NCBI GenBank assembly: GCA_937928795.1
Contig: CALFWB010000040.1
Span: 34,496-98,495, forward strand
Reading direction: 5' to 3'
Length of the DNA: 64,000 nt
From: an uncultured Anaerolineales bacterium
GTDB taxonomy: Bacteria > Chloroflexota > Anaerolineae > Anaerolineales > UBA4823
In this document: one piece after another, positions 1 to 64,000 of the stretch
Layout: every line of letters begins with the position of its first letter
How positions within the stretch are numbered: the stretch's first letter is position 1
Translations under genes and position numbers: made by a program
The notes under the pieces: model-generated
What the model was told of the DNA's origin: nothing
Seen by the model: only the letters and a program-made list of their open reading frames with translations
Database searches by the model: none

Positions 1-706
1 TCTCACCGCGAGCTTCTTCGGCGGTGATGGCGCGTTGGCACAAGCGTTCTTTAGCTTCTTGTCGGGCTTTTTCATCGGAAAACGTTAAGACTTGAAGGAT
101 GCGCGTGAGGTCTCCATAGAGGGGAAAAGAGCCGTGTTGTAAAACGCCTTCTTTGCGTCTGGCTTGGGCACTGCCGATAATCTTCTTGCCCCGCACGAGG
201 ATTTCATAATTCGAGGGTACTTCGAAACAGACTGGGTTGATTGGAGCTGAGGAATTTAGGGGTTGGTTGGAAGATTCGCTAGGAGGTTGGATTCTTGAAG
301 GATTTGCAGCCGTCAAGAGTTTAGCTTGGGCTGAAATGTTGAGCAATTCAAGAGCTTTTAACAAGGCTTGTGAAAGGCGTTGATAACTTTCCAGAACTCC
401 GCCTTGAAGATGCGGTTCATGATGGGGTCCGATGACAGCATAGGTTAGCTCGTCAGTGTGAAGGATGGCTCGTCCACCGGTAGGCCGACGGACAAGGTCC
501 CACCCATTGGAAAACAAGGCGACCAAATCGACTTCTGCGATGGACTGCGCATAGCCCAAAGAAAGGCAAGGCGGATCCCAAGCATAAAGGCGCAAGGTGG
601 GCGGTACGAGTTCCTTTCCAATTGCTTCTAGGATTGCCTCATCTACGGCCATGTTCCACGCGCCGCGCGCTGGGGGAGTGATAACCAGTCGCCAGGAAAT
701 CTGCAT
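1..706 (-). CDS. Lipoate--protein ligase A / octanoyltransferase family protein (partial, 3' end outside window)
   Basis: The visible 235 codons begin MQISWRLVITPPARGAWNMA. They carry the family landmarks NMAVDEA, PPTLRLYAWDPPCLSLG and RRPTGGRAILHTDELTY, which are the lipoate/octanoate-binding motifs of the LplA/LipM fold. Members attach or transfer lipoyl or octanoyl groups to lysines of 2-oxoacid dehydrogenase E2 and GcvH proteins in the cytoplasm. Which of these activities applies cannot be told here because the C-terminal part is cut off at the window edge. A TATAAT-like -10 lies upstream at 746-751 on the minus strand, so the gene may have its own promoter despite following two co-directional membrane-protein genes. 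Confidence 0.8.
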   Translation of the reverse strand, partial: MQISWRLVITPPARGAWNMAVDEAILEAIGKELVPPTLRLYAWDPPCLSLGYAQSIAEVDLVALFSNGWDLVRRPTGGRAILHTDELTYAVIGPHHEPHLQGGVLESYQRLSQALLKALELLNISAQAKLLTAANPSRIQPPSESSNQPLNSSAPINPVCFEVPSNYEILVRGKKIIGSAQARRKEGVLQHGSFPLYGDLTRILQVLTFSDEKARQEAKERLCQRAITAEEARGE

Positions 707-790
707 CGTGATCCCTCAGATTCAGAGATATATGTTCAGGTGGCGATTATAACTCAGGCAGGATAGGTAAGCATTCGATCCGACAAGACT

Positions 791-2059
791 TCATTCGATC
801 TTCAGTTGAGGGTTTGTCGGTAGGGTAGAGGCTGTCCGCAGAGCTGATCGAATTTTTTCAACGGCACCGTGAACTGTTGTTTCTTGAGATACCTCCTCCA
901 GAATATCCTTGATCAGTTCAGCGCGCAACCGTGTGATATCCTCCTCGTTTGAGGACGTCTGCTCGAATTTGGGGAGATGATCCTTTGCAGGGGATTGAGG
1001 CTGCCAGGTCTTGAGCAGCTCTTGTTTGTAGCCTTCTTTTTCGAGGTCGAATAAACCAACATTGATCCACAGGAGTTCGGTGCCCATTTTGCGCAGACGC
1101 TCGCGAAAAGCGCGAGATTGGAAGGTTTTCTTGAGATCAGCATAAGGATTGTAATCCGCGGGTGGTTTGAGTAATTCGGTAACTGTGTGTTGGTAGATAA
1201 AGTCGCAAATGGTTGAGCCGATCATTCCCTTGACCATGCCTCGCCAATCGCTAAGCCCGTTTTCGGTCACGACGCGGCTTTGCCTGAGATTGCGCAAGGC
1301 TTGTAATGAAAAAGGATAAGGTTTTAATGCCTTGTTAGGGGATTCGATGGGTGGGGATTGCCTGAGGTGATACCCAAAGTGGATATCGGAAATCCGAATG
1401 GCAACTCCTTCATGAGAAAATGCGCTGATGGATTCGATGTGGTCTTGTTGGTCATTCAAGTCAGCAATTTCCTCCACTTTTTCGCTGCGAATCAGAAAAT
1501 GTTCTCCTTCACCGTAGATGTTCGAGGTGGCTCTTGGGCAGCCAATCGCCACCGCATACCCGGCTGAAACGTCGAGGTAGCCAGGACCCCCAATTTCGGA
1601 CAGGTAAGAGGGATCGGCGGCTTCTTTACCCTCCTCAGAAGTTCCAACTCTCATCCTCGGATAGCCGATTCCAAAAAGGCATGCCAAAAGATAACGCAAA
1701 CAGGGTTTGAGTTCAGATAAATTGTATATATCTTGAAGATAACGCGCACCCAAGAATATTGCCAAAACCAAAGCAAAGAGTGGTACAAGAAAATACCGCA
1801 AAGAAACCCATTGAAACGGCGTAAGAAGAAAGAGCACCAGAGGATCGGGCAGCCATTCCAAAAAAGGGAGATTGGCTTTGTATCCTTCGGCTAAGCTTGA
1901 TAATCGCTCTCTCTCTAGGGCAACTCCCCAGAGCATACTTAGACCGCTTCCTAAGGCGATGATGAGCACCAGACGAACCATCCCCCAACCGTGATAGCCA
2001 CTAAGCAGGTTTTGAAAGAATAAGAAGGACAAGAAAAAGGTGGCTTTCTTTCGTTTCAT
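791..2059 (-). CDS. SPFH/band-7-like membrane protein (second of a pair)
   Basis: This is a 422-residue protein with three hydrophobic segments in the first ~110 residues, followed by a soluble region of about 300 residues. The soluble part has a band-7-like layout: a beta-rich stretch (EGVAIRISDIHFGYHL) followed by a helical, charged stretch (FRERLRKMGTELLWINVGLFDLE). SPFH proteins usually scaffold membrane microdomains; no specific function can be assigned here. Its start overlaps the stop of the upstream gene by 4 bases (ATGA), so the two are translationally coupled and probably form a complex. The family call rests on layout and weak motif resemblance only. Confidence 0.6.
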   Translation of the reverse strand: MKRKKATFFLSFLFFQNLLSGYHGWGMVRLVLIIALGSGLSMLWGVALERERLSSLAEGYKANLPFLEWLPDPLVLFLLTPFQWVSLRYFLVPLFALVLAIFLGARYLQDIYNLSELKPCLRYLLACLFGIGYPRMRVGTSEEGKEAADPSYLSEIGGPGYLDVSAGYAVAIGCPRATSNIYGEGEHFLIRSEKVEEIADLNDQQDHIESISAFSHEGVAIRISDIHFGYHLRQSPPIESPNKALKPYPFSLQALRNLRQSRVVTENGLSDWRGMVKGMIGSTICDFIYQHTVTELLKPPADYNPYADLKKTFQSRAFRERLRKMGTELLWINVGLFDLEKEGYKQELLKTWQPQSPAKDHLPKFEQTSSNEEDITRLRAELIKDILEEVSQETTVHGAVEKIRSALRTASTLPTNPQLKIE

Positions 2060-3699
2060 AGCTTCTCGTCAGAGGGAAAGGAACGTGTTGGAGATAAGAG
2101 TTTGCTGCGGAGAGATTGAAGGTGTTGAACGGTTTCAGACGATATCCACTGTTGGGTCTGAGGATCATTCAGTTCAGCTTGAATGATCGCCAGAAACTGT
2201 GTCAGGATTGCCTGATCGGACAGAGAGGGGGAGTTTAAGGTTTCAGCTAGTCTGTTTACCAATTCACGGCGCTCATTCGCCTTCTTCTCCTCGACACTCG
2301 AGGGCGTTGTAGACATCCTGTCGGGTGGTGAGGTAAGTTGTTTCTGATAGCCGGCCAGCCACTGGTCAAAAAGCTTTCTCTCGATGGTTTCGTCGGCCGG
2401 TCGGAGTTCACCGAACGTTGCGTTGAGGATTTTGATTCCTTTTGAACGCAAAAACTTTGGCGTATTCAAGGTTTGAACTGGGTAGAAGATCAGGTCGGAA
2501 ACTTGCCATTCATCGCCGATTCGGATAGGTTGATTGTCTTTACGTTGGACGAATTGAAAAGCCAGCACTCCTTGATTGCGAATGCGTTTCGAAAATTGAG
2601 ATTTCAGTTCGCTCAGCGCTCGCAAAAACGGGCGATGGGGGAAATAAATGGACTCATAAGGGATGGAGGCAATGAACTCGCGAAAGAGATCGATGACAAT
2701 TTGGAGGGGGAGTTCGGTCCAAGCATCAGAGGTTTGTAAGGGTTGAGACGAAGGTGTAGCATAAAAGGCAGCCATAATGCGTTGTGGGTCAACCGTGTAA
2801 GTGGATGGACGATAACCTCCTTGCCTTTGCTCGGTGAAGATGCGGTCAGGATTTTCTAGGTGAAAATTTTGGACAAAGCGATGGATTTCTTCTCGATCGT
2901 CAGGTTCGATCTCGTTGGAGAGAGAAGCTACCGTGCGGTGTAGTGAGCGAGTATAATGGGAGGATGGCATGGGGTCTGAGAATTGGATCACGCGCAGAGA
3001 ATCGGCTTTGGGTTGGCTTTGGGTTTGATCAAGATGATAGGTAACCAGCAGAACTTCGGGTTCTTGCCCGAGTGTAAATGTCGTTGAGAGGTGGGTGACG
3101 ATCTCAACTCCGTCTTTCGTATAGGCGTGCAAGTCGGGGATTGAGCGCCTTTGGGGACGTAAATCAACGCTGCCGCGAATTTTCTGTGTTTGGTTGAGAA
3201 AGACCACGCCCGCGGAATATACCCTAACCTGCGTGCTTTGATGGCGGTTCAGTTCCTCAACAATGACTGCGCTTTGGCGGTCGATCAAAAGTAACCCAAC
3301 CCCCTTTTTGTTTTTCTCACCCAGTTCTCCAACGATTTTCCCATCGCGAACAAAAACGGCTGCCCCGTGTTTACCGATGAGGTATAACCAAAGCCTCTTC
3401 CATAGTTCAATTTGTTGTTCCAAAGATGGATTGGGTAACAAAAAATGAGCAATCAGCAGTTGAAAGAGGGCAAAGGTGAATAAGAATAAGACTGCGAATA
3501 GTGCAAATCTCCCCCAGGTTCTAAGTAATTCTGCTGGCAATGAAACCGCGAGATCTTGTGGACGGATCAATAAAACGAATCCTCGCAAGATTCCACCGAT
3601 CAGATCCCAGTAAAGGACGAGAAAGAGCAGCAGGAAAAGAAAAGAAAGGCGTTTAGTGCTAAAATGGCTACGCTTAGAGGGGGAGGTCCATTTTGTCAT
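2056..3699 (-). CDS. SPFH/band-7-like membrane protein (first of a pair)
   Basis: This 547-residue protein has two strong transmembrane segments (about residues 17-43 and 66-90) and then a long soluble domain. Residues around 205-215 read AYTKDGVEIVTHLSTTFTLG, the pattern seen at the core of SPFH/prohibitin domains (x-T-K-D-G-V-x-I). The C-terminal third is helical and charged, as in flotillin-like coiled coils. It overlaps the downstream SPFH-like gene by 4 bases. A TATAAT element at 3711-3716 (minus) lies 11 bp before the ATG and no Shine-Dalgarno site is visible, so the mRNA may be nearly leaderless. The substrate or partner is unknown. Confidence 0.6.
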   Translation of the reverse strand: MTKWTSPSKRSHFSTKRLSFLFLLLFLVLYWDLIGGILRGFVLLIRPQDLAVSLPAELLRTWGRFALFAVLFLFTFALFQLLIAHFLLPNPSLEQQIELWKRLWLYLIGKHGAAVFVRDGKIVGELGEKNKKGVGLLLIDRQSAVIVEELNRHQSTQVRVYSAGVVFLNQTQKIRGSVDLRPQRRSIPDLHAYTKDGVEIVTHLSTTFTLGQEPEVLLVTYHLDQTQSQPKADSLRVIQFSDPMPSSHYTRSLHRTVASLSNEIEPDDREEIHRFVQNFHLENPDRIFTEQRQGGYRPSTYTVDPQRIMAAFYATPSSQPLQTSDAWTELPLQIVIDLFREFIASIPYESIYFPHRPFLRALSELKSQFSKRIRNQGVLAFQFVQRKDNQPIRIGDEWQVSDLIFYPVQTLNTPKFLRSKGIKILNATFGELRPADETIERKLFDQWLAGYQKQLTSPPDRMSTTPSSVEEKKANERRELVNRLAETLNSPSLSDQAILTQFLAIIQAELNDPQTQQWISSETVQHLQSLRSKLLSPTRSFPSDEKL

Positions 3700-3710
3700 G
3701 GGTTAAGGGT

Positions 3711-3716
3711 ATTATA
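3711..3716 (-). promoter_or_regulatory. -10 box (TATAAT) for the SPFH-like pair
   Basis: A perfect TATAAT on the minus strand ends 11 bp before the ATG at 3699. No convincing -35 and no Shine-Dalgarno sequence are present, so transcription would start only a few bases before the start codon. Confidence 0.45.
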
Positions 3717-3890
3717 AATTCATTTCGAGGAAAATTCCTAACTGTCTGCCCTCAAACCGGTCATAATTCGGCAGGATAAATCCCTTCCTCATCCCACTAA
3801 AGTCGGCTTTGGCTCGCCAGAGCAGATATACGTGGGCATTTAGGGAAATTCACCTCGTTTAATGTGGGTTCGGGCTAGGAATTCGGATGG

Positions 3891-3951
3891 GTCATTTCGA
3901 CGAGCGCAGCGAGGAGAAATCCTAAAGATTTCTAGCTGCGCTCAAAGTGAC
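3891..3951. repeat. Dispersed palindromic repeat, family B, copy 1
   Basis: The inverted arms are GAGCGCAGCGAGGAGAAATC and GATTTCTAGCTGCGCTC, with outer ends GTCATTTCGA and AAAGTGAC. Related copies lie at 14175-14247 and 56292-56372, and copies 1 and 3 also share the left flank TAGGAATTCGGA. This is a REP-like extragenic hairpin of unknown function, in the divergent spacer between the SPFH-like pair and the L,D-transpeptidase. Confidence 0.7.
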
Positions 3952-4002
3952 CTACGAAATTTTCGCCATCAGCGGATTTTTGGGCGGGCTGCACACTTAT
4001 TG

Positions 4003-4080
4003 GTGTGCACTCAAAAGTTGTTGGCAACATTGCTTTGTAGGACAACTCATTGAGTTGTCCTACAACTTTTGCGTGGACAC
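4003..4080. mobile_element. 78-bp palindromic MITE, copy 1
   Basis: Terminal inverted repeats are GTGTGCACTCAAAAGTTGT on the left and its imperfect complement ending GCGTGGACAC on the right. The middle holds a perfect palindrome around GGACAACTCATTGAGTTGTCC. The element is flanked by a direct duplication of ACTTATTGG (3995-4003 and 4081-4089; one base is shared with the element end), the signature of transposition. No transposase is encoded. It sits between two divergent genes, about 50 bp upstream of the L,D-transpeptidase -10 box. Confidence 0.88.
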
Positions 4081-4126
4081 ACTTATTGGAAGCCTTTCCC
4101 AAACGAGGGGCTGTTCTCCAGAATAT

Positions 4127-4135
4127 TGGTATAAT
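4127..4135 (+). promoter_or_regulatory. Extended -10 promoter element for the L,D-transpeptidase gene
   Basis: The sequence TGGTATAAT is a perfect -10 with the TGn extension, 37 bp upstream of the ATG at 4173. No good -35 is seen at the usual distance, which is tolerated for extended -10 promoters. Confidence 0.5.
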
Positions 4136-4172
4136 GTTTTTTGATCATGCACCCTTTAGAGGTTATATAGCT

Positions 4173-5171
4173 ATGAACCGACGTGAATTTTTGAAACTGG
4201 GTTTGGCAAGCCTCTTTTCTCTTGCCTTTACCGCTCAAAAAAGATTTCGTCCATTGGCAGCCCTTCAAGAGAAACCGATCTTGCTTGGGCGGACGGTGAG
4301 TTCCCTGCGTTACTACGACCGACCGAGTTTGAATAGCATTGAATTGGGCTACTACGTAACCGATACGGTGGTTAACATTTATGAGAGCGCAATCGGTGAC
4401 CCGGAACCGCGCCATAACCCTCTTTGGTTGCGCACCGATCAGGGCTGGGTTCACTCTTCTGCGGTTCAATTTGTCCGCAATGAACCGGCAATGCCGATCA
4501 ATACCATTCCAAATGGTGGATTCTTAGGCGAGGTCTGTGTCCCTTTCACTCAGGCTTGGACGCGCAAAGGGGATGGCTTAAAGCGAAGTTATCGCTATTA
4601 CTATGGCAGCACCCATTGGGTGACTTCCCTGACTACCGATACCTTTGGCAATCCGTGGTATGAAATTGTCGATGATTTGTTTGGGGGGTTTCATTATGTT
4701 GACGCAACTCATTTGCGCCCAATAACCGAAGAAGAGGTGACACCGATCCGAGTATCGGTGGCGGATAAGAAAATTGTCATCAAGCTGAGCGAACAAAAAC
4801 TCTATGCTTATGAAAACGGGCGGGTTATTTTGACCGCTCGTTGTTCCACCGGCACCTTTGAAGGCGATACACCAACGGGTGAATTTCGGGTGGAGCGCAA
4901 ACAGCCCTCCCGTCACATGGCCGCCAATGAAGAGCGAGGCAATGGTTTTGATCTGCCAGGGGTGCCATGGGTTTCTTTTATCTCCTGGACCGGTGTCTCG
5001 ATTCACGGCACCTATTGGCACAATGACTATGGACGCCCGCGCAGCCACGGCTGTATCAATCTAACCCCGGCAGCTTCTAAATGGATTTATCGCTGGACTC
5101 TACCCAATGTGCCGCCGGGGGGAAATTACGTTGAGTCGAAAGAGGGTACTTTGGTTTTGGTGGAGGCATAA
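4173..5171 (+). CDS. L,D-transpeptidase (YkuD family), secreted
   Basis: This is a 332-residue protein with an N-terminal signal starting MNRREFLKLGLASLF, which is Tat-like but has RR followed by E rather than a full twin-arginine motif. The YkuD domain spans roughly residues 198-331 and contains HGT (278-280) and SHGC (291-294) with the nucleophile Cys294. The family forms 3-3 peptidoglycan cross-links or anchors proteins to the wall. A longer reading frame runs back into the MITE, but the start at 4173 is preferred because it begins the signal peptide and follows the -10 box at 4130. Its 3' end overlaps the convergent HD-GYP gene by 46 bp. Confidence 0.88.
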   Translation: MNRREFLKLGLASLFSLAFTAQKRFRPLAALQEKPILLGRTVSSLRYYDRPSLNSIELGYYVTDTVVNIYESAIGDPEPRHNPLWLRTDQGWVHSSAVQFVRNEPAMPINTIPNGGFLGEVCVPFTQAWTRKGDGLKRSYRYYYGSTHWVTSLTTDTFGNPWYEIVDDLFGGFHYVDATHLRPITEEEVTPIRVSVADKKIVIKLSEQKLYAYENGRVILTARCSTGTFEGDTPTGEFRVERKQPSRHMAANEERGNGFDLPGVPWVSFISWTGVSIHGTYWHNDYGRPRSHGCINLTPAASKWIYRWTLPNVPPGGNYVESKEGTLVLVEA

Positions 5172-6139
5172 ATCGCTTGGATTTTATTCTGCTCCCAAGC
5201 GCGTTGAAAGGCTTTGACGACTTGCGGGTCAAAGTGAGTGCCGCTGCATTTTAGGATCTCCTGATAGGCTTCTTCGAGTGCCCGTCCATTGCGGTAAGGG
5301 CGGTCAATACTCATTGCGTCAAATGAGTCTGCAACTGCTACAATCCGCGCCCCTAAGGGGATTTCTTCCCCTTTTAAGCCATCTGGGTAACCACTGCCAT
5401 CCCAGCGCTCATGATGGTGGCGGATGATCGGTGCTGCTGCGGCAAGGTAAGAGATGTCTTTGATCATCTCAGCTCCGGTGATGGGGTGTTGGCGCATTTT
5501 TTCCCATTCTTGCGCACTTAAGGGGTTGGATTTCAATAAGACTTCATCTTGGATGACAATTTTTCCAATGTCATGAAGGATCGATCCAAAGCGGATTTGC
5601 TCTAAAAGTCCATCACGGCAGCCCATTTGTTGAGCGATGATCTGGGCATAAGCCGTAACCCGTTCGACATGACCGCGCGTGTATGGATCGCGCACATCGA
5701 TTGCGTTCGCAAGGGCGGTTAAGCTGTCTTCATAGGCTTTGTGCAATTGAGCCAGTCGGATCTCTTGCGCCCGGCTCAAGCGGGCGTTGACTGCGGTAAG
5801 CAATTCTTGGCGGGTGAGGGGTTTGACGAGATAATCCTCGGCGCCAAGGCTTTTTCCAGCCAAGACATCGTCCTTTTCACCGCGCGCCGTGAGGATCAGG
5901 AAGGGGATCGTCACCCATTCTGGACGAGAACGAACGGCCTGCAAAAATTCAAAGCCATCCATTTCTGGCATGGCAATATCCGACAGGATTAAGTCGGGGT
6001 TGAAGGTTGACATTTCCTTGAGGGCTTCTTTACCATTTGATGCACATAGGACGTGATAGCCTTCTCCTAATAAAATTTCGCGAATGCCATCTTGCAATAC
6101 TTGGTTGTCTTCGACAATAAGAATTGTCTCACCACTCAT
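5126..6139 (-). CDS. Response regulator with HD-GYP domain (c-di-GMP phosphodiesterase-like)
   Basis: This 337-residue protein has an N-terminal receiver domain (residues 1-120, phospho-acceptor Asp54 in LILSDIAMPEMDG, conserved Lys in LVKPLT) and a C-terminal HD-GYP domain (about 140-320). The latter has HDIGK, RHHHERWDGSGYPDGLKG and ADSFDAM, which supply the metal ligands and the GYP signature. The family hydrolyses cyclic di-GMP to pGpG/GMP in response to a histidine kinase. No kinase is nearby. It is transcribed alone and converges on the L,D-transpeptidase. Confidence 0.9.
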   Translation of the reverse strand: MSGETILIVEDNQVLQDGIREILLGEGYHVLCASNGKEALKEMSTFNPDLILSDIAMPEMDGFEFLQAVRSRPEWVTIPFLILTARGEKDDVLAGKSLGAEDYLVKPLTRQELLTAVNARLSRAQEIRLAQLHKAYEDSLTALANAIDVRDPYTRGHVERVTAYAQIIAQQMGCRDGLLEQIRFGSILHDIGKIVIQDEVLLKSNPLSAQEWEKMRQHPITGAEMIKDISYLAAAAPIIRHHHERWDGSGYPDGLKGEEIPLGARIVAVADSFDAMSIDRPYRNGRALEEAYQEILKCSGTHFDPQVVKAFQRAWEQNKIQAIYASTKTKVPSFDST

Positions 6140-6185
6140 CTTACCTTCTCCAGCTTATTGCTAGTTCGTCAAAAGATGATCACCA

Positions 6186-7178
6186 CTAAGACGAGGCGGC
6201 AGGTAATCCAGCAATGGGCTTTGCCTGTTGAACTCCTCGAACGATGGCTTGAGCAAAAACTTCTGCAGCAAAGGCACCAACAATGTTGACATCGGCTTTC
6301 TTTTCGCCAGTGGCAAGGGCAAAAATGGTATCCCCATCTAACATCGTGTGGGCAGGCCGAACGGCGCGAGCAATGCCATCTTGAGCCATTTGGGCAACCT
6401 TGGTAACTTGTTCCTTCGATAAGCGGGCGTTGGTCACCACGCATCCGATGACGGTATGCCCACGACTGGCAAAGGATAGTACCGTGCGACCGATCAAGCC
6501 TTTCATGACTTCTAAGGTGTTGGCAAAATACTCTCCCTTGCCAATTTTCAGCGGCCCTCTCTGGAAACTGCGCGCCCCGGCGATGATCTCTCCGCTTTGG
6601 GGGTTGATGATGTCGCCAAAAGCATTGACAGCAACAATTGCGGTGACAAGGACGCCACCCAAGTTAATCCCTGCACAACCAATCCCGCCTTTCATAGCTT
6701 GTCTGATGCCGAGAATTTTCCCTACGGTTGCCCCCATCCCAGCACCGACATTTCCTTCGGCTGCTTCGGTAGCTGAGGCGTTTAGGCAGGCTTGATAACC
6801 CATTTGGGCATCCGGACGGATTTTTGGATTGCCGAGATTAAGATCGAATAGGATTGCGGCTGGGACAATCGGAACTTTTGCCACGCCAGTATCAAACCCG
6901 ATCCCTCGCTCCTCCAAATAGCGAACTACTCCGCTGGCTGCATCTAGACCAAAAGCTGAACCGCCGGATAGAACGACAGCATGAACAACATCTACTAAGT
7001 GGGCGAGATGCAGAGCATCGGTCTCGCGCGTGCCGGGCGCCCCGCCGCGTTGATCCACTCCTCCCACTGCGCCTTGCTCGCAAAGGATCACGGTGCAGCC
7101 GGTAAGGGCTTCCTCATCTTGGGCGTGGCCGATGCGGATGCCCTTGATGGAAGTTGGAGTGATCCGTTGGGAATTCAT
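6186..7178 (-). CDS. P1 family peptidase (DmpA/S58 aminopeptidase-like)
   Basis: This 330-residue protein shows the P1/S58 features: TDALHLAHLVDVVHAVVLSG near the N-terminus, GAGMGATVGK and MKGGIGCAG in the middle, and HTVIGCVVTNA, where the family self-cleaves before the nucleophilic Ser/Thr. Known members are L-aminopeptidases, D-esterases or beta-peptidyl aminopeptidases that autoprocess into two chains; the substrate here is unknown. The promoter TTGACG-17-TATCCT ends 8 bp before the ATG and there is no Shine-Dalgarno site, suggesting a leaderless message. Confidence 0.85.
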   Translation of the reverse strand: MNSQRITPTSIKGIRIGHAQDEEALTGCTVILCEQGAVGGVDQRGGAPGTRETDALHLAHLVDVVHAVVLSGGSAFGLDAASGVVRYLEERGIGFDTGVAKVPIVPAAILFDLNLGNPKIRPDAQMGYQACLNASATEAAEGNVGAGMGATVGKILGIRQAMKGGIGCAGINLGGVLVTAIVAVNAFGDIINPQSGEIIAGARSFQRGPLKIGKGEYFANTLEVMKGLIGRTVLSFASRGHTVIGCVVTNARLSKEQVTKVAQMAQDGIARAVRPAHTMLDGDTIFALATGEKKADVNIVGAFAAEVFAQAIVRGVQQAKPIAGLPAASS

Positions 7179-7186
7179 TTAAGCTA

Positions 7187-7215
7187 AGGATAGCAAAGAA
7201 CCTGAAAATCGTCAA
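7187..7215 (-). promoter_or_regulatory. Sigma-70-type promoter of the P1 peptidase gene
   Basis: On the minus strand, TTGACG (7215-7210) and TATCCT (7192-7187) are separated by 17 bp. The -10 ends 8 bp before the ATG at 7178. It lies back to back with the tRNA-Lys promoter, with only 7 bp between the two -35 boxes. Confidence 0.7.
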
Positions 7216-7222
7216 TAAAGGT

Positions 7223-7250
7223 TTGACAGAATCGGGCAACGCGGTATAAT
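7223..7250 (+). promoter_or_regulatory. Consensus sigma-70 promoter of tRNA-Lys
   Basis: Perfect TTGACA (7223-7228) and perfect TATAAT (7245-7250) are separated by 16 bp and end 10 bp before the tRNA 5' end. Confidence 0.9.
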
Positions 7251-7260
7251 TTTAACGCTT

Positions 7261-7334
7261 GGCCCGTTAGCTCAACCCGGTAGAGCAGCTGACTCTTAAT
7301 CAGTTGGTTGCAGGTTCGAGTCCTGCACGGGTCA
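7261..7334 (+). tRNA. tRNA-Lys (anticodon CTT)
   Basis: The acceptor stem pairs GGCCCGT with ACGGGTC. The D arm is GCTC/GAGC, the anticodon stem GCTGA/TCAGT with loop CTCTTAA, and the T arm GCAGG..CCTGC with loop TTCGAGT. The anticodon CTT specifies Lys. The discriminator base is A and the genome continues CCT, so the CCA end is not encoded and must be added. The 3' 35 nt overlap the C-terminal codons of the convergent HAD gene. Confidence 0.95.
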
Positions 7335-8013
7335 CCTGAAGGGGTAGAAGGCGGGGTAATTCACTAACATCCGCAATCACTTCGTCGGCTCCGGCTGCCC
7401 AAAGCTCTTTTTCTTCCCCAAAACCGCTGAGAACACCCACCGTTTGAGCCCCGGCGTTTACCCCAGCGCGGATATCCACCGTTGTATCACCGACCATAAG
7501 GCATTCAGATGGACTCACCCTAAGTTGCTCTGCAACCCAATTGATCGGGTCGGGATAAGGTTTAGTGTGAAGGGTTGTCTCGGCGCTTGCCCAGCATTTG
7601 ATGATGGAAGATAAGCTCATTTGCTCGATGAAAGATTGGGTCAGATGGGCATCGCGAACACTGATGATTGCTAGAGGATATCGCTCAGCAAGCACCGTGA
7701 GGGTTTCTACAACCCCCTCGATCGGTTGCCAAAGAGGGCTCAATCTTCGATGTCCAGGCAGAACCCTTTTCCGGAGGCGAAAGAACCATTCGTCGAGACC
7801 CAGCTTGTCGAGGAGAGCCAGTAGTTTGTTCGCCGGTGTTTCAATCGTCATCAGAAATTTACGGGCAAATTTGAGACGGCTTTGGAGCGGAAAGAAAGCG
7901 AAAGGCAGCGAAAGGTATTTTGCCAATTTCTCGACCATGAGATCATCGGTGTCGGCGAGGGTGCCGTCAATATCAAAACAGATTACCTTTATGCGGCTAC
8001 AGTCAAGGGACAT
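7300..8013 (-). CDS. HAD-family phosphatase (phosphoglycolate phosphatase-like)
   Basis: This 237-residue protein starts with the HAD motif I VICFDIDGTLAD (Asp14, Asp16) and continues with motif II (IISV), motif III Lys in HTKPYPDP and motif IV GDTTVDIRAG. It has a C1-type cap. The fold hydrolyses phosphate monoesters such as phosphoglycolate; the substrate here is not determined. The last 11 codons read VTRAGLEPATN and lie inside the tRNA-Lys gene on the opposite strand, so the C-terminus comes from antisense tRNA sequence. A small membrane ORF ends one base before its ATG. Confidence 0.82.
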   Translation of the reverse strand: MSLDCSRIKVICFDIDGTLADTDDLMVEKLAKYLSLPFAFFPLQSRLKFARKFLMTIETPANKLLALLDKLGLDEWFFRLRKRVLPGHRRLSPLWQPIEGVVETLTVLAERYPLAIISVRDAHLTQSFIEQMSLSSIIKCWASAETTLHTKPYPDPINWVAEQLRVSPSECLMVGDTTVDIRAGVNAGAQTVGVLSGFGEEKELWAAGADEVIADVSELPRLLPLQVTRAGLEPATN

Positions 8014-8014
8014 T

Positions 8015-8149
8015 TCAATTGGATCCCAAAATCCATAAGAGAATTAAAACAAAGCCGCTGAGATAGCAGCAGCAGCCTGTGGCGAATAGCACAACACAGG
8101 AGATGAAAGCAGGTTTCCAAGATGCTTGGGTGCTTGCAGGTTTATCCAT
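8015..8149 (-). CDS. Small single-pass membrane protein (44 aa), hypothetical
   Basis: The frame reads MDKPASTQASWKPAFISC, then a hydrophobic segment (VVLFATG, three consecutive Cys, YLSGFVLILLWILG) and ends with a TGA one base before the ATG of the HAD gene. The tight spacing, clean topology (short polar N-terminus and one ~25-residue membrane span) and co-direction suggest a genuine, translationally coupled gene. There is only a weak Shine-Dalgarno site, and no homology evidence is available to me. It was too short for ordinary ORF calling. Confidence 0.5.
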   Translation of the reverse strand: MDKPASTQASWKPAFISCVVLFATGCCCYLSGFVLILLWILGSN

Positions 8150-8364
8150 CTCAGCCTGATTGTAATCGATGAATCGAAAGTAATCGTTTATTTTGCAAAA
8201 AATCCTTAGATGACGCAGATTTCGCAGAAAAATTCAAAAAATTCGCTCTATGATTCGGTGAGCACTTAAGAGTTGTTGACCGCTTGATTTGACGGATATA
8301 AACGCAACTAGCTTTGTGGAGAAACGTATATACGGAGGAAGTAGTTTTTAGAAAGGAGTTTACA

Positions 8365-9723
8365 ATGTCTAAGGTTAAGAAAAGTGTGTATTTGGGAGTG
8401 CTAATGATTTTCGTATTTGTCTTCTCACTGATCATTCCCATGGGTGTGCAGGCAGTTGAAACTGATCCAGATGGAAAGATCGAGAAAGGACAGATGATTG
8501 ACGATGATTGGTTTGCAAGTGGAGAGCGGGTAGTTGTGGATGGGGTTATCAAAGGCGACCTATATGCTGCAGCTAATACAATCGTGATCAACGGGGTTGT
8601 TCATGGAAGCGCTTTCCTCGCCGCTCAGACGATTGAGATCAATGGAGCAGTAAAGGGAAGCCTGTACGGCGCTGCTCAATCGCTTTATTTGGGGGAAGAA
8701 GCGCGAATTGAACGCAACCTCTTCTATGCCGGGTTTGCGCTTCAGGCCAAAGCAGGATCGAAGGTGGGGAAAGATGCATTATTTACTGGTTATCAAGCTG
8801 CTCTAGAAGGGCAAATCCAACGCGATGTTCTTGCTTCGGTAGGGGCATTAGAAGTCAATGGCGAGATTGGGCGCAATGTGCGGGTGACGGTTGGGGAGCC
8901 TGAGGAAGGTCAGACCCGTTCCATGCCATTTTACACAGCTCCCGGTGCGCCACCGATGATCCCCACCGGCTTGCGCATTAAAGAAGGCGCAAAGATTGGT
9001 GGCACATTGACTTACAGCAGCACAAAGGAGCAATCCGAGGGCATAAAGGCTAAACCTAAAGGAGAAGTTATCTACAAACCCATTGAAACCGCAGATCGGC
9101 AAACTATGCTGGGAAAATCACGCGATAGTTTGCCTTATAGGGTGGGCATGTATGTCCTAAACCGCCTTCAGGAAATTGTCACCCTGTTTATCATCGGCCT
9201 GCTGGGAGTTTGGTTGCTCCCTCAGCATTTACAGGGTTGGAAGGAGCGCATGAAAACCGAACCTCTTGCTGCGGGGATCAGCGGTTTGTTGACCGTGTTG
9301 GTCGGATATGGCGGAGCTGCTTTGCTTGCGTTGGTGCTTCTAGCAATTGGCATATTAATAGGTGTCCTAACGCTTGGGGGATTAAGCAGAACAGTGTTGG
9401 GGATCGGTTTTTCATCGCTAGGCTTGGCTCTAGCAATTTTTAGCCTGATAGTTACCTATGTGAGTAAGGTCTTGGTCTCTTTGTGGATTGGGGAGTGGAC
9501 GATGCGACGCTTTGCACCGCAGGCGGCTGAGAAAATTCTCCTCGTTCTTCTGGTGGGAATTTTGATTTACGTGTTTGTACGCTCGATTCCGATTTTGGGT
9601 TGGGTGGTTGGGCTACTTGCAACCTTAGTGGGTGTGGGTGCCATCTATTTGGTTCTACGAGATCGCATCCGCCTGCCATCTAAACCCATGAGCAGTGTCG
9701 AGGCCTTGTCTTCGGACGGCTGA
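8365..9723 (+). CDS. Polymer-forming cytoskeletal (bactofilin-like) membrane protein
   Basis: This 452-residue protein has a signal peptide (SVYLGVLMIFVFVFSLIIPMGVQA) and then a repetitive region (about 50-200) of G-x-[IV]-x-G repeats: VVDGVIKGDLYAAANTIVING, VHGSAFLAAQTIEING and so on. These build the right-handed beta-helix of the bactofilin/polymer-forming family. At least four membrane segments follow (about 280-440). Bactofilins self-assemble without nucleotides and scaffold envelope processes; a secreted or membrane version presents the helix outside. The start at 8365 is chosen because AAAGGAG sits 6 bp upstream and a signal peptide follows. Confidence 0.75.
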   Translation: MSKVKKSVYLGVLMIFVFVFSLIIPMGVQAVETDPDGKIEKGQMIDDDWFASGERVVVDGVIKGDLYAAANTIVINGVVHGSAFLAAQTIEINGAVKGSLYGAAQSLYLGEEARIERNLFYAGFALQAKAGSKVGKDALFTGYQAALEGQIQRDVLASVGALEVNGEIGRNVRVTVGEPEEGQTRSMPFYTAPGAPPMIPTGLRIKEGAKIGGTLTYSSTKEQSEGIKAKPKGEVIYKPIETADRQTMLGKSRDSLPYRVGMYVLNRLQEIVTLFIIGLLGVWLLPQHLQGWKERMKTEPLAAGISGLLTVLVGYGGAALLALVLLAIGILIGVLTLGGLSRTVLGIGFSSLGLALAIFSLIVTYVSKVLVSLWIGEWTMRRFAPQAAEKILLVLLVGILIYVFVRSIPILGWVVGLLATLVGVGAIYLVLRDRIRLPSKPMSSVEALSSDG

Positions 9724-9761
9724 AAGCCAGAAGCATTCTCTGGTGGGGAATTGTTGAAGCG

Positions 9762-9819
9762 AAGGGGACAGAGGGCGATAAGCGAGAAAATAAATTCCCA
9801 AGATCGCCCTTGTCCCTTT
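9762..9819. terminator. Imperfect inverted repeat downstream of the bactofilin-like gene
   Basis: AAGGGGACAGAGGGCGAT and ATCGCCCTTGTCCCTT can pair across a ~23-nt loop. There is no clean T-run, so it may be an mRNA 3'-end stabiliser or a weak terminator. Confidence 0.4.
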
Positions 9820-9845
9820 ACTAGGATTAGGGTAGGATATTGAGT

Positions 9846-10238
9846 ATGAAACAGAATAACCTGATCTGGCTGGTGATAGGTGATCTGATTGCTCTTTTTC
9901 TCTTAACTGTTGTTGGTTTTGCCTCTCATCAGGAATTGCAGTCGGCCGGCTGGCGTCTATTGACAACATTTCTGCCGCTCTGTGCTGCCTGGCTGCTGAG
10001 TGCGCCGGTCTTAGGGCTTTATCGCCAAGAGGTTTATTCCTCGCCGAATCAGCTCTGGAAGCCGATCTGGGGCATGTTTCTTGCCGGACCCCTAGCTGCC
10101 CTGCTGCGTGGCTTATGGTTGAGTCGGCCAGTGCAGCCAGTTTTTGCTTTGGTTCTAACGGCATTTGGTATGCTATGTATCTTCCTGTGGCGTTTTATTT
10201 TTTGGGTGCTGATTGCGCGTCGCATCAGGGATGGATGA
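9846..10238 (+). CDS. DUF3054-like integral membrane protein
   Basis: This 130-residue protein has four predicted membrane helices (about residues 8-25, 35-58, 75-92, 100-125). The segment PLCAAWLLSAPVLGLYRQE resembles the DUF3054 family, which has no known function. The ATG at 9846 is preferred over an upstream TTG because TAGGA lies 8 bp before it. The stop lies inside the first codons of the ECF sigma gene (ATGGATGA), so the three genes to 11681 are probably one operon. Confidence 0.65.
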   Translation: MKQNNLIWLVIGDLIALFLLTVVGFASHQELQSAGWRLLTTFLPLCAAWLLSAPVLGLYRQEVYSSPNQLWKPIWGMFLAGPLAALLRGLWLSRPVQPVFALVLTAFGMLCIFLWRFIFWVLIARRIRDG

Positions 10239-10836
10239 ACAAAGGTTGATTTACGATGCCCAAAAGGGCGATTTGGAAGCTTTTAATCGTTTGGTATTAG
10301 CTTATCAAGACGTAATCTATACTCATGCTTTTCGGATGCTTGGGGATGAAAGCGCTGCGGATGATGCTGCGCAAGAGACGTTTATTGCTGCTTATAAGGC
10401 GATCTGCACCTTTCGCGGTGGCTCCTTTCGAGCTTGGTTGTTTCGCATTGCGACCAATCAATGCTATGACGAACTGCGTCGGCGGCAACGGCGACCCACT
10501 ACTCCTCTTGAACCCTTCACGGCTGATGATGAAGGAGTCGAGTCTCCGAAGTGGATGGGGGATGACTCGAATTCCCCTGAAGATGCCCTTGAGCAAGAAG
10601 CCCTTAAGGAAGCGCTGCAAAAATGCCTCAATGGGTTGCCTCGAGAGTTTCGGAGTGTTGTCCTCTTGATCGACGTGCAAGGGCTGGATTATGCAGAGGC
10701 TTCTCAAGCCTTGGGCGTACCAATCGGAACGATCAAAAGCCGCTTAGCGCGGGCACGGCTGCGGATGCAGCACTGCCTACAAGCCTATTGGGAACTCTTA
10801 CCTGAAAAGTTTCGTCTAAAGGACGAGGGTTCTTGA
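10231..10836 (+). CDS. ECF-type RNA polymerase sigma factor
   Basis: This 201-residue protein has region 2 (FNRLVLAYQDVIYTHAFRMLGDESAADDAAQETFIAAYKAI, contacting the -10 element) and region 4 (LPREFRSVVLLIDVQGLDYAEASQALGVPIGTIKSRLARARLRM, a helix-turn-helix for -35 binding). ECF factors redirect polymerase to envelope or stress regulons. Its stop overlaps the start of a membrane protein with the layout of an anti-sigma factor. The start at 10231 is chosen over 10213 because it gives the usual N-terminus MDEQRLIYDAQKGD. Confidence 0.93.
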   Translation: MDEQRLIYDAQKGDLEAFNRLVLAYQDVIYTHAFRMLGDESAADDAAQETFIAAYKAICTFRGGSFRAWLFRIATNQCYDELRRRQRRPTTPLEPFTADDEGVESPKWMGDDSNSPEDALEQEALKEALQKCLNGLPREFRSVVLLIDVQGLDYAEASQALGVPIGTIKSRLARARLRMQHCLQAYWELLPEKFRLKDEGS

Positions 10837-11681
10837 TGATGAAGTCATCCTTGTCTAATCGCGATTATGAGTTGATTTCCGCTTACTTGGACGGTGAAGT
10901 GGACGCTAGGCAGAAGAAGGCAATTGAAATGCGCCTAGGTCATGATCCTCAATTCAAATCAGCTTATGAACAATTGTGGCAGACGCGTTGGTTGCTGAGA
11001 AGCCAAGCCGCTTTGCGCGCTCCGCGCAATTATCTCCTTTCCCCAAAAATGATTGCTGCCTCTCAAACTTCTGCAAGCCCATTTTTCTCCTTCGCCGCTT
11101 TGTTGCGACCCGTGTCGGCTTTGGTAAGCATTTTATTCCTCATCTTGTTCGGCTTAAATTGGTTTTCAGCGGGAAGGATGATGAGCGCTCCTCCGATGGA
11201 AAATAGCAAAATGCTTTATCAGCAGGCACCTGTTGAGATGGCTCCAGCCCAACCTACTCCGAGTGGAACTACGGCTGAGGACGAACAACCGATGGCGAAG
11301 AGTATGGCAACCACAGTGCCTAATCCGCAGGCAATTGCTCCGCCAATGATAGAGGGAGGCGGAGGAATGGGTGCAGGGGAAGGCGGTGAAGGTGCAGTTG
11401 AGGCACCTCTCTTGGAACCTTACAGCGCTACCTTACTGATGGCTCCAACCGAGACAATCACTGCAACCTTACTTCCCGAAACCACAGAGGAAATTGTGGC
11501 ATCGCAGGATCAGACCGAAGCGGAAACCTTGCAGTCCTCTCTCGCAGAGAGCGAGGAGACGGAAACTGGTTTTTCGAGCGGACAAGCGCAAACGGGGTGG
11601 TTAATCAAACAAGTTCTCTTTGGATTTTTAGCCATTTTCTTTGCTTTTCTTGCTATTCGCCTCAGAAAAGTGGGATCGTGA
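10836..11681 (+). CDS. Membrane anti-sigma factor-like protein
   Basis: This protein of about 281 residues has an N-terminal helical domain (LISAYLDGEVDARQKKAIEMRLGHDPQFKSAYEQL) of the kind that clamps ECF sigma factors, but the HxxxCxxC zinc motif is absent. A transmembrane helix lies near residues 88-108, then a Pro/Ala/Glu-rich extracytoplasmic linker with a Gly-rich patch, and a second membrane helix near 258-276. It begins at the sigma stop codon (TGATG), a coupling typical of sigma/anti-sigma pairs. It likely holds the sigma factor at the membrane until an envelope signal arrives; that role is inferred from domain and position. Confidence 0.75.
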   Translation: MMKSSLSNRDYELISAYLDGEVDARQKKAIEMRLGHDPQFKSAYEQLWQTRWLLRSQAALRAPRNYLLSPKMIAASQTSASPFFSFAALLRPVSALVSILFLILFGLNWFSAGRMMSAPPMENSKMLYQQAPVEMAPAQPTPSGTTAEDEQPMAKSMATTVPNPQAIAPPMIEGGGGMGAGEGGEGAVEAPLLEPYSATLLMAPTETITATLLPETTEEIVASQDQTEAETLQSSLAESEETETGFSSGQAQTGWLIKQVLFGFLAIFFAFLAIRLRKVGS

Positions 11682-11684
11682 TAG

Positions 11685-12200
11685 ATGAGTGCTGCCGATG
11701 AAGCTCGTTATTGCATTCGCTGCGGGTCACTCCTGTCCCTACAGGAGATGTTTGGAAAGCTGCGTCCAGTTTGTCCAGCTTGTGGTTGGATTTATTTTGC
11801 CGATCCCAAAGTTGCAGTGGCTGTTCTGATCCCTCGCAACGGGCAAGTTCTTTTAGGACGCAGAGTGAACGACCCCGGAAGGGGGCAGTGGACTTTGCCG
11901 GCCGGCTTTATTGACGCCGACGAAGACCCGCGCGAGGCAGCCCGTCGGGAGTGTCTCGAAGAAACCGGCCTTGAGGTCGAGGTGGTCGGCTTGCTGGATG
12001 TCCTCTTTGGGCGCGAACACGAACGCGGTGCACATATTCTAATCGTCTTTCAAGCGCAAATTGTCGGCGGACAACTTATTCCTTCGGACGACGTCGATGC
12101 GGTTGATTTCTTTGAATTGGATTGCTTGCCTCCCTTAGCTTTTACAACCACCCAAAGAATCTTGCGAAAGTGGCAGGAAAAAACCTTGTCATCTTGCTAG
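11685..12200 (+). CDS. Nudix hydrolase with N-terminal zinc ribbon
   Basis: This 171-residue protein has two CxxC pairs at the N-terminus (YCIRCGS and VCPACGW) forming a zinc ribbon, then a Nudix domain whose box runs from GFIDADEDPREAARRE through CLEETGLEV. That motif binds divalent metal and hydrolyses nucleoside diphosphates linked to another moiety. The zinc ribbon resembles that of NudC-type NADH pyrophosphatases, but the protein lacks their N-terminal domain. It begins three bases after the anti-sigma stop, so it is probably co-transcribed. Confidence 0.85.
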   Translation: MSAADEARYCIRCGSLLSLQEMFGKLRPVCPACGWIYFADPKVAVAVLIPRNGQVLLGRRVNDPGRGQWTLPAGFIDADEDPREAARRECLEETGLEVEVVGLLDVLFGREHERGAHILIVFQAQIVGGQLIPSDDVDAVDFFELDCLPPLAFTTTQRILRKWQEKTLSSC

Positions 12201-12406
12201 GTTATGCTAAAATACAGGAGAAAATTACTCGGAAATCCCTCTAAAGCGATGCGTCTTTTGTAGAGATCATTTCTCCGTGTGTGCCTGTTGGCTTTCGGGC
12301 GATCATAGCAGGAATTTCCCCCTTTTTCCACGGCAGAAAAGTTGCTCAATTAAGATAACTCGTGAGAAGATATTTTATCTTACCTAATGAATGAAGGAAT
12401 GTGGAG

Positions 12407-14146
12407 ATGAAAAATAGAACGATGCGAATCCTGTATGTTGTAGCCCTCTTGCTTCTCTTGAGTCTGGCATGTCGTCTTGGCGGTTCGTCTTCAAGCCAAC
12501 CGAGCAGTAGCTCTTCACCTCAAATCACCGAACAACCCATATCGGAAACCTCCCCCAACGCTCCCTCGGGTGGGGCGATTAGTGATTTGGAAAATGTTCG
12601 CCAAGCGGTGGTACAAATTGAAGCGGTTGGCACCTTTGTTGATCCCGAGTTTGGAGAAACCCTTCAGGGGGGTGCTGGTTCTGGGTTTATCATTGACCCT
12701 GCAGGGATTGCCGTGACGAACAATCATGTCGTTTCAGGGGGTACGGTGTTTCGTGTCTATGTCGGCGGCGATACTAGTAAAACCTATAATGCCAGAGTGT
12801 TGGGTTATTCGGAGTGTTCGGATTTAGCGGTCATTGATATCGAAGGGGATGGATTCCCGTATCTAAAATGGTATGAGGGTCCCATCAAGGTTGGAATGGA
12901 TATCTACGTTGCCGGCTTTCCGCTCGGTGATCCGAATTTCACCCTAACCAAAGGAATTATCTCGAAGGAAAAGGCCGATGGCAAGAGCGGCTTTTCCTCG
13001 GTGGAGTCAGTTGTCGAGTACGATGCAACCTCCAACCCCGGCAATTCGGGTGGACCGGTGGTGACGGCAAACGGTGAGGTTGTGGCAGTCCATTACATGG
13101 GCAATCGACAGACTCGACAGGCTTTTGGCATCGCCGGCAACCTTGCCCGAAAGGTGGTCGAAACTTTGCGCAACGGTGAGAACCTTGACTCGATCGGCGT
13201 TAACGGTGCTGCGGTCTCCAATGATGACCAAACCATCGTGGGTGTCTGGGCATATTCGATCCAACCCGGATCGCCGGCGGACAAAGCCGGCCTGAAACCG
13301 GGTGACATTATCACCCGCTTAGGGAATGTGCCGGTCGCAACCGATGGTACCCTGTATGACTATTGTGACATCATCCGTAGCCATTCTCCAACCGAGACCT
13401 TGCCGGTTGAAGTCTTGCGATTATCCACCGGAGAGTTGTTGAGCGGCCAACTCAATGGACGGTCGCTGGAAGTTGTTTCCACCTTTGGTTTACCAACCGC
13501 TGGAGGTGAGACGCCTAGCGTTGGCTCTACAGGCGGTTCGGTGCCTGGCACAACCGTGAATCCCAATGCTAGCCAACCTGGGGAATACTATTACACCACC
13601 GAATTTGAAGATATGAGCGATTGGGAATACGTTCTCATGAAAGGGAAAGAAAGCGGGCTTAAACAAGAAGCGCGCAACGGAAAATTCCGCGTTGACATTC
13701 TCGAACCGAATACCTGGGTTTACTTCTTCAATACCAATTTCACCTATCAGGATGTGCAATTAGATACCCTTGTCGAAAACTTGGGACAAAACACCAACTA
13801 TACCGGATTGTTCTGCCGCTATTCAGCGGACGGTTGGTATGAAGCGAATATCTTGAACACAGGTGAATGGTATATCTATGCTTCTAATGGTAGTCGTCTG
13901 GAATTAATGTTTAGCGGCGCTTCACGGTTGATTAATACCGGCAAGAAGACCAATTCTTACACATTCATTTGCAAAGGCGATGAACTGACTTTAGGCATTA
14001 ACGGAGTAGAAGTCAAAACCATCTCGACCGATCTAAGCCCCTTTATGCCTTTACGAGAAGGAGAGGTGGGTTTCTTTGTCGCTTCAACAAACGTTTTCCC
14101 GCTGCGAGTAGAGTTTGATTGGTTCACCGCCTCGGTTGTATATTGA
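12407..14146 (+). CDS. HtrA/DegP-like S1C serine protease lipoprotein with PDZ and C-terminal lectin-like domain
   Basis: This 579-residue protein has a lipoprotein signal with lipobox LSLAC (Cys22), a Ser-rich linker, and a trypsin-like domain with triad His107 (TNNHVVSGG), Asp139 (SDLAVIDIEG) and Ser214 (NPGNSGGPVV). A PDZ domain follows (GSPADKAGLKPGDIITRLG) and then a ~180-residue C-terminal beta-rich domain with the look of a concanavalin-like/DUF1080 fold. The family degrades damaged envelope proteins. The ATG at 12407 is chosen because AAGGA lies 8 bp upstream. A strong terminator follows at 14284. Confidence 0.87.
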   Translation: MKNRTMRILYVVALLLLLSLACRLGGSSSSQPSSSSSPQITEQPISETSPNAPSGGAISDLENVRQAVVQIEAVGTFVDPEFGETLQGGAGSGFIIDPAGIAVTNNHVVSGGTVFRVYVGGDTSKTYNARVLGYSECSDLAVIDIEGDGFPYLKWYEGPIKVGMDIYVAGFPLGDPNFTLTKGIISKEKADGKSGFSSVESVVEYDATSNPGNSGGPVVTANGEVVAVHYMGNRQTRQAFGIAGNLARKVVETLRNGENLDSIGVNGAAVSNDDQTIVGVWAYSIQPGSPADKAGLKPGDIITRLGNVPVATDGTLYDYCDIIRSHSPTETLPVEVLRLSTGELLSGQLNGRSLEVVSTFGLPTAGGETPSVGSTGGSVPGTTVNPNASQPGEYYYTTEFEDMSDWEYVLMKGKESGLKQEARNGKFRVDILEPNTWVYFFNTNFTYQDVQLDTLVENLGQNTNYTGLFCRYSADGWYEANILNTGEWYIYASNGSRLELMFSGASRLINTGKKTNSYTFICKGDELTLGINGVEVKTISTDLSPFMPLREGEVGFFVASTNVFPLRVEFDWFTASVVY

Positions 14147-14174
14147 TGTGAGTTCTGGTTGAGAATTGGGATTG

Positions 14175-14247
14175 GTCATTTGACAAGAGAAGCGAGGAGA
14201 ATTCTTAAGTTGTCATAAAGACTTTTTCTCGCTGCGCTCGAGGTGAC
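14175..14247. repeat. Dispersed palindromic repeat, family B, copy 2
   Basis: The outer ends are GTCATTTGAC and GAGGTGAC and the arms AGAAGCGAGGAGAA and TTTTCTCGCTGCGCTC, matching the copy at 3891. A partial extra right arm, GCTTTGCTCGAAGTGAC, follows at 14261-14277. Confidence 0.65.
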
Positions 14248-14283
14248 AGTCAAAGGGTGCGCTTTGCTCGAAGTGACAAGCGT

Positions 14284-14326
14284 AAGCGGAGAACAAATTC
14301 CACAAGAGTTTGTCCTCCGCTTTTTT
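14284..14326 (+). terminator. Rho-independent terminator after the HtrA-like gene
   Basis: AAGCGGAGAACAAA pairs with TTTGTCCTCCGCTT around a short loop and is followed by a T-run. It lies in the convergent spacer before the minus-strand gene ending at 14342. Confidence 0.8.
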
Positions 14327-14341
14327 GCTCGTGTTGAATTC

Positions 14342-15406
14342 TCAAGGTTGACTGAGGAAGCGGTTGCTCAGGGTGTAATGGACATAATTTTGAATTAGGC
14401 TGGTCACCATGTCGCGACGGTAGTTATGCGAAGAGAAGGTTTGGATGATCACGCGGCCGCCCAGACAACTGGCAATCACTCCATGATCCGATTTTGAAGT
14501 TGCCTTTGTTCCGGCTATAAGCTGTGCGTCTCCGCTGCCGGTGATTTTGAGCAGATCACCTTGATCAGTTTCGTCCCAAAAGACACTGAAATTGCGCAAG
14601 GAGATGCCTTTGTTGGGAGACGTAAAAATTGGGTGATCTGGGACTAGCGGATAAACCGATAGGTCAGCAAGCCACCATTCCTTGAAGTACCAATCTCGAT
14701 AGATGCCCACACCACACTTCATTAGAATTGGGGCAACTTTGCCTTGTGAGAGATCATCGAGCGCCCAATGTTCGATAATCACTGCAGTGCCTCGGTTGAT
14801 GTGATCGAGCAAATACACAAAAAACTCACCTTGAATTTTGGTGCGAGCTTCTGAGGCAGCGATAATTAGATCCCATTGGTTAGAAGAGAGTAAATCATCC
14901 TTAAACCATCCTTGGGCGCTGCCATCGTCTTTGAAGGTATAACCGCCCATTTCCAGGGCTTCTTGGTAGTACTCCAGTTGTCCTGTGCCGGACATATCTT
15001 CAAAGAGAAGGATTTTTGCATTCTTGATTTTTTGCTCAATATCTACGCTCGGTTCGGGGGAAGAAGGGGGTAAGGGAGGAGCTTCTGTGGCTTGGGGTGG
15101 TGGGGGATTGGTCGGTGGAATCTGCCCGGCTTGTTGGGTCAGTTGAGCAATTTGTTCAGCAAGCATGGTCGCTTGGACTTCCTGAGCAATGCGGGTACGT
15201 TCTGCAGCCGCTGCAGTCTCCTGTGCGCCTTGGTTGGCTTGTTGAGCTTGCAGGGTGAGCTGAACTTGGAGGGCGGTTTGGGTTTGGAGCAGGGATTGAT
15301 CGGCCTGGCTACTTGAGATACAAGCGATCGCTGCAAAAAAGAACACAAAGGGAAGGATGACCCATCGGTAAACTGGCAAACCATAGGGTGGGGTAATTCG
15401 TTTCAT
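14342..15406 (-). CDS. Secreted/lipoprotein of unknown function with Gln/Ala-rich coiled coil
   Basis: This 354-residue protein has a signal peptide with a possible lipobox (FAAIAC), a Gln/Ala/Thr-rich coiled-coil-like segment (about 35-95), and a Pro-rich linker (PPTNPPPPQATEAPPLPPSS). A ~220-residue globular domain begins AKILLFEDMSGTGQLEYYQEAL. That domain has an alternating strand/helix pattern with a Gly-rich ending (SCLGGRVIIQTFSSHNYRRDM), reminiscent of DUF4350/glutamine amidotransferase-like sensor domains, but I cannot assign a family. AGGAG lies 7 bp before the ATG, and a good promoter lies about 215 bp upstream. Confidence 0.7.
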   Translation of the reverse strand: MKRITPPYGLPVYRWVILPFVFFFAAIACISSSQADQSLLQTQTALQVQLTLQAQQANQGAQETAAAAERTRIAQEVQATMLAEQIAQLTQQAGQIPPTNPPPPQATEAPPLPPSSPEPSVDIEQKIKNAKILLFEDMSGTGQLEYYQEALEMGGYTFKDDGSAQGWFKDDLLSSNQWDLIIAASEARTKIQGEFFVYLLDHINRGTAVIIEHWALDDLSQGKVAPILMKCGVGIYRDWYFKEWWLADLSVYPLVPDHPIFTSPNKGISLRNFSVFWDETDQGDLLKITGSGDAQLIAGTKATSKSDHGVIASCLGGRVIIQTFSSHNYRRDMVTSLIQNYVHYTLSNRFLSQP

Positions 15407-15621
15407 ACTATTCTCCTAAAAATTCACAGAAATTCCGATCCGATTTTCAAACGACGGCTACTCGCTTCCTTTTACTTCAGATAGAATGAGGTGAGGGGAA
15501 ATGGGTTGCCTTTTCTATGAGCAGTTTCAGATACAAACCGGCTTGTTAAGTTGTGGGGGGAACAGCTCTCCAATTAGAAAAAGATCGTCGATTTTTGACC
15601 TTAAGTTATTCAGGCAATTGA

Positions 15622-15650
15622 AGTATATAGGGGAATAAATAGAAAGTCAA
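15622..15650 (-). promoter_or_regulatory. Sigma-70-type promoter for the secreted hypothetical gene
   Basis: On the minus strand, TTGACT (15650-15645) and TATACT (15627-15622) are separated by 17 bp, giving a 5' leader of about 210 nt before the ATG at 15406. Apart from this and the fragment at 15690-15714, the spacer 15407-15740 shows no gene. Confidence 0.65.
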
Positions 15651-15689
15651 TATAAAATCCGAAAATGCCGAAATTCCAAATTATCCAAG

Positions 15690-15714
15690 TTTGCAAAATC
15701 TGCGTCATCTGCGG
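15690..15714. repeat. Short dispersed repeat AAATCTGCGTCATCT
   Basis: A 15-bp exact match in inverse orientation lies at 8208-8222 (AGATGACGCAGATTT), and similarity extends a few bases on both sides (GCA...GCGG). It is too short to define an element. Confidence 0.4.
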
Positions 15715-15740
15715 TTTTGGGGCAGGTTGAACAGTTACCC

Positions 15741-18665
15741 TCAGTCCGTGATCTTAAAGATGACCTCTGCTTGGGAAGCATTGCCGGCTAAATCGTATAC
15801 GATGGCAACTACGCGATGAGAGCCTACACGGGATTGCCACGGAAAAGCATAGGGTGGTTGGGTGAAGGTATGGATGATACCTCCATCCAAGTAGAGCTCA
15901 ACTCTTTGAATGTCCAAATTGTCGGCGGCTTGAATTTGAAAGGTAAGGGTGGTGAATTCTTTGATGGAATAAGTTCTTTCGCTTTCGGGAAAGGTTATGC
16001 TCAAGGTCGGAGGAGTATTATCAACAGTCAGTTGAAGGAGGGCAGTTTCAACGCGATTTTCCTTACCAACGACTTGGAGTTGAAGCGTGTATAAACCGCT
16101 CAACCCCTGGGTATCCCAAGAGCCGAGCTTTCCGTCTTTCACAGGATTTGGCTGATCGCTGCCGATTTGAATCCAACGGCGGGGAAACAATCCCTCGCCA
16201 ACTTGCAAGCGATAATATTGAAAGTTTTCACCACCTGCACTGCCGACAATCGGGATAATGCCGCGCACATAAGAAAACATTTGAGGTGAGGTGATTCGGG
16301 CGTTCTGGGAAGAGAGTGAGGGCGACTGAATTCGATCATACTCTTTCGGAGGGAGGGGAATGCCTTCTGCTAATGCCCACTGGTGCGCTTCCGCTGGGAT
16401 TACCATGTAACGTTGTTCTTTAACCAATTCCAAAGGCGTGAAAACGGTTGCCAGTCGTCCGGTTTGCTCATTAATCAAGTAGGTCTGAAAGAGCTGATCG
16501 GTTTGGCGAGGCTCGAACCCGGAAATAAAAATCTCGCTCACGATTGACGGACAATCTGCGTCAGGTAACATCCCAGACGGATCGCAGACATTTTGTCTTA
16601 ATAATGTCGGCGGCATTGTCCAATCCGAAGCTGGAAATTTTTGAGAGCTATATTGCATCAAGGCATGCCAAAGATTCATTACACTGGAGGGTTTGAGAGA
16701 GAGCTCGGGGGTTTGTTCGTTTCCCAGCCAAACTGCAACTAACCGCTGAGGCGTATAACCAACTGTCCAATATTGATTGGGATGGAAAGTGCGACCTAGT
16801 TTAGCAGCGCTGCGCCGCCCAATTTCAAAAGGATTGGGGTGTCCAAATGTCTGCCAACGTGCTGCCTCATCAGCCAAGACATGCGTGAGAAGATAGGCAA
16901 GCTCAGGGCTGATAACAGCTCGGTTTTCAAGGGTGGTTTGATCGTTATCAAGGTCAAAGAGCGTTTTACCGTTCCGTTCGCTTGCCTTTTGGATCAGGAT
17001 AGGATAGACCTGTGGCGTGGATTGAAAGGATGCTTTCGTCCTTCTCCACCCTCTGAGTAGGCCTTGATTTGCGAGGACTTGATAGGCTTGGGCAATTTCC
17101 AAGATGGAGACTTTACTTGAGAAGAAAAGCTGCTTGGGGTCAAGCGCAGTTGTGGTTGTCTTTTCTGGGGATTCGTCTAGGCGGATACCCAGTTGTTGAA
17201 TGACGTTTGAAATGGTTTCTGTCCCAATTTGATTAAATAGAGATAAAGCTGGCGCAAAATAATCATTGGCAAGGGCGATGCGAGCTCGCAGCGGGCCATG
17301 AAACTTTCCATCGAGGTTGGCGAGAATTTCTTCAGAGTCTGGGGGAATATCCCATTGAAGCGTTGCCGGTTGAATACCACGGGAGAAGGCGGCTAAATAG
17401 ACAAAAGGAGTCAGAATTGTGCCTCCCCGATGCTTTTCTAGGGCTTTATTTACAAAGGGTTGTTTTTCATCTAAAGTTTGGGCAAAACTTGCCAAAGCCA
17501 GAACTTGGTTTGTAGCTGGTTCGATAATTATCCCTTGAGCTTGCAATGGGAATGAGAAAGTATTAGAAGTAGCAGCTACTCCGGGCAAGAGCAGCGCTGC
17601 GGGACAATCCGTGGCTGTGGGGGTAGAAGGATCGTCAGTGTGTGTGATTCGAGACATCTGCACTTGCAGCGTGCATTCGAGATTGTGTTGCAGATCGGGA
17701 TCGATTGTGGTTAGAACATCCCAACCGCCGCGCTCGACCACTTCCAAAGGAAAAAGCTCAGAAAGTTGTTGAAGGATGATCGCAACATACGCAGGATGAT
17801 GTAACTCAAGATTGATAGAAGAGGGGGCAAATTTTAGATTTTCCAAATTCGCTGACCCGATTTCCTCCGTTCGCATCCAACCGCTTTTGATCAGATGGAC
17901 AAGAATATCCCCGGTTCGCTTGCGCACGACCTCTGGCGCATTGAGAGGGTGAATCGTTGGGCTCTCAAGGATGGAAACGAGCGCCGCAGCTTCGATCATA
18001 TCCAACTCTGCAGCCGATTTATTGAAATACAGTTGCGCTGCAGTTTCAGCTCCGTAAATCAGGGGTCCAAATTTGGCGCTATTGAGATACCAGATCAATG
18101 TCTGTAGTTTTCCATAGCGCTGGTTGAGTTGTGCGCCGAGGATCTTGGCGCGTAAGGTTTTTCGCCAGCTTGGGGTTTCGCTCCACAGGATCAAATCGTA
18201 AGCTAAGTGCTGAGCGATAGTGTTGAGTTGAGGGGTGGCGAAATCGCGTAAGCTTAATGCGGGGTTTGGGGAGAAATCCGGTTCGAGGGAAGCAATTACG
18301 GCGCGGGCAAGGGGAGATTCTAGAGCGAGTTTTGGGAGGGGGCTTGAGGAGTCGGGTAAGTCTAACCACAAGCGTTGAATGGCGGGATACTCTAAGCTGG
18401 CAAGAACCGTTTTTCCATCGCGAGCAAGAAATCGAGTTGGGTTCTTTAGGTCACCATCTTGAGTATTAAGGAGTTGCTCGACTTTTTCAAAGGGTGGGAG
18501 ATCGCTTAATAGACTGGTAACAAACCCTCCTAACCCAAGGATGGCAAAAGTCAAAGAAAGGCTGATCACGGTTGCTATGAACCAGCCAGTGACGGGCAGA
18601 GGATTGCGACGCCAAACCTGTTCCCGTCTGCGGCGTTGACGAATGATCTGCGTGACTGTTTTCAT
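15741..18665 (-). CDS. Class A penicillin-binding protein (PBP1C-like) with degenerate catalytic motifs
   Basis: This 974-residue protein has one membrane anchor (about 24-52), a GT51 transglycosylase-like domain (80-260), a transpeptidase-like domain (370-680), a PBP1C-type C-terminal region and a bacterial Ig-like domain ending at 974. The expected active-site motifs are eroded. The SxxK position reads T416-I-L-T419, the SxN position D468-Y-F470, and KTG reads K622-L-G-R-T. In GT51, ED-x5-H is reduced to LEPDFSPN and the second catalytic Glu (RKxxE) appears to be Ala. The fold is intact but both activities are doubtful. It starts 3 bp after recN stops, in one operon. Confidence 0.82.
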   Translation of the reverse strand: MKTVTQIIRQRRRREQVWRRNPLPVTGWFIATVISLSLTFAILGLGGFVTSLLSDLPPFEKVEQLLNTQDGDLKNPTRFLARDGKTVLASLEYPAIQRLWLDLPDSSSPLPKLALESPLARAVIASLEPDFSPNPALSLRDFATPQLNTIAQHLAYDLILWSETPSWRKTLRAKILGAQLNQRYGKLQTLIWYLNSAKFGPLIYGAETAAQLYFNKSAAELDMIEAAALVSILESPTIHPLNAPEVVRKRTGDILVHLIKSGWMRTEEIGSANLENLKFAPSSINLELHHPAYVAIILQQLSELFPLEVVERGGWDVLTTIDPDLQHNLECTLQVQMSRITHTDDPSTPTATDCPAALLLPGVAATSNTFSFPLQAQGIIIEPATNQVLALASFAQTLDEKQPFVNKALEKHRGGTILTPFVYLAAFSRGIQPATLQWDIPPDSEEILANLDGKFHGPLRARIALANDYFAPALSLFNQIGTETISNVIQQLGIRLDESPEKTTTTALDPKQLFFSSKVSILEIAQAYQVLANQGLLRGWRRTKASFQSTPQVYPILIQKASERNGKTLFDLDNDQTTLENRAVISPELAYLLTHVLADEAARWQTFGHPNPFEIGRRSAAKLGRTFHPNQYWTVGYTPQRLVAVWLGNEQTPELSLKPSSVMNLWHALMQYSSQKFPASDWTMPPTLLRQNVCDPSGMLPDADCPSIVSEIFISGFEPRQTDQLFQTYLINEQTGRLATVFTPLELVKEQRYMVIPAEAHQWALAEGIPLPPKEYDRIQSPSLSSQNARITSPQMFSYVRGIIPIVGSAGGENFQYYRLQVGEGLFPRRWIQIGSDQPNPVKDGKLGSWDTQGLSGLYTLQLQVVGKENRVETALLQLTVDNTPPTLSITFPESERTYSIKEFTTLTFQIQAADNLDIQRVELYLDGGIIHTFTQPPYAFPWQSRVGSHRVVAIVYDLAGNASQAEVIFKITD

Positions 18666-18668
18666 CGG

Positions 18669-20408
18669 TCAAAAGGTAGCGCTCTGGGCGATTTTCTCAC
18701 TGACCATGTGGAGCAATTCGCGTGCCGATTGCAGGGTGGCTTGGTTGAGATCGCCCATCATTTGCGCCAATTCTTCGACCCTTTGTTCACCTTTCAGGGT
18801 TTGCACCTCAGTGATAGTGCGATTGTCGACAATCTTCTTACGGACTAGGAGATGTTGATCGCCGAAAGCGGCCAATTGGGGCAGGTGAGTGACACAGAAA
18901 ACTTGATGATGGCGCGCAAGTTGCCATAATTTCTCTCCGACAACTGCCCCGACTCGTCCACCTATGCCTTGGTCAATCTCATCAAAGACCAAACAAGGTA
19001 CGTCATCGGCTGCCGCCAAGACGCCTTTCAAAGCCAGCATCAGCCGTGAGGTTTCACCGCCGGAAGCAATCTTGATGAGGGGCTTATACCCTTCGCCGGG
19101 ATTGGGGGCGATCAAGAATTCCACTTGATCAATGCCGCTGGAGTTAAAGGCGACCTTACGAGTGTTTCCCAGAGGGATACCGTTCTCCGCGTCGGTCTGA
19201 TGAATTTGCACCTGGAAGCGCGCTTTTTCCATGTTTAGGGAAGCCAGTTCGCGTTCAATGGCTTGAGCTAATGATAAGCTGTGTTGGCGACGATTCTCGG
19301 ATAACTTAAGAGCCACCTCGCCCAATTCGGTTAGCAGGTTTGTTTCAAGCTTGGACAGGGCTTCAATCCGCTCTGATGCAGAGGTGATTTCTTCCAATTG
19401 GCTATGGGCCCGTTGGGCATACTTCAAGATGTCTTCCACACTCTCGCCGTATTTGCGTTTTAGGGATTGAATCAGATTGAGCCGCTCTTCGATAAAGTCA
19501 AGCCGTTTAGGGTTGTATTCGATTTCTTCGGCGTAGTGACGCAATTCTCGCGCAAGCTCGTTAAGCCTTTCAAAGATTTCCTCAGCCGACTCTAAGGTGC
19601 CGCTCTGCGAGCTATCCAGCCGCACAAGACTACCTAAATGGTGGACAACCTCACCCATCTGGTCAATAATTGAAGGATTTTCCGGGCTGCCCTCGTCTAG
19701 GATTAGGATGGATTGTTGAATCAAACTGGCAAGATTTTCGGCATTGGCTAAGCGGTTGCGCTCAGCAAGGAGGGTTTCTTCCTCACCTGTTTTTAGGTGA
19801 GCATTTTCGATCTCGGCGATTTGGTATCGGAGGACATCTAATCGCCGCGCTGCTTCTTGTTCGATTTGGCGCAGATGAAACAATTCCCGCTGAACCTCTG
19901 TCAATTCCCGATATATCTTTTGGTATGCGGAACGCAAGGGTTCGTTTTTGGCGTAATTGTCCAATAAGTGCAGATGCTGATTGACCTTCAGCAAGGATAA
20001 ATGCTCCGATTGACCATGGATATCTACCAAATATTCGCCGATTTCCCTTAGGGTTGACAGGCTAACAACCCGCCCGTTAACGCGTGCAATGTGACGGCCG
20101 CTTGAGCGGATTTCACGGCATAGAGAAACTTGCTCGTTATCTTCATCCAGCTCCTCCCGCATTAAGATTTCTAGCAGGGGCTTGCGGATGGTTTGCGGGA
20201 TAAAGAAATCTCCTTCTATGAGTGCTTTCTCTGCGCCACTGCGGATGTAGCTAATATCTGCCTTCCCTCCCACAAGTGCTTCGAGGGCATCAACTAAGAT
20301 GGATTTTCCTGCTCCTGTCTCGCCGGTTAGGATGACCAAGCCGGGCTCAAAGTGGAGATTGAGTTCTTCAATGATCGCAAAATTGGAGATGCGCAATTCT
20401 TCGAGCAT
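18669..20408 (-). CDS. recN: DNA repair protein RecN
   Basis: This 579-residue SMC-like ATPase has an N-terminal Walker A (GETGAGKSILVDALEALVGGKAD), a central coiled coil interrupted as in RecN, the ABC signature (IASGGETSRLMLALKG) and Walker B (CLVFDEIDQGIGGRVG). RecN tethers DNA ends and promotes recombinational repair of double-strand breaks. The length and motif order match the family fully. It is preceded at 15 bp by a zinc-finger membrane protein and followed by the PBP. Confidence 0.97.
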   Translation of the reverse strand: MLEELRISNFAIIEELNLHFEPGLVILTGETGAGKSILVDALEALVGGKADISYIRSGAEKALIEGDFFIPQTIRKPLLEILMREELDEDNEQVSLCREIRSSGRHIARVNGRVVSLSTLREIGEYLVDIHGQSEHLSLLKVNQHLHLLDNYAKNEPLRSAYQKIYRELTEVQRELFHLRQIEQEAARRLDVLRYQIAEIENAHLKTGEEETLLAERNRLANAENLASLIQQSILILDEGSPENPSIIDQMGEVVHHLGSLVRLDSSQSGTLESAEEIFERLNELARELRHYAEEIEYNPKRLDFIEERLNLIQSLKRKYGESVEDILKYAQRAHSQLEEITSASERIEALSKLETNLLTELGEVALKLSENRRQHSLSLAQAIERELASLNMEKARFQVQIHQTDAENGIPLGNTRKVAFNSSGIDQVEFLIAPNPGEGYKPLIKIASGGETSRLMLALKGVLAAADDVPCLVFDEIDQGIGGRVGAVVGEKLWQLARHHQVFCVTHLPQLAAFGDQHLLVRKKIVDNRTITEVQTLKGEQRVEELAQMMGDLNQATLQSARELLHMVSEKIAQSATF

Positions 20409-20423
20409 GGTTACAGCCGAGGT

Positions 20424-20957
20424 TTAGATTTTGAGTTGAATGCCGGAGAGCCGATAGTACACCGAAGAAGTGACAAGGAAGGAATACAAAGCTTGTAAGG
20501 CTAAGCTGATCAGTCCGCCAAAACTAGCCGAGGAGAGAGCGTTTAGGGCGATAAAAAGGCTGAGAAGCAAGTAGGGCAGTGATCCTAACGCAGTAGCGAT
20601 GGCAATGGTTTGATAGAGCCTTTTCGCGCGCCTTTTTTGGATCACAGCCCGACAGACTTCGGCGATGATCGTCCCAGCAATTGGCGATAAGAGAATGGCA
20701 AAGAACCACAAGCGCGGGATCCATTGACTACCGAAGAAGGAAAGAACGGCCGCAAGAATGCTGGCGGTGATGTAATCATACCAAAGGGCGGTTTCAAAGG
20801 CTTTCTGCTGGCCCCGCACACAATCCTTACAGCGATAGCCGGTCGGGGTGAGAATGGCGCATTTGGGGCAAATGGGTTTTTCGCAGGTGCTACAACGTAA
20901 ACTGGTTTCAGTGTTCGGATGGTAATAACAAGTGAGAGAAGGCGGTTGTTCGCTCAT
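20424..20957 (-). CDS. Membrane protein with N-terminal B-box-like zinc finger
   Basis: The 177-residue product starts with a cysteine/histidine cluster (CYYHPNTETSLRCSTC, ICPKCAI, RCKDC) typical of a B-box-type zinc finger. Four hydrophobic helices follow (about 60-80, 83-100, 115-135, 140-165). Such zinc-finger/multi-span proteins are common hypotheticals in Chloroflexota with no known role. The start overlaps the nadK stop by 4 bases. Confidence 0.7.
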   Translation of the reverse strand: MSEQPPSLTCYYHPNTETSLRCSTCEKPICPKCAILTPTGYRCKDCVRGQQKAFETALWYDYITASILAAVLSFFGSQWIPRLWFFAILLSPIAGTIIAEVCRAVIQKRRAKRLYQTIAIATALGSLPYLLLSLFIALNALSSASFGGLISLALQALYSFLVTSSVYYRLSGIQLKI

Positions 20958-21829
20958 CGTGAGATTCCAGTAGCAGGGTTACGATTCATATGAGGAGTGA
21001 GGTTACGATAAAAATAGCCCGGATCTTGAAAGCGGACAAAGTGGGCATCATGTTCACTTGCCCGTACCTCCACTTGGTCTTGATCGATCAGGGGGATAGG
21101 AGCTTGACCATCGATGCAGAGTAGGGCATCGTGATCCGTATGGATGATCACACGCACCGACGAGCCTTCAGCCAAAACGATGCCGCGGTCGATTGAAAGA
21201 TGGGGCGCTACAGCTACAAGTAGGATATTGCGCAACTCAGGGGGTAAGATCGGGCCTCCCGCTGCCAGAGCGTATGCAGTTGATCCGGTAGCGGTGGATG
21301 CAATTAAGGCATCGGCAACGTAGGTGGTCAGGTATCGCCCGTCAACATGAGTCTCCAAGTGCACCGGGCGCACCATTTGACCGCGCCCGACGACAACTTC
21401 GTTAAGGACATGGTGGGTGCTTAAGGCCTTCTCATTGCGTTGATGGGTGCATGAAAGCATCATCCGCTTTTCTAACCAGAAATCGCCCTTTAGCACTCGC
21501 GGCAAATATTGTTTCCATTCATTGAGGCGGATCTCCATCAAGAAGCCGAAACGACCAGCGTTAATACCGAGGATTGGGATGTCATAGGGTCCGCAAATAT
21601 GACCCGCTCGGAGCATGGTGCCATCTCCGCCGAGGACAATGAGCAGATCAATTTCGTGATTTTTGATGCTCTGTGCTAATTTTTCCTCGTAAAGCATGGC
21701 AATTAAGGAGTCTTGACCATGTCGCTTGAGGAAATGAGCGATCTTATAGGCTTCTTGATTAGCTTCAGGCAAGCTAGGGTGAGCCGCAATCGCAATTTTC
21801 CGAAAAGTTGTTAAGTTCTTCTCGTTCAC
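20954..21829 (-). CDS. nadK: NAD(+) kinase
   Basis: This 291-residue protein has the NAD kinase core: LLIVLGGDGTMLRAGH (GGDGT phosphate-binding motif), ILGINAGRFGFLMEI, the NE/D motif in VLNEVVVGRG and TATGSTAYALAAGGPI. It phosphorylates NAD to NADP in the cytoplasm. The start codon is GTG at 21829. A TATAAT ends 6 bp upstream with no Shine-Dalgarno site, so the operon nadK / zinc finger / recN / PBP may begin with a leaderless mRNA. Confidence 0.95.
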   Translation of the reverse strand: MNEKNLTTFRKIAIAAHPSLPEANQEAYKIAHFLKRHGQDSLIAMLYEEKLAQSIKNHEIDLLIVLGGDGTMLRAGHICGPYDIPILGINAGRFGFLMEIRLNEWKQYLPRVLKGDFWLEKRMMLSCTHQRNEKALSTHHVLNEVVVGRGQMVRPVHLETHVDGRYLTTYVADALIASTATGSTAYALAAGGPILPPELRNILLVAVAPHLSIDRGIVLAEGSSVRVIIHTDHDALLCIDGQAPIPLIDQDQVEVRASEHDAHFVRFQDPGYFYRNLTPHMNRNPATGISR

Positions 21830-21835
21830 AGGTTT

Positions 21836-21841
21836 ATTATA
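21836..21841 (-). promoter_or_regulatory. -10 box (TATAAT) directly before nadK
   Basis: A perfect TATAAT on the minus strand ends 6 bp before the GTG start. No clear -35 is seen. Confidence 0.45.
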
Positions 21842-22098
21842 ACCAGAGAACGGCGAATCGGGCTTAATTCGTTAGGAGGTTAGGTAGGGGGAGCCGTTGC
21901 CACTCCGGGGTTGTCTCCAGCAGGTATCGATTGGGCTATCCGAGCATGATGATCAGCCAAAGCCCAAGCGCAGCTTCAGCTTGAGAATTGCTGGCATACG
22001 AGAAATTTTGAATGAGAGAAATACCAGTCAAGCGTTATAATTTGATTGAGATCGAAAAAAGAGTGCGCGCGATCCAAACGGAGAGGAGTGAGCAAGCG

Positions 22099-23463
22099 AT
22101 GTGCGATACTATGGTTGCAGTTGGAAATGCCACAAAAGATGGGTCAGTGATTTTGGCGAAGAATAGCGATCGGGAACCAAACGAAGCCCATGTCTTAGTC
22201 CATATTCCCCACCAGAAGCATCCACCGAACAGCACCGTAAAATGCACCTATATTGAAATTCCGCAGGTTGAAGAAACCTATGAGGTTTTTCTAGCCAAGC
22301 CTTTTTGGATTTGGGGGTGCGAAATGGGGGTTAACGAGTATGGTGTGGCAATTGGAAATGAAGCGGTCTTTACTAAAGAACCTTATCAGAAAGAAGGGGG
22401 CTTAATCGGGATGGATTTGATCCGTCTTGCCTTGGAGCGATCCCAAACCGCTTATCAAGCTCTGCGGGTGATTGTCGAATTATTGGAGCGATATGGTCAG
22501 GGTGGGAACTGCGGCTTTGAACATCCCACCTTTTATCACAATTCGTTCATTCTCGCTGATCCGAATGAAGCCTGGGTGCTAGAGACAGCCGGAAAATATT
22601 GGGCGGCAGAGCGCGTCAAAGATGTGCGCAGTATATCCAATGGGTTGACGATCGGGGAGACTTGGGACGAGGCATCGCCAGGCTTGGTTGAACACGCCAT
22701 TGAAAAAGGGTGGTGTAAGTCCCGTGAAGATTTTCACTTTGCGCGGTGCTACTCTGACTTTCTCTATACCCGTTTGGATGGTTGTGTTCCACGCCAATGT
22801 CGTTCGATGGATTTGCTTCGAGAACAGGCCGCCAATATCGATGCGACAACGATGATGAAATTCTTGCGCGACCACGGACCGAGGGCACAAACTGATCCGA
22901 CCTGGGATCCGAGCCGAGGGTGGATCATGGATACGCTTTGTGTCCATGCCAGCTTCGGACCCACCCGCCCTAGCCAATCCACTGGGGCAATGGTGGCTCA
23001 TCTCACCAAGGAACTACCCATCATTTGGGCAACCGGTACTTCAGCAACTTGCACTTCGGTTTTCAAGCCGCTCTTTCTGTGTGGCGAAGACTTTCCACCG
23101 TTGGGGAAAACCCCAAGCGGAAGTTACGATCCAGACTCTTTGTGGTGGCAACATGAACGTTTGCATCGTCAAGTTCTGCGCGATTATGCTCACCGAATTG
23201 CTGTTTATCGGGAAGACCGCGATCGATTGGAAAAAGAGTTTTTGAGCGAAACTGCGGCCACTTTGGAGGCTGTCCTCAAGCAAGATCCGACTGTTCGAGC
23301 TCGAAAGCTTAATGAATTAAGTCATCGCTGTTTTGAGCAGGCTGATCAAGCAACTCAAGCCTGGATTGAAAAGGTTGCTGCTACGCCTGTGAAAAAACCG
23401 CCCTCTTTTTTATTTTCCCTAAGCTGGCGAACTTTCAACAGGAAAGCTGGTTTATCCGTGTGA
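22099..23463 (+). CDS. C69-type dipeptidase / secernin-like Ntn hydrolase
   Basis: From the chosen start the protein is 454 residues and begins MCDTMVAVGNATKDGSVILA. Removal of Met exposes Cys2, the N-terminal nucleophile expected for the C69 dipeptidase/secernin group. Supporting motifs include AKNSDREPNE, GCEMGVNEYGVAIGNEAVF and NSFILADPNEAWVLETAG. The frame extends upstream to 22012, but GAGAGGAG lies 10 bp before 22099 and only this start puts Cys at position 2. The family cleaves dipeptides or acyl amides; the substrate is unknown. It is transcribed alone. Confidence 0.85.
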   Translation: MCDTMVAVGNATKDGSVILAKNSDREPNEAHVLVHIPHQKHPPNSTVKCTYIEIPQVEETYEVFLAKPFWIWGCEMGVNEYGVAIGNEAVFTKEPYQKEGGLIGMDLIRLALERSQTAYQALRVIVELLERYGQGGNCGFEHPTFYHNSFILADPNEAWVLETAGKYWAAERVKDVRSISNGLTIGETWDEASPGLVEHAIEKGWCKSREDFHFARCYSDFLYTRLDGCVPRQCRSMDLLREQAANIDATTMMKFLRDHGPRAQTDPTWDPSRGWIMDTLCVHASFGPTRPSQSTGAMVAHLTKELPIIWATGTSATCTSVFKPLFLCGEDFPPLGKTPSGSYDPDSLWWQHERLHRQVLRDYAHRIAVYREDRDRLEKEFLSETAATLEAVLKQDPTVRARKLNELSHRCFEQADQATQAWIEKVAATPVKKPPSFLFSLSWRTFNRKAGLSV

Positions 23464-23610
23464 GTTGGACGGTGAGGTAGGATTTTTTAGCATCATGGTT
23501 TTGTAGTACCAAGCCCTGCTTAGTAGAAGCCTGTCACCTCAAGCGAGGCAAAGGCAGCAATTCTAAATTTGCACATTTGTTCGTCTTTGAGCAAGAAAGA
23601 GCAAATTTTC

Positions 23611-23912
23611 GTAACATAGGCTTCAGCCTGTGTCGCGTTTCCACAAGCTAAAGCTTATGTTACGCGTGATAAGCTGCGCCAAGCGGATTTTTGTAACATA
23701 GGCTTCAGCCTGTTTTGCGTTTCCACAAGCTAAAGCTTATGTTACGCGTGATAAGCTGCGCCAAGCGGATTTTCGTAACATAGGCTTCAGCCTGTTTTGC
23801 GTTTCCACAAGCTAAAGCTTATGTTACGCGTAATAAGTCGCACCAAGCAGATTTTCGTAACATAGGCTTCAGCCTGTTTATGGTTTGCACAAGTGAGATT
23901 TATGCTACCTTT
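23611..23912. repeat. 82-bp tandem repeat array, three full units plus a degenerate fourth
   Basis: Units start at 23611, 23693, 23775 and 23857, so the first three are each exactly 82 bp; the fourth decays after ~55 bp. Each unit carries an inverted repeat (GTAACATAGGCTTCAGCCTG against GTAACATAAGCTTTAGCTTG in complement), so each can fold into a hairpin. It is non-coding and lies in the 980-bp spacer before the liv operon. Confidence 0.85.
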
Positions 23913-24039
23913 GCATGATATTCCCATGATGAAGGGAAAAGTTAGCATGGCATAAGTGGAACCGCACAAGTGGGGGGGCAGGACAAGAGAAAGAGCCCCA
24001 AAAATCACATAGAACTCTTAGAGCCCGGATGGCGGTATA

Positions 24040-24117
24040 GTGTCCACGCAAAAGTCGTAGGACAACTCATTGAGTTGTCCTACAAAGCAACGTTGCCAAC
24101 AACTTTTGAGTGCACAC
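24040..24117. mobile_element. 78-bp palindromic MITE, copy 2 (inverse orientation)
   Basis: It is the reverse complement of copy 1, with ends GTGTCCACGCAAAAG and CTTTTGAGTGCACAC. It is flanked by a perfect 9-bp duplication GGCGGTATA (24031-24039 and 24118-24126). It lies just upstream of the liv promoter. Confidence 0.92.
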
Positions 24118-24133
24118 GGCGGTATAAATTCAT

Positions 24134-24162
24134 TTGACAAAAAATTACAAGGCGGTTACACT
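24134..24162 (+). promoter_or_regulatory. Candidate promoter of the branched-chain amino acid ABC operon
   Basis: TTGACA (24134-24139), a 17-bp spacer and TACACT (24157-24162). It starts 17 bp after the MITE and predicts a ~280-nt leader before livK. That leader contains two runs of AAAAGGGGGG but no recognised riboswitch. Confidence 0.55.
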
Positions 24163-24447
24163 ATAGAAAGCGAACGGTGCAATTTCTTTGCAGTGGTAGT
24201 GGTAGGTGTCTTAATCCAACGGATAAACTACCGAGCAAGGAGTGACAAAGTGCAATTTAGCCTTCGAAAAGCTCCAAAAGGGGGGGCAAGTTTTGCGGAG
24301 ATGGTTGCTTCACCAAAAGGGGGGAGAGAAACTTCTGTTATTCTTTGTCTATTTATAAATAGAAAGGAGGGTATACCGGCCAATATACTGACTTAGCGAT
24401 CCAAATCACCCGTGTTCAAACTTTATTTAGACCAAGGAGTAGGAGAA

Positions 24448-25626
24448 ATGAGAAAATCTTTTCTTGTAGTGAGCATCACGGCTTCATTGGTCTTGGCTAT
24501 TTTACTCAGTGCTTGCGGTGGGGCAGCTCAACCGGTTATCAAAATCGGCGTCAACGCGCCATTGACCGGCGACATCCCCAAAGTGGGGGAAGGTACAAAA
24601 TATGCGGCCGAATTGTGGCTCGAAGATATCAAGAACGCAGGGGGATTAGATGTCGGAGGTAAGAAATATCAAGTTGAGTTAGTGATTGAGGACAATGAAT
24701 CCAAAGCCGAATCGGCTGTGGCTGCCAACACGAAAATGATCACGCAGGACGAAGTCTTAGTGATTGTTGGCCCACAAGCTTCTAAGCAAGCAGTTCCGGC
24801 CGGCGAGGTTGCAAACAACTATGAAACACCGATGATTAGTCCGTGGTCAACCAATCCAAACACGACCAAAGACCGCCCCTGGGTCTTCCGCGCCTGCTTC
24901 CTAGACCCCTTCCAAGGTCCGGTGGTAGCGAACTTCGTTACCGAAGAATTCGGTTTTACTAAAGCGGGTGTCCTCTATGACGTAGCAAGCGATTATCCGA
25001 AGGGACTAGCCGAATTTTTCAAGAAAGCCTGGGAAGAACTTCATGGGCCGGGTTCGGTGGTGGCTTACGAGTCGTTTACTACTAAGGATACCGACTTTAG
25101 TGCTCAGTTGACCAAGATCAAGGATTCTGGTGCAGAGTTCATCTTTACCCCCCAGTATTACAACGAAGTTGCCTTGATTGTCAAACAGGCTCATCAATTG
25201 GGTTGGGATAAGCCCATTGTGGGCAGTGATAGCTGGGGTTCTTCGGAGCTGATCCCGTTGTGTGGGGCGGATTGTTACGGTTTGTTCTTCAGCACGCACT
25301 ATGCTGCAGCCGGTGCAACCGGAAAGACAAAAGAGTTTATCGATCGTTACAACGCCAAATATGGCTATATCCCCGATGACGTCGCAGCGCTAACCTGGGA
25401 CGCCTTTGGTTTGGTTCAACAAGCCATCCAAAACTGTGGCAAGATCACTGGCGACATCAAGGCCGATCGTAAATGCGTGCGTGATGCCCTAGCTCAAATT
25501 AAGGCTTATGACGGCATTACCGGGAAGATGGACTTTACCCAAGGCAACGATCCGGTCAAATGCGCAGTGATCGTCAAAATTGACGACAAGGGAGAGTTTA
25601 CCTTCTATAAATCCGTTTGCCCGTAA
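24448..25626 (+). CDS. livK: Branched-chain amino acid ABC transporter, substrate-binding lipoprotein
   Basis: This 392-residue type I periplasmic binding protein has a lipoprotein signal ending LLSAC (lipid Cys) and then IKIGVNAPLTGDIPKVGEG, the typical opening of Leu/Ile/Val-binding proteins. Further landmarks are VGPQASKQAVPAGEVANNYETPMISP and the C-terminal YDGITGKMDFTQ. It captures branched-chain or related amino acids outside the membrane and delivers them to the LivHM channel. The ATG at 24448 is chosen over upstream starts because AAGGAG lies 8 bp before it and the signal peptide begins there. It is the first gene of livKHMGF. Confidence 0.92.
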   Translation: MRKSFLVVSITASLVLAILLSACGGAAQPVIKIGVNAPLTGDIPKVGEGTKYAAELWLEDIKNAGGLDVGGKKYQVELVIEDNESKAESAVAANTKMITQDEVLVIVGPQASKQAVPAGEVANNYETPMISPWSTNPNTTKDRPWVFRACFLDPFQGPVVANFVTEEFGFTKAGVLYDVASDYPKGLAEFFKKAWEELHGPGSVVAYESFTTKDTDFSAQLTKIKDSGAEFIFTPQYYNEVALIVKQAHQLGWDKPIVGSDSWGSSELIPLCGADCYGLFFSTHYAAAGATGKTKEFIDRYNAKYGYIPDDVAALTWDAFGLVQQAIQNCGKITGDIKADRKCVRDALAQIKAYDGITGKMDFTQGNDPVKCAVIVKIDDKGEFTFYKSVCP

Positions 25627-25662
25627 TGGAGAGAAGGACTTTGTTGTAAATTGAATAATGTT

Positions 25663-25776
25663 GAGGCTGTCATCGAGAGCAGTGGTCTTCTATCCCAGAT
25701 ATAGGTGTGTCATAAAATCCATCTGTTAAGGGGAGCCGATCATTAACCCTGTTCAAGGACAGCCTCGCTATTTTTT
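25663..25776 (+). promoter_or_regulatory. Long-range inverted repeat with T-run between livK and livH
   Basis: GAGGCTGTC (25663-25671) is complementary to GACAGCCTC (25758-25766), and a run of six T follows at 25771. The ~86-nt loop could hold further structure. It looks like a partial terminator or processing signal that would let the binding protein be made in excess of the permease. Confidence 0.5.
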
Positions 25777-25795
25777 GAGTTGAGGAGCACCTTCT

Positions 25796-26719
25796 ATGGC
25801 ATTTTTCTTTCAAAATGTGGTCAATGCTCTTCAGTGGGGGAGTTTTTACGCCCTCATTGCGCTTGGGTATTCTATGGTGTATGGAGTGTTGATGTTGTTC
25901 AATTTTGCGCATGGGGATATTTTTATGACTGGCGCCTATATTGGCTTTTTTGTTGCTACGATGTTTGTTGGCTTATCTGCGACCGGCATCCTTGTATTGC
26001 CAAATTGGTTGATTCTCATCTTGACCATCTTGATCTCCATGTTTCTCACTTCATTTGTGGGGATGGCAGTAGAGCGGGTCGCCTACCGCCCCTTGCGCGG
26101 CGCCCCACGCGCTTCGGCGGCCATCACCGGCTTGATGGTCGGGATCATCTTGGAGACCGGCAACCTTGCCCTTTTAGGTGCCCGCCGCCAAAAATTCCCG
26201 GAATTGATTGTTTCGCAGACTTATGATTTCGGTGGAGTAAGCGTTACAAATAGCAAGATCATGATTGTTTTGGTCTCGATCGGTCTGATGATAGCTCTCC
26301 ATCAATTCGTGCGCCGCACCAAATGGGGGATGGCGATGCGAGCCATGGCGTATGATTTCGTCGTGGTACCGTTGATGGGGGTTTCGATCAACTTGATCGC
26401 GGCGCTGACCTTTGGCTTAGGCTCTGCCTTGGCATCTGCAGCGGGGATCCTCTTCGGCATCGCTTACCCGGTGCTTGACCCCTATATGGGCATCCTATTT
26501 GGTTGGAAGGCCTTTGTGGCAGCCATTTTGGGTGGGCGCGGTTCGATCTTGGGGGCAGCGTTGGCTGGTTTTTTGCTGGGTTTCATTGAGATTTTCGTGG
26601 CGACCATCTTTCCTTCAACCCTGCGTGACCTGATTGCTTATTCGATCATTTTGATCATCCTCACCTTCCGACCGCATGGATTTTTTGGTGAGCCATATAG
26701 CGCCCAGTTACGCTTATAA
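25796..26719 (+). CDS. livH: Branched-chain amino acid ABC transporter permease LivH
   Basis: This 307-residue inner-membrane protein with about eight helices begins ALQWGSFYALIALGYSMVYGVLMLFNFAHGD, the LivH signature. It ends in the coupling region GGRGSILGAALAGFLLGFIEIF. It forms half of the translocation channel with LivM. GAGGAG lies 8 bp before the ATG. Confidence 0.95.
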   Translation: MAFFFQNVVNALQWGSFYALIALGYSMVYGVLMLFNFAHGDIFMTGAYIGFFVATMFVGLSATGILVLPNWLILILTILISMFLTSFVGMAVERVAYRPLRGAPRASAAITGLMVGIILETGNLALLGARRQKFPELIVSQTYDFGGVSVTNSKIMIVLVSIGLMIALHQFVRRTKWGMAMRAMAYDFVVVPLMGVSINLIAALTFGLGSALASAAGILFGIAYPVLDPYMGILFGWKAFVAAILGGRGSILGAALAGFLLGFIEIFVATIFPSTLRDLIAYSIILIILTFRPHGFFGEPYSAQLRL

Positions 26720-26755
26720 AGAGCGTTATATTCTGTTTTCAATGAGGAAAGATCT

Positions 26756-28069
26756 ATGGCTGTTGTTAGCGAAACCATTGATGAGCGAACTACTCTTTGG
26801 AGCAGGATGCGAGTTTGGTTGCGAAAAAATTATGGAGAAGTTCCCTTATTTGCCTGGTTAGTCGGGGCTTTGGTTGCGGCAATCATTGAGATGTTGGTTG
26901 GCAATCCGTTTGCGCGGCTAATTGGGATGCCGCGCGGACCGGTTCTGTTTGGTTTCTTAATCGTGCTCAAAACCCCCTTATTAATTCCGCCTGCCATTCT
27001 CTACAACCTTGTGATTTACATTTTCCCTACACTGCTTGTGGCTCGTTTGCTTGGATCGCTTTCCAATCGCATTGCAGGATGGTTGATGGATCGCTCCGTG
27101 ATCCTCTCTACCCTCATCCATTTAGGACTCCTGTATGCAACGTTGCATATCTGGGCAAGTTTCAACGATTATCGGGTTTTGGTTGTGAAACTGATCTTAC
27201 TTGCCATTATGATTACCCTTAGTCTCAATGTGGTTAACGGTTATATGGGTGAATTTTCGTGTTCCCATCCGGGCTTTATGGCTATGGGAGCGTACACGGC
27301 GTCGATCTTAAGTGTGGTTTTCTTTGTCGATGATAGTGTGTTTGGTCCTGCGATCTTGCCTCCTGTCCTTGGGCAATTCGCTTTTCCTCTTATCCTGATC
27401 ATCAGTGGTTTGGTCGCCTCGATCAGCGCTTTGTTGGTGGCGGTTCCATCTTTCCGCACGCGGGGAGACTATTTGGCGATCATTTCGCTGGCGTTTACTT
27501 TTATTGTTAAGTCTCTCATCGAGAATTTAGAGATTGTTGGGGGACCGCGTGGGATGCGCGGCCAACCAGATTGGGCAACCCTTCCGGTGGTTTTTGTGTG
27601 GACAATGCTGTGTGTATGGGTGATCAACAATTATGTCCGCTCAACTTTTGGCAAAACGATGAACGCTGTGCGAGACGGAGAGATGGCAGCCAATGCGATG
27701 ACCATTAACACAAGACGAACAAAAATGGTCACCTTTTTGTTTGCGGCTTTTTGGGCTGGCGTTGCCGGGGGGTTGCTTGCCCATGTTTTACGTTACGTGA
27801 ACCCCGGATCCTTTGGCATCCAGAAATTAGCCGAAGTGTTAGCGATGGTTTATTTTGGTGGCTTGAACTCTGTGGTCGGATCAATTGTAGGGGCAGTTGG
27901 GTTTAATCTCTTGAGTGAAGCCTTACGTCCGCTAGAGCTTTATAAGTGGATTATCATCCCGATCATGATTATCTTGATCATGATCTATCGTCCAACCGGT
28001 TTGATCGCCTTTACCGAGTTTGATGTCAAAAAAATCATTCAGCCCCGCAATCGGGATCGGGAGGCGTAA
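26756..28069 (+). CDS. livM: Branched-chain amino acid ABC transporter permease LivM
   Basis: This 437-residue membrane protein has the LivM core in its second half: SLNVVNGYMGEFSCSHPGFMAMGAYT, RTRGDYLAIISLAF and GGLNSVVGSIVGAVGF. It has an N-terminal extension of about 130 residues with extra hydrophobic segments compared with typical ~320-residue LivM proteins. It pairs with LivH and starts 36 bp after it. Confidence 0.94.
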   Translation: MAVVSETIDERTTLWSRMRVWLRKNYGEVPLFAWLVGALVAAIIEMLVGNPFARLIGMPRGPVLFGFLIVLKTPLLIPPAILYNLVIYIFPTLLVARLLGSLSNRIAGWLMDRSVILSTLIHLGLLYATLHIWASFNDYRVLVVKLILLAIMITLSLNVVNGYMGEFSCSHPGFMAMGAYTASILSVVFFVDDSVFGPAILPPVLGQFAFPLILIISGLVASISALLVAVPSFRTRGDYLAIISLAFTFIVKSLIENLEIVGGPRGMRGQPDWATLPVVFVWTMLCVWVINNYVRSTFGKTMNAVRDGEMAANAMTINTRRTKMVTFLFAAFWAGVAGGLLAHVLRYVNPGSFGIQKLAEVLAMVYFGGLNSVVGSIVGAVGFNLLSEALRPLELYKWIIIPIMIILIMIYRPTGLIAFTEFDVKKIIQPRNRDREA

Positions 28070-28070
28070 G

Positions 28071-28841
28071 ATGGCACTACTGGAAGTCAAAAACATGACG
28101 CACTATTTTGGTGGATTGCGGGCGGTATATAACTACAATCTAACGATTGAGCAGGGCGAGATCCGCGGTTTGATTGGCCCAAATGGGGCGGGGAAGACCA
28201 CAATTTTTAATTTGATCACCGGCATCTATAAGCCTACGGAAGGCATAATTACGTTAGATGGAGAAAACATTGTCGGTTTACAGCCCTATCAGATTGCTGC
28301 GAAGGGTATCGGGCGTACCTTTCAAAACTTGCAATTATGGCGACACATGAGCGTGATCGACCATGTCAAGTTAGCCCAATACTCGAAGATTCGTTATGGT
28401 TTAGTTGGCGCTTTTTTTGGCACCCCTTTGCGCCATCGCCAAGAGCAGGAGATCGAGGATCGATCCTTAGAACTTTTGGAGCTGGTTGGCATCCGTCATT
28501 TGGCTGATCAGATTGTTACCAATTTACCTTATGGGGCGCAACGGCGGGTAGAGATGGCAAGGGCTTTAGCTACCGATCCAAAAATTCTATTTCTGGATGA
28601 GCCAACTGTGGGGATGAATCCGGAAGAGCTCAAAGATATGATGGAGATCATCCGTCGCGTCCATGAAGAATTGGGACTTGCGATCTTCTTGATTGAACAC
28701 CGTATGAAAGTGGTGATGGATTTGTGCCAACGCATCCAGACCTTAGTCTTTGGAGAGGTGGTTGCAGAAGGGACACCGGAGGAAATCCGCAATAATCCCA
28801 TTGTGATCGAAGCTTATCTGGGCAAGGAGATAGAGACCTGA
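28071..28841 (+). CDS. livG: Branched-chain amino acid ABC transporter ATP-binding protein LivG
   Basis: This 256-residue ABC ATPase has Walker A GPNGAGKT, the LivG insertion GIGRTFQNLQLWRHMSVIDHV, a signature region with YGAQRRVEMARALA (a degenerate LSGGQ, usual in LivG) and Walker B ILFLDEPTVGMNP. The ATG at 28071 is chosen because GGGAGG lies just upstream and livM ends one base before; the longer upstream frame lies inside livM. Its stop overlaps the livF start (TGATG). Confidence 0.94.
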   Translation: MALLEVKNMTHYFGGLRAVYNYNLTIEQGEIRGLIGPNGAGKTTIFNLITGIYKPTEGIITLDGENIVGLQPYQIAAKGIGRTFQNLQLWRHMSVIDHVKLAQYSKIRYGLVGAFFGTPLRHRQEQEIEDRSLELLELVGIRHLADQIVTNLPYGAQRRVEMARALATDPKILFLDEPTVGMNPEELKDMMEIIRRVHEELGLAIFLIEHRMKVVMDLCQRIQTLVFGEVVAEGTPEEIRNNPIVIEAYLGKEIET

Positions 28842-29554
28842 TGTTGCTATCCATTGAAAACTTGCGCGTATCCTACGATCGGATTAAGGCTCTACACGGC
28901 ATCGATTTCGAGGTTGAAGAGGGGGAGATTGTGTGCATCATTGGTGCCAACGGGGCCGGTAAGAGCACAACCTTGCGGGCGATTTCCCGCTTGGTGCCGG
29001 TTGAGCCGGGTTCAAAGATGACGTTTGCCGGCAAGAATTTGCTTGATTATCCCCCCGATAAAGTGGTTAGCGAACTGGGGATTTCTCATGTCCCGGAGGG
29101 CAGACGCCTGTTTGGCAACCTAACAGTCATAGAGAATTTGCGTTTAGCAGCATTTGCCCGCAAGGAACCCCGCACTGTCGAGAGGGATATCGAGCGTGTG
29201 TTCACCATTTTTCCGCGTTTGAAAGAGCGCACCTATCAAAAGGCAGAAACCCTCAGCGGTGGTGAACAGCAGATGTTAGCTGTTGGACGGGCATTGGTCT
29301 CCGCCAAGCGCTTGATGTTATTGGATGAACCTTCGATGGGGTTGGCTCCTTTGATGATGATGAGCGTCTTTGATGTTCTTAAGGAGATTAATCAGCAAGG
29401 AACGACGATTTTACTCGTTGAACAGAATGCCCGCTTGGCGCTCAAGTTTGCCACACGCGGCTATGTTTTGGAAAGCGGCAATCTCGTCCTTCAAGGCAAA
29501 TCGAGCGATTTGCTGGCAAATGAAGAAGTAAAAAAGGCTTACTTAGGGGGCTAA
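28841..29554 (+). CDS. livF: Branched-chain amino acid ABC transporter ATP-binding protein LivF
   Basis: This 237-residue ABC ATPase has Walker A GANGAGKS, the LivF-specific GISHVPEGRRLFGNLTV, signature LSGGEQQMLAVGRAL, Walker B LMLLDEPSMGLAP and the switch His replaced by Gln (LLVEQNAR), as usual in LivF. It is the last gene of the operon and is followed by a terminator. Confidence 0.95.
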   Translation: MLLSIENLRVSYDRIKALHGIDFEVEEGEIVCIIGANGAGKSTTLRAISRLVPVEPGSKMTFAGKNLLDYPPDKVVSELGISHVPEGRRLFGNLTVIENLRLAAFARKEPRTVERDIERVFTIFPRLKERTYQKAETLSGGEQQMLAVGRALVSAKRLMLLDEPSMGLAPLMMMSVFDVLKEINQQGTTILLVEQNARLALKFATRGYVLESGNLVLQGKSSDLLANEEVKKAYLGG

Positions 29555-29565
29555 GTCGCTGGAAC

Positions 29566-29621
29566 GCGCGTGCCCCCTTGAGGATACCTATCAAGAAATC
29601 TCAAGGGGATACGTGCTTTTT
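29566..29621 (+). terminator. Terminator of the liv operon
   Basis: CCCCTTGAG (29574-29582) pairs with CTCAAGGGG (29600-29608), with outer GCGTG..ACGTGC pairing possible, and is followed by TTTTT at 29617-29621. Confidence 0.7.
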
Positions 29622-29643
29622 GATCGCAAATGAAAAGTCTCAT

Positions 29644-30480
29644 TTATAAGTCATTGAAGAGTGGTGGCAATTTCATTGTGTTAGGGATAGGAATACCTAG
29701 AAGCAGGCAAATCGTTGGGGCAACTTGCAGCATAGAGGCCGGAGAAGGCATTATTCCTCCCCCTTCTTGGTTTGCTGGGATGAGGAATAGCGGTACTTCC
29801 CTGACATCAGGTGTAGTACCGCCGTGCGAGCGGCCCGGATTAATGCCATGATCACTACCCACAAGAATGTGATAGCCGTTGTCTAACCAGTCGGGGATCA
29901 GATTTGCCAAAAGAGAATCTTGTCGAGTTGCCATCCTACGGTATTCGGGCGTGTCTGAGCCATAAGTTTCCCCTGTCCAATCCATGCCGGATGGATGTAC
30001 AAGGAGATAGTCCGGGGAAAACCGCTTCACGAGCATCGCCGCAGTTGAAAAACATTCCACATCAGGATAATCATCTTGAGTATAAAAACGGCCATGCTGG
30101 ATGGGTAGGGCAGGATCATCAACTTCACGGTCTGCTACTTTATCATAGGGAGATCGGTTATATAGCTCTGAGAACCAGTGATAGGCAACCGCTGCGGTTG
30201 TTTTTCCCGCCTGAACGGCCAGTTGAAAGATGTGGGGCATTTTGGATAGCCTTGAAATACTATTGGATACAATACCGTGTTCGATTACCGGAGTGCCGGT
30301 ATGGAGGGTTTCGTACATCGGCCGTGATAATGTTGGTAGCTCTCCGATAACTTTATAAAGGCTGGCGACCTTTTGTTCAACAAGGTGCATCAGGAATCCC
30401 ATTCCGTTGAGAGCTGTGTCGTACCGTAATCCATCGGAAAGTACGAAAATCACTTTGCTAGAGGCCATTGGTTCTTTCAT
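29644..30480 (-). CDS. Alkaline phosphatase superfamily (type I phosphodiesterase/nucleotide pyrophosphatase-like) protein
   Basis: This 278-residue protein lacks a signal peptide. KVIFVLSDGLRYDTA supplies the first metal-binding Asp. PTLSRPMYETLHTGTP holds the Thr/Ser nucleophile region, HPSGMDWTGETYG and VGSDHGINPGRSHGG hold later metal ligands. The family hydrolyses phosphate mono- or diesters or transfers phosphoryl groups. It is shorter than most nucleotide pyrophosphatases, so it is likely a compact, cytoplasmic member. GGGAG lies 9 bp before the ATG. It converges on the liv operon and diverges from the opp operon. Confidence 0.78.
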   Translation of the reverse strand: MKEPMASSKVIFVLSDGLRYDTALNGMGFLMHLVEQKVASLYKVIGELPTLSRPMYETLHTGTPVIEHGIVSNSISRLSKMPHIFQLAVQAGKTTAAVAYHWFSELYNRSPYDKVADREVDDPALPIQHGRFYTQDDYPDVECFSTAAMLVKRFSPDYLLVHPSGMDWTGETYGSDTPEYRRMATRQDSLLANLIPDWLDNGYHILVGSDHGINPGRSHGGTTPDVREVPLFLIPANQEGGGIMPSPASMLQVAPTICLLLGIPIPNTMKLPPLFNDL

Positions 30481-30568
30481 AGATAAATGCTCCCATGATT
30501 ACAAAAGCGGATTTCATTTTGAGTATACCTCATCTTATGTTAACAAAACTTAAATTAAATTAAGAATA

Positions 30569-30597
30569 TTGACAGATTTACTGATGTGATGTATAAA
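30569..30597 (+). promoter_or_regulatory. Promoter of the oligopeptide ABC operon
   Basis: TTGACA (30569-30574), a 17-bp spacer and TATAAA (30592-30597) lie in the AT-rich 560-bp spacer. A second weaker candidate is TTGACA 30697-30702 with TAACAT 17 bp later. The rest of the spacer holds an imperfect AAGAACC/GGTTCTT hairpin (about 30642-30682) but no gene. Confidence 0.65.
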
Positions 30598-31042
30598 AAT
30601 GTTAACTTAGCAGTATAAATATGCCTGAAATGAATTGAAATTAAGAACCATAAATCAGGTGAACATATTTTTACGGTTCTTGAGTTGTCTTTTTAATTGA
30701 CAAATCATTGAGGGCGGAGTAACATTTCAAAAAACTGGTTGAAACTCACTTTCCCCGTTTTATTGGTATTACATTCGTGAAGATCAAAATATCTCAGCTA
30801 TGCGTTTGAGTCATGGTTTTATTTATCGTTTCAAGTTTCTCAAATGTTTTGTCCTTGAGTGTTTTTGCCATTTTCTTTTTCTTCAGGTGCATTGAAGAAG
30901 ACTTTGAACTCATCGGGGGTCAATGGATAATTGGATTATTGACTTCCGCGTTGGGAGAAGAAAGGAGGTACTCCACTTAAATTCATTATCCATGATTCTT
31001 TCTTTACAGATGCTTGCATAAATTAGAATAGAGGAGAATAAC

Positions 31043-33184
31043 ATGATGTCAAAACATTTCTTGCCTAAGCTTGTCTCTGTATTGATCATTATCTCTATGA
31101 TCAGTGGATGTGCCTCCCAAGCAACGCCATTACCGCCAGTTCCAACTGTTGAGAGTGGTGGTGCTCCTCAGGTTACAACTGCACCCGCACAGCCGGCTAC
31201 TGCCACGGAACAGCCCCCTGCGGGGATATCAAAGCCACCTGCAATTACAATGGATGATACGCAAGGTGTGCCTCCTGGCAAATATCCTCAACAGTATGAA
31301 TTGGAGGAGTTTGAGTCTCTAACAGGCGGTAAAATGGAATTCTCCGATCGGGGTTTTATTGATCCGACTCTGATCGAGATTTATGGGGATATTCCCACCG
31401 ATGTAAGGGAACGCTTACCTCAAGAACCTTTGGTTGTTGTTCCTTATGATGAAATTGGCAAGTATGGCGGTCAATTAGAGGGACTATCGTTGGGACCTGA
31501 GAGTGGTAATTCCGAATACCTTAGTTGGCGTCATGCCAATCTGCTGAGATACGCGGATGATATGATCACCATTGTACCCAATGTTGCCAAAGATTATTCA
31601 ATCAGCGATGACTTGCAAGAATTTACCTTTATCTTGCGCAAAGGGCATAAATGGTCAGATGGTGAGCCTTTCACAACAGCAGATGTTGCTTTCTGGTGGG
31701 AAGATATTATTCTCAATAAAGAATTGACTCCTGAAGTTCCCATTTATTGGGTTTTTGGTGGTGAACCGATGAAGGTTGAGATCGTCGACGATGTCACCTT
31801 CAAGATTAAGACTGCTGCCCCTGCTCCGGGATTGATCCCCTGGTTAGCTGTAATGTGGATTTTACCAGCCGCCCCGCGCCATTTTCTAGAGTCAAAACAT
31901 CTAAAGTACAACCCAAATATTGATAAAGAGGCACAGGAAAATGGCTTTCCCTCTTGGGTTGAGTATTTTTACACGTTCTATGGTGAATGGCAAGATAGCG
32001 TGCATCGCTGGAAAGAAGGGGTGCCACGCTTGGAGGCCTGGATCGTGGTTGAGGAAACCCCCGAGTATCAATTAGCTGTGGCAAATCCCTATTATCATGT
32101 GGTTGATACTGCGGGGCAACAACTACCTTATGTAGACCGAAGTCGGGAAAGCTACAGCCAAGACGCGCAGGTCATAGAACTCAAGATCATCAATGGAGAG
32201 GTTGATCAGAAGGCTCAAACCCTAAAATTCGCTTCAGTGCCAGTGTTTAAGCAGCATGAAGCAGATGGGGACTATAAAGTCTACCTGGTTGAGGCAGCCT
32301 CGGATGGACCAACTGTTTCCTTCAACTGCACCCATAAAGATCCGGTTTTGAGAGAGATTTTCTCCAATCCAAAATTCAGCTATGCGATGTCGATTGCGAT
32401 TAATCGGAAAGAGGTCAATAAAATCGCATGTTTTGGAGAATGTGAAGAGATCAGTACGGGTGTTCCTATTCATCCTTCGGCTAGTTTTGCAAAACCCGAA
32501 TGGTATACCTACGCTACTGAGTATGACCCCGAGAAAGCAAACCAAATGTTAGATGAACTCGGTTTAGATAAAAAGGACAGTGAAGGTTGGCGATTACGCC
32601 CGGATGGAAAGCGACTGGTTGTTTTTGCCAATTACACCATTCAAGGGATTAGCTCTGAGGTGATGAATTTGGTCAAAAGCTTTTGGGAAGCGGTAGGGGT
32701 CAAAGTCGAGTTGAAGGAAATTGCTACCGAGGCGTACCGTGCCATGGTCTCGAATAACGAACATGACCTGGCAGCCTTCACAAGTGGAACAACCCTGGAA
32801 CCTTCTTTCCTCTCGAACCAATATCGTTTCTATCCGCCTTTTGGTGACCCAGTGCTCGAACCTCAGTGCGGTTTATCCTATCTTGAGTGGTACAAGTCTG
32901 GCGGTCAAAAGGGGGAAGAACCGCCTCCTGATATGAAGCGGTTGTTTGAATTGACGGAGAAGTTCAAAACCTTGCTGCCGGGCTCAGATGAATATGTCAA
33001 AGTAGGTCAGGAAATTGGTGATATTCACATGCGTAACTTGTTCCTGATTGGAATCTTAGGCCCTGCTCCTGTGGTCCTTATTGCTAAGAATCGCCTAGGG
33101 AATTTTGTTCCAGTGAAGATTTCAGGTTTCGAGTTCTATCGCAACTATCCTGTGAGGCCGGATCAGTGGTACATTAAGTATTAG
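31043..33184 (+). CDS. Oligopeptide ABC transporter substrate-binding lipoprotein (SBP_bac_5)
   Basis: This 713-residue lipoprotein has signal SVLIIISMISGC (lipid Cys), a Pro/Thr/Ala-rich tether, and then a type II binding-protein fold with the family-5 motif YSISDDLQEFTFILRKGHKWSDGEPFTTADV. It binds peptides or other oligomers outside the membrane. It is larger than the usual 500-600 residues, as in subfamilies that bind longer peptides or oligosaccharides; the ligand is unknown. GAGGAG lies 6 bp before the ATG. It is the first gene of a five-gene operon. Confidence 0.9.
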   Translation: MMSKHFLPKLVSVLIIISMISGCASQATPLPPVPTVESGGAPQVTTAPAQPATATEQPPAGISKPPAITMDDTQGVPPGKYPQQYELEEFESLTGGKMEFSDRGFIDPTLIEIYGDIPTDVRERLPQEPLVVVPYDEIGKYGGQLEGLSLGPESGNSEYLSWRHANLLRYADDMITIVPNVAKDYSISDDLQEFTFILRKGHKWSDGEPFTTADVAFWWEDIILNKELTPEVPIYWVFGGEPMKVEIVDDVTFKIKTAAPAPGLIPWLAVMWILPAAPRHFLESKHLKYNPNIDKEAQENGFPSWVEYFYTFYGEWQDSVHRWKEGVPRLEAWIVVEETPEYQLAVANPYYHVVDTAGQQLPYVDRSRESYSQDAQVIELKIINGEVDQKAQTLKFASVPVFKQHEADGDYKVYLVEAASDGPTVSFNCTHKDPVLREIFSNPKFSYAMSIAINRKEVNKIACFGECEEISTGVPIHPSASFAKPEWYTYATEYDPEKANQMLDELGLDKKDSEGWRLRPDGKRLVVFANYTIQGISSEVMNLVKSFWEAVGVKVELKEIATEAYRAMVSNNEHDLAAFTSGTTLEPSFLSNQYRFYPPFGDPVLEPQCGLSYLEWYKSGGQKGEEPPPDMKRLFELTEKFKTLLPGSDEYVKVGQEIGDIHMRNLFLIGILGPAPVVLIAKNRLGNFVPVKISGFEFYRNYPVRPDQWYIKY

Positions 33185-33204
33185 AAAATAATGAGTTGAA
33201 TTAG

Positions 33205-33235
33205 TCTAGGCGGGGATAAGTAACCCCCGCCTAGA
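33205..33235 (+). promoter_or_regulatory. Strong intergenic hairpin between binding-protein and permease genes
   Basis: TCTAGGCGGGG pairs perfectly with CCCCGCCTAGA (11 bp, loop of 9 nt). No T-run follows, so it is more likely a 3'-protective mRNA hairpin that raises binding-protein levels over the permeases than a full terminator. Confidence 0.7.
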
Positions 33236-33257
33236 TTATATTGAAAGAGGAACATTT

Positions 33258-34256
33258 ATGGCAAGATTTATCTTTCAACGCACATTGACCATGCTTTTGA
33301 TGTTGTTTTTACTTTCGTTGGTGGTGTTTTTGGTGCTTGAACTACCCCCGGGTGATTTTGCCGAACGGTATGTCCATGACCTAAGACAATCCGGAGCTCA
33401 AGTAACCGCAGAACAGGTACAGTTGTATCGCCATATGCTGGGATTAGATCGCCCGTGGTATCTTCGATATCTTAATTGGATGAGCGGGATCTTAACTCGC
33501 TTTGATTTTGGGTGGTCATTGACTTATCGAATGCCAGTAACACAGGTGATTGGTGATCGCTTGGTCTTTACGGTTCTTCTTTCTGTTGTCACAATAGCCT
33601 TGTCTTATATTATCGCTATCCCATTGGGAATTTTCTCTGCCATGCGCCAATATTCGATTGGTGATTACACGTTCACCGTTTTGGGATACTTGGGCATGGC
33701 AACCCCTGCCTTTCTTTTTGCTCTCATATTATTGTATATTTCAGTTATTTATTTTAACACAAGTGCGGGGGGAATTTTTTCGGTAGAATTCCAGAATCAA
33801 CCATGGTCGTGGGCGAAACTGGTGGATTTTCTTAAGCACATGTGGATGCCGGTTGTTGTGCTTGGAACATCGGGCGCAGCTTCAACAATCCGAACGATGA
33901 GAGCAACGATGCTTGATGAGAAGAATCAGCTATATGTAACAGTAGCTAGGGCAAAAGGAGTGCCGGAGAGAAAGTTGATTTGGAAGTACCCTGTGCGGGC
34001 CGCATTGAATCCGGTGGTCAGCACGATTGGCTGGGAATTGGCGACGATTGTTTCTGGGTCCCCGATCACTGCTACCGTATTGTCGTTGCCAGATATTGGT
34101 CCGATGTTCCTGAAAGCATTGCTCAATCAGGACATCTATCTCTCGGGAACAATTCTCCTCATTTATTCCGCTTTGACCATTATCGGTACGTTTCTGTCCG
34201 ATATATTACTGGCAGTGCTTGATCCTCGAATTCGCCTTACTGGAGGTACTCAATGA
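33258..34256 (+). CDS. Oligopeptide ABC transporter permease (DppB/OppB type)
   Basis: This 332-residue inner-membrane permease has six helices. It shows the N-terminal MARFIFQRTLTMLLMLFLLSLVVFLVLELPPGD, the LGLDRPWYLRYLNW segment and the EAA-type loop VTVARAKGVPERKLIWKYPVRAALNP. It forms the channel with the following permease, whose start overlaps its stop by 4 bases. Confidence 0.93.
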   Translation: MARFIFQRTLTMLLMLFLLSLVVFLVLELPPGDFAERYVHDLRQSGAQVTAEQVQLYRHMLGLDRPWYLRYLNWMSGILTRFDFGWSLTYRMPVTQVIGDRLVFTVLLSVVTIALSYIIAIPLGIFSAMRQYSIGDYTFTVLGYLGMATPAFLFALILLYISVIYFNTSAGGIFSVEFQNQPWSWAKLVDFLKHMWMPVVVLGTSGAASTIRTMRATMLDEKNQLYVTVARAKGVPERKLIWKYPVRAALNPVVSTIGWELATIVSGSPITATVLSLPDIGPMFLKALLNQDIYLSGTILLIYSALTIIGTFLSDILLAVLDPRIRLTGGTQ

Positions 34257-35404
34257 GGAGAACTCTTTTGCCCCGCCTAAAGATTGGAAGCCGCGCCAAG
34301 GGATTGAGTCCTGAGACATCAAAGGAAGCGTACTATACGGCTACGCAATTCCAATTGATGTGGTGGAAATTTCAGCGCCACCGAATGGCAATTATAGGTT
34401 CAGTCGTTTTGGCAATTTTTGTGTTCATCATGATCTTTTGCGAATTTCTTGCCCCATACGGGCCGCAATCGAGGAACTCAGATTACATTTTTGGAAAGCC
34501 TCAGAAGCTTCATTTTTTCGATGAAGGTGGAAAATTTCAGGGATTGTTTGTTTATGGGGTTGAGACTGCTTTTGATCGGGAGACCATGCAACTTGTTCCT
34601 ACCGAAGACCGGGATGTTCTCCATAAAATAAAGTTCTTTCGGAGAGGAGAACCCTATAAGCTGTGGGGGATTATCCGTACCGACTTGCATTTATTTGTTG
34701 TAGAAGATGGTTTTGTTCACTTATTTGGGACAGATAATTTAGGGCGAGATGTTTTTAGCCGAACATTGTACGGTACGCGAACTTCTCTCTCCATAGGTTT
34801 TATCGGTGTCATGATTTCTTTTGTTGTTGGACTATTCATGGGAGGGGTTTCGGGATTTTTTGGAGGATTTTTAGATAATCTGATTCAGCGCTTAATCGAA
34901 TTCATTCGCTCAATTCCCACCTTGCCTTTATGGATGTCCCTCGCTGCAGCATTACCCAAGGAATGGTCTCCTTTAAGAGTCTATTTCACTGTCACAATCA
35001 TTTTGGGATTTATTACTTGGACAACTTTGGCGCGCCGGGTAAGGGGTAAGTTGATATCGATGCGAGAGGAAGATTTTGTTTTTGCAGCTCGGATTGCTGG
35101 GAGCAGCGATCTTCGAATTATCATCCGTCATATGCTGCCGGCTTTTTTAAGTTATATCATTGTTGATCTAACCGTTTCATTTCCGGCTATGATCCTTGGG
35201 GAAACGACATTGAGTTTTATCGGTCTTGGCCTGCGAGAGCCGGTTGTTTCATGGGGGGTTCTCTTACAAGCGTCTCAAAATGTTAAGGCAATTGAACAAC
35301 ATCCCTGGTTGTTTATCCCCGCAGCGTTTGTGATTGTGAGCGTTTTGGCTTTCAGCTTAGTTGGAGATGGTATGCGCGACGCAGCCGATCCCTATTCTCA
35401 CTAA
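34253..35404 (+). CDS. Oligopeptide ABC transporter permease (DppC/OppC type) with large extracytoplasmic insertion
   Basis: This 383-residue permease has a first helix near residues 45-63 (MAIIGSVVLAIFVFIMIFCEFLAPYG). An insertion of ~85 residues (about 72-155, rich in Phe, Asp, Glu) follows before HLFGTDNLGRDVFSRTLYGTRTSL, where ordinary OppC proteins (~300 residues) continue almost directly. The EAA loop reads FVFAARIAGSSDLRIIIRHMLPAF. The insertion may contact the unusually large binding protein; that is inference. Confidence 0.92.
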   Translation: MRRTLLPRLKIGSRAKGLSPETSKEAYYTATQFQLMWWKFQRHRMAIIGSVVLAIFVFIMIFCEFLAPYGPQSRNSDYIFGKPQKLHFFDEGGKFQGLFVYGVETAFDRETMQLVPTEDRDVLHKIKFFRRGEPYKLWGIIRTDLHLFVVEDGFVHLFGTDNLGRDVFSRTLYGTRTSLSIGFIGVMISFVVGLFMGGVSGFFGGFLDNLIQRLIEFIRSIPTLPLWMSLAAALPKEWSPLRVYFTVTIILGFITWTTLARRVRGKLISMREEDFVFAARIAGSSDLRIIIRHMLPAFLSYIIVDLTVSFPAMILGETTLSFIGLGLREPVVSWGVLLQASQNVKAIEQHPWLFIPAAFVIVSVLAFSLVGDGMRDAADPYSH

Positions 35405-35414
35405 GAGGTCGATC

Positions 35415-36443
35415 ATGCAGCTTAACCCTGACGAACTGATTCGGATATCTAATCTAAAAGTGACATTTCCTCTCGATGAGGGCACCGTTCGAGCATTGGA
35501 CGGCGTGAACCTATCGATCAAAAGGGGAAAAGTGCTTGGAGTGGTGGGCGAAAGTGGTTGTGGTAAGAGCATCACGGCTCGCAGTATCCTTCGGATTATC
35601 CCCGATCCAGGCAAAATAGACGAAGGAGAGATCTGGCTGCGAACGACGGTTGGCTCTTCCGATGGTTCTGAACGGATGGTGGATTTGGCTCGGATTGACC
35701 CTAACAGTGAAATGATGCGTCAAATCCGATGGGGAGAAGTCGCAATGGTTTTCCAAGAGCCAATGACTTCATTTTCAGCTTATCATACCTTGGGTGATCA
35801 AATTAGCGAAGCGTTGTTGACCCATAGACATGTATCGAAGCGTGAAGCGCGGCAGAGGACAATTGAGATGTTAGAAAGGGTGGGAATACCCAATGCCTCA
35901 ACGCGTGTAAACCAATACCCGCATGAATTTTCCGGGGGAATGCGCCAACGAGCGATGATTGCTATGGCGTTAATCTGTAATCCCTCTTTGCTGATCGCTG
36001 ATGAACCAACCACTTCACTTGATGTGACCATTCAAGCTCAAATGCTAGAATTGATGCAAAATTTGCGTCAGGATTTTGGTTCCAGTATTATGTTTATCAC
36101 CCACAATTTGGGTGTGATAGCTCAGATTGCTGATGAGGTTTCAATAATGTATCTCGGAAAAGTGGTCGAACACGGACGTGTTGGTGATATTTTTAATGAC
36201 CCCAAACATCCATATACGATTGACTTATTAAATGCTATCCCAAAAATAGCGGGTCAAAGGAAAGATCGTCTGGTAGCAATCGAGGGGAATATTCCCAGCC
36301 CTTTTGAGAGGGTTCCTGGCTGTCCATTTCATCCTCGTTGTAGTCGGATGATTGAAGGTCTCTGTGAAACGCAGGCTCCTCCAGAGATCGAATTTGGTAA
36401 CGGTCATTTTGCTGTTTGTCACTTATATCCTAAAATAATTTAG
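35415..36443 (+). CDS. Oligopeptide ABC transporter ATP-binding protein (OppD/DppD type)
   Basis: This 342-residue ATPase has Walker A GESGCGKS, signature FSGGMRQRAMIAMAL, Walker B LLIADEPTTSLDV and the C-terminal oligopeptide-transporter zinc/FeS-like motif CPFHPRCSRMIEGLC. The ATG at 35415, 10 bp after the permease stop, fits the family N-terminus LIRISNLKVTFPLDEGTVRALDGV; the longer frame overlaps the permease. Confidence 0.94.
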   Translation: MQLNPDELIRISNLKVTFPLDEGTVRALDGVNLSIKRGKVLGVVGESGCGKSITARSILRIIPDPGKIDEGEIWLRTTVGSSDGSERMVDLARIDPNSEMMRQIRWGEVAMVFQEPMTSFSAYHTLGDQISEALLTHRHVSKREARQRTIEMLERVGIPNASTRVNQYPHEFSGGMRQRAMIAMALICNPSLLIADEPTTSLDVTIQAQMLELMQNLRQDFGSSIMFITHNLGVIAQIADEVSIMYLGKVVEHGRVGDIFNDPKHPYTIDLLNAIPKIAGQRKDRLVAIEGNIPSPFERVPGCPFHPRCSRMIEGLCETQAPPEIEFGNGHFAVCHLYPKII

Positions 36444-36468
36444 GGAACTTTTCTACGGGAGTAATTCC

Positions 36469-37488
36469 ATGCGCTCAGAGCAACCGATCTTAGTGGAAGT
36501 TGAGAGTTTAAGGAAGTTTTTTCCAGTACGGCGAGGTACGTTTGGTTTTACCAAAAAATATGTAAGGGCTGTCGATGATGTTTCATTTGTAATTTATCGG
36601 GGAGAGACATTAGGATTGGTCGGGGAAAGCGGATCAGGAAAAACCACCACGGGTAGATTACTCCTGCGCGGTTACGAGCCAACAGCGGGGAAGGTTGTAT
36701 ACCATTTGCCTGATCAAGAAGCCTTGGATATTATGACCCTGACCAAGAAGCAACTATGGGAGTTCCGCAAACACGCTCAAATGATCTTTCAAGACCCTTA
36801 TTCATCTCTAAATCCTCGCATGACGGTGCGAGATATTATCGCGGAACCCTTGATCGCCACAAAATCTGCGCGTGGAGAAGACGTTTCCCGGCATGTGATT
36901 GAAACTGCTAAGCGTTGTCAACTGAGTGTTGAGCATTTACGCCGATACCCTCATGCCTTTAGCGGAGGGCAACGTCAACGCATCGGGATAGCACGTGCCT
37001 TAGTTCTGCGCCCGGATTTTATTGTATGTGATGAACCGGTTTCAGCTCTCGATGTATCCATCCAGGCGCAAATCCTTAACTTATTAAGGGATTTGCAGGC
37101 TGAGTTTGGGTTAACTTACTTATTTATAGCCCATGACTTAAGTGTTGTAGAGCATATTTGTAACCGAGTGGGCGTGATGTATTTGGGGAATCTTGTGGAA
37201 ATGGCAGCTACACAAGAATTGTTTTATCATCCTTTACATCCATACACTGAGGCGTTAATGTCTTCTATCCCAGAAGCAAATCCGAAAGTCAAAATGCGAC
37301 CGATAAAACTCAAAGGGGAAATTCCCAGTCCGATTGACCCTCCATCGGGATGTGCTTTTCACCCGCGCTGTCAATATGCCCAGGCGCTCTGCGCCGAAGT
37401 GAAGCCGGAATGGAGAGAATTATCACCCAACCATTTCGTTTCCTGCCATTTTGCAGAATCTCTGCAATTATCAGGTTTTGCTGGTTAG
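36469..37488 (+). CDS. Oligopeptide ABC transporter ATP-binding protein (OppF/DppF type)
   Basis: This 339-residue ATPase has Walker A GESGSGKT, MIFQDPYSSLNPRMTVRDII, signature FSGGQRQRIGIARAL, Walker B FIVCDEPVSALDVSIQAQ and the C-terminal CAFHPRCQYAQALC. It is the last gene of the operon, starts 25 bp after the OppD-type gene, and heterodimerises with it to power transport. Confidence 0.95.
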   Translation: MRSEQPILVEVESLRKFFPVRRGTFGFTKKYVRAVDDVSFVIYRGETLGLVGESGSGKTTTGRLLLRGYEPTAGKVVYHLPDQEALDIMTLTKKQLWEFRKHAQMIFQDPYSSLNPRMTVRDIIAEPLIATKSARGEDVSRHVIETAKRCQLSVEHLRRYPHAFSGGQRQRIGIARALVLRPDFIVCDEPVSALDVSIQAQILNLLRDLQAEFGLTYLFIAHDLSVVEHICNRVGVMYLGNLVEMAATQELFYHPLHPYTEALMSSIPEANPKVKMRPIKLKGEIPSPIDPPSGCAFHPRCQYAQALCAEVKPEWRELSPNHFVSCHFAESLQLSGFAG

Positions 37489-37652
37489 TGAGGTAGCAAG
37501 CAAGATGCTATCGGCAAAGGGTAAGTCTCAGCTCATAGGATAGTTCGGCTGATTCGAGGGCAATGCTGGCGTCCAAATTCCATATTCTTACTCTAAACAT
37601 TTGACGATCCAATTGTACGAATTGTACCTCTTCCAATGGGTTTCATCACAGG

Positions 37653-37658
37653 TATAAT
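37653..37658 (+). promoter_or_regulatory. -10 box (TATAAT) for the orphan methyltransferase
   Basis: A perfect TATAAT ends 9 bp before the ATG at 37668. A weak -35 (TTCCAA, 37631-37636) is 16 bp upstream. There is no Shine-Dalgarno site. Two head-to-tail 9-mers (AATTGTACG, AATTGTACC, 37611-37628) just upstream could be an operator. Confidence 0.5.
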
Positions 37659-37667
37659 CCATCTCCG

Positions 37668-38552
37668 ATGGAGAATTACATTTACTTCGGTGACAACTTG
37701 CCTATCCTCAAAGAGCTGCCTTCCGAGTCGATTGACCTGATCTATATCGATCCTCCCTTTAACACTCGCAAAGTCCAACGGCGCACACAGATTCGCACCA
37801 TTCGCTCCAAAGACGGCGATCGAGTAGGGTTTCAAGGTGCGCGTTACCAAACCATTCCCATTGGAACAAAAGCCTATCTGGATTGGTTCGACGATTTTTT
37901 GAGCTTTTTAGAGCCGCGCTTGCGCGAGGCACAACGTTTGTTGAAAGAGCACGGATCGTTGTATTTTCACATCGACTATCGTGAGGTGCATTATTGTAAG
38001 ATATTGCTCGATTCAATTTTTGGGCGAGATTGCTTTTTGAATGAAATTATCTGGGCTTATGATTTTGGCGGCCGGACAAAGAAAAAATGGCCACCAAAAC
38101 ACGATAATATCTTACTTTACGTGAAAAATCCCAAGAAGTATCTATTCAATTATGAAGAGATCGAACGCATTCCTTACATGGCGCCGGGGTTGGTGGGTCC
38201 TGAGAAAGCCCAACGCGGCAAGATTCCCACCGATACGTGGTGGCACACGATCGTGCCAACCGGTGGCAAAGAAAAGACTGGCTACCCAACCCAAAAACCA
38301 CTCGGAATTTTGGAACGCATCGTGCGCGCCTCCAGCCCCAAAGGGGGGGTTGTTTTGGATTTCTTTGCCGGCAGCGGGACAACCGGAGAGGCAGCTTGGA
38401 AGTTGGGTCGGCGATTTATCTTAATTGATAATAACCTTGAGGCTTTACAGGTGATGGCAAAACGCTTTCGAGATTTGCCAGTCCATTGGGTAGGATTTGA
38501 TCCCCAGCGAGGCTTGCCCACCGAAAGTACGGGTTCTTATGAATTCAAATAG
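37668..38552 (+). CDS. Orphan DNA methyltransferase (N6-adenine / N4-cytosine, beta-type)
   Basis: This 294-residue protein has the catalytic motif IV (LIYIDPPFNT, a DPPF) near residue 27 and the AdoMet motif I (VVLDFFAGSGTT) near residue 235. This circular order of catalytic before AdoMet motif defines beta-class amino-methyltransferases, the class of CcrM/HinfI-like enzymes. TGYPTQKPLGILERIV is also diagnostic. No restriction endonuclease or specificity subunit is adjacent, so it is likely a solitary or regulatory methyltransferase. Recognition sequence unknown. Its 3' end overlaps the convergent alr by 16 bp. Confidence 0.88.
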   Translation: MENYIYFGDNLPILKELPSESIDLIYIDPPFNTRKVQRRTQIRTIRSKDGDRVGFQGARYQTIPIGTKAYLDWFDDFLSFLEPRLREAQRLLKEHGSLYFHIDYREVHYCKILLDSIFGRDCFLNEIIWAYDFGGRTKKKWPPKHDNILLYVKNPKKYLFNYEEIERIPYMAPGLVGPEKAQRGKIPTDTWWHTIVPTGGKEKTGYPTQKPLGILERIVRASSPKGGVVLDFFAGSGTTGEAAWKLGRRFILIDNNLEALQVMAKRFRDLPVHWVGFDPQRGLPTESTGSYEFK

Positions 38553-39658
38553 ATACGCGGCACGCGCTTTCCAATGCCGCAGACCACTTCATAATTGATA
38601 GTCCCCCAGCTTTTGGCAACCTCTTCGGCGGTGATTTGTTGATCGCCTTGTTTCCCAATAATGACCACTTCATCACCCACTTCTGCTTGCGGCACACCGT
38701 CCAGTTGCACCATGCATTGATCCATGCACACTCGGCCAACCACTGGCACCTTTTTGCCTCCTACGAGGACTATGTTTCCTTGCCAGCGCCGCAAACCATC
38801 GGCATAACCGACCGGTAGGCTGCCAATCCGTTCTCCTTTTTGGGTTTTGTAAATATGTCCGTAACTAATTCCTTCGCCAGGTGGGACGATTTTGATATGA
38901 CTCAGGACGGTCTTCCAACTCAAGGCAGGTTTGAAAGATGAAGGCAGCGGGCAAGTTGGGGATGGGTGCAAACCGTACATTGCAATACCTAACCGTACCA
39001 TGTCGAAAAACGCATCGCGGCGAGTCAAAGCTGCTGCGGAGTTGGCTGCATGAATGCGCACGGAAGAGGGAAGGTAGGGCTTCATTTCATCCAAGGCAGA
39101 ATGAAAGCGTTCCAGTTGAAGATTGGTAGGAATGGGGTCGCTTTCATCTGCGCGGGCAAAGTGGGTAAAGACACCTTCCCAAATCAGGTGCTTTGCTTGG
39201 ATAAGTTGCTTGGCAAGGGTTTTCGCTTCATCCGGTGGGGCTCCGATTCGTCCCATGCCGCTGTCGATTTTCAAATGCACATGCGCTAAGCGATCGAGAC
39301 GACTAGCGTAAAGTTCGACCTCTTGAATTTGCTCGGTCGTCCACACGGTTAGGGAACAATCTGCTCGGATGGCATAATCGATTTGTGTGCTAGAAAGGTA
39401 GCCAAGCAGGAGGATCGGGGTTTGAATGCCTGCTTGACGTAATTCCAGCGCTTCCTCGAGGCGCGCAACCCCGAAAAAGGTTGCGCCGCCCTGGAGAGCG
39501 GCGCGCGCGACCTGAACACTGCCATGACCGTAGCCATCTGCTTTTACGATCGCCATCACAGCCACGCCGCAGTGTTCAACCACCCAGTGGACATTGTCGC
39601 GAATCGCTTGCAGGTCAACTTCAACCCAAGTGGCATAAGGACGAGCAGCGCCGCCCAT
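38537..39658 (-). CDS. alr: Alanine racemase
   Basis: This 373-residue PLP enzyme has the Schiff-base lysine in AIVKADGYGHG, the opposite catalytic Tyr region in GEGISYGHIY and C-terminal GRVCMDQCMVQL. It makes D-Ala for peptidoglycan. The start at 39658 (MGGAARPYATWVEVDLQAI) is chosen because AGGAGG lies 6 bp upstream; the longer frame would overlap guaB. It follows guaB with a 13-bp gap, so the two are co-transcribed. Confidence 0.96.
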   Translation of the reverse strand: MGGAARPYATWVEVDLQAIRDNVHWVVEHCGVAVMAIVKADGYGHGSVQVARAALQGGATFFGVARLEEALELRQAGIQTPILLLGYLSSTQIDYAIRADCSLTVWTTEQIQEVELYASRLDRLAHVHLKIDSGMGRIGAPPDEAKTLAKQLIQAKHLIWEGVFTHFARADESDPIPTNLQLERFHSALDEMKPYLPSSVRIHAANSAAALTRRDAFFDMVRLGIAMYGLHPSPTCPLPSSFKPALSWKTVLSHIKIVPPGEGISYGHIYKTQKGERIGSLPVGYADGLRRWQGNIVLVGGKKVPVVGRVCMDQCMVQLDGVPQAEVGDEVVIIGKQGDQQITAEEVAKSWGTINYEVVCGIGKRVPRIYLNS

Positions 39659-39671
39659 ATTTCCCTCCTGA

Positions 39672-41117
39672 TTATAAGACGGTGACATCGTGAACGCCGG
39701 ATTCAATCTGGGATGAATGGGTAATGCGGATGAATTCGGCTTTTTCGGCTAATTCGGAAAGGTTCGTTGCGCCGCAGTAACTCATCCCAGAGCGCAGTCC
39801 GCCGAGCAATTGATGGAGGACCTCGTTCAGTGTGCCGCGGTAGGGAACAACCGCTTCCACACCTTCTGGGACAACATCACTCCACTCTTCCCAGTCCACA
39901 TCGTCTTGGCGGTCAATTTTGCGGCGGGCAATGTTAGCGGATAGCGACGCCATACCGCGCACCACCTTGTAATTCTGTCCGTTGCGGAAAATGGTAGCTC
40001 CTGGGCTTTCCTTGGTGCCGCTGAGCAAACTGCCCAACATCACCGTGCTTGCTCCGGCTGCTAGTGCTTTAGTAATGTCTCCGGAATTGCGGATACCGCC
40101 ATCGGCAATGATCGGTACACCGAGTTCGATCCCGGCTTCGGCACAATCGGCAATGGCTGTCAATTGAGGGACGCCAAAGCCGGTAACAATACGGGTAATG
40201 CAGATCGAACCCGAACCAACACCCACTTTGACTGCGTCGGCGCCAGCCATTTTGAGGTCATGGACACCTTCCGAGGTAGCAACGTTACCGGCAATGATAG
40301 GGACGGCGGGGAACTCCTGCTTCAATTGCTGCACCATGCGAATGACAATTTCTAAGTGCCCATGGGCGACATCGACAACCAGGACATCGGCTTCGGCTGC
40401 CACGCAGGCACGGGCGCGCTCTAGGTCGGAGGGATTTGCCCCAACGGCAGCGCCTACCCGCAAACGGCCTTTGGCATCTTTGGTGGCGTGAGGGTGTTCT
40501 TGGATTTTGATAATGTCCTGAGCGGTCACCAATCCGACCACTCGATCTGCGGAGTCGACCAAAGGCAACTTCTCGATGCGGTGTTCGTAAAGCTTTTGCT
40601 GCGAGACGGACAAGGGTTCGTCCACAGAGGCAACGATGAGTTTCTCTCGCCTTGTCATCGCTTGCTCAACCCTAGCTTCTAGATCGGGTGCCAACAAAAC
40701 ATCGCGGGTTGTAATGATCCCTAAAAGGGTGCCTGCTGAGTCCGTTACGACCAGACCGCCGATATCGGCTTCGATCATTTTCTGACGAGCTTCTTTTAGG
40801 GTGGCTGTCGGAGAGATGGTTAGAGGGTTTTCAACCACAAAACTCTCAGCCCGCTTAACGCGCTGCACCATCTCGGCTTGTCTTTGGACGGTCATAAAGC
40901 GATGCAGAATGCCGATCCCACCCGCACGGGCAATGGCAATCGCCATCTCACTCTCGGTAACGGTATCCATGTTGGCACTGATGATCGGAATGGCGAGCTG
41001 GATTTGCGGAGTGAGCCAAGTAGACAGGTCAATTTGCTTGCGGCTAACTACAGAAGAGCGTTTGGGCACCAGAAGGACATCATCAAAGGTGAGTCCAAGA
41101 TCGGGTCGTAGTCTCAT
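39672..41117 (-). CDS. guaB: IMP dehydrogenase
   Basis: This 481-residue protein begins [21 protein letters not shown] and has two CBS repeats (about 95-210), the catalytic loop [18 protein letters not shown] with the nucleophilic Cys and [20 protein letters not shown]. It oxidises IMP to XMP, the committed step to GMP. The start at 41117 is chosen because GGAGG lies ~7 bp upstream. It is the first gene of guaB-alr. Confidence 0.97.
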
Positions 41118-41157
41118 TTGATACCTCCACAACCGGTCAACGTTTGCTGTTTGCATT

Positions 41158-41189
41158 GAGCAGCGCACATCTCATGTGCCGTTCTGCTC
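41158..41189 (-). promoter_or_regulatory. Hairpin in the guaB leader
   Basis: Nested arms GAGCAG/CTGCTC and GCACAT/ATGTGC (loop GAG) lie ~41 bp upstream of the guaB ATG. There is no T-run; function unknown. Confidence 0.4.
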
Positions 41190-41206
41190 TAAGCCAGCAA
41201 GGTTAT

Positions 41207-41284
41207 GTGTGCACTCAAAAGTTGTTGGCAACATTGCTTTGTAGGACAGTTCATTGAGTTGTCCTACAACTTTTGCGTGGACAC
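41207..41284. mobile_element. 78-bp palindromic MITE, copy 3
   Basis: It has the same orientation as copy 1, with ends GTGTGCACTCAAAAG and GCGTGGACAC. The flanks AAGGTTAT and AAGGTTGT match at 7 of 8 positions, indicating a slightly decayed target duplication. One base change inside the central palindrome (GGACAGTTCATTG) also points to an older copy. It sits between divergent guaB and the aromatic operon. Confidence 0.88.
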
Positions 41285-41407
41285 AAGGTTGTTGTTCCGT
41301 TGACGAGTTGTTCTCACAGGAATTATTATATACGCTTCTCATTAACCCTTCGTGAAAAATCACAAAAACAGGAAAGAAATGTTGTGCATTTTTTCCTAAG
41401 ATTATCC

Positions 41408-41436
41408 TTGACTTTCCTTTCTCTTTTTCATAAAAT
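41408..41436 (+). promoter_or_regulatory. Sigma-70-type promoter of the aromatic amino acid operon
   Basis: TTGACT (41408-41413), a 17-bp spacer and TAAAAT (41431-41436). The predicted transcription start (about 41443) falls within 0-3 nt of the ATG of the leader peptide at 41445. Confidence 0.8.
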
Positions 41437-41444
41437 CACAAGTA

Positions 41445-41522
41445 ATGAAGGCCTGGTTTGCTTTTTACCGCTATTTTTATTACTTCGGCAAGTTTCCTGC
41501 GACTGCCGTTGGCGGTGCTTAA
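41445..41522 (+). CDS. Aromatic-rich leader peptide of the aro operon (25 aa)
   Basis: The frame reads MKAWFAFYRYFYYF, then GKFPATAVGGA and TAA. Ten of 25 residues are aromatic (one Trp, four Tyr, five Phe), nine of them within positions 4-14. It lies between a strong promoter and an intrinsic terminator upstream of chorismate mutase and DAHP synthase, which is the architecture of attenuator peptides such as PheL/TrpL. No Shine-Dalgarno site is present and the predicted mRNA starts at or just before the ATG, so translation would be leaderless. Stalling at the Phe/Tyr run when these amino acids are scarce would leave the antiterminator arm (41497-41513) free. Confidence 0.85.
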   Translation: MKAWFAFYRYFYYFGKFPATAVGGA

Positions 41523-41586
41523 GCAAGCATAAGGTCCTCAATCTAGAACCAAATCCTGCGAAGCCAACGGCTTCGCAGATTTTTTT
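41497..41586 (+). promoter_or_regulatory. Transcription attenuator (antiterminator/terminator switch)
   Basis: Terminator: CTGCGAAGCC (41556-41565), loop AAC, GGCTTCGCAG (41569-41578), then A and seven T (41580-41586). Competing pairing: CTGCGA-CT-GCCGTTGGC (41497-41513) is complementary to GCCAACGGC-T-TCGCAG (41563-41578), 15 bp with a small internal loop, which would break the terminator stem. The upstream arm lies in the last codons of the leader peptide, so a ribosome that reaches the stop codon (41520-41522) covers it and the terminator forms. A ribosome stalled at the aromatic codons (41454-41486) leaves it exposed. Confidence 0.85.
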
Positions 41587-41602
41587 ATCTAGGAGTCGAG
41601 CA

Positions 41603-41986
41603 GTGGCATTGCGTGGTGTACGTGGAGCGATAGTTGTAGAGGAGAATTCTGCCGAGGCAATTCTTGCCGGAACAAGCCGCTTGTTGCGGGCAATGCTCTC
41701 TGCGAACCCTTCTCTGAGCGCGGAGGAAGTTGCCAGTTGCTTCTTTACGGTGACGCCTGACTTGACAGCAGAGTATCCAGCCAAGGCTGCTCGACAGCTT
41801 GGATGGACAGAAGTACCCTTGATTTGTGCGCAAGAAATGGCTGTTCCACATGGTTTGAGGCGTTGTGTGCGTATTTTGATCCATTGGAATACTGACTTAA
41901 ATCCTGCGCAGATAGAGCATGTTTATTTAGGGGAGGCAGCCAAACTGCGCCCTGAATGGGAATTTCCGCGCCGAATGTCGGCATAA
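41603..41986 (+). CDS. aroH: Chorismate mutase, AroH type
   Basis: The 127-residue product has the monofunctional B. subtilis-type chorismate mutase residues at the same numbering: Arg7 (RGVRGAI), Cys75 and Glu78 (ICAQEMAVP) and Arg90 (RRCVRILIH). It converts chorismate to prephenate for Phe and Tyr. The start is GTG at 41603 with AGGAG 7 bp upstream; the long upstream frame is an artefact that reads through the MITE and the attenuator. It is the first structural gene of the operon. Confidence 0.92.
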
Positions 41987-42008
41987 GTTAGGTAGAAAGG
42001 AGTGTGAA

Positions 42009-43049
42009 ATGATTATCATTATGAAAGCTCAGGCGACTCAATCTCAAGTTGATGGGGTGGTGCGACGCATTGAGGAACATGGCTTGCGTGCTCACCTCTC
42101 GCAGGGCGAAGAGCGCTGTATTATCGGTGCTATTGGCGACGACCGCCCGATCGATAAAGACTCCTTCCTTTTGTTAGATGGGGTCGATCAAGTTTTACCG
42201 ATTTTGAAACCCTATAAGTTGGCTTCACGGGATTTTCAAGCCCACAATTCAACCTTTCGGTTAGATGGAGTAACCATTGGGTCGAACTCCATTGTGATCA
42301 TTGCCGGCCCTTGCTCGGTTGAGGATCGGGTGCAATATATCGAAACAGCCTTCGCCGTGCGGGAAGCCGGTGCTCACGCTTTGCGCGGCGGAGCTTACAA
42401 ACCGCGCACTTCACCGTACTCGTTTCAAGGTTTGGGTGAACCCGGTTTAGAAATCTTAGCTGAAGCGAGAGAGCGCACCGGTATGCCGGTGGTCACCGAG
42501 GTGATGGCTCCGGAGCAAGTGCCATTGGTTGCCAAATACGCCGATGTGATGCAAATTGGGGCGCGCAACATGCAGAATTTTGCGTTGTTACACGCAGCCG
42601 GAGAGAGCCAACACCCGGTTCTGATCAAACGCGGCATGATGGCTACGATCGAGGAGTTACTAATGGCAGCTGAATATGTGCTATCGCATGGCAATCGGCG
42701 GGTGATTTTATGCGAACGTGGCATCCGTACCTTTGAGACCGCAACGCGCAACACAACCGATATTAACGCTATTCCTGTGCTTAAGGAAGCCACTCACCTG
42801 CCGGTCATTTTGGATCCGAGCCATAGCACCGGCCGATGGGAGTACGTAACAGCGGTTGCGAAAGCAGCCGTTGCTGCCGGCGCCGATGGCTTGATGATCG
42901 AAGTCCATCCTAACCCGGCGGAGGCTAAGTCGGATGGGGCGCAATCCTTGAAACCGGAGCGCTTTGCCGAATTGGTGCGTCAAGTTCGCTTGATCGCTGA
43001 AGCGGTCGGACGCGATCTAAAAGCTTCCGAACATGCATTCGTTCAATGA
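42009..43049 (+). CDS. aroF: 3-deoxy-7-phosphoheptulonate (DAHP) synthase, type I-beta with regulatory domain
   Basis: This 346-residue protein has an N-terminal ferredoxin-like regulatory domain (residues 1-70: [21 protein letters not shown]) and a TIM-barrel with [44 protein letters not shown] and [13 protein letters not shown]. It condenses PEP and erythrose-4-phosphate, the first step of the shikimate pathway. The extra N-terminal domain confers Tyr/Phe feedback inhibition in related enzymes such as that of Thermotoga. AAAGGAG lies 6 bp before the ATG; it overlaps tyrA by 4 bases. Confidence 0.95.
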
Positions 43050-43906
43050 GCCGCCAGCTTCCCTTATCTTTATCCAATTGTCGCGTCTTAATTGTCGGTT
43101 TGGGGTTGATGGGTGCCTCACTTGCCCTCGCATTGCGTGGTAAGTGCAAAGCTCTCTATGGCGTGGATCAAGATGAGGATACCTGTCGTTTAGCGCTGAT
43201 GCACGAGGTGGTAGATGCGGTTTGGCAAGATGCCACCCAAACCCGAACGGTGGACTTAATCGTATTAGCCGTACCAGTGGGGCAAATCTTGCGCTTGTTA
43301 GAAAGAATCAACCAGACCATCCAAACCCCGGCGGTTGTAATGGATATCGGTTCAACTAAGACAGCAATCTGTAAAGCGATGGAAGGATTAGCCGCCAATT
43401 TTGATCCCATCGGCGGGCATCCGATGTGTGGCAAGGAAACGTTGGGCATCCAATCTGCAGAGGCAGCCATCTATCAAGGTGCACCATTTGCCCTTGTGCC
43501 ATTAGAACGCACCAGTCCATACGCTAAATCCCTCGCCGAACAATTGGTTACCGCAATTGGCAGCCATATTGTCTGGTTGGATGCTGAAACCCATGATCGC
43601 ATGGTTGCTGCCGTCAGCCACTTACCTTACCTCCTCGCTAGTGCTTTGACCCTTGGCACACCCTTAGAATTGACTTCGCTGATCGGTCCGGGGTTTCGCA
43701 GCAGCACCCGCTTAGCGGCGACACCGACAACGATGATGTTGGATGTCCTTAAGACGAATCGGGCTTTTATCCTTGAAGCGATCGAAAGGGTAGAAGAGCA
43801 ATTAACCCAATTGAAAACCTCTCTTGCTAACGAGGAATATGACGATCTAAATCGACAGCTCAATACCGCCGCTGAACACTTGCAGAAAATCCTTCAAAAA
43901 GGATAA
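43046..43906 (+). CDS. tyrA: Prephenate dehydrogenase
   Basis: The 286-residue protein has an N-terminal Rossmann fold ([19 protein letters not shown]), [35 protein letters not shown] and the helical C-terminal half with [13 protein letters not shown]. It oxidises and decarboxylates prephenate to 4-hydroxyphenylpyruvate using NAD(P). There is no ACT domain, so feedback control must come from elsewhere. Overlap with aroF is ATGA. Confidence 0.93.
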
Positions 43907-43910
43907 GCCG

Positions 43911-45242
43911 ATGAGATGTATCGTCAAAGGTGGAAAACCGCTCAGAGGCAAAGTCAGGCTACCCGGAGATAAGTCGCTATCCCATCGAGCCATTTGTTTT
44001 GCTGCTCTGGCAGAAGGAAGCAGTGAAATCGAGAATGTGCTCCTTGCTGGAGTTACCCAACCGATGTTGGACGCCCTGAGCGCTTTTGGAATCGCTTGGT
44101 CTTTGAATGAGCAAAGATTGACGGTTGAGGGAAAAGGTTTAGATGGATGGCAAGACCCTCAAGCGGTGATTGGTTGTGGCAACTCAGCGACTACAATGCG
44201 TTTGCTCGCCGGGGCGATGGCAGCGACCAATGTGGGTGGTGTTCTCGATGGCAGTGCCGGCTTAAGGCGCCGCCCGATGGAGCGCATTGTTCAACCTTTG
44301 CGGAATATGGGAGTTGAGATAGAAGCAACCAACGGTTGCGCGCCGTTGACGCTGCGCCACTCAAAACGTCCTTTGCGTGGAATGGATCATCAACTTGCGG
44401 TTGCCAGTGCGCAGGTGAAAACCTGCCTGATCTTGGCCGCTTTAGTTGGTGACCGCCCGACGCGCATTTTTGAGCCAGGCCCTTCTCGCGATCATACCGA
44501 ACGCATGTTAGGCAGCATGGGAGCCAAGGTTGAGTCGAACAAGACTGATGGCAAAGAGATGGCTATTTATCAAACCTACGTGGAGCCCCTCGCTAAGCCA
44601 CTTAAGCCCCTTAAGATGAACCTGCCCGGCGACATCTCTTCGGCAGCCTTTTTCGTTGTCGGTGGATTGATTGCTCCCGAGTCGGAGATTGAGATTGAAA
44701 ATGTCGGCTTGAACCCGACCCGGACCGGATTATTGGATGCGCTGGGCGAGATGCAAGCTGCGCTTTCAATTTTGCAGACCATGGAGCAGGGCGGAGAACC
44801 CTGTGGCTGCATTGGCATCCGTCATTCTACGCTTAAGCCTACAAAAGTCATGGGTGAGCAGGTCGTGCGCATGATTGACGAATTCCCGGTCTTTGGCGTT
44901 GCCGCTGCCTACGCAGCGGGCGAAACGCTTGTTGCCGATGCACAAGAATTGCGCTATAAAGAATCCGATCGGATTGCCATGCTATGTCAAGAATTGCGCA
45001 AATTGGGGGTTGAGGCGATCGAAACCGCTGACGGATTTCGGGTGATTGGCAAAGGCAAGATCGAAGGGGGCGAGGTAGAAGCCCACGGAGATCATCGCTT
45101 AGCGATGGCGCTCATGGTTGCCGGTCTTGGTTCTAGGGAGGCGGTTGTCGTGAATGGCGCCGAAGTCGTCAACGAATCGTTGCCGCAATTTATCCCACTG
45201 TTACGCTCCTTAGGGGCGCAAATCCTTTGTGAAGATAGCTAG
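43911..45242 (+). CDS. aroA: 3-phosphoshikimate 1-carboxyvinyltransferase (EPSP synthase)
   Basis: The 443-residue protein has LPGDKSLSHRA (Lys21), GCGNSATTMRLLAG (88-101), GSAGLRRRPM, RDHTERML and YKESDRI...AHGDHRLAMAL. It transfers enolpyruvate from PEP to shikimate-3-phosphate. Residues 91-95 read N-S-A-T-T where glyphosate-sensitive class I enzymes have N-A-G-T-A, so Ala93 occupies the position of E. coli Gly96. This resembles glyphosate-insensitive enzymes such as CP4 type. AAGGA lies upstream at 8 bp. Confidence 0.96.
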   Translation: MRCIVKGGKPLRGKVRLPGDKSLSHRAICFAALAEGSSEIENVLLAGVTQPMLDALSAFGIAWSLNEQRLTVEGKGLDGWQDPQAVIGCGNSATTMRLLAGAMAATNVGGVLDGSAGLRRRPMERIVQPLRNMGVEIEATNGCAPLTLRHSKRPLRGMDHQLAVASAQVKTCLILAALVGDRPTRIFEPGPSRDHTERMLGSMGAKVESNKTDGKEMAIYQTYVEPLAKPLKPLKMNLPGDISSAAFFVVGGLIAPESEIEIENVGLNPTRTGLLDALGEMQAALSILQTMEQGGEPCGCIGIRHSTLKPTKVMGEQVVRMIDEFPVFGVAAAYAAGETLVADAQELRYKESDRIAMLCQELRKLGVEAIETADGFRVIGKGKIEGGEVEAHGDHRLAMALMVAGLGSREAVVVNGAEVVNESLPQFIPLLRSLGAQILCEDS

Positions 45243-45244
45243 AA

Positions 45245-46138
45245 ATGAGTTATCGATTTGGTCTGTTGGGCTATCCCTTAACTTATAGCCTTTCCCCGCT
45301 TATTCACCAAGTTTTTCTGGAAGAGAGTGGATTACAGGGGAGTTACGAGTTGATCCCGATTGCAGTGGATGAGGGGATGGAGGAGAGGCTGCGAGTGGTG
45401 CTGGAGCAAGTCAGGCGGGGTGAATATGATGGTCTAAACGTGACTATCCCCCACAAACAGGCCGTTAAGACCTTGCTTGATGCTTTGGATGAGACAGCTA
45501 GCGTGGTGGGAGCGGTAAACACGATCTACTGCCGCAAGGGTTGCTTGATTGGCACCAACACGGATGTGGAAGGATTTTTGCGGGATGTTGGGGAAAAGGT
45601 CTCCTTAGCGGAGGGTGGAACAGCCCTAATCCTCGGCGCCGGTGGAGCGGCGCGGGCGGTAGCCTACGGATTGCTAAAGAACGGTTGGCAGGTATGGATT
45701 GCGGCAAGGCGTCTTGAACAGGCTACACAAATCGTGCGTGACCTGATAAAACTTGGCAACTCACAGCCAGAAAATCCCCGTCGAATGCGAGCGCTTTCTC
45801 TGGTGCAGGATTTAGCGTTTGCAGTTGAAGAAAACCAATCGCTTCGTTTGGTGGTGAACGCTACCCCTGTAGGGACGAGTGGGATTGAAAACGGCTCTCC
45901 TCTCCCCCCTCAAGTCTGTTTTTCCAATGAAACCTGTTTTTATGACTTGGTTTATAATCCTCCCGAAACGGCCTTTCTGCGCCAAGCTCGTGAGCGCGGG
46001 TGTAAAGCGTGGAATGGCTTTGGAATGTTGATTCAGCAAGCTGCATTGGCGTTTGAGTGTTGGACCGCTCGACAGTTGCTTGTTACTCCAGAAGTTCAAG
46101 CCAAAATCTTTTCAAGGATACAAAAGCACCATGATTGA
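45245..46138 (+). CDS. aroE: Shikimate dehydrogenase
   Basis: This 297-residue protein has the shikimate-binding N-terminal domain (FGLLGYPLTYSLSPLIHQ, NVTIPHKQAV with the catalytic Lys, AVNTI) and a Rossmann domain (ALILGAGGAARAVAYGLL). It reduces 3-dehydroshikimate to shikimate with NADPH. It starts 2 bp after aroA and overlaps the aminotransferase by 8 bp. Confidence 0.95.
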   Translation: MSYRFGLLGYPLTYSLSPLIHQVFLEESGLQGSYELIPIAVDEGMEERLRVVLEQVRRGEYDGLNVTIPHKQAVKTLLDALDETASVVGAVNTIYCRKGCLIGTNTDVEGFLRDVGEKVSLAEGGTALILGAGGAARAVAYGLLKNGWQVWIAARRLEQATQIVRDLIKLGNSQPENPRRMRALSLVQDLAFAVEENQSLRLVVNATPVGTSGIENGSPLPPQVCFSNETCFYDLVYNPPETAFLRQARERGCKAWNGFGMLIQQAALAFECWTARQLLVTPEVQAKIFSRIQKHHD

Positions 46139-47300
46139 AGCTGCCAACAGAATGCAAACCCTAAAGACGCAATTCTTTGCCGGGCTTGCGGCGCGCATTG
46201 CTGCGCTTGAAGCTCAAGGGATCAAAGTCATTCGCTTGGATGTTGGATCGCCGGACCTGCCCCCATCACCCTCGATTTTAGAAGCCCTCTACCGTTCTGC
46301 CAATCGCCCTGATACGCATGGTTATCAGCCGCATTTCGGCAGCCAAGCGCTTTTGAACGCTTGGGCGCAAATGTATCGCAATGCTTATGGGGTAGAGGTT
46401 GATCCCAAGACGGAGATTGTGCCTTTATTAGGTTCTAAGGAGGGTATCTTTCATCTGACCCAAGCCCTTGTTGATCCGGGTGATGTGGTCTTAATCCCCG
46501 ACCCGGGCTATCTTACCTATGAGGCATCCACTCGCTTCGCCGGTGGGGAAGTTTATCGGATGCCTTTGTTGCCACAAAACGACTATTTGCCGGATTTTGC
46601 CACCGTTCCGCCTGAAATTGCCGCGCGGGCAAAGATCATGTGGCTCAATTATCCCAACAATCCAACGGCAGCGACAGCCACGCGGGAATTTTTCGAGCGC
46701 GCGGTGGAATTCGCTCAGGCGCATCGCATTCTCCTATGCCATGATGCCTCTTACACTCAAATCACCTTCGACGGTTATCGCTCTCCCTCAATTTTTGAAG
46801 TTGACTGCGCAAAGGAGGTTTCGGTCGAGTTTAATACCCTTTCCAAATCGCATAACATGGCTGGGTGGCGGGTCGGTGCTGCGCTGGGGAATGCTTCGGC
46901 GCTAAAGTCTCTCTATATCCTCAAAACTCAAGCGGACTCCGGGCACTTTCGTCCCATTCTGGATGCAGCCGTGCAAGCCATGACCGAGGATCAGGGTTGG
47001 CTGCAAGAGCGCAATCAAATCTACCAGCGGCGGCGCGATTTGATCGTTAAGTCTCTTAAACAAATGGGAATTAATGTACAGACGCCACGGGCTTCGCTCT
47101 ATGTATGGATGCCTTTACCAAATGGTCGGAGCAGTGAGGCGTTTTGTCAACAGTTACTTGAAGAAGCCCATGTGAGCCTTACACCGGGCACGGTGTTCGG
47201 CAAATACGGCGAGGGATACGCTCGCATTAGCATCTGTCTGGCGGATAATTTGATCCTTGAGGCAATGGATCGTTTAGCCAACTGGATGGCAAAGCAATGA
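46131..47300 (+). CDS. PLP-dependent class I/II aminotransferase
   Basis: This 389-residue fold-type I aminotransferase shows LDVGSPDLPPSPSIL, GSKEGIFHLTQALVDPGD, NYPNNPTAATAT, HDASYTQITFDGY, the PLP lysine in TLSKSHNMAGWRVG and the carboxylate-binding Arg in YARISICL. It resembles the LL-diaminopimelate/aspartate aminotransferase group. Its position between aroE and aroC suggests it is the aromatic aminotransferase converting phenylpyruvate and 4-hydroxyphenylpyruvate to Phe and Tyr; that is inference. The start at 46131 gives the usual N-terminus and overlaps aroE by 8 bp. Confidence 0.88.
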   Translation: MIEAANRMQTLKTQFFAGLAARIAALEAQGIKVIRLDVGSPDLPPSPSILEALYRSANRPDTHGYQPHFGSQALLNAWAQMYRNAYGVEVDPKTEIVPLLGSKEGIFHLTQALVDPGDVVLIPDPGYLTYEASTRFAGGEVYRMPLLPQNDYLPDFATVPPEIAARAKIMWLNYPNNPTAATATREFFERAVEFAQAHRILLCHDASYTQITFDGYRSPSIFEVDCAKEVSVEFNTLSKSHNMAGWRVGAALGNASALKSLYILKTQADSGHFRPILDAAVQAMTEDQGWLQERNQIYQRRRDLIVKSLKQMGINVQTPRASLYVWMPLPNGRSSEAFCQQLLEEAHVSLTPGTVFGKYGEGYARISICLADNLILEAMDRLANWMAKQ

Positions 47301-48466
47301 GCTTGCGCTTTTTGACGGCTGGCGAATCGCATGGGCCAGCGCTGATTGCGATTTTAGAGGGCATTCCGGCCGGCTTGGCTATGGATATGGATTTCATTGA
47401 TCGAGAGTTAGCGCGCCGCCAAACAGGTTATGGTGCTGGCCCGCGCATGAAAATGGAAAAAGATCGGGCGGTTTTTCTGGGCGGAGTCATGGAGGGCAAG
47501 ACAATCGGCGCACCTTTAGCCATCTGGATCGAAAACCTTGATCATAGCCGCTGGAAGGGCAAGCTAATTGAAAGCATGACCATCCCTAGACCCGGCCATG
47601 CCGATCTGACCGCAACGCTCAAATATGGCTATAACGATTTGCGGCCGGCTTTGGAGCGCGCCTCGGCACGTGAGACGGCTGCAAGGGTGGCGGTTGGCGC
47701 AGTGTGCAAGCTATACTTGTGCCAATTCGGGATTCGCATCGAAGGATATGTGCGTTCGATTGCAGAAATCGAGGCTCAGGTGGACGCCATTCCTTTGGAG
47801 GAGCGCTTCAAGCTCGCTGAAGGGTCTCCTTTGCGTTGTCCAGACGAAGCCGCAAGCCAGGCGATGCAGGAACGCGTACGACGGGCAATGGAAGAGAAGG
47901 AGACTCTCGGAGGAGTTTTGGAGGTGATCGCTTTTGGTGTTCCGGCGGGATTAGGTTCGCACGTCCAATGGGATCGGCGCTTAGAGGCGCGCTTAGGCGC
48001 CGCCGTTTTGAGCATTCAAGCTATCAAGGGGGTGGAGGTCGGACCCGCTTTTGAGAATACACGCCGAAGCGGCACCCAAGCGCAGGATGGCATTTACCTA
48101 GAGGGCAATCGTCTGGTGCGGCGCACTTGGCGCAATGGTGGAATTGAAGGCGGCATTTCAACCGGTGAACCGATCCTCCTGCGCGCCGCCATGAAACCGA
48201 TCGCTACAACCCTAACTCCTCAGCCATCTGTGGATTTACGCAAGGGTGTAGAAACCCAAACCCGCTATGAGCGCTCGGATTTTTGCCCGGTGCCGCGCGC
48301 CGTGCCGATCCTTGAAGCGATGGTCGCTTTTGTGATTGCTGATGCCTTGACCGAAAAACTCGGCGGTGACTCGCTTCAAGAGCAATTGCAGCGCTTTGAG
48401 CAATTGCCCAAGATGACCATCGATCATTTTTCGCTAGATGGAGGGGAGCATCTCTTTTGGGAATGA
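47297..48466 (+). CDS. aroC: Chorismate synthase
   Basis: This 389-residue FMN enzyme has SLRFLTAGESHGPALIAILEGIPAGL, RRQTGYGAGPRMKMEKD, RPGHADLT, RASARETAARVAVGA and GGIEGGISTGEPI. It eliminates phosphate from EPSP to make chorismate. It overlaps its neighbours on both sides by ATGA. Confidence 0.97.
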   Translation: MSLRFLTAGESHGPALIAILEGIPAGLAMDMDFIDRELARRQTGYGAGPRMKMEKDRAVFLGGVMEGKTIGAPLAIWIENLDHSRWKGKLIESMTIPRPGHADLTATLKYGYNDLRPALERASARETAARVAVGAVCKLYLCQFGIRIEGYVRSIAEIEAQVDAIPLEERFKLAEGSPLRCPDEAASQAMQERVRRAMEEKETLGGVLEVIAFGVPAGLGSHVQWDRRLEARLGAAVLSIQAIKGVEVGPAFENTRRSGTQAQDGIYLEGNRLVRRTWRNGGIEGGISTGEPILLRAAMKPIATTLTPQPSVDLRKGVETQTRYERSDFCPVPRAVPILEAMVAFVIADALTEKLGGDSLQEQLQRFEQLPKMTIDHFSLDGGEHLFWE

Positions 48467-50046
48467 GAAATATTTACCTGTATGGGCCGCCTGCTTCGGG
48501 TAAATCCACCATTGGTTCTCGCCTAGCGGAACGGAGCGGTCTTGCTTTTGTCGATTTGGATGAGGTGATCCAGACCAGTGCCGGGCTGAGTATCCCCCTA
48601 GTTTTTGAACGGGAGGGAGAGGCGGGATTTCGTCAGCGCGAAAGGGAAGCTTTGCGCAGGGTTGCTGCTGCTTCCAATCAGGTAATCGCTTTAGGGGGTG
48701 GAGCATTACTAAGCATAGAGAATCGTAAGCTGTGTGAACAGAGCGGAATGATCTTCTGCTTGCAAGCAGCCTATCCAACCCTCCTCCAGCGTCTGGGTTT
48801 CGATGACAACCAACGCCCACTCTTGGCTCAGGATGCCGCCGCTCAGCTTGAAAAGCTTTTGACCGAGCGCCTGCCGCATTATTTGTCCTTTGAGCATCAA
48901 ATTGCCGTGGATGGCCGCTTGGTTGAAGACATCGTGTGGGAAATTCAACTGAAAGCCGGGATATTCTTTGTGCGTGGCATGGGAAAAGGCTACCCCGTGC
49001 GCGTTGAGAGCGGTGGACGGCTTAGATTGGGCGAGATTCTACACGAACAAGGGCTGAAAGGCTCTGTTCTTATTCTAAGCGATGAAAATGTGGCTGCAAT
49101 TTACCTAGAGGGTGTAGAACGAAGCCTTGCCAGAGAGAGCTTCGGCTATCACTCCCTCGTTTTACCGGCCGGAGAGCAAACCAAAAACATCCAAACGATT
49201 CAAGAGATCTGGCGCGAAATGGTTGAAGTTGGCGTTGAACGAACCAGTTGTCTGGTGGCTTTGGGCGGAGGGGTGGTTAGCGACATCGGCGGCTTTGCTG
49301 CAGCCACCTATATGCGGGGCATCCCTTGGGTTGCCTTGCCAACAACCCTGCTTGCAATGGCAGATGCCAGCTTAGGAGGTAAAACCGGGGTAGATTTACC
49401 GCAAGGGAAAAATCTAATTGGGGCCTTTCATGCGCCGAGTCTTGTTTTGGCCGATCCCGAAACTTTGGTCACCCTACCCGAAAATGAATGGCGGGCGGGA
49501 ATGGCAGAGATCGTCAAGGCGGGGGTCATCGGTGATGCGCACTTATTTGAAATCTGCGAGAGAGGCGAGACAGAAGCTCGTCAAAAGATGACAGAAGTCT
49601 TGCCGCGGGCTATGGGGGTTAAGGTCAGGGTGATTGAGGAGGACCCATACGAGCGTAAGCGGCGGGCGGTTTTGAATTTTGGGCATACGGTTGCCCATGC
49701 CATCGAAACGCTATCGGATTATCAAATTCTGCATGGCTTTGCTGTGGCGATGGGTATGGTTGCCGAAGCGCACCTCGCCTCTCGGATCGGTCTCTGCTCT
49801 TGGGAGGTGAGAGAACGCCTCGAAGAGACGCTGCGTGGCTTGGGCTTACCCATCCGCCTGCCGAAGCAGTTTGCGCCTCAGGCGATTGTAAAAGCCATGC
49901 AAACCGATAAGAAAAAACAACTTGGTGAACTGCGCTTTGCTTTGCCAGAACGCATTGGCACGGTTCAAGTTGGCGTTCGCCTTGCCGGGGAAGAGGAATT
50001 GATCGAGACCCTGCGCGCTTGTCAGGAAAGAACGGAGCGGGAATGA
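48463..50046 (+). CDS. aroKB: Bifunctional shikimate kinase / 3-dehydroquinate synthase fusion
   Basis: The 527-residue protein joins a shikimate kinase (residues 1-~165: Walker A GPPASGKSTIG, FVDLDEVIQ, FRQREREALRRV, VIALGGGALL) to a 3-dehydroquinate synthase (~175-527: LILSDENVAAIY, LPAGEQTKNIQTIQEIW, ALGGGVVSDIGGFAAATYMRG, GKNLIGAFH, NFGHTVAHAIE). The two catalyse non-consecutive steps (5 and 2) of the pathway. The start at 48463 overlaps aroC by ATGA; a TTG six bases upstream is less likely. Confidence 0.95.
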   Translation: MRNIYLYGPPASGKSTIGSRLAERSGLAFVDLDEVIQTSAGLSIPLVFEREGEAGFRQREREALRRVAAASNQVIALGGGALLSIENRKLCEQSGMIFCLQAAYPTLLQRLGFDDNQRPLLAQDAAAQLEKLLTERLPHYLSFEHQIAVDGRLVEDIVWEIQLKAGIFFVRGMGKGYPVRVESGGRLRLGEILHEQGLKGSVLILSDENVAAIYLEGVERSLARESFGYHSLVLPAGEQTKNIQTIQEIWREMVEVGVERTSCLVALGGGVVSDIGGFAAATYMRGIPWVALPTTLLAMADASLGGKTGVDLPQGKNLIGAFHAPSLVLADPETLVTLPENEWRAGMAEIVKAGVIGDAHLFEICERGETEARQKMTEVLPRAMGVKVRVIEEDPYERKRRAVLNFGHTVAHAIETLSDYQILHGFAVAMGMVAEAHLASRIGLCSWEVRERLEETLRGLGLPIRLPKQFAPQAIVKAMQTDKKKQLGELRFALPERIGTVQVGVRLAGEEELIETLRACQERTERE

Positions 50047-50492
50047 GAGAAATTTTGGTTTTACATGGTCCGAACCTTAATCTGCTAGGACAACGCGAGC
50101 CACAGGTCTATGGAACGATGACCTTGGATGAAATCAATCAACGGCTTATTGCAGAGGGGCAGAGGCTGGGGATTGGGGTGCGTTGTCTTCAATCCAACTC
50201 GGAAGGAGCGCTGATTGATGCTTTACAAGAGGCACGCAATTGGGCGAGCGGGGTGATTTTCAATCCCGGTGGTTACACCCATACTTCGGTTGCCCTGCGA
50301 GATGCCGTTGCAGCGATTGGGATACCGGTCATCGAAGTACACCTCTCCAATGTGTATGCCCGTGAAGAATTTCGTCACCGCTCTTTGCTCTCTGCCGTGT
50401 GTTGGGGCAAAATTTTAGGCTTGGGGTGGAAATCGTATTGGTTGGCTTTGCATGCCTTTGCCCTGTATTTTGAAGAAGAGGAAACGCGATAA
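50043..50492 (+). CDS. aroQ: 3-dehydroquinate dehydratase, type II
   Basis: This 149-residue protein has the type II signature ILVLHGPNLNLLGQREPQVYG with the catalytic Tyr, then FNPGGYTHTSVALRDAV and VIEVHLSNVYAREEFRH. It dehydrates 3-dehydroquinate to 3-dehydroshikimate. ATG at 50043 overlaps the aroKB stop by 4 bases. Confidence 0.96.
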   Translation: MREILVLHGPNLNLLGQREPQVYGTMTLDEINQRLIAEGQRLGIGVRCLQSNSEGALIDALQEARNWASGVIFNPGGYTHTSVALRDAVAAIGIPVIEVHLSNVYAREEFRHRSLLSAVCWGKILGLGWKSYWLALHAFALYFEEEETR

Positions 50493-50495
50493 AAT
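50490..50495 (+). promoter_or_regulatory. Possible internal -10 (TAAAAT) before the epimerase gene
   Basis: TAAAAT overlaps the aroQ stop codon and ends 6 bp before the GTG at 50502. No Shine-Dalgarno site is seen, so the epimerase may be expressed from a leaderless internal transcript. Confidence 0.35.
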
Positions 50496-50501
50496 AAACG
50501 C

Positions 50502-51446
50502 GTGAAAATTCTCCTAACGGGTGGAACCGGGTTCATCGGTCGGGCCTTGGTGCCAAAGCTGGTCGAAGCCGGCCATGAGGTACGTTTGCTGATTCGGCCT
50601 GCAAAAAGAACGCCTAAAGTACCCAAAGGCGTGCCGGTGCAAATTGCGGTTAGCAGTGTTACCGATGAGCGCGGCTTGCGCTCTGCAATGAATGGAATGG
50701 AGGTTGTGATCCATCTGGCAAGCGTGGAGAGGCGAGGGGCGTATGCCGACTTAATGCGTGTAGATATTGAAGGAACGCGCTTGGTGGCACGGATTGCCAA
50801 GGAGATTGGCATCCAACGCTTGGTCTTCCTCAGTCATCTCGGCGCAGATCGCTTTTCGGCTTTTCCAGTCAGTAAGGCAAAGGGCTTGGCGGAAGAAGCG
50901 ATTCGCTCTGCCGAAGTGAATTACACCATCTTTCGCTCGGGGATTGTCTTCGGGGAAGGGGATGCTTTGACAAGTGGCATTGCGCAATTGTTGGTTGCCG
51001 TGCCGTTTTTGTTCATTGTCCCCGGCGATGGGAAAACGTTAATCCAGCCAATTTGGGTGGAGGATTTGGCAACCGTGATTACGTGGGCGATTGAAGACCC
51101 GAACACCCTAAACCAGACCTACGAAATTGGCGGTATCGAGATGCTGAGTTTTTGTGAGATCGTCGAAACCGTGATGGATGTCTTGGGCAAACGAAAGCCA
51201 TTTTTCTACCTTCCCCCTCCGCTTTTACGGGGGCTTACCATCTTTTTGGAGACCAGCTTGCCGAGTTTGCCCGTTTCGGTTTTTTGGCTGGATTATTTAG
51301 CGGTCAATCATACCTGTTCCATCGATACCTTGCCGCGTGTCTTTCAACTGAAGCCCAGCCGTTTTGCCCAACGCTTAGATTATCTTAAGTCCACTTCTTG
51401 GCGGCGGGTGCTTTGGCAACGCCTGAGGATGAGGGAGCAAGGATGA
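50502..51446 (+). CDS. NAD(P)-binding epimerase/NmrA-like (NDUFA9-type) protein
   Basis: The 314-residue extended SDR begins MKILLTGGTGFIGRALVPKLVEAGHEV (dinucleotide-binding GxxGxxG) and has YTIFRSGIVFGEGDAL and QPIWVEDLATVI. This resembles the atypical SDR group that includes NDUFA9 and NmrA-like proteins, which often lack the catalytic YxxxK; I do not see a clear one. Function unknown. Start is GTG; its stop overlaps the GNAT gene by 4 bases. Confidence 0.75.
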   Translation: MKILLTGGTGFIGRALVPKLVEAGHEVRLLIRPAKRTPKVPKGVPVQIAVSSVTDERGLRSAMNGMEVVIHLASVERRGAYADLMRVDIEGTRLVARIAKEIGIQRLVFLSHLGADRFSAFPVSKAKGLAEEAIRSAEVNYTIFRSGIVFGEGDALTSGIAQLLVAVPFLFIVPGDGKTLIQPIWVEDLATVITWAIEDPNTLNQTYEIGGIEMLSFCEIVETVMDVLGKRKPFFYLPPPLLRGLTIFLETSLPSLPVSVFWLDYLAVNHTCSIDTLPRVFQLKPSRFAQRLDYLKSTSWRRVLWQRLRMREQG

Positions 51447-52366
51447 GCCACAAAACCTACCATTTGCGCATTCTGAGTGAACCAGAGGAGTTCTTAGCGG
51501 TTGAGGAACTGCAACGCTTGGTTTGGCCCGGCAATGAAACCGAGGTGGTTCCTGCGCATTTGTTAATTTCAGCCGTCAAACACGGTGGGATTTGCCTTGG
51601 GGCTTTTACGTCGGAGGAGGCCGAGAAAGGTCAGGAACGCTTAGTCGGTTTTGTCTTTGGGTTTCCAGCCATCTATCTTACACCCGATGGACCGCGCTTG
51701 ATGCACTATTCCCACATGCTCGGCGTGCATCCCGACCACCGCAGCGCAGGATTGGGCTTTCTGTTGAAGCGAGCTCAATGGCAGATGGCGCGTAAACAAG
51801 GCGTGGATCGGATTACCTGGACCTATGACCCCTTGCTGAGCCGCAATGCGCACCTAAACATTGCTAAATTGGGGGCTGTGTGCAATACCTATCATGTGGA
51901 TTACTACGGGGCCTTGCGGGATGGCTTAAACGCCGGCACACCCACCGATCGCTTTGAGGTGGATTGGTGGGTGCATTCGCAGCGCGTCAACCGGCGCCTG
52001 AGTCGACAAGCGCGCCAACCCTTAGATTTAGCTCATTATCTGGCTGCGGGGGCAGAGATCATTAACCCCAGTGGATTGCGCGCCGATGGCTTACCGTATC
52101 CGCGTCAAGTCCGCTTTCCATTTGACATTGACGATCCGACATTGGAAGGCGAAGATTATCCCGGCCTCCTTTTGGTTGAGATTCCCTCCGATTATCTACA
52201 AATCAAGGAATTGGACCCATCCCTAGCGTTGGAGTGGCGCTTGCACACCCGTCAAATCTTCCCGATCCTCTTTCAACATGGTTATTATGTCACGGACTTC
52301 ATCTACTTGAGAGGTAATCCCTCCCGCAGTTTGTACGTCTTGAGTCACGGAGATCACACGTTATGA
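51443..52366 (+). CDS. GNAT-family acyltransferase (COG3375-like)
   Basis: This 307-residue protein has an N-terminal GNAT fold: LVGFVFGFPAIY (strand 4), the acyl-CoA loop LGVHPDHRSAGLGFLLKRAQ and ITWTYDPLLSRNAHLNIAKLGAVC. The C-terminal ~120 residues are specific to the COG3375 group. In Geobacillus a homologous gene paired with N-succinylamino acid racemase encodes a succinyltransferase acting on D-amino acids. Here too the next gene, overlapping by 4 bases, is an NSAR/OSBS-like enolase, so the same role is likely. Confidence 0.8.
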   Translation: MSHKTYHLRILSEPEEFLAVEELQRLVWPGNETEVVPAHLLISAVKHGGICLGAFTSEEAEKGQERLVGFVFGFPAIYLTPDGPRLMHYSHMLGVHPDHRSAGLGFLLKRAQWQMARKQGVDRITWTYDPLLSRNAHLNIAKLGAVCNTYHVDYYGALRDGLNAGTPTDRFEVDWWVHSQRVNRRLSRQARQPLDLAHYLAAGAEIINPSGLRADGLPYPRQVRFPFDIDDPTLEGEDYPGLLLVEIPSDYLQIKELDPSLALEWRLHTRQIFPILFQHGYYVTDFIYLRGNPSRSLYVLSHGDHTL

Positions 52367-53481
52367 AAATCGAACAGATTGATGTCATTCATTTGAGAAT
52401 GCCGTTGCGTTCGCCTTTTGAGACGTCTTTTGGGCGCAGCCTAACTCGCGATTGTCTCTTGCTCATCGTCAAGGCGGATGGGATAGAGGGCTATGGTGAG
52501 TGTGTTGCCGATTGGGAGCCGGGATACTCTGCCGAGACAGTTGGAACTGAGTGGCATATCCTGCAGGAATTTATTATTCCCACGGTTGTTGGTGCTGAAT
52601 TTGAACAGCCGCAAGATTTTCGCCAAAAAGTGGCTTGGGTGCGCGGGCATCGTATGGCAAAAGCTGGCTTGGAAATGGCTTTGTGGGACCTTTATGGCAA
52701 GCAAACCGCTCAGCCCCTCAAGACTTTGCTGGGCGGCACTCGCCAGCGGGTTGAGGTGGGCGTTTCGGTTGGCATTCAAGAGTCACCGCAGCAGTTAGTT
52801 GCTGTGGTCGAGGATTATCTTGCGCAGGGCTATGCTCGCGTCAAGCTCAAGATCAAACCGAGCCGGGATGTGGAGGATGTCCAAGCGGTACGGAGGGCCT
52901 TTCCTACACTGCGCCTTCAGGTGGATGCCAACTCGGCTTATACCCTAGAAAGTGCCCAAGCCCTGAAGCCGTTGGATGACTTGAGTCTCCTGTTGATCGA
53001 GCAACCGTTGGATGAGGAAGACCTCTGGGATCATCATCGGCTGCAAAAAGAGTTCAAAACGCCACTCTGTTTGGATGAAAGCATCCTCTCTTTGCAACAT
53101 GCCCGCCAAGCCTTGGAAATGGGGTCTTGCCAGGTGATCAACATCAAAGCCGGGCGGGTGGGCGGCATTACCGAAGCGGTTGCCATTCACGATCATTGCC
53201 TCTCAGCCGCTGTGCCAGTCTGGTGTGGTGGCATGTTGGAGACGGGTGTGGGGCGGGCATCCAATTTGGCGTTGGCAAGCTTGCCCGGATTTACACTACC
53301 TGGCGACATCTCAGCCACAGAGCGCTATTACGAAGAGGACATTACCCACGAACGCTTCGTGCTGAATTCTGACAGCACGATTGATGTCCCTGAACGACCC
53401 GGCCTCGGAGTCACCCTCGACCGCCACGCTCTGAAAAAGTATCAGATAAGAGCTTTCACTTCTCGGAATCTTGTAAAATAA
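52363..53481 (+). CDS. N-succinylamino acid racemase / o-succinylbenzoate synthase-like enolase-superfamily enzyme
   Basis: The 372-residue protein has the muconate-lactonizing subgroup layout: N-terminal cap (MPLRSPFETSFGRSLTRDCLLL), KxK motif (YARVKLKIKP), metal ligands Asp (QVDANSAY), Glu (LIEQPL) and Asp (LCLDES), and the second catalytic Lys (INIKAGRVGG). The family cannot separate OSBS (menaquinone) from NSAR by motif alone. The coupled GNAT and the absence of other men genes favour NSAR, which interconverts N-succinyl-D- and L-amino acids. Last gene of the run. Confidence 0.85.
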   Translation: MKIEQIDVIHLRMPLRSPFETSFGRSLTRDCLLLIVKADGIEGYGECVADWEPGYSAETVGTEWHILQEFIIPTVVGAEFEQPQDFRQKVAWVRGHRMAKAGLEMALWDLYGKQTAQPLKTLLGGTRQRVEVGVSVGIQESPQQLVAVVEDYLAQGYARVKLKIKPSRDVEDVQAVRRAFPTLRLQVDANSAYTLESAQALKPLDDLSLLLIEQPLDEEDLWDHHRLQKEFKTPLCLDESILSLQHARQALEMGSCQVINIKAGRVGGITEAVAIHDHCLSAAVPVWCGGMLETGVGRASNLALASLPGFTLPGDISATERYYEEDITHERFVLNSDSTIDVPERPGLGVTLDRHALKKYQIRAFTSRNLVK

Positions 53482-53532
53482 ATTGCATTCTTTGCCTCCT
53501 TAAGCTATACTATTTATAGAACGGAGGAAGTC

Positions 53533-54165
53533 ATGCGTATCTATGATATTACTCTTACCCTGTCTGCTGAGATTCCGACCTGGCCGGGCGACCCCAAATT
53601 TTTTATGGAACGCTTCGATAAAATCGAGGCCGGTGCTCAAACCAACACGACGCGCCTTGAGATGAGTGCGCACACCGGCACGCATGTGGATGCACCCTAT
53701 CACTTCATCAACCATGGCAAGGGAGTCGATCAGCTTTCTTTGAAAGTCCTAACGGGTCGTGTGTATGTCCTGCATCTCCCTGAAGTGGACGTGGTCACTG
53801 CGGCGGATTTAGAGAAGGCCGATATTCCGCCCCGCACGCGCCGCTTGTTGATCCGCACGCGCAACAGCGAGTATTGGGCTAAGGGTGTCAACGAATTTCA
53901 AACCGATTTTGTCGCCCTAGCTGCGGATGCTGCCGAATACTTAGTGAAACGGGGGGTAAAATTGATCGGTGTGGATTACCTTTCGGTGGCTCCCTACGAG
54001 CAAAGTCGCCCGACCCATGAAATCCTTCTACGCGCCAATGTGATCATTGTCGAAGGGTTGAATCTCGCCGAGGTCGCACAAGGACGCTATATGCTTTACT
54101 GTCTGCCGCTCAAACTCAAGGGTGCAGATGGCGCGCCGGCTCGGGCGATTCTGATCGGTGTCTAA
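53533..54165 (+). CDS. Cyclase family protein (kynurenine formamidase-like)
   Basis: The 210-residue metal-dependent hydrolase has the HxGTHxDxPxH signature (SAHTGTHVDAPYHF) and GVDYLSVAPYEQSRPTHEILL. The family includes kynurenine formamidase and isatin hydrolase, which act on amide bonds of aromatic metabolites. The GGAGG before the ATG at 53533 supports the start. It follows the aromatic operon by 51 bp, so a link to aromatic turnover is possible but unproven. Confidence 0.87.
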   Translation: MRIYDITLTLSAEIPTWPGDPKFFMERFDKIEAGAQTNTTRLEMSAHTGTHVDAPYHFINHGKGVDQLSLKVLTGRVYVLHLPEVDVVTAADLEKADIPPRTRRLLIRTRNSEYWAKGVNEFQTDFVALAADAAEYLVKRGVKLIGVDYLSVAPYEQSRPTHEILLRANVIIVEGLNLAEVAQGRYMLYCLPLKLKGADGAPARAILIGV

Positions 54166-54176
54166 GTCAGGGTGCA

Positions 54177-54719
54177 ATGATGCGCTTAAAGGCGCTTTTT
54201 TTAGTTCCTTGGATGGTTTTTTGGTTGATAGCCTGTCAATCGGGCTCGGTTCGTGTTTCGCAAAAGGAGGTCAAAATGGATATTGAGCTGATCAGCACTG
54301 CTTTTGCGCCAAACGGCATTATCCCCAAGCGGCATACCTGCGATGGGGAAAATCTATCTCCGCTCCTAGCATGGAAGAATGTCCCTCCAGAGACAAAATC
54401 GATAGCCCTTATCATGGATGATCCGGATGCCCCTATCGGCACCTTTGTCCATTGGGTGATCTTCAACATTCCTCCCGAAGTAACACAACTCGCCGAAGGG
54501 GAGAAGGGAATCGGTGTTGAAGGTGTCAATGACTTTCGTAAGGTTGGTTACGGTGGTCCGTGTCCACCGCGCGGTAGCAACCATCGGTATTTCTTTAAGA
54601 TTTACGCCCTTGACACTAAGCTAAACTTGGACTCACGGGCGACCAAGAAAGACCTTGAGAAAGCCATGCAAGGACACATTCTTGCCCAAGGCGAATTGAT
54701 CGGCCGCTATGGTCGGTAA
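54177..54719 (+). CDS. YbhB/YbcL family (PEBP) lipoprotein
   Basis: The 180-residue product has a signal peptide with lipobox LIAC and a phosphatidylethanolamine-binding-protein fold: PKRHTCDGENLSPLLAW, MDDPDAPIGTFVHWVIFNIP and GPCPPRGSNHRYFFKIYALD. The bacterial role is not established. It begins 11 bp after the cyclase and is probably co-transcribed. Confidence 0.88.
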   Translation: MMRLKALFLVPWMVFWLIACQSGSVRVSQKEVKMDIELISTAFAPNGIIPKRHTCDGENLSPLLAWKNVPPETKSIALIMDDPDAPIGTFVHWVIFNIPPEVTQLAEGEKGIGVEGVNDFRKVGYGGPCPPRGSNHRYFFKIYALDTKLNLDSRATKKDLEKAMQGHILAQGELIGRYGR

Positions 54720-54815
54720 TTTTTTACAGTCCATTTTGGGATATTAATTATGATGGAATGACTTTGTGGCGTGAGAAAATAGCCTAGAGCATACAGCGAG
54801 ATTTGTGAGGATCAT

Positions 54816-55034
54816 ATGGTTACAGTGGGTAAGTTCCCTGAGATACAATTTGTTTTGAATGCCGAAGGCAAGGAAGTTGCTGTCCAGATCGGCATCGAGG
54901 ACTGGAAACAGTTGATTAATTACTTGGAAGAACTTGAAGATCGGGCTGTACTGCGTCAGAAACTCAAGCACCTGCGGATGGGTCCTGAGCAGTCTGGTGC
55001 ATTGCCCTGGCAAGATATCCAAGGGCAATGGTAA
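54816..55034 (+). CDS. Antitoxin-like small protein (type II TA)
   Basis: This 72-residue protein (IQFVLNAEGKEVAVQIGIEDWKQLINYLEELED, then GALPWQDI) has the layout of antitoxins that precede RelE/ParE toxins: a short strand/helix N-terminus and an acidic amphipathic C-terminus. It overlaps the following RelE-like frame by 7 bases, the usual coupling in these operons. TGAGGA lies ~6 bp before the ATG. Confidence 0.7.
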   Translation: MVTVGKFPEIQFVLNAEGKEVAVQIGIEDWKQLINYLEELEDRAVLRQKLKHLRMGPEQSGALPWQDIQGQW

Positions 55035-55352
55035 AGAAATCACAGATCTTCCGTCTCTGGATCGAAGCGGAAGTTTACAGAGATCGTGAAATGCTGCCAG
55101 ACCACATTCGACAGCGGATGAAGCTGGCATTAAATAATCTTTCCCAGCAACCCAGACCCCCCAAAAGCCGCAAATTGGAGATCAATTATCGATTTACCTC
55201 CTGAAGTTGAAGTACGTCGTCTGCGCTTGGAGAAGTGGCGAATCCTTTATGCTGTTAATGACACAGAAGGGTGGGTTTGGGTGCTAGCTGTTCGACAACG
55301 ACCACCTTATCAGTACGATGATCTACGTGAAATCATCGAGAAACTTCCCTAG
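55028..55352 (+). pseudogene. RelE/ParE-like toxin gene with a single-base frameshift
   Basis: Frame 1 from 55028 reads MVKKSQIFRLWIEAEVYRDR through QPRPPKSRKLE and then stops at TGA (55202). The shifted frame continues the same fold: IIDLPPEVEVRRLRLEKWRI, LYAVND, WVWVLAVRQR and a natural stop at 55350-55352. The whole span is 325 nt, one base more than 108 codons, so one extra base between about 55165 and 55200 broke it. A run of six C (PRPP codons) lies nearby. It is either inactivated or, less likely, a sequencing error or programmed shift. Confidence 0.75.
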
Positions 55353-55364
55353 ACTTCAAGGGAG

Positions 55365-56141
55365 TCAAATTGTCTTACCGAGCAGGCTGGCGCCGCCGTC
55401 AATGGTGATGATCTGACCGCGGATCATGCTGGCTTCAGGGGAGCACAAAAAGGCGACCAGATGGGCGACATCCTCAGGTGTCACCAGCCGCCCGGCGGGG
55501 GTATGGGCGATGGCTTTTTGGATCAATTGGTCATCGCTGCGCACAGCGTCAAAGTGCTTAAGGGCTTCAGTTTCCACCACGCCCGGTGAAACTGCATTGA
55601 CGACGATATTTTTGGGGGCTAACTCCACGGCAAGGTAACGGACCAAGGCTTCGAGGGCAGCTTTGCTTGCCCCAACCACCACATAATCGGGCAAGACCCG
55701 CTGCGCGCCGGGGCTGGAGATTGCCACCATAGCCCCGCCCCCGGCTCTTTCCATCAGCGGCACCGCCTTCTGGGCGCAGAAGAGAAAGGCCCGAGCGTTG
55801 ATATTCAGCGTCCACTCCCACCCCTTGGGGCGTTGTTGTAAGGCGGGACGGTTATAACCCGAAGCAGCGTTATTGATGAAAAAGTCCAATTTGCCGAACT
55901 CATTCTCAATGGCTTGGAAGAGCTTATCGATCTCATCTAACTCACCAACGTTGGCTTTGACCAGCAAGGCTTTCCGCCCCAAGGCCTGAATTTGGCGTTG
56001 GGTTTCCTCGGCGGGCTGCGGGTTGCGGAAGTAATTGACGATCACATCCGCCCCGCGGCGGGCAAACTCCAGAGCGATCGCCCGCCCGATCCCCCGCCCC
56101 GATCCAGTGACCAAACAAACACGCTGGGTGAGGGGAAGCAT
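55365..56141 (-). CDS. fabL: Enoyl-ACP reductase FabL-like SDR
   Basis: The 258-residue SDR has TGSGRGIGRAIALEFARRG, NNAASGYNRPALQQ, WTLNINARAFLFCAQKA, the active-site region YVVVGASKAALEALVRYLA, ETEALKHFD and MIRGQIITIDGGASLL. The NNAASG, NINA-x-FCAQ-A, ALKHF and MIRGQ strings match B. subtilis FabL (enoyl-ACP reductase III) better than ordinary FabG. It would perform the last reductive step of fatty acid elongation. A TATAAT ends 9 bp before the ATG with no Shine-Dalgarno site; a MITE sits at the -35 side. Confidence 0.82.
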   Translation of the reverse strand: MLPLTQRVCLVTGSGRGIGRAIALEFARRGADVIVNYFRNPQPAEETQRQIQALGRKALLVKANVGELDEIDKLFQAIENEFGKLDFFINNAASGYNRPALQQRPKGWEWTLNINARAFLFCAQKAVPLMERAGGGAMVAISSPGAQRVLPDYVVVGASKAALEALVRYLAVELAPKNIVVNAVSPGVVETEALKHFDAVRSDDQLIQKAIAHTPAGRLVTPEDVAHLVAFLCSPEASMIRGQIITIDGGASLLGKTI

Positions 56142-56150
56142 AGTAAAGGA

Positions 56151-56156
56151 ATTATA
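56151..56156 (-). promoter_or_regulatory. -10 box (TATAAT) for fabL
   Basis: A perfect TATAAT on the minus strand ends 9 bp before the ATG at 56141. The MITE target duplication begins only 22 bp upstream, so the insertion abuts or replaces the -35 region. Confidence 0.5.
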
Positions 56157-56186
56157 CCCTTTTACAGCAATCTAACGGGAGTTAGG

Positions 56187-56264
56187 GTGTGCACTCAAAA
56201 GTTGTTGGCAACATTGCTTTGTAGGACAACTCATTGAGTTGTCCTACAACTTTTGCGTGCATAC
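56187..56264. mobile_element. 78-bp palindromic MITE, copy 4
   Basis: The ends are GTGTGCACTCAAAAG and TTTTGCGTGCATAC, flanked by a perfect 9-bp duplication GGAGTTAGG (56178-56186 and 56265-56273). Confidence 0.92.
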
Positions 56265-56291
56265 GGAGTTAGGATTTAGGAATTCGGACAG

Positions 56292-56372
56292 GTCATTTTG
56301 ACAAACGAAGCGAGGAGAAGTGTTCCCTTTTCGGTCGAAATCGTGCAAGCTTCTCGCTTCGCTTGAAGTGAT
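56292..56372. repeat. Dispersed palindromic repeat, family B, copy 3
   Basis: The arms are CGAAGCGAGGAGAAG and CTTCTCGCTTCGCTTG with outer GTCATTTTGAC and GAAGTGAT, matching the copies at 3891 and 14175. It lies 28 bp from MITE copy 4. Confidence 0.65.
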
Positions 56373-56404
56373 AGCTCAAGATAGATGGTGAGCTTGAGCG
56401 AATC

Positions 56405-56445
56405 AAAAAAGCCTGTGGCTTGGTAGAATTCAAGTCACAGGCTTT
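56405..56445 (-). terminator. Rho-independent terminator of ftsH
   Basis: On the minus strand, AAAGCCTGTG pairs with CACAGGCTTT around a ~20-nt loop and is followed by TTTT. It lies 20 bp after the ftsH stop. Confidence 0.8.
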
Positions 56446-56464
56446 GGGGGATTTCCGATTTGCC

Positions 56465-58354
56465 TTACGCTGCTTGCCCTACGGGGACTTGATTTTGCCC
56501 CACCGGCACGGGCGTGCCGCCGTTCTTGCTGAAGGGGGGTGGGAAGATGGATTCAAATTCTTCGCGGGAAATGGTTTCGACCTCTAGCAGGCGTTGGGCG
56601 ACGGCATCCAGTTTGTCGCGATATTGGATGAGGATGGCTTTGGCGCGCTCAAAAGCTTGGTTGACCAGTTTGCGCACTTCCTCGTCGATCTTTTGCGCCA
56701 CTGCCTCGGAGTAATCGCGCTGTTCGGCAATTTCGCGCCCAAGGAAGATCAGTTCTTCCTTTTGACCGTACACCAGCGGACCGAGTTCTTCGCTCATTCC
56801 TAACCGCGTCACCATCGAACGCGCCATGCGCGTCACTCGCTCAAGGTCATTGGCCGCGCCAGAGGTAATGTCGTCAAAGACCAATTCTTCTGCAGCGCGG
56901 CCGCCCAGCAAACCGACCATATCGGCGATCATCTTCTTGCGTGGCATCAGGGTGCGGTCTTCTTCGGGAAGCGCCATAGTGTAGCCGCCTGCCATGCCGC
57001 GGGCAATGATGGAGACCTTATGCACCGGGTCGGCTTCTGGCAAGGCGTTCATGACAATAGCATGACCAGCTTCATGGTAAGCGACAATGCGCTTTTCTTC
57101 GGCGCTGATCAGGCGGCTTTTGCGTTCAGGACCGGCAATCACGCGCTCAATGGCTTCTTCTAACTCTGCTTGGCCGATCATTTTCTTGTTGCGCCGTGCT
57201 GCGAGGATGGCAGCTTCGTTAACCAGATTTTCAAGGTCGGCGCCGACAAAACCGGGGGTGGAACGGGCAATGACGGCTAAATCTACATCGGGCGCTAGCG
57301 GTTTGCCGCGCGTATGGACCTTGAGGATTGCCTCGCGCCCGCGCATATCCGGACGGTCGAGGATAACGCGGCGGTCAAAGCGCCCCGGACGCAACAGGGC
57401 CGGATCGAGAATGTCGGGGCGGTTGGTAGCGGCGACGATGATCACGTTGGTATCGGTGTCAAAACCGTCCATCTCGACCAGCATCTGGTTTAACGTCTGC
57501 TCGCGCTCGTCATGACTGCCACCCAAGCCAGCTCCGCGTTGACGGCCGACAGCATCGATTTCGTCGACAAACACAATGCACGGCGAATGGCGCTTTGCTT
57601 GGTCGAACAGATCGCGCACGCGGCTGGCGCCAACGCCGACAAACATTTCAACAAACTCAGAACCGGAGATCGAAAAGAAAGGCACGCCGGCTTCCCCGCT
57701 TACTGCCTTAGCTAGTAAGGTTTTCCCGGTGCCCGGAGGTCCAACCAGTAAGACACCCTTAGGGATACGTGCCCCGAGCGAAATAAACTTTTCTGGCTCG
57801 CGCAGAAATTCAACCACCTCTTGGAGTTCTTCTTTGGCTTCTTCTACGCCAGCCACATCTTGGAAGGTTACTTTCGGTTGGTCGCCAGTGAACATACGCG
57901 CTCGAGATTTGCCAAAGGACATGGCTGCGTTGTTGCTGCCTTGCGCTTGGCGAAAGACAAACCAAAACACCCCGGCTAAAAACAAAAACGGCAACACATA
58001 ACCGAGGATAGTGGCTAAACCAACCCATGGCGAGGGAGGTTTGACTTCGATTTTGATATTGCTAGCTGCTAGTTGTTCGGTGCTAACCCCAAAAGCTTTG
58101 AGCTGCTCGACCAAAGTCGTTTCCGATTCTTTGTGAGAGTAGCGCTCTTTGCCATCTGAGTAGATCACGCGCAAGCGGTTGTTATCCTCAACAATGCGTT
58201 CCACCAAGCCGCTTTGGATGTCATTAGCAACCTTGTTAATGGGAATTACGTCCTGGGTTGTGGGACTTTGCTGGAACTGGTATACCACCAGGACGATAAT
58301 CGCCACAAACAAGAGGAGATATACCAGAGAAGATCGATTTCGAGACGGATTCAC
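56465..58354 (-). CDS. ftsH: ATP-dependent zinc metalloprotease FtsH
   Basis: The 629-residue protein has two membrane helices (about 9-25 and 108-132), an AAA+ domain with Walker A GPPGTGKT, Walker [12 protein letters not shown], the SRH region [20 protein letters not shown], and an M41 protease domain with HEAGH and the third ligand Asp in AANDLERVT. It degrades membrane and short-lived cytosolic proteins as a hexamer. The start codon is GTG with GGAGG ~7 bp upstream. Confidence 0.98.
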
Positions 58355-58399
58355 TTATCAACCTCCAAATTGCATTCGGACAAAGGTTTCCTATTTCTG

Positions 58400-58408
58400 A
58401 TTATACCA
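58400..58408 (-). promoter_or_regulatory. Extended -10 promoter of ftsH
   Basis: On the minus strand, TGGTATAAT (perfect -10 with TGn) with a weak -35 (TTCCAT) 17 bp upstream, 45 bp before the GTG. The rest of the spacer to 58677 holds no gene; it contains a degenerate AACACCAAGGC...CTTCGTGTG segment. Confidence 0.6.
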
Positions 58409-58677
58409 ATCTCTTAATCAGAATGGAATAAATTGGAGTAGTTGAGATTGAATTCTAACGTCTCTCTAACGATTTTGCACGGATAACTCTCCTGCGATAA
58501 AGTCTTCTTAACACCAAGGCCCAAAGCCACTAAGATTTTTGGTGATGTCTTGGCCATGTTGCTTTGCGGGCCAGTTTAACAGGCAGGTGGCTGAATAGTT
58601 ACCGATTTTCTTTGTGTTTCAATGCCTTCGTGTGAGGAGTTTGGGTTTTTGCAGTGGACATGGATGAAAGGTGTGGT

Positions 58678-59787
58678 TTAGCCCGCTTGTTTGCCCCATA
58701 ACAAGCCTTCCAAACGGCGCCACAGACGCAAAAGCCTTGAACGTAGGCGGGCAAACCAGCGATAGCGGCGGGGATAAACGCGTTTCTTTGCCGGCAGTGG
58801 TCCGCTCCATTGAACAAGCGCAGCTCCCCAAGTTAGCCCTCCCCCAAAGGCAACAAAGACCACCCGATCGCCGGCTTTGAGCTTGCCCTCTTGGATGGCT
58901 TCGCAGGTTGCAATTGGGATCGAAGCTGTGGAAGTATTGCCGTAGCGCTGAATGTTGGAGATGATTTTCTCCGGCGGGAGGTTCAGGTTTTTGGCTGCGG
59001 TTTCAATGATGCGTTGATTGGCTTGGTGGGGGATGATATATTGAATGTCTTGAAGCGAAAGGTTGGCCTTTTGGATCACTTCTAAGGTAGATTGGGTCAT
59101 CACTCGCGTGGCAAAGCGGAAGACCTCGCGCCCGTTCATGCGGATATAGTGCTGGCCATTTTGCACCGTGGTTAGACTGGCGGGTAATTTGCTTCCTCCG
59201 GCAGCGAGGGTGAGCAACTCTGCCCCTGAGCCATCCGAGCGCATCACCGCCGAGAGGACACCGCCGGGTTCTTCGCTGGCTTGGAGGACAAAGGCGCCGG
59301 CGCCATCCCCAAACAGGATGCAAGTATTGCGGTCTGCCCAATCCACAAAACGCGAGAGGGTCTCGGCGCCAATGACCAGCACCGTGTTCACCGAACCGCT
59401 CCGAATAGCCGAGCTTGCCTGATCCAAGGCGAAGATAAAGCCACTGCAAGCTGCCAATAAGTCGAATGCGCCAGCGCGTTTGGCACCGATTTGGTCTTGG
59501 ACAATACAAGCCGTGGCAGGAAAGATATGTTCCGGAGAAGAAGTGGCGACAATGATTAAGTCTACGTCTAATGGGTGGACATTGGCAACCTCAAGGGCTT
59601 TGAGGGCAGCCTGAACAGCGAGGGATGCGGAAGATTCACTATCATCGGCAATTCGGCGCTCAGAAATCCCCGTGCGCGAGACAATCCACTCGTTGGAGGT
59701 TTCCACCATCTTTTCCAAATCAAAATTGGTCAAGATCCGTTCGGGAATCGCCATCCCCCAACCGGTAATATGGGCATACCTAGCCAT
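58678..59787 (-). CDS. fabH: 3-oxoacyl-ACP synthase III
   Basis: The 369-residue protein has the FabH triad: Cys in LLAACSGFIFALDQA, His in YIIPHQANQRIIE and Asn in YGNTSTASIP. It starts fatty acid synthesis by condensing acyl-CoA with malonyl-ACP. The last ~40 residues (after GAALVQWSG) form an Arg/Trp/Leu-rich tail (RRYRWFARLRSRLLRLWRRL) not present in ordinary ~325-residue FabH. The start at 59787 is chosen because AGGAG lies 8 bp upstream and MARYAHITGWGMAIPERIL is the family N-terminus. It follows fabF in one operon. Confidence 0.95.
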   Translation of the reverse strand: MARYAHITGWGMAIPERILTNFDLEKMVETSNEWIVSRTGISERRIADDSESSASLAVQAALKALEVANVHPLDVDLIIVATSSPEHIFPATACIVQDQIGAKRAGAFDLLAACSGFIFALDQASSAIRSGSVNTVLVIGAETLSRFVDWADRNTCILFGDGAGAFVLQASEEPGGVLSAVMRSDGSGAELLTLAAGGSKLPASLTTVQNGQHYIRMNGREVFRFATRVMTQSTLEVIQKANLSLQDIQYIIPHQANQRIIETAAKNLNLPPEKIISNIQRYGNTSTASIPIATCEAIQEGKLKAGDRVVFVAFGGGLTWGAALVQWSGPLPAKKRVYPRRYRWFARLRSRLLRLWRRLEGLLWGKQAG

Positions 59788-59792
59788 ACTCA

Positions 59793-61034
59793 TTACTCCT
59801 GAACTTGGCTGAGGATGATCGAGGCGTTGTGTCCACCAAAACCAAATGAGTTGGAGAGGATATGCTTGATCCTTGCTGACCGCCCGATGTTCGGCACATA
59901 ATCCAAATCGCACTCTGGATCGGGGGTTTCATAATTGATGGTGGGAGGAATAAATTGATGTTGTAAGGCAAGGACACAAATCACAGCCTCCAAAGCGCCG
60001 GAGGCACCGAGTAGATGGCCGCTCATAGATTTGGTCGAAGAGATAGGAACTCTGTAGGCTTGTTCGCCGAAAACAGCCCTAATTGCTGCCGTTTCGCTTT
60101 TATCATTGAGCGGAGTGCTTGTGCCATGCGCGTTGATATAGTCGATCTGACTAGGCTCTAATCCTGCGTCGGCTAAGGCAAGTCGCATACACTGAGCAGC
60201 GCCATAGCCGTTCTCGGCCGGCGCCGAGACATGATAGGCATCGTTGGTGTGCCCATAACCGCTAACCTCGGCAAGGATGGTAGCGCGGCGCGTTCTGGCG
60301 AATTCCAGCTCTTCCAGAACCAGCACGGCGGCTCCCTCGCCCATAACAAATCCATCCCGATGAAGGTCAAACGGGCGGGAAGCGCGCTGCGGATCGTCAT
60401 TGCGCGTGGAAAGAGCGCCCATCACACTCATCCCAGCCATCGCAACGGGCAAAATGGCAGCTTCGCTTCCGCCAGCCAGCATGACATCAGCCTGCCCACG
60501 GCGGATCATCTCGGTGGCTTCGCCGATGGCGTTATTGCCGGTTGCACAGGCAGTGATCACGGCTAGGTTGGGCCCGCGCAGTCCGTAATGGATGGCGATC
60601 ATGCTGCCGGCGCTATCGGGCAACATCATCGGAACCAGAAAAGGACTGACGCGGCTCGGCCCTTTTTCCTGAAATACGTGGTATTGTTCGATCAAGGTAT
60701 GCAGCCCACCAATGCCGGTGCCGATCACAGCGCCGATCCGATCGCGGTTTTGGTCATCAATAACGAGATTCGCTTGCTTAAGCGCTTGTTGGGCGGAAGC
60801 AAGCGCAAATTGGGTGTAACGGTCCATCTTGCGCGCTTCTCGATTTCCAAATAGCGCTGCTGCGTCGAAATCCTTCACTTCAGCGGCAATTTTCGATTTG
60901 TGCTCGCTAGGGTCAAACTGGGTAATCGGACCGACGCCCGAAATCCCCTTAGAAACCGACTCCCAAAGCGAAAGGATATCATTTCCAAGCGGGCTTATAC
61001 ACCCTAAGCCGGTAATAACAACCCGACGGCGCAT
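59793..61034 (-). CDS. fabF: 3-oxoacyl-ACP synthase II
   Basis: This 413-residue protein starts MRRRVVITGLGCISPLGND and has the Cys-His-His triad in TACATGNNAIGEA, NAHGTSTPLND and SGHLLGASGALEA. It elongates acyl-ACP with malonyl-ACP. The start at 61034 is chosen because GGAGG lies upstream at ~6 bp. It is the first gene of fabF-fabH. Confidence 0.97.
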   Translation of the reverse strand: MRRRVVITGLGCISPLGNDILSLWESVSKGISGVGPITQFDPSEHKSKIAAEVKDFDAAALFGNREARKMDRYTQFALASAQQALKQANLVIDDQNRDRIGAVIGTGIGGLHTLIEQYHVFQEKGPSRVSPFLVPMMLPDSAGSMIAIHYGLRGPNLAVITACATGNNAIGEATEMIRRGQADVMLAGGSEAAILPVAMAGMSVMGALSTRNDDPQRASRPFDLHRDGFVMGEGAAVLVLEELEFARTRRATILAEVSGYGHTNDAYHVSAPAENGYGAAQCMRLALADAGLEPSQIDYINAHGTSTPLNDKSETAAIRAVFGEQAYRVPISSTKSMSGHLLGASGALEAVICVLALQHQFIPPTINYETPDPECDLDYVPNIGRSARIKHILSNSFGFGGHNASIILSQVQE

Positions 61035-61125
61035 CCTATCCTCCAAATTCAAAAGGTCTAAACCATTCTCTATGCTTAACCCCCAAGTTTCAGAATCGAT
61101 TTGTGGACGTTAATTTTGGTGGAAC

Positions 61126-62328
61126 TTAATTCTCCGGATGTTCGGGATATTGAGACTGGTTTTGGACGATTTGACGGATGTGAATGCGGTCATGCGCAGC
61201 AATGATTCCAACCAGCTCTTGCAGCGTCGTTGGACCGAAGATCGCATGGCGCACTTTTTGACCCCAAGCTTTGGGAGGCAATTCTTGTAAAATAGCGATC
61301 AACTCAAGACGCGCTTGGATAAATTCTCTCAATGCTTGTTCTCCGTTTTGCTCGCGATAATTGCGTTGTTCTGCCCACCGATCGGTGTCAATGCCAGCCA
61401 GAAATGGGTTAGGCGTCTCAAGAACTTTGCGAAGGCGCGGCAGATTGACTTCTAGTTCAACATCCCGCAAGTGACATAAGATTTCCGTCTGACACCATTC
61501 GCGTTCTTGGAAGCGCATGTTCCAGTGCCGATGAGGTAATTTCTTGCACAAGTAGGGAAGAGCAGCCGGCGTGGATTTCAGAGTCGCCAAAATGGCTTCG
61601 ACCGAAGAATAATTTGGCAGAATTTCTTCTTGAGGAGTCCGATCGACCCAGGCTAAGACATCGCTTAGCTTCCCGCCTATGGTGTTGGCTTGGTCGGGGT
61701 TTGCGGCGACAAGAAAGGTTGGGATACCGACCTTCTTCGCCGGGATGATATCCATCTCGAGATCGTTGCCGACCATGGCTACACCTTGTTCTCGCCAGCC
61801 GCTGCGCGCTAAGAGCTCCATAAAGAAAGCGGGATTGGGTTTGGCGAAGTGAAAGGTTTCGTAAGAAGCGATGAGTCGAAAGCGGGGAATAGCATCCTCC
61901 AGGCCAGCCCATTTCAAGCGGTGCAGATTGGCAAGCAGCGGAAATAAAGGATTAGTTGCTAAAATCAGATCGTAGTTACGCCTTAGGGCTTCCTGCACCA
62001 ATTCCACTGCACCGGGCATTGGGCGGGTCAGCCCTTGAAGTTCATTAAACCGCCTTTGGTAGAATTCCTCAATCTCATCGAACACTTGAGCTTGGTCAAT
62101 GCCTACCGCCGGATAAAAAGTCTGGTCAAAAATTTCTTTGAGCGTCCGGTCGGGGCGGTCGTTTGAGAGCATGATCTGAGTCGCCCGCAAGAGCTGTTTG
62201 ACCAAATGGTCGGGCGAGATTTTCTCAGCCAGATGTTTCGATAGAACTTGCAGGTAAGCAGGCAGGAAGGTCTCCATATCGTTTTGGAGAAGGGTGTCGT
62301 CAAGGTCAAGCAGCAGTGTCAGCGTCAT
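61126..62328 (-). CDS. HAD hydrolase fused to a DinB-like domain
   Basis: This 400-residue protein begins with a HAD domain (LLLDLDDTLLQND motif I, ATNPLFPL motif II, AKPNPAFFMELL motif III, VGNDLEMDIIPAKKVG motif IV; about 1-230). It continues with a C-terminal helical domain (about 250-395) carrying spaced His residues (LCHLRDVE, IIAAHDRIHIRQI), the metal-binding pattern of the DinB/YfiT superfamily. The enzyme activity of the combination is unknown. AGGAG lies ~7 bp before the chosen ATG. It overlaps the Cys-rich gene by 23 bp, in the efp operon. Confidence 0.78.
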   Translation of the reverse strand: MTLTLLLDLDDTLLQNDMETFLPAYLQVLSKHLAEKISPDHLVKQLLRATQIMLSNDRPDRTLKEIFDQTFYPAVGIDQAQVFDEIEEFYQRRFNELQGLTRPMPGAVELVQEALRRNYDLILATNPLFPLLANLHRLKWAGLEDAIPRFRLIASYETFHFAKPNPAFFMELLARSGWREQGVAMVGNDLEMDIIPAKKVGIPTFLVAANPDQANTIGGKLSDVLAWVDRTPQEEILPNYSSVEAILATLKSTPAALPYLCKKLPHRHWNMRFQEREWCQTEILCHLRDVELEVNLPRLRKVLETPNPFLAGIDTDRWAEQRNYREQNGEQALREFIQARLELIAILQELPPKAWGQKVRHAIFGPTTLQELVGIIAAHDRIHIRQIVQNQSQYPEHPEN

Positions 62329-62659
62329 CGTCTTCTCCTGGTAAGGTAAAAGGAAGAGGGTGGCATTCGCCACAGCCGATAAAAGGTTCGGAAACAAGAC
62401 GTTCGGTTTTGGTGCAATAAGCTGTCACCTGCACTTGTTGCTTAAGAAAGGGAAAAGGCCGGGTCAGGCGCGGCCGTAATTCCATATAAGAGCAGGCATT
62501 TGCCAGACGGATATCGGGCACCGGGCAGGAGTGACATAAACTCGGCTTCCAAGGCAAAGGCGGAAGGGCAGCATCAAGCAGGCGGCACTCCTCGACCTTA
62601 CGCCCGCGATAATAATCCCCGTAAAAGTAGGGGCACTCTTTGCCGGCTGGGGTTTTCAT
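62306..62659 (-). CDS. Small cysteine-rich protein in the efp operon, unknown function
   Basis: This 117-residue protein has eight Cys, two as CxxC pairs (SLCHSC and GCGEC) and others at ECPYFYGDYYRGRKVEEC and NACSY. The spacing suggests metal (Zn or Fe-S) binding. Its start overlaps the efp stop (ATGA) and its end overlaps the HAD-DinB start, so the three genes are tightly coupled. I do not recognise the family. Confidence 0.7.
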   Translation of the reverse strand: MKTPAGKECPYFYGDYYRGRKVEECRLLDAALPPLPWKPSLCHSCPVPDIRLANACSYMELRPRLTRPFPFLKQQVQVTAYCTKTERLVSEPFIGCGECHPLPFTLPGEDDDADTAA

Positions 62660-63216
62660 CCGACGCGGGTCACATAGGTGCCGGTGCGGGTATCGATTCG
62701 GATGGTGTCACCTACCTCAACAAAATTCGGCACTTGAACTTGTAAGCCACTTTCAGTGGTTACCCGCTTGGTTACGCCGGTTGCCGTATCGCCACGCACA
62801 GCAACCTCGGCTTCCGTGACAACCATGTCTACCGTCACAGGCAATTCAATGTCGATCGGTTCGCCGTTATAGAAGGTGAGCTTTAGTTCGAGTCCTTCCT
62901 TCAGGTAAGCGGCGTTTTCGCCAATCACTTCAGCAGGGATGGCGGGCTGGTCATAGGTTTCTGTGTCCATAAAATGATACAAACTACCATCGAAGTACAG
63001 AAACTGAACGTTGTGATAATCCAGACGGACATCTTGCACGCGGTCGCCAGAAATGAAAGTTTTTTCTAAAGTAGCGCCGCTGCGCAGATCACGGGCTTTA
63101 ACTCGAATGGTAGCTTTGCCCCGCCCCGGCTTGTGATGCTCGTATTCTAAGACTTTATATAAATTTCCGTCGAGTTCAAAGGTAACTCCTTTGCGCAGGT
63201 CGTTTACATCAATCAT
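62656..63216 (-). CDS. efp: Elongation factor P
   Basis: The 186-residue protein has the three OB-like domains of EF-P: MIDVNDLRKGVTFELDGNLY, the loop HHKPGRGKATIRVKARDL and the C-terminal GDTIRIDTRTGTYVTRV. It rescues ribosomes stalled on polyproline. The tip of the loop is Arg32 (PGRGK), where E. coli and Bacillus have a modified Lys. The start at 63216 is the family N-terminus; the longer frame is spurious. Confidence 0.97.
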   Translation of the reverse strand: MIDVNDLRKGVTFELDGNLYKVLEYEHHKPGRGKATIRVKARDLRSGATLEKTFISGDRVQDVRLDYHNVQFLYFDGSLYHFMDTETYDQPAIPAEVIGENAAYLKEGLELKLTFYNGEPIDIELPVTVDMVVTEAEVAVRGDTATGVTKRVTTESGLQVQVPNFVEVGDTIRIDTRTGTYVTRVG

Positions 63217-63252
63217 AGAAAGCCTTTCTGATTGAAAATTGGATTTTGCGTG

Positions 63253-63281
63253 ATTATATTCCAGCCTCAAAGGCATGGCAA
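63253..63281 (-). promoter_or_regulatory. Sigma-70-type promoter of efp
   Basis: On the minus strand, TTGCCA (63281-63276), a 17-bp spacer and TATAAT (63258-63253), 36 bp before the ATG. MITE copy 5 begins 16 bp upstream of the -35. Confidence 0.7.
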
Positions 63282-63297
63282 GTGTCAATCTTGGTAG

Positions 63298-63375
63298 GTG
63301 TCCACGCAAAAGTTGTAGGACAACTCAATGAGTTGTTCTACAAAGCAATGTTGCCAACAACTTTTGAGTGCACAG
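63298..63375. mobile_element. 78-bp palindromic MITE, copy 5 (inverse orientation)
   Basis: The ends are GTGTCCACGCAAAAG and TTTTGAGTGCACAG (last base diverged), flanked by a perfect 9-bp duplication TCTTGGTAG (63289-63297 and 63376-63384). It lies between divergent efp and the response regulator. Confidence 0.92.
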
Positions 63376-63467
63376 TCTTGGTAGCCATAGCCGACTCCAC
63401 CGAGTTCTGTCTTAAGGAATGTGGTAAACTATCTTTTGAAGAGTGTAGGCGCACAGGAAGAGAAAAC

Positions 63468-63860
63468 ATGAAGAAAAAGATCGTCTATGTTGAAGATGAG
63501 CCCGAGATGATAGATCTCGTGCGCTTAATTTTGGGGCGCAAAGGCTATGAGGTGATTGGTGCCAACGGCGGGCGGGAAGGGATGCGGATCATCCAAATCG
63601 AGCAACCAGATTTGGTCCTGCTCGACCTGATGATGCCAGACATGGATGGCTGGGATGTCTATCACCAACTGCGAGCGGATGAAAATACGAAGTCGTTGCC
63701 GGTGATTGTGATCACCGCTCGGGCGCAAAATATCGACCGCGTTTTGGGCTTGGAAATTGCCAAAGTAGATGATTACCTTGCCAAACCCTTCACGCCGCAG
63801 GAACTCCTAGAAAGCGTTGCTAGGATCTTTGCCAGTGGCGATACAACGCTTGACGATTAA
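63468..63860 (+). CDS. Single-domain response regulator (CheY-like)
   Basis: This 130-residue receiver domain has acidic pocket EDEP near residue 9, phospho-acceptor Asp in LVLLDLMMPDMDGWDV, Thr in VIVITA and Lys in LAKPFTPQE. It carries no output domain, so it acts by protein contact. The start at 63468 gives the standard MKKKIVYVEDEP; the longer frame runs back through the MITE and efp promoter. No kinase is adjacent. Confidence 0.92.
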   Translation: MKKKIVYVEDEPEMIDLVRLILGRKGYEVIGANGGREGMRIIQIEQPDLVLLDLMMPDMDGWDVYHQLRADENTKSLPVIVITARAQNIDRVLGLEIAKVDDYLAKPFTPQELLESVARIFASGDTTLDD

Positions 63861-63865
63861 GCAAG

Positions 63866-64000
63866 ATGAGCATAGATGCATGGATCGAAGTTGGGTACGG
63901 TCAAAAGCCCCTCAATCCTCCTTTGTCCTTAAGGGTATGTCGAACCTTTGCGTCACGCTTACGAGGCTTTTTATTCTCTCCTCCTCCGTCTTTGGATCAA
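63866..64000 (+). CDS. DUF192-like protein (partial, runs off the window)
   Basis: Forty-five codons are visible: MSIDAWIEVGYGQKPLNPPL then SLRVCRTFASRLRGFLFSPP. The C-R-T-F-x-S-R-L-R-G-F pattern resembles the N-terminus of DUF192 proteins (A-x-T-F-x-x-R-L-x-G-L-M). The start lies 5 bp after the response-regulator stop, so it is likely co-transcribed. The call is tentative because most of the gene is missing. Confidence 0.5.
   Translation, partial: MSIDAWIEVGYGQKPLNPPLSLRVCRTFASRLRGFLFSPPPSLDQ

What the first reader, a model, noticed from the sequence alone, without database searches (positions are those of the whole stretch)
41408..41602. Aromatic leader-peptide attenuator controlling a complete shikimate/Phe/Tyr operon
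Seen directly: promoter TTGACT-17-TAAAAT; a 25-codon ORF (41445-41522) with W4, F5, F7, Y8, Y10, F11, Y12, Y13, F14 and F17; a 10-bp GC-rich hairpin plus T7 (41556-41586); and a 15-bp competing pairing between 41497-41513 (last codons of the peptide) and 41563-41578. Known: PheL, TrpL and HisL attenuators work by ribosome stalling on cognate codons. Inferred: scarcity of Phe/Tyr stalls the ribosome before 41497, the antiterminator forms and the chorismate mutase-to-aroQ operon is transcribed. The design needs only two structures, because a ribosome at the stop codon masks the antiterminator arm directly. I know of no described aromatic attenuator of this type in Chloroflexota, but I cannot search.
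Basis: partly seen in the sequence, partly recalled or inferred. Interest (0 to 1): 0.93.

Follow-up and report, generated by a model that had tools for sequence, protein, structure and literature searches.

The report
Phe/Tyr-sensing attenuator of shikimate operon
A short stretch packed with phenylalanine and tyrosine codons sits in front of this Chloroflexota bacterium's shikimate-pathway genes, has counterparts in front of the same first gene in 116 of 138 examined genomes of its class, and is predicted to switch those genes on when these amino acids run short.

Summary
An F/Y-rich ORF followed by a terminator lies upstream of aroH in 117 of 139 class loci examined (116 of 138 genomes, 42 of 46 families); all 119 leaders analysed hold both Phe and Tyr codons. 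Terminator pairs change on both sides in 9 of 10 cases, and the antiterminator co-varies with its own terminator (best tenth in 28 of 89, expected 8.9).
(1) Three competing structures, not two: helix P1, pairing aromatic codons with the stop-codon region, is supported in the window's order and gives the classical 1:2 / 2:3 / 3:4 design; outside the order P1 was not supported. (3) The operon lacks prephenate dehydratase, which lies on another contig. The ORF starts 8 nt after the -10 box, so it is probably leaderless.
It works like PheL/TrpL attenuators but reaches no Rfam threshold. Ten open-access searches found no such attenuator described in Chloroflexota; one likely source could not be read. 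Nothing was tested experimentally.

The parts
41408..41436 (+). Predicted sigma-70-type promoter TTGACT-17-TAAAAT
   Evidence: a promoter-like site of at least 9 of 12 lies before the aromatic run in 94 of 119 leaders against 8.5% of mononucleotide-shuffled regions.
41445..41522 (+). Leader ORF, 25 codons, MKAWFAFYRYFYYFGKFPATAVGGA; ATG lies 8 nt after the -10 box, so the mRNA is predicted to be leaderless or nearly so
   Evidence: aligned with 42 others; start codon 6-11 nt after the -10 in 25 of the 40 leaders of the 43-member set that have such a promoter.
41457..41486 (+). Run of Phe/Tyr codons (F5 to F14), predicted control codons where a ribosome would stall
   Evidence: all 119 analysed runs hold both F and Y.
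41450..41473 (+). P1 5' strands (region 1): 41450-41454, 41456-41463, 41466-41473
   Evidence: MFE fold; P1 swap and synonymous-codon tests in 43 leaders.
41510..41536 (+). P1 3' strands: 41510-41517 (overlaps the antiterminator arm), 41521-41528, 41532-41536
   Evidence: in the 43-member set shuffling the aromatic-codon strand opens the antiterminator in ribosome-free RNA.
41500..41518 (+). Antiterminator 5' arm (region 2): core 41505-41513, inner extension 41500-41502, second extension 41516-41518
   Evidence: Core kept in 30-41 of 42-43 leaders per pair, extensions in 32-39 of 41-43.
41558..41575 (+). Antiterminator 3' arm: 41563-41571 with the core, 41558-41560 with 41516-41518, 41573-41575 with 41500-41502
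41497..41499 (+).
   Evidence: Paired in 22 of 39, 16 of 41, 8 of 41 leaders.
41556..41586 (+). Intrinsic terminator: 10-bp stem, AAC loop, A then T7
   Evidence: two-sided changes at 9 of 10 pairs, 95.3% of cells paired in 43 leaders.
41603..41986 (+). aroH, chorismate mutase (GTG start), first gene of the operon
   Evidence: TIGR01796 135.4 bits over cut-off 82.
42009..50492 (+). Rest of the predicted operon: DAHP synthase, prephenate dehydrogenase, aroA, aroE, class I/II aminotransferase, aroC, fused shikimate kinase-aroB, aroQ; no prephenate dehydratase

Best explanation
Window 41408-41602 holds a leader whose aromatic-rich 25-codon ORF, terminator and competing RNA pairings are predicted to act as a ribosome-mediated transcription attenuator that would open the aro operon when charged Phe- or Tyr-tRNA is scarce. 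Transcription likely starts about 8 nt after the -10 box, at or next to the ATG, and the ORF is likely translated as a leaderless message (inferred from spacing). With ample Phe/Tyr the ribosome would run to the stop codon and cover region 2 (41500-41518); after it leaves, or if it never loads, P1 (aromatic codons with 41510-41536) would hold region 2. Either way the terminator 41556-41586 would form. When Phe or Tyr is short, the ribosome would stall among codons 5-14, break P1 and leave region 2 free. Region 2 would pair with the 5' arm and loop of the terminator as they emerge, before the 3' arm is complete, so RNA polymerase would read on into aroH...aroQ. Shown by calls: the sequence parts, their recurrence, and the co-variation of the terminator, the antiterminator and (in the order) P1. 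Inferred: start site, translation, stalling, read-through.
For: Recurrence: F/Y-rich ORF plus terminator in 117 of 139 class loci, 116 of 138 genomes, 42 of 46 families; 41 of 43 in the order. Controls for the ORF: 107 of 140 against 0 of 140 reverse complements, 1.7% of shuffles, 0 of 61 downstream stretches. Terminator: two-sided changes at 9 of 10 pairs. Antiterminator: 87.0% of cells paired against 27.9-44.6% when slid, covariation score 0.197 against 0.052-0.085. Own terminator loop in the best tenth for 28 of 89 distinct loops (expected 8.9, p 2e-8), controls 9, 7 and 6 of 89. Against synonymous recoding of the ORF end, best tenth in 21 of 43 and 51 of 76. P1 in the 43-member set: best tenth in 16 of 43 by swap and 19 of 43 against synonymous recoding. 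With the transcript cut three bases into the terminator's 3' arm, at least 6 antiterminator pairs form in 43 of 43 leaders with the ribosome on the last aromatic codon and in 7 of 43 without ribosome. Shuffling region 2 gives 42%; shuffling the ORF up to the end of the aromatic run raises the ribosome-free figure from 16% to 66%. In the window the terminator-stem probability falls from 0.95 to 0.00 when a ribosome sits on the last aromatic codon of the run. The operon makes chorismate and prephenate and holds the Tyr-branch dehydrogenase.
Against: No expression, start-site or ribosome data. At equilibrium on full-length RNA the terminator still wins in 39 of 43 leaders when stalled at the last aromatic codon, and in this window when stalled at the first (0.94), so kinetics must matter. 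P1 in the register tested is not supported outside the order (8 and 11 of 76), and 44 of 76 such leaders form the antiterminator without a ribosome. 22 of 139 class loci lack the ORF-terminator pair. The 0 of 43 at the stop codon follows from the assumed footprint. The count of antiterminator pairs with two-sided changes (7 of 12) is not above slid versions (5-8). The operon lacks pheA, whose upstream region shows no leader. Sequences are related, so the p values overstate independence.
Confidence: 0.9

Rival explanations
1. The ORF encodes a functional small aromatic peptide and the hairpin is a constitutive, partly leaky terminator.
For: The ORF is widespread in the class, and at equilibrium the terminator dominates in most leaders in every ribosome state.
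Against: F and Y interchange and the C-terminal residues differ between families while their codons still pair with their own terminator. Synonymous recoding weakens the antiterminator (best tenth in 51 of 76 and 21 of 43).
Confidence: 0.03
2. The leader is a riboswitch, T-box or protein-binding leader and the ORF is incidental.
For: A terminator and antiterminator alone would fit any such leader.
Against: No Rfam family at gathering score in 20 leaders scanned; in the window only Leu_leader at 20.3 bits (cut-off 50) among leader families up to E = 10, no T-box. Both F and Y codons occur in 119 of 119 runs.
Confidence: 0.03
3. A two-structure attenuator, without a P1 helix: the ribosome at the stop codon alone masks the antiterminator arm.
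For: Outside the order P1 is not detected in the register tested, and 44 of 76 such leaders form the antiterminator without a ribosome, so that branch may use this simpler scheme.
Against: In the window P1 holds region 2 and ribosome-free RNA forms no antiterminator (0.0 pairs). In the 43-member set P1 exceeds swap and synonymous controls.
Confidence: 0.08

Closest known systems
E. coli PheL-pheA and TrpL-trp attenuators (recalled; a passage in PMC3766115, names Phe attenuators as previously characterised)
   Same: Cognate-codon leader ORF, 1:2 / 2:3 / 3:4 pairings, intrinsic terminator before the first structural gene.
   Different: Both Phe and Tyr codons in one leader, and the shikimate pathway plus chorismate mutase and prephenate dehydrogenase downstream. 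PheL senses Phe in front of pheA only (recalled). No match at gathering score to any Rfam family.
Corynebacterium glutamicum ilvBNC attenuator (PMC11857589, passages)
   Same: Terminator, antiterminator and antiantiterminator with overlapping hairpins, and a leader peptide.
   Different: Branched-chain control codons, Actinobacteria; sequence relation not tested here.
Sinorhizobium meliloti trpL (PMC7298713, passages)
   Same: Attenuator RNA whose 5' end starts at the leader ORF's ATG (leaderless), as predicted here.
   Different: Trp leader of a Sinorhizobium; the 5' end is reported there and only inferred here.
Rfam RF00512 Leu_leader
   Same: Best match over 41445-41586 (20.3 bits, E 0.15).
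   Different: Far below its gathering score of 50; the ORF has no Leu codon.

Membership tests
Ribosome-mediated (leader-peptide) transcription attenuator | Short leader ORF rich in codons for an end product of the operon's pathway | tested here: met
   107 of 140 loci against 0 of 140, 1.7% and 0 of 61 in controls; both F and Y in 119 of 119 runs.
Ribosome-mediated (leader-peptide) transcription attenuator | Intrinsic terminator between leader ORF and first gene | tested here: met
   (computational).
Ribosome-mediated (leader-peptide) transcription attenuator | Antiterminator that excludes the terminator and is freed by a ribosome on the control codons | tested here: met
   (computational; kinetic reading, since at equilibrium only 4 of 43 switch).
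Ribosome-mediated (leader-peptide) transcription attenuator | Protector helix (1:2) that keeps region 2 closed without ribosome | tested here: met
   Met in the window and the 43-member set; not supported in the other 76 class leaders.
Ribosome-mediated (leader-peptide) transcription attenuator | Leader ORF translated, stalling on control codons, read-through under limitation | not testable with these tools
   No expression data at hand.
A described Rfam amino-acid leader family | Score at or above the family's gathering threshold | tested here: not met
   (best Leu_leader, 20.3 against 50); 0 hits in 20 leaders scanned.
T-box | Rfam T-box match upstream of the terminator | tested here: not met
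   Not among matches up to E = 10 in the window, nor at gathering in 20 leaders.

The most novel reading that the evidence does not exclude
Leader-peptide attenuation is an old, general amino-acid control system of Chloroflexota, present before the window's class and at least one sister class split: one Phe+Tyr leader governs the shikimate operon, and sister leaders with Thr codons govern aspartokinase in the same order. That would contradict the suggestion in PMC3766115 that such amino-acid attenuators arose in Gammaproteobacteria with few transfers.
Probability: 0.6. Interest if true: 0.72.

Novelty: new member of a known kind. Interest (0 to 1): 0.6.

Why it matters
[quoted passage not shown] A passage in PMC3766115 (2013) suggests a gammaproteobacterial origin of amino-acid attenuators. 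A class-wide Phe/Tyr attenuator in Chloroflexota, with Thr counterparts, would show the strategy in another deep lineage and make its age and origin testable. It also gives a regulatory handle on aromatic biosynthesis in a phylum known mostly from uncultured genomes (recalled), and pairings that can be tested by mutation in a reporter.

Tried and rejected
Trp leader at trpE: 15 trpE loci of relatives scanned; three held ORFs with three or more W, none looking like a leader; the window's own genome gave no trpE hit. Branched-chain leader at ilvB: 22 loci scanned, only three GTG-started ORFs with 7-8 I/L/V in 12 codons; in the window's genus ilvB looks internal to an operon by eye, so the operon's real front was not examined. 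Leader at the genome's pheA: none. Further copies of the leader in the genome with model R1: E = 0.72 or worse; two were printed and not analysed further. Equilibrium folding of full-length RNA as the switch test: works for this window at the last aromatic codon, not for 39 of 43, so the transcript was cut inside the terminator. A homologue search with the 25-residue peptide and structure prediction were not run.

Rows left out. Of 142 class genomes with an aroH match entered the counts. Left out: G144 (match at the contig end), G128 and G093 (weak or partial matches) and G177 (my oversight). G177 and G093 were looked at after the counts: both have an aromatic ORF (8 and 5 in 12 codons) with a hairpin and T-run. 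The figures were not changed for them.

Faults of my own: one search scanned 11 minus-strand loci in the wrong orientation (corrected from then on). In one search one control (spacer) used a placeholder for short spacers, so its mean energy is meaningless and only its rank count (6 of 89) is used.

Literature limit: ten searches of the open-access library, listings seen, passages of six papers read. Lopatovskaya et al. 2010, a likely place for an earlier prediction, is not held, so priority is not settled.

Full report
What is there. The ORF lies between a promoter-like site and aroH, and the gene on the other side (guaB) is divergent, so the terminator lies inside the aro transcription unit. 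Named relatives at 78-80% AroH identity are Anaerolineae or Anaerolineales metagenome-assembled genomes, and their contigs match those of same-genus genomes by length, which places the window in Chloroflexota.

Recurrence. I took the DNA upstream of aroH from 139 loci of 138 class genomes (aroH was found in 39 of 61 relatives and 106 of 150 class genomes, with overlap; four of 142 genomes left out, see Tried and rejected) plus 7 named contigs (three of its ten loci duplicate genomes already in the set). An ORF with at least 5 aromatic residues in 12 codons, followed by a hairpin and T-run, is present in 117 of 139 class loci, 42 of 46 families; with at least 6, in 110 of 139, 40 of 46 families. 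In the order it is 41 of 43. Of the 7 named contigs, two (L035, L036, both labelled Anaerolineae) have it and five do not: two labelled Bacillota, one Leptolyngbya, one FCB group, one Chloroflexi. Each of the 119 analysed runs holds both F and Y; 45 also hold W.

Outside the class. A covariance model hit 41 of 400 phylum genomes at E up to 0.01, mostly in the window's order, some only partially (stricter filters, so a lower bound). Of 60 loci picked, 13 have at least 6 aromatics and 12 of those a terminator; three more (f74) have 5 aromatics and a terminator. One of the 60 (G407) belongs to the window's order, the rest to other classes. Clear cases in other classes are in families f74, f84, f110 and f113; single doubtful ones in f77 (no terminator) and f97. 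No leader with terminator was seen in the sampled loci of f79 (7), f80 (3) or f92 (4), among others. Genome sizes suggest that f84 is Herpetosiphon-like and f79 Ktedonobacteria-like, but that is recalled, not tested. One further genome, G544, has an aromatic leader and a hairpin before a class I DAHP synthase-like gene (gene named by eye, not by a family search).

The three pairings. Alignment A1 holds 43 leaders: 41 of the order and 2 named Anaerolineae contigs. Terminator: 95.3% of cells paired, two-sided changes at 9 of 10 pairs. Slid versions give 27.9-44.6% paired against 87.0%, but also 5-8 pairs with two-sided changes against 7, so the pairing percentage and covariation score carry the argument, not that count. 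Because the core is nearly constant in the order, I tested co-variation by swapping partners across 89 distinct terminator loops: 28 in the best tenth (expected 8.9), controls 9, 7 and 6. A first, unrestricted version of that swap test over all 119 leaders, against the whole hairpin, gave 32% in the best tenth and 13% in the best twentieth. Against synonymous recoding of the ORF end the antiterminator is in the best tenth in 21 of 43 and 51 of 76. P1 slides along the ORF between species, so it was tested the same way: 16 of 43 by swap and 19 of 43 against synonymous recoding in the order set, but 8 and 11 of 76 elsewhere. In one search P1 gave 25 of 89 with a narrow stop-codon segment (two controls with the same segment 12 and 13) and 34 of 89 with a wider one.

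Dynamics by folding. With the transcript ending three bases into the terminator's 3' arm, the antiterminator (at least 6 expected pairs) forms in 43 of 43 with the ribosome on the last aromatic codon, 40 of 43 on the first, 7 of 43 with no ribosome, and 0 of 43 at the stop codon, the last by construction of the footprint. Shuffling region 2 gives 42%, so a single case proves little and the set carries the weight; shuffling the ORF up to the end of the aromatic run raises the ribosome-free fraction from 16% to 66%. In the other 76 leaders the figures are 73 stalled and 44 ribosome-free, with 51% in region-2 shuffles and a rise from 58% to 71% on shuffling the ORF front. For 13 leaders chosen from outside the class it is 13 of 13 stalled and 9 of 13 ribosome-free, 49% in shuffles. 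At equilibrium on the full terminator the window itself switches (0.95 to 0.00 at the last aromatic codon, still 0.94 at the first), but 39 of 43 do not; the mechanism must then be kinetic, as in classical attenuation (recalled).

Start of the leader. A promoter-like site of at least 9 of 12 lies before 94 of 119 runs (8.5% in shuffles). In the 43-member set 40 have one, and in 25 of these the start codon is 6-11 nt after the -10 box, so leaderless translation is likely in those but unproven; most of the others have longer predicted 5' ends. Leaderless attenuator ORFs are known: the S. meliloti trpL transcript starts at its ATG (PMC7298713, passages).

Place among known systems. It works like the classical attenuators; the features testable here are met, the functional ones could not be tested. 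It reaches no Rfam gathering score. Ten full-text searches of the open-access library found no attenuator of this kind described in Chloroflexota; PMC4833913 (passages) mentions Chloroflexi once, as a group with few genomes or related strains. I read passages, not whole papers.

A second attenuator type. The model also hit a Thr-rich leader before aspartokinase in G039. Of 30 aspartokinase loci of relatives examined, 12 have an ORF with at least 6 T/I in 12 codons, 11 of them with a hairpin and T-rich tail, though several of those hairpins look unlike the aro terminators. Six clear ones, chosen from these, all form the antiterminator when stalled, 3 of 6 also without ribosome, 43% in shuffles. 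The window's own aspartokinase shows none. No chance control was run for the Thr-rich ORFs.

Noticed in passing
L309/L184, L310, L311, L312, L313, L315, L317 (upstream of aspartokinase in relatives): Thr-rich leader ORFs (for example MILFNTTTTTTMMTTGCAHTTVVS) followed by terminator-like hairpins: a likely second attenuator of the same design in the window's order.
   Followed up: partly
L178 (G544, another class of the phylum): Leader MNSVRTYYWNYYFLGLAGGGLLREQ and a hairpin before a class I DAHP synthase-like gene instead of aroH.
   Followed up: partly
Window's genome, whole: No trpE hit in the 93%-complete assembly, while all five same-genus genomes searched have one, G001 only a fragment; assembly gap or real loss not resolved.
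   Followed up: no
window 46131-47300: The aminotransferase inside the aro operon is closest to LL-diaminopimelate aminotransferase models but below their curated cut-offs; it may be the aromatic or prephenate aminotransferase.
   Followed up: no
window 41239-41269: A 14-bp inverted repeat (TTGTAGGACAG...TGTCCTACAA) lies in the guaB-aro intergenic region upstream of the promoter; possible operator site.
   Followed up: no
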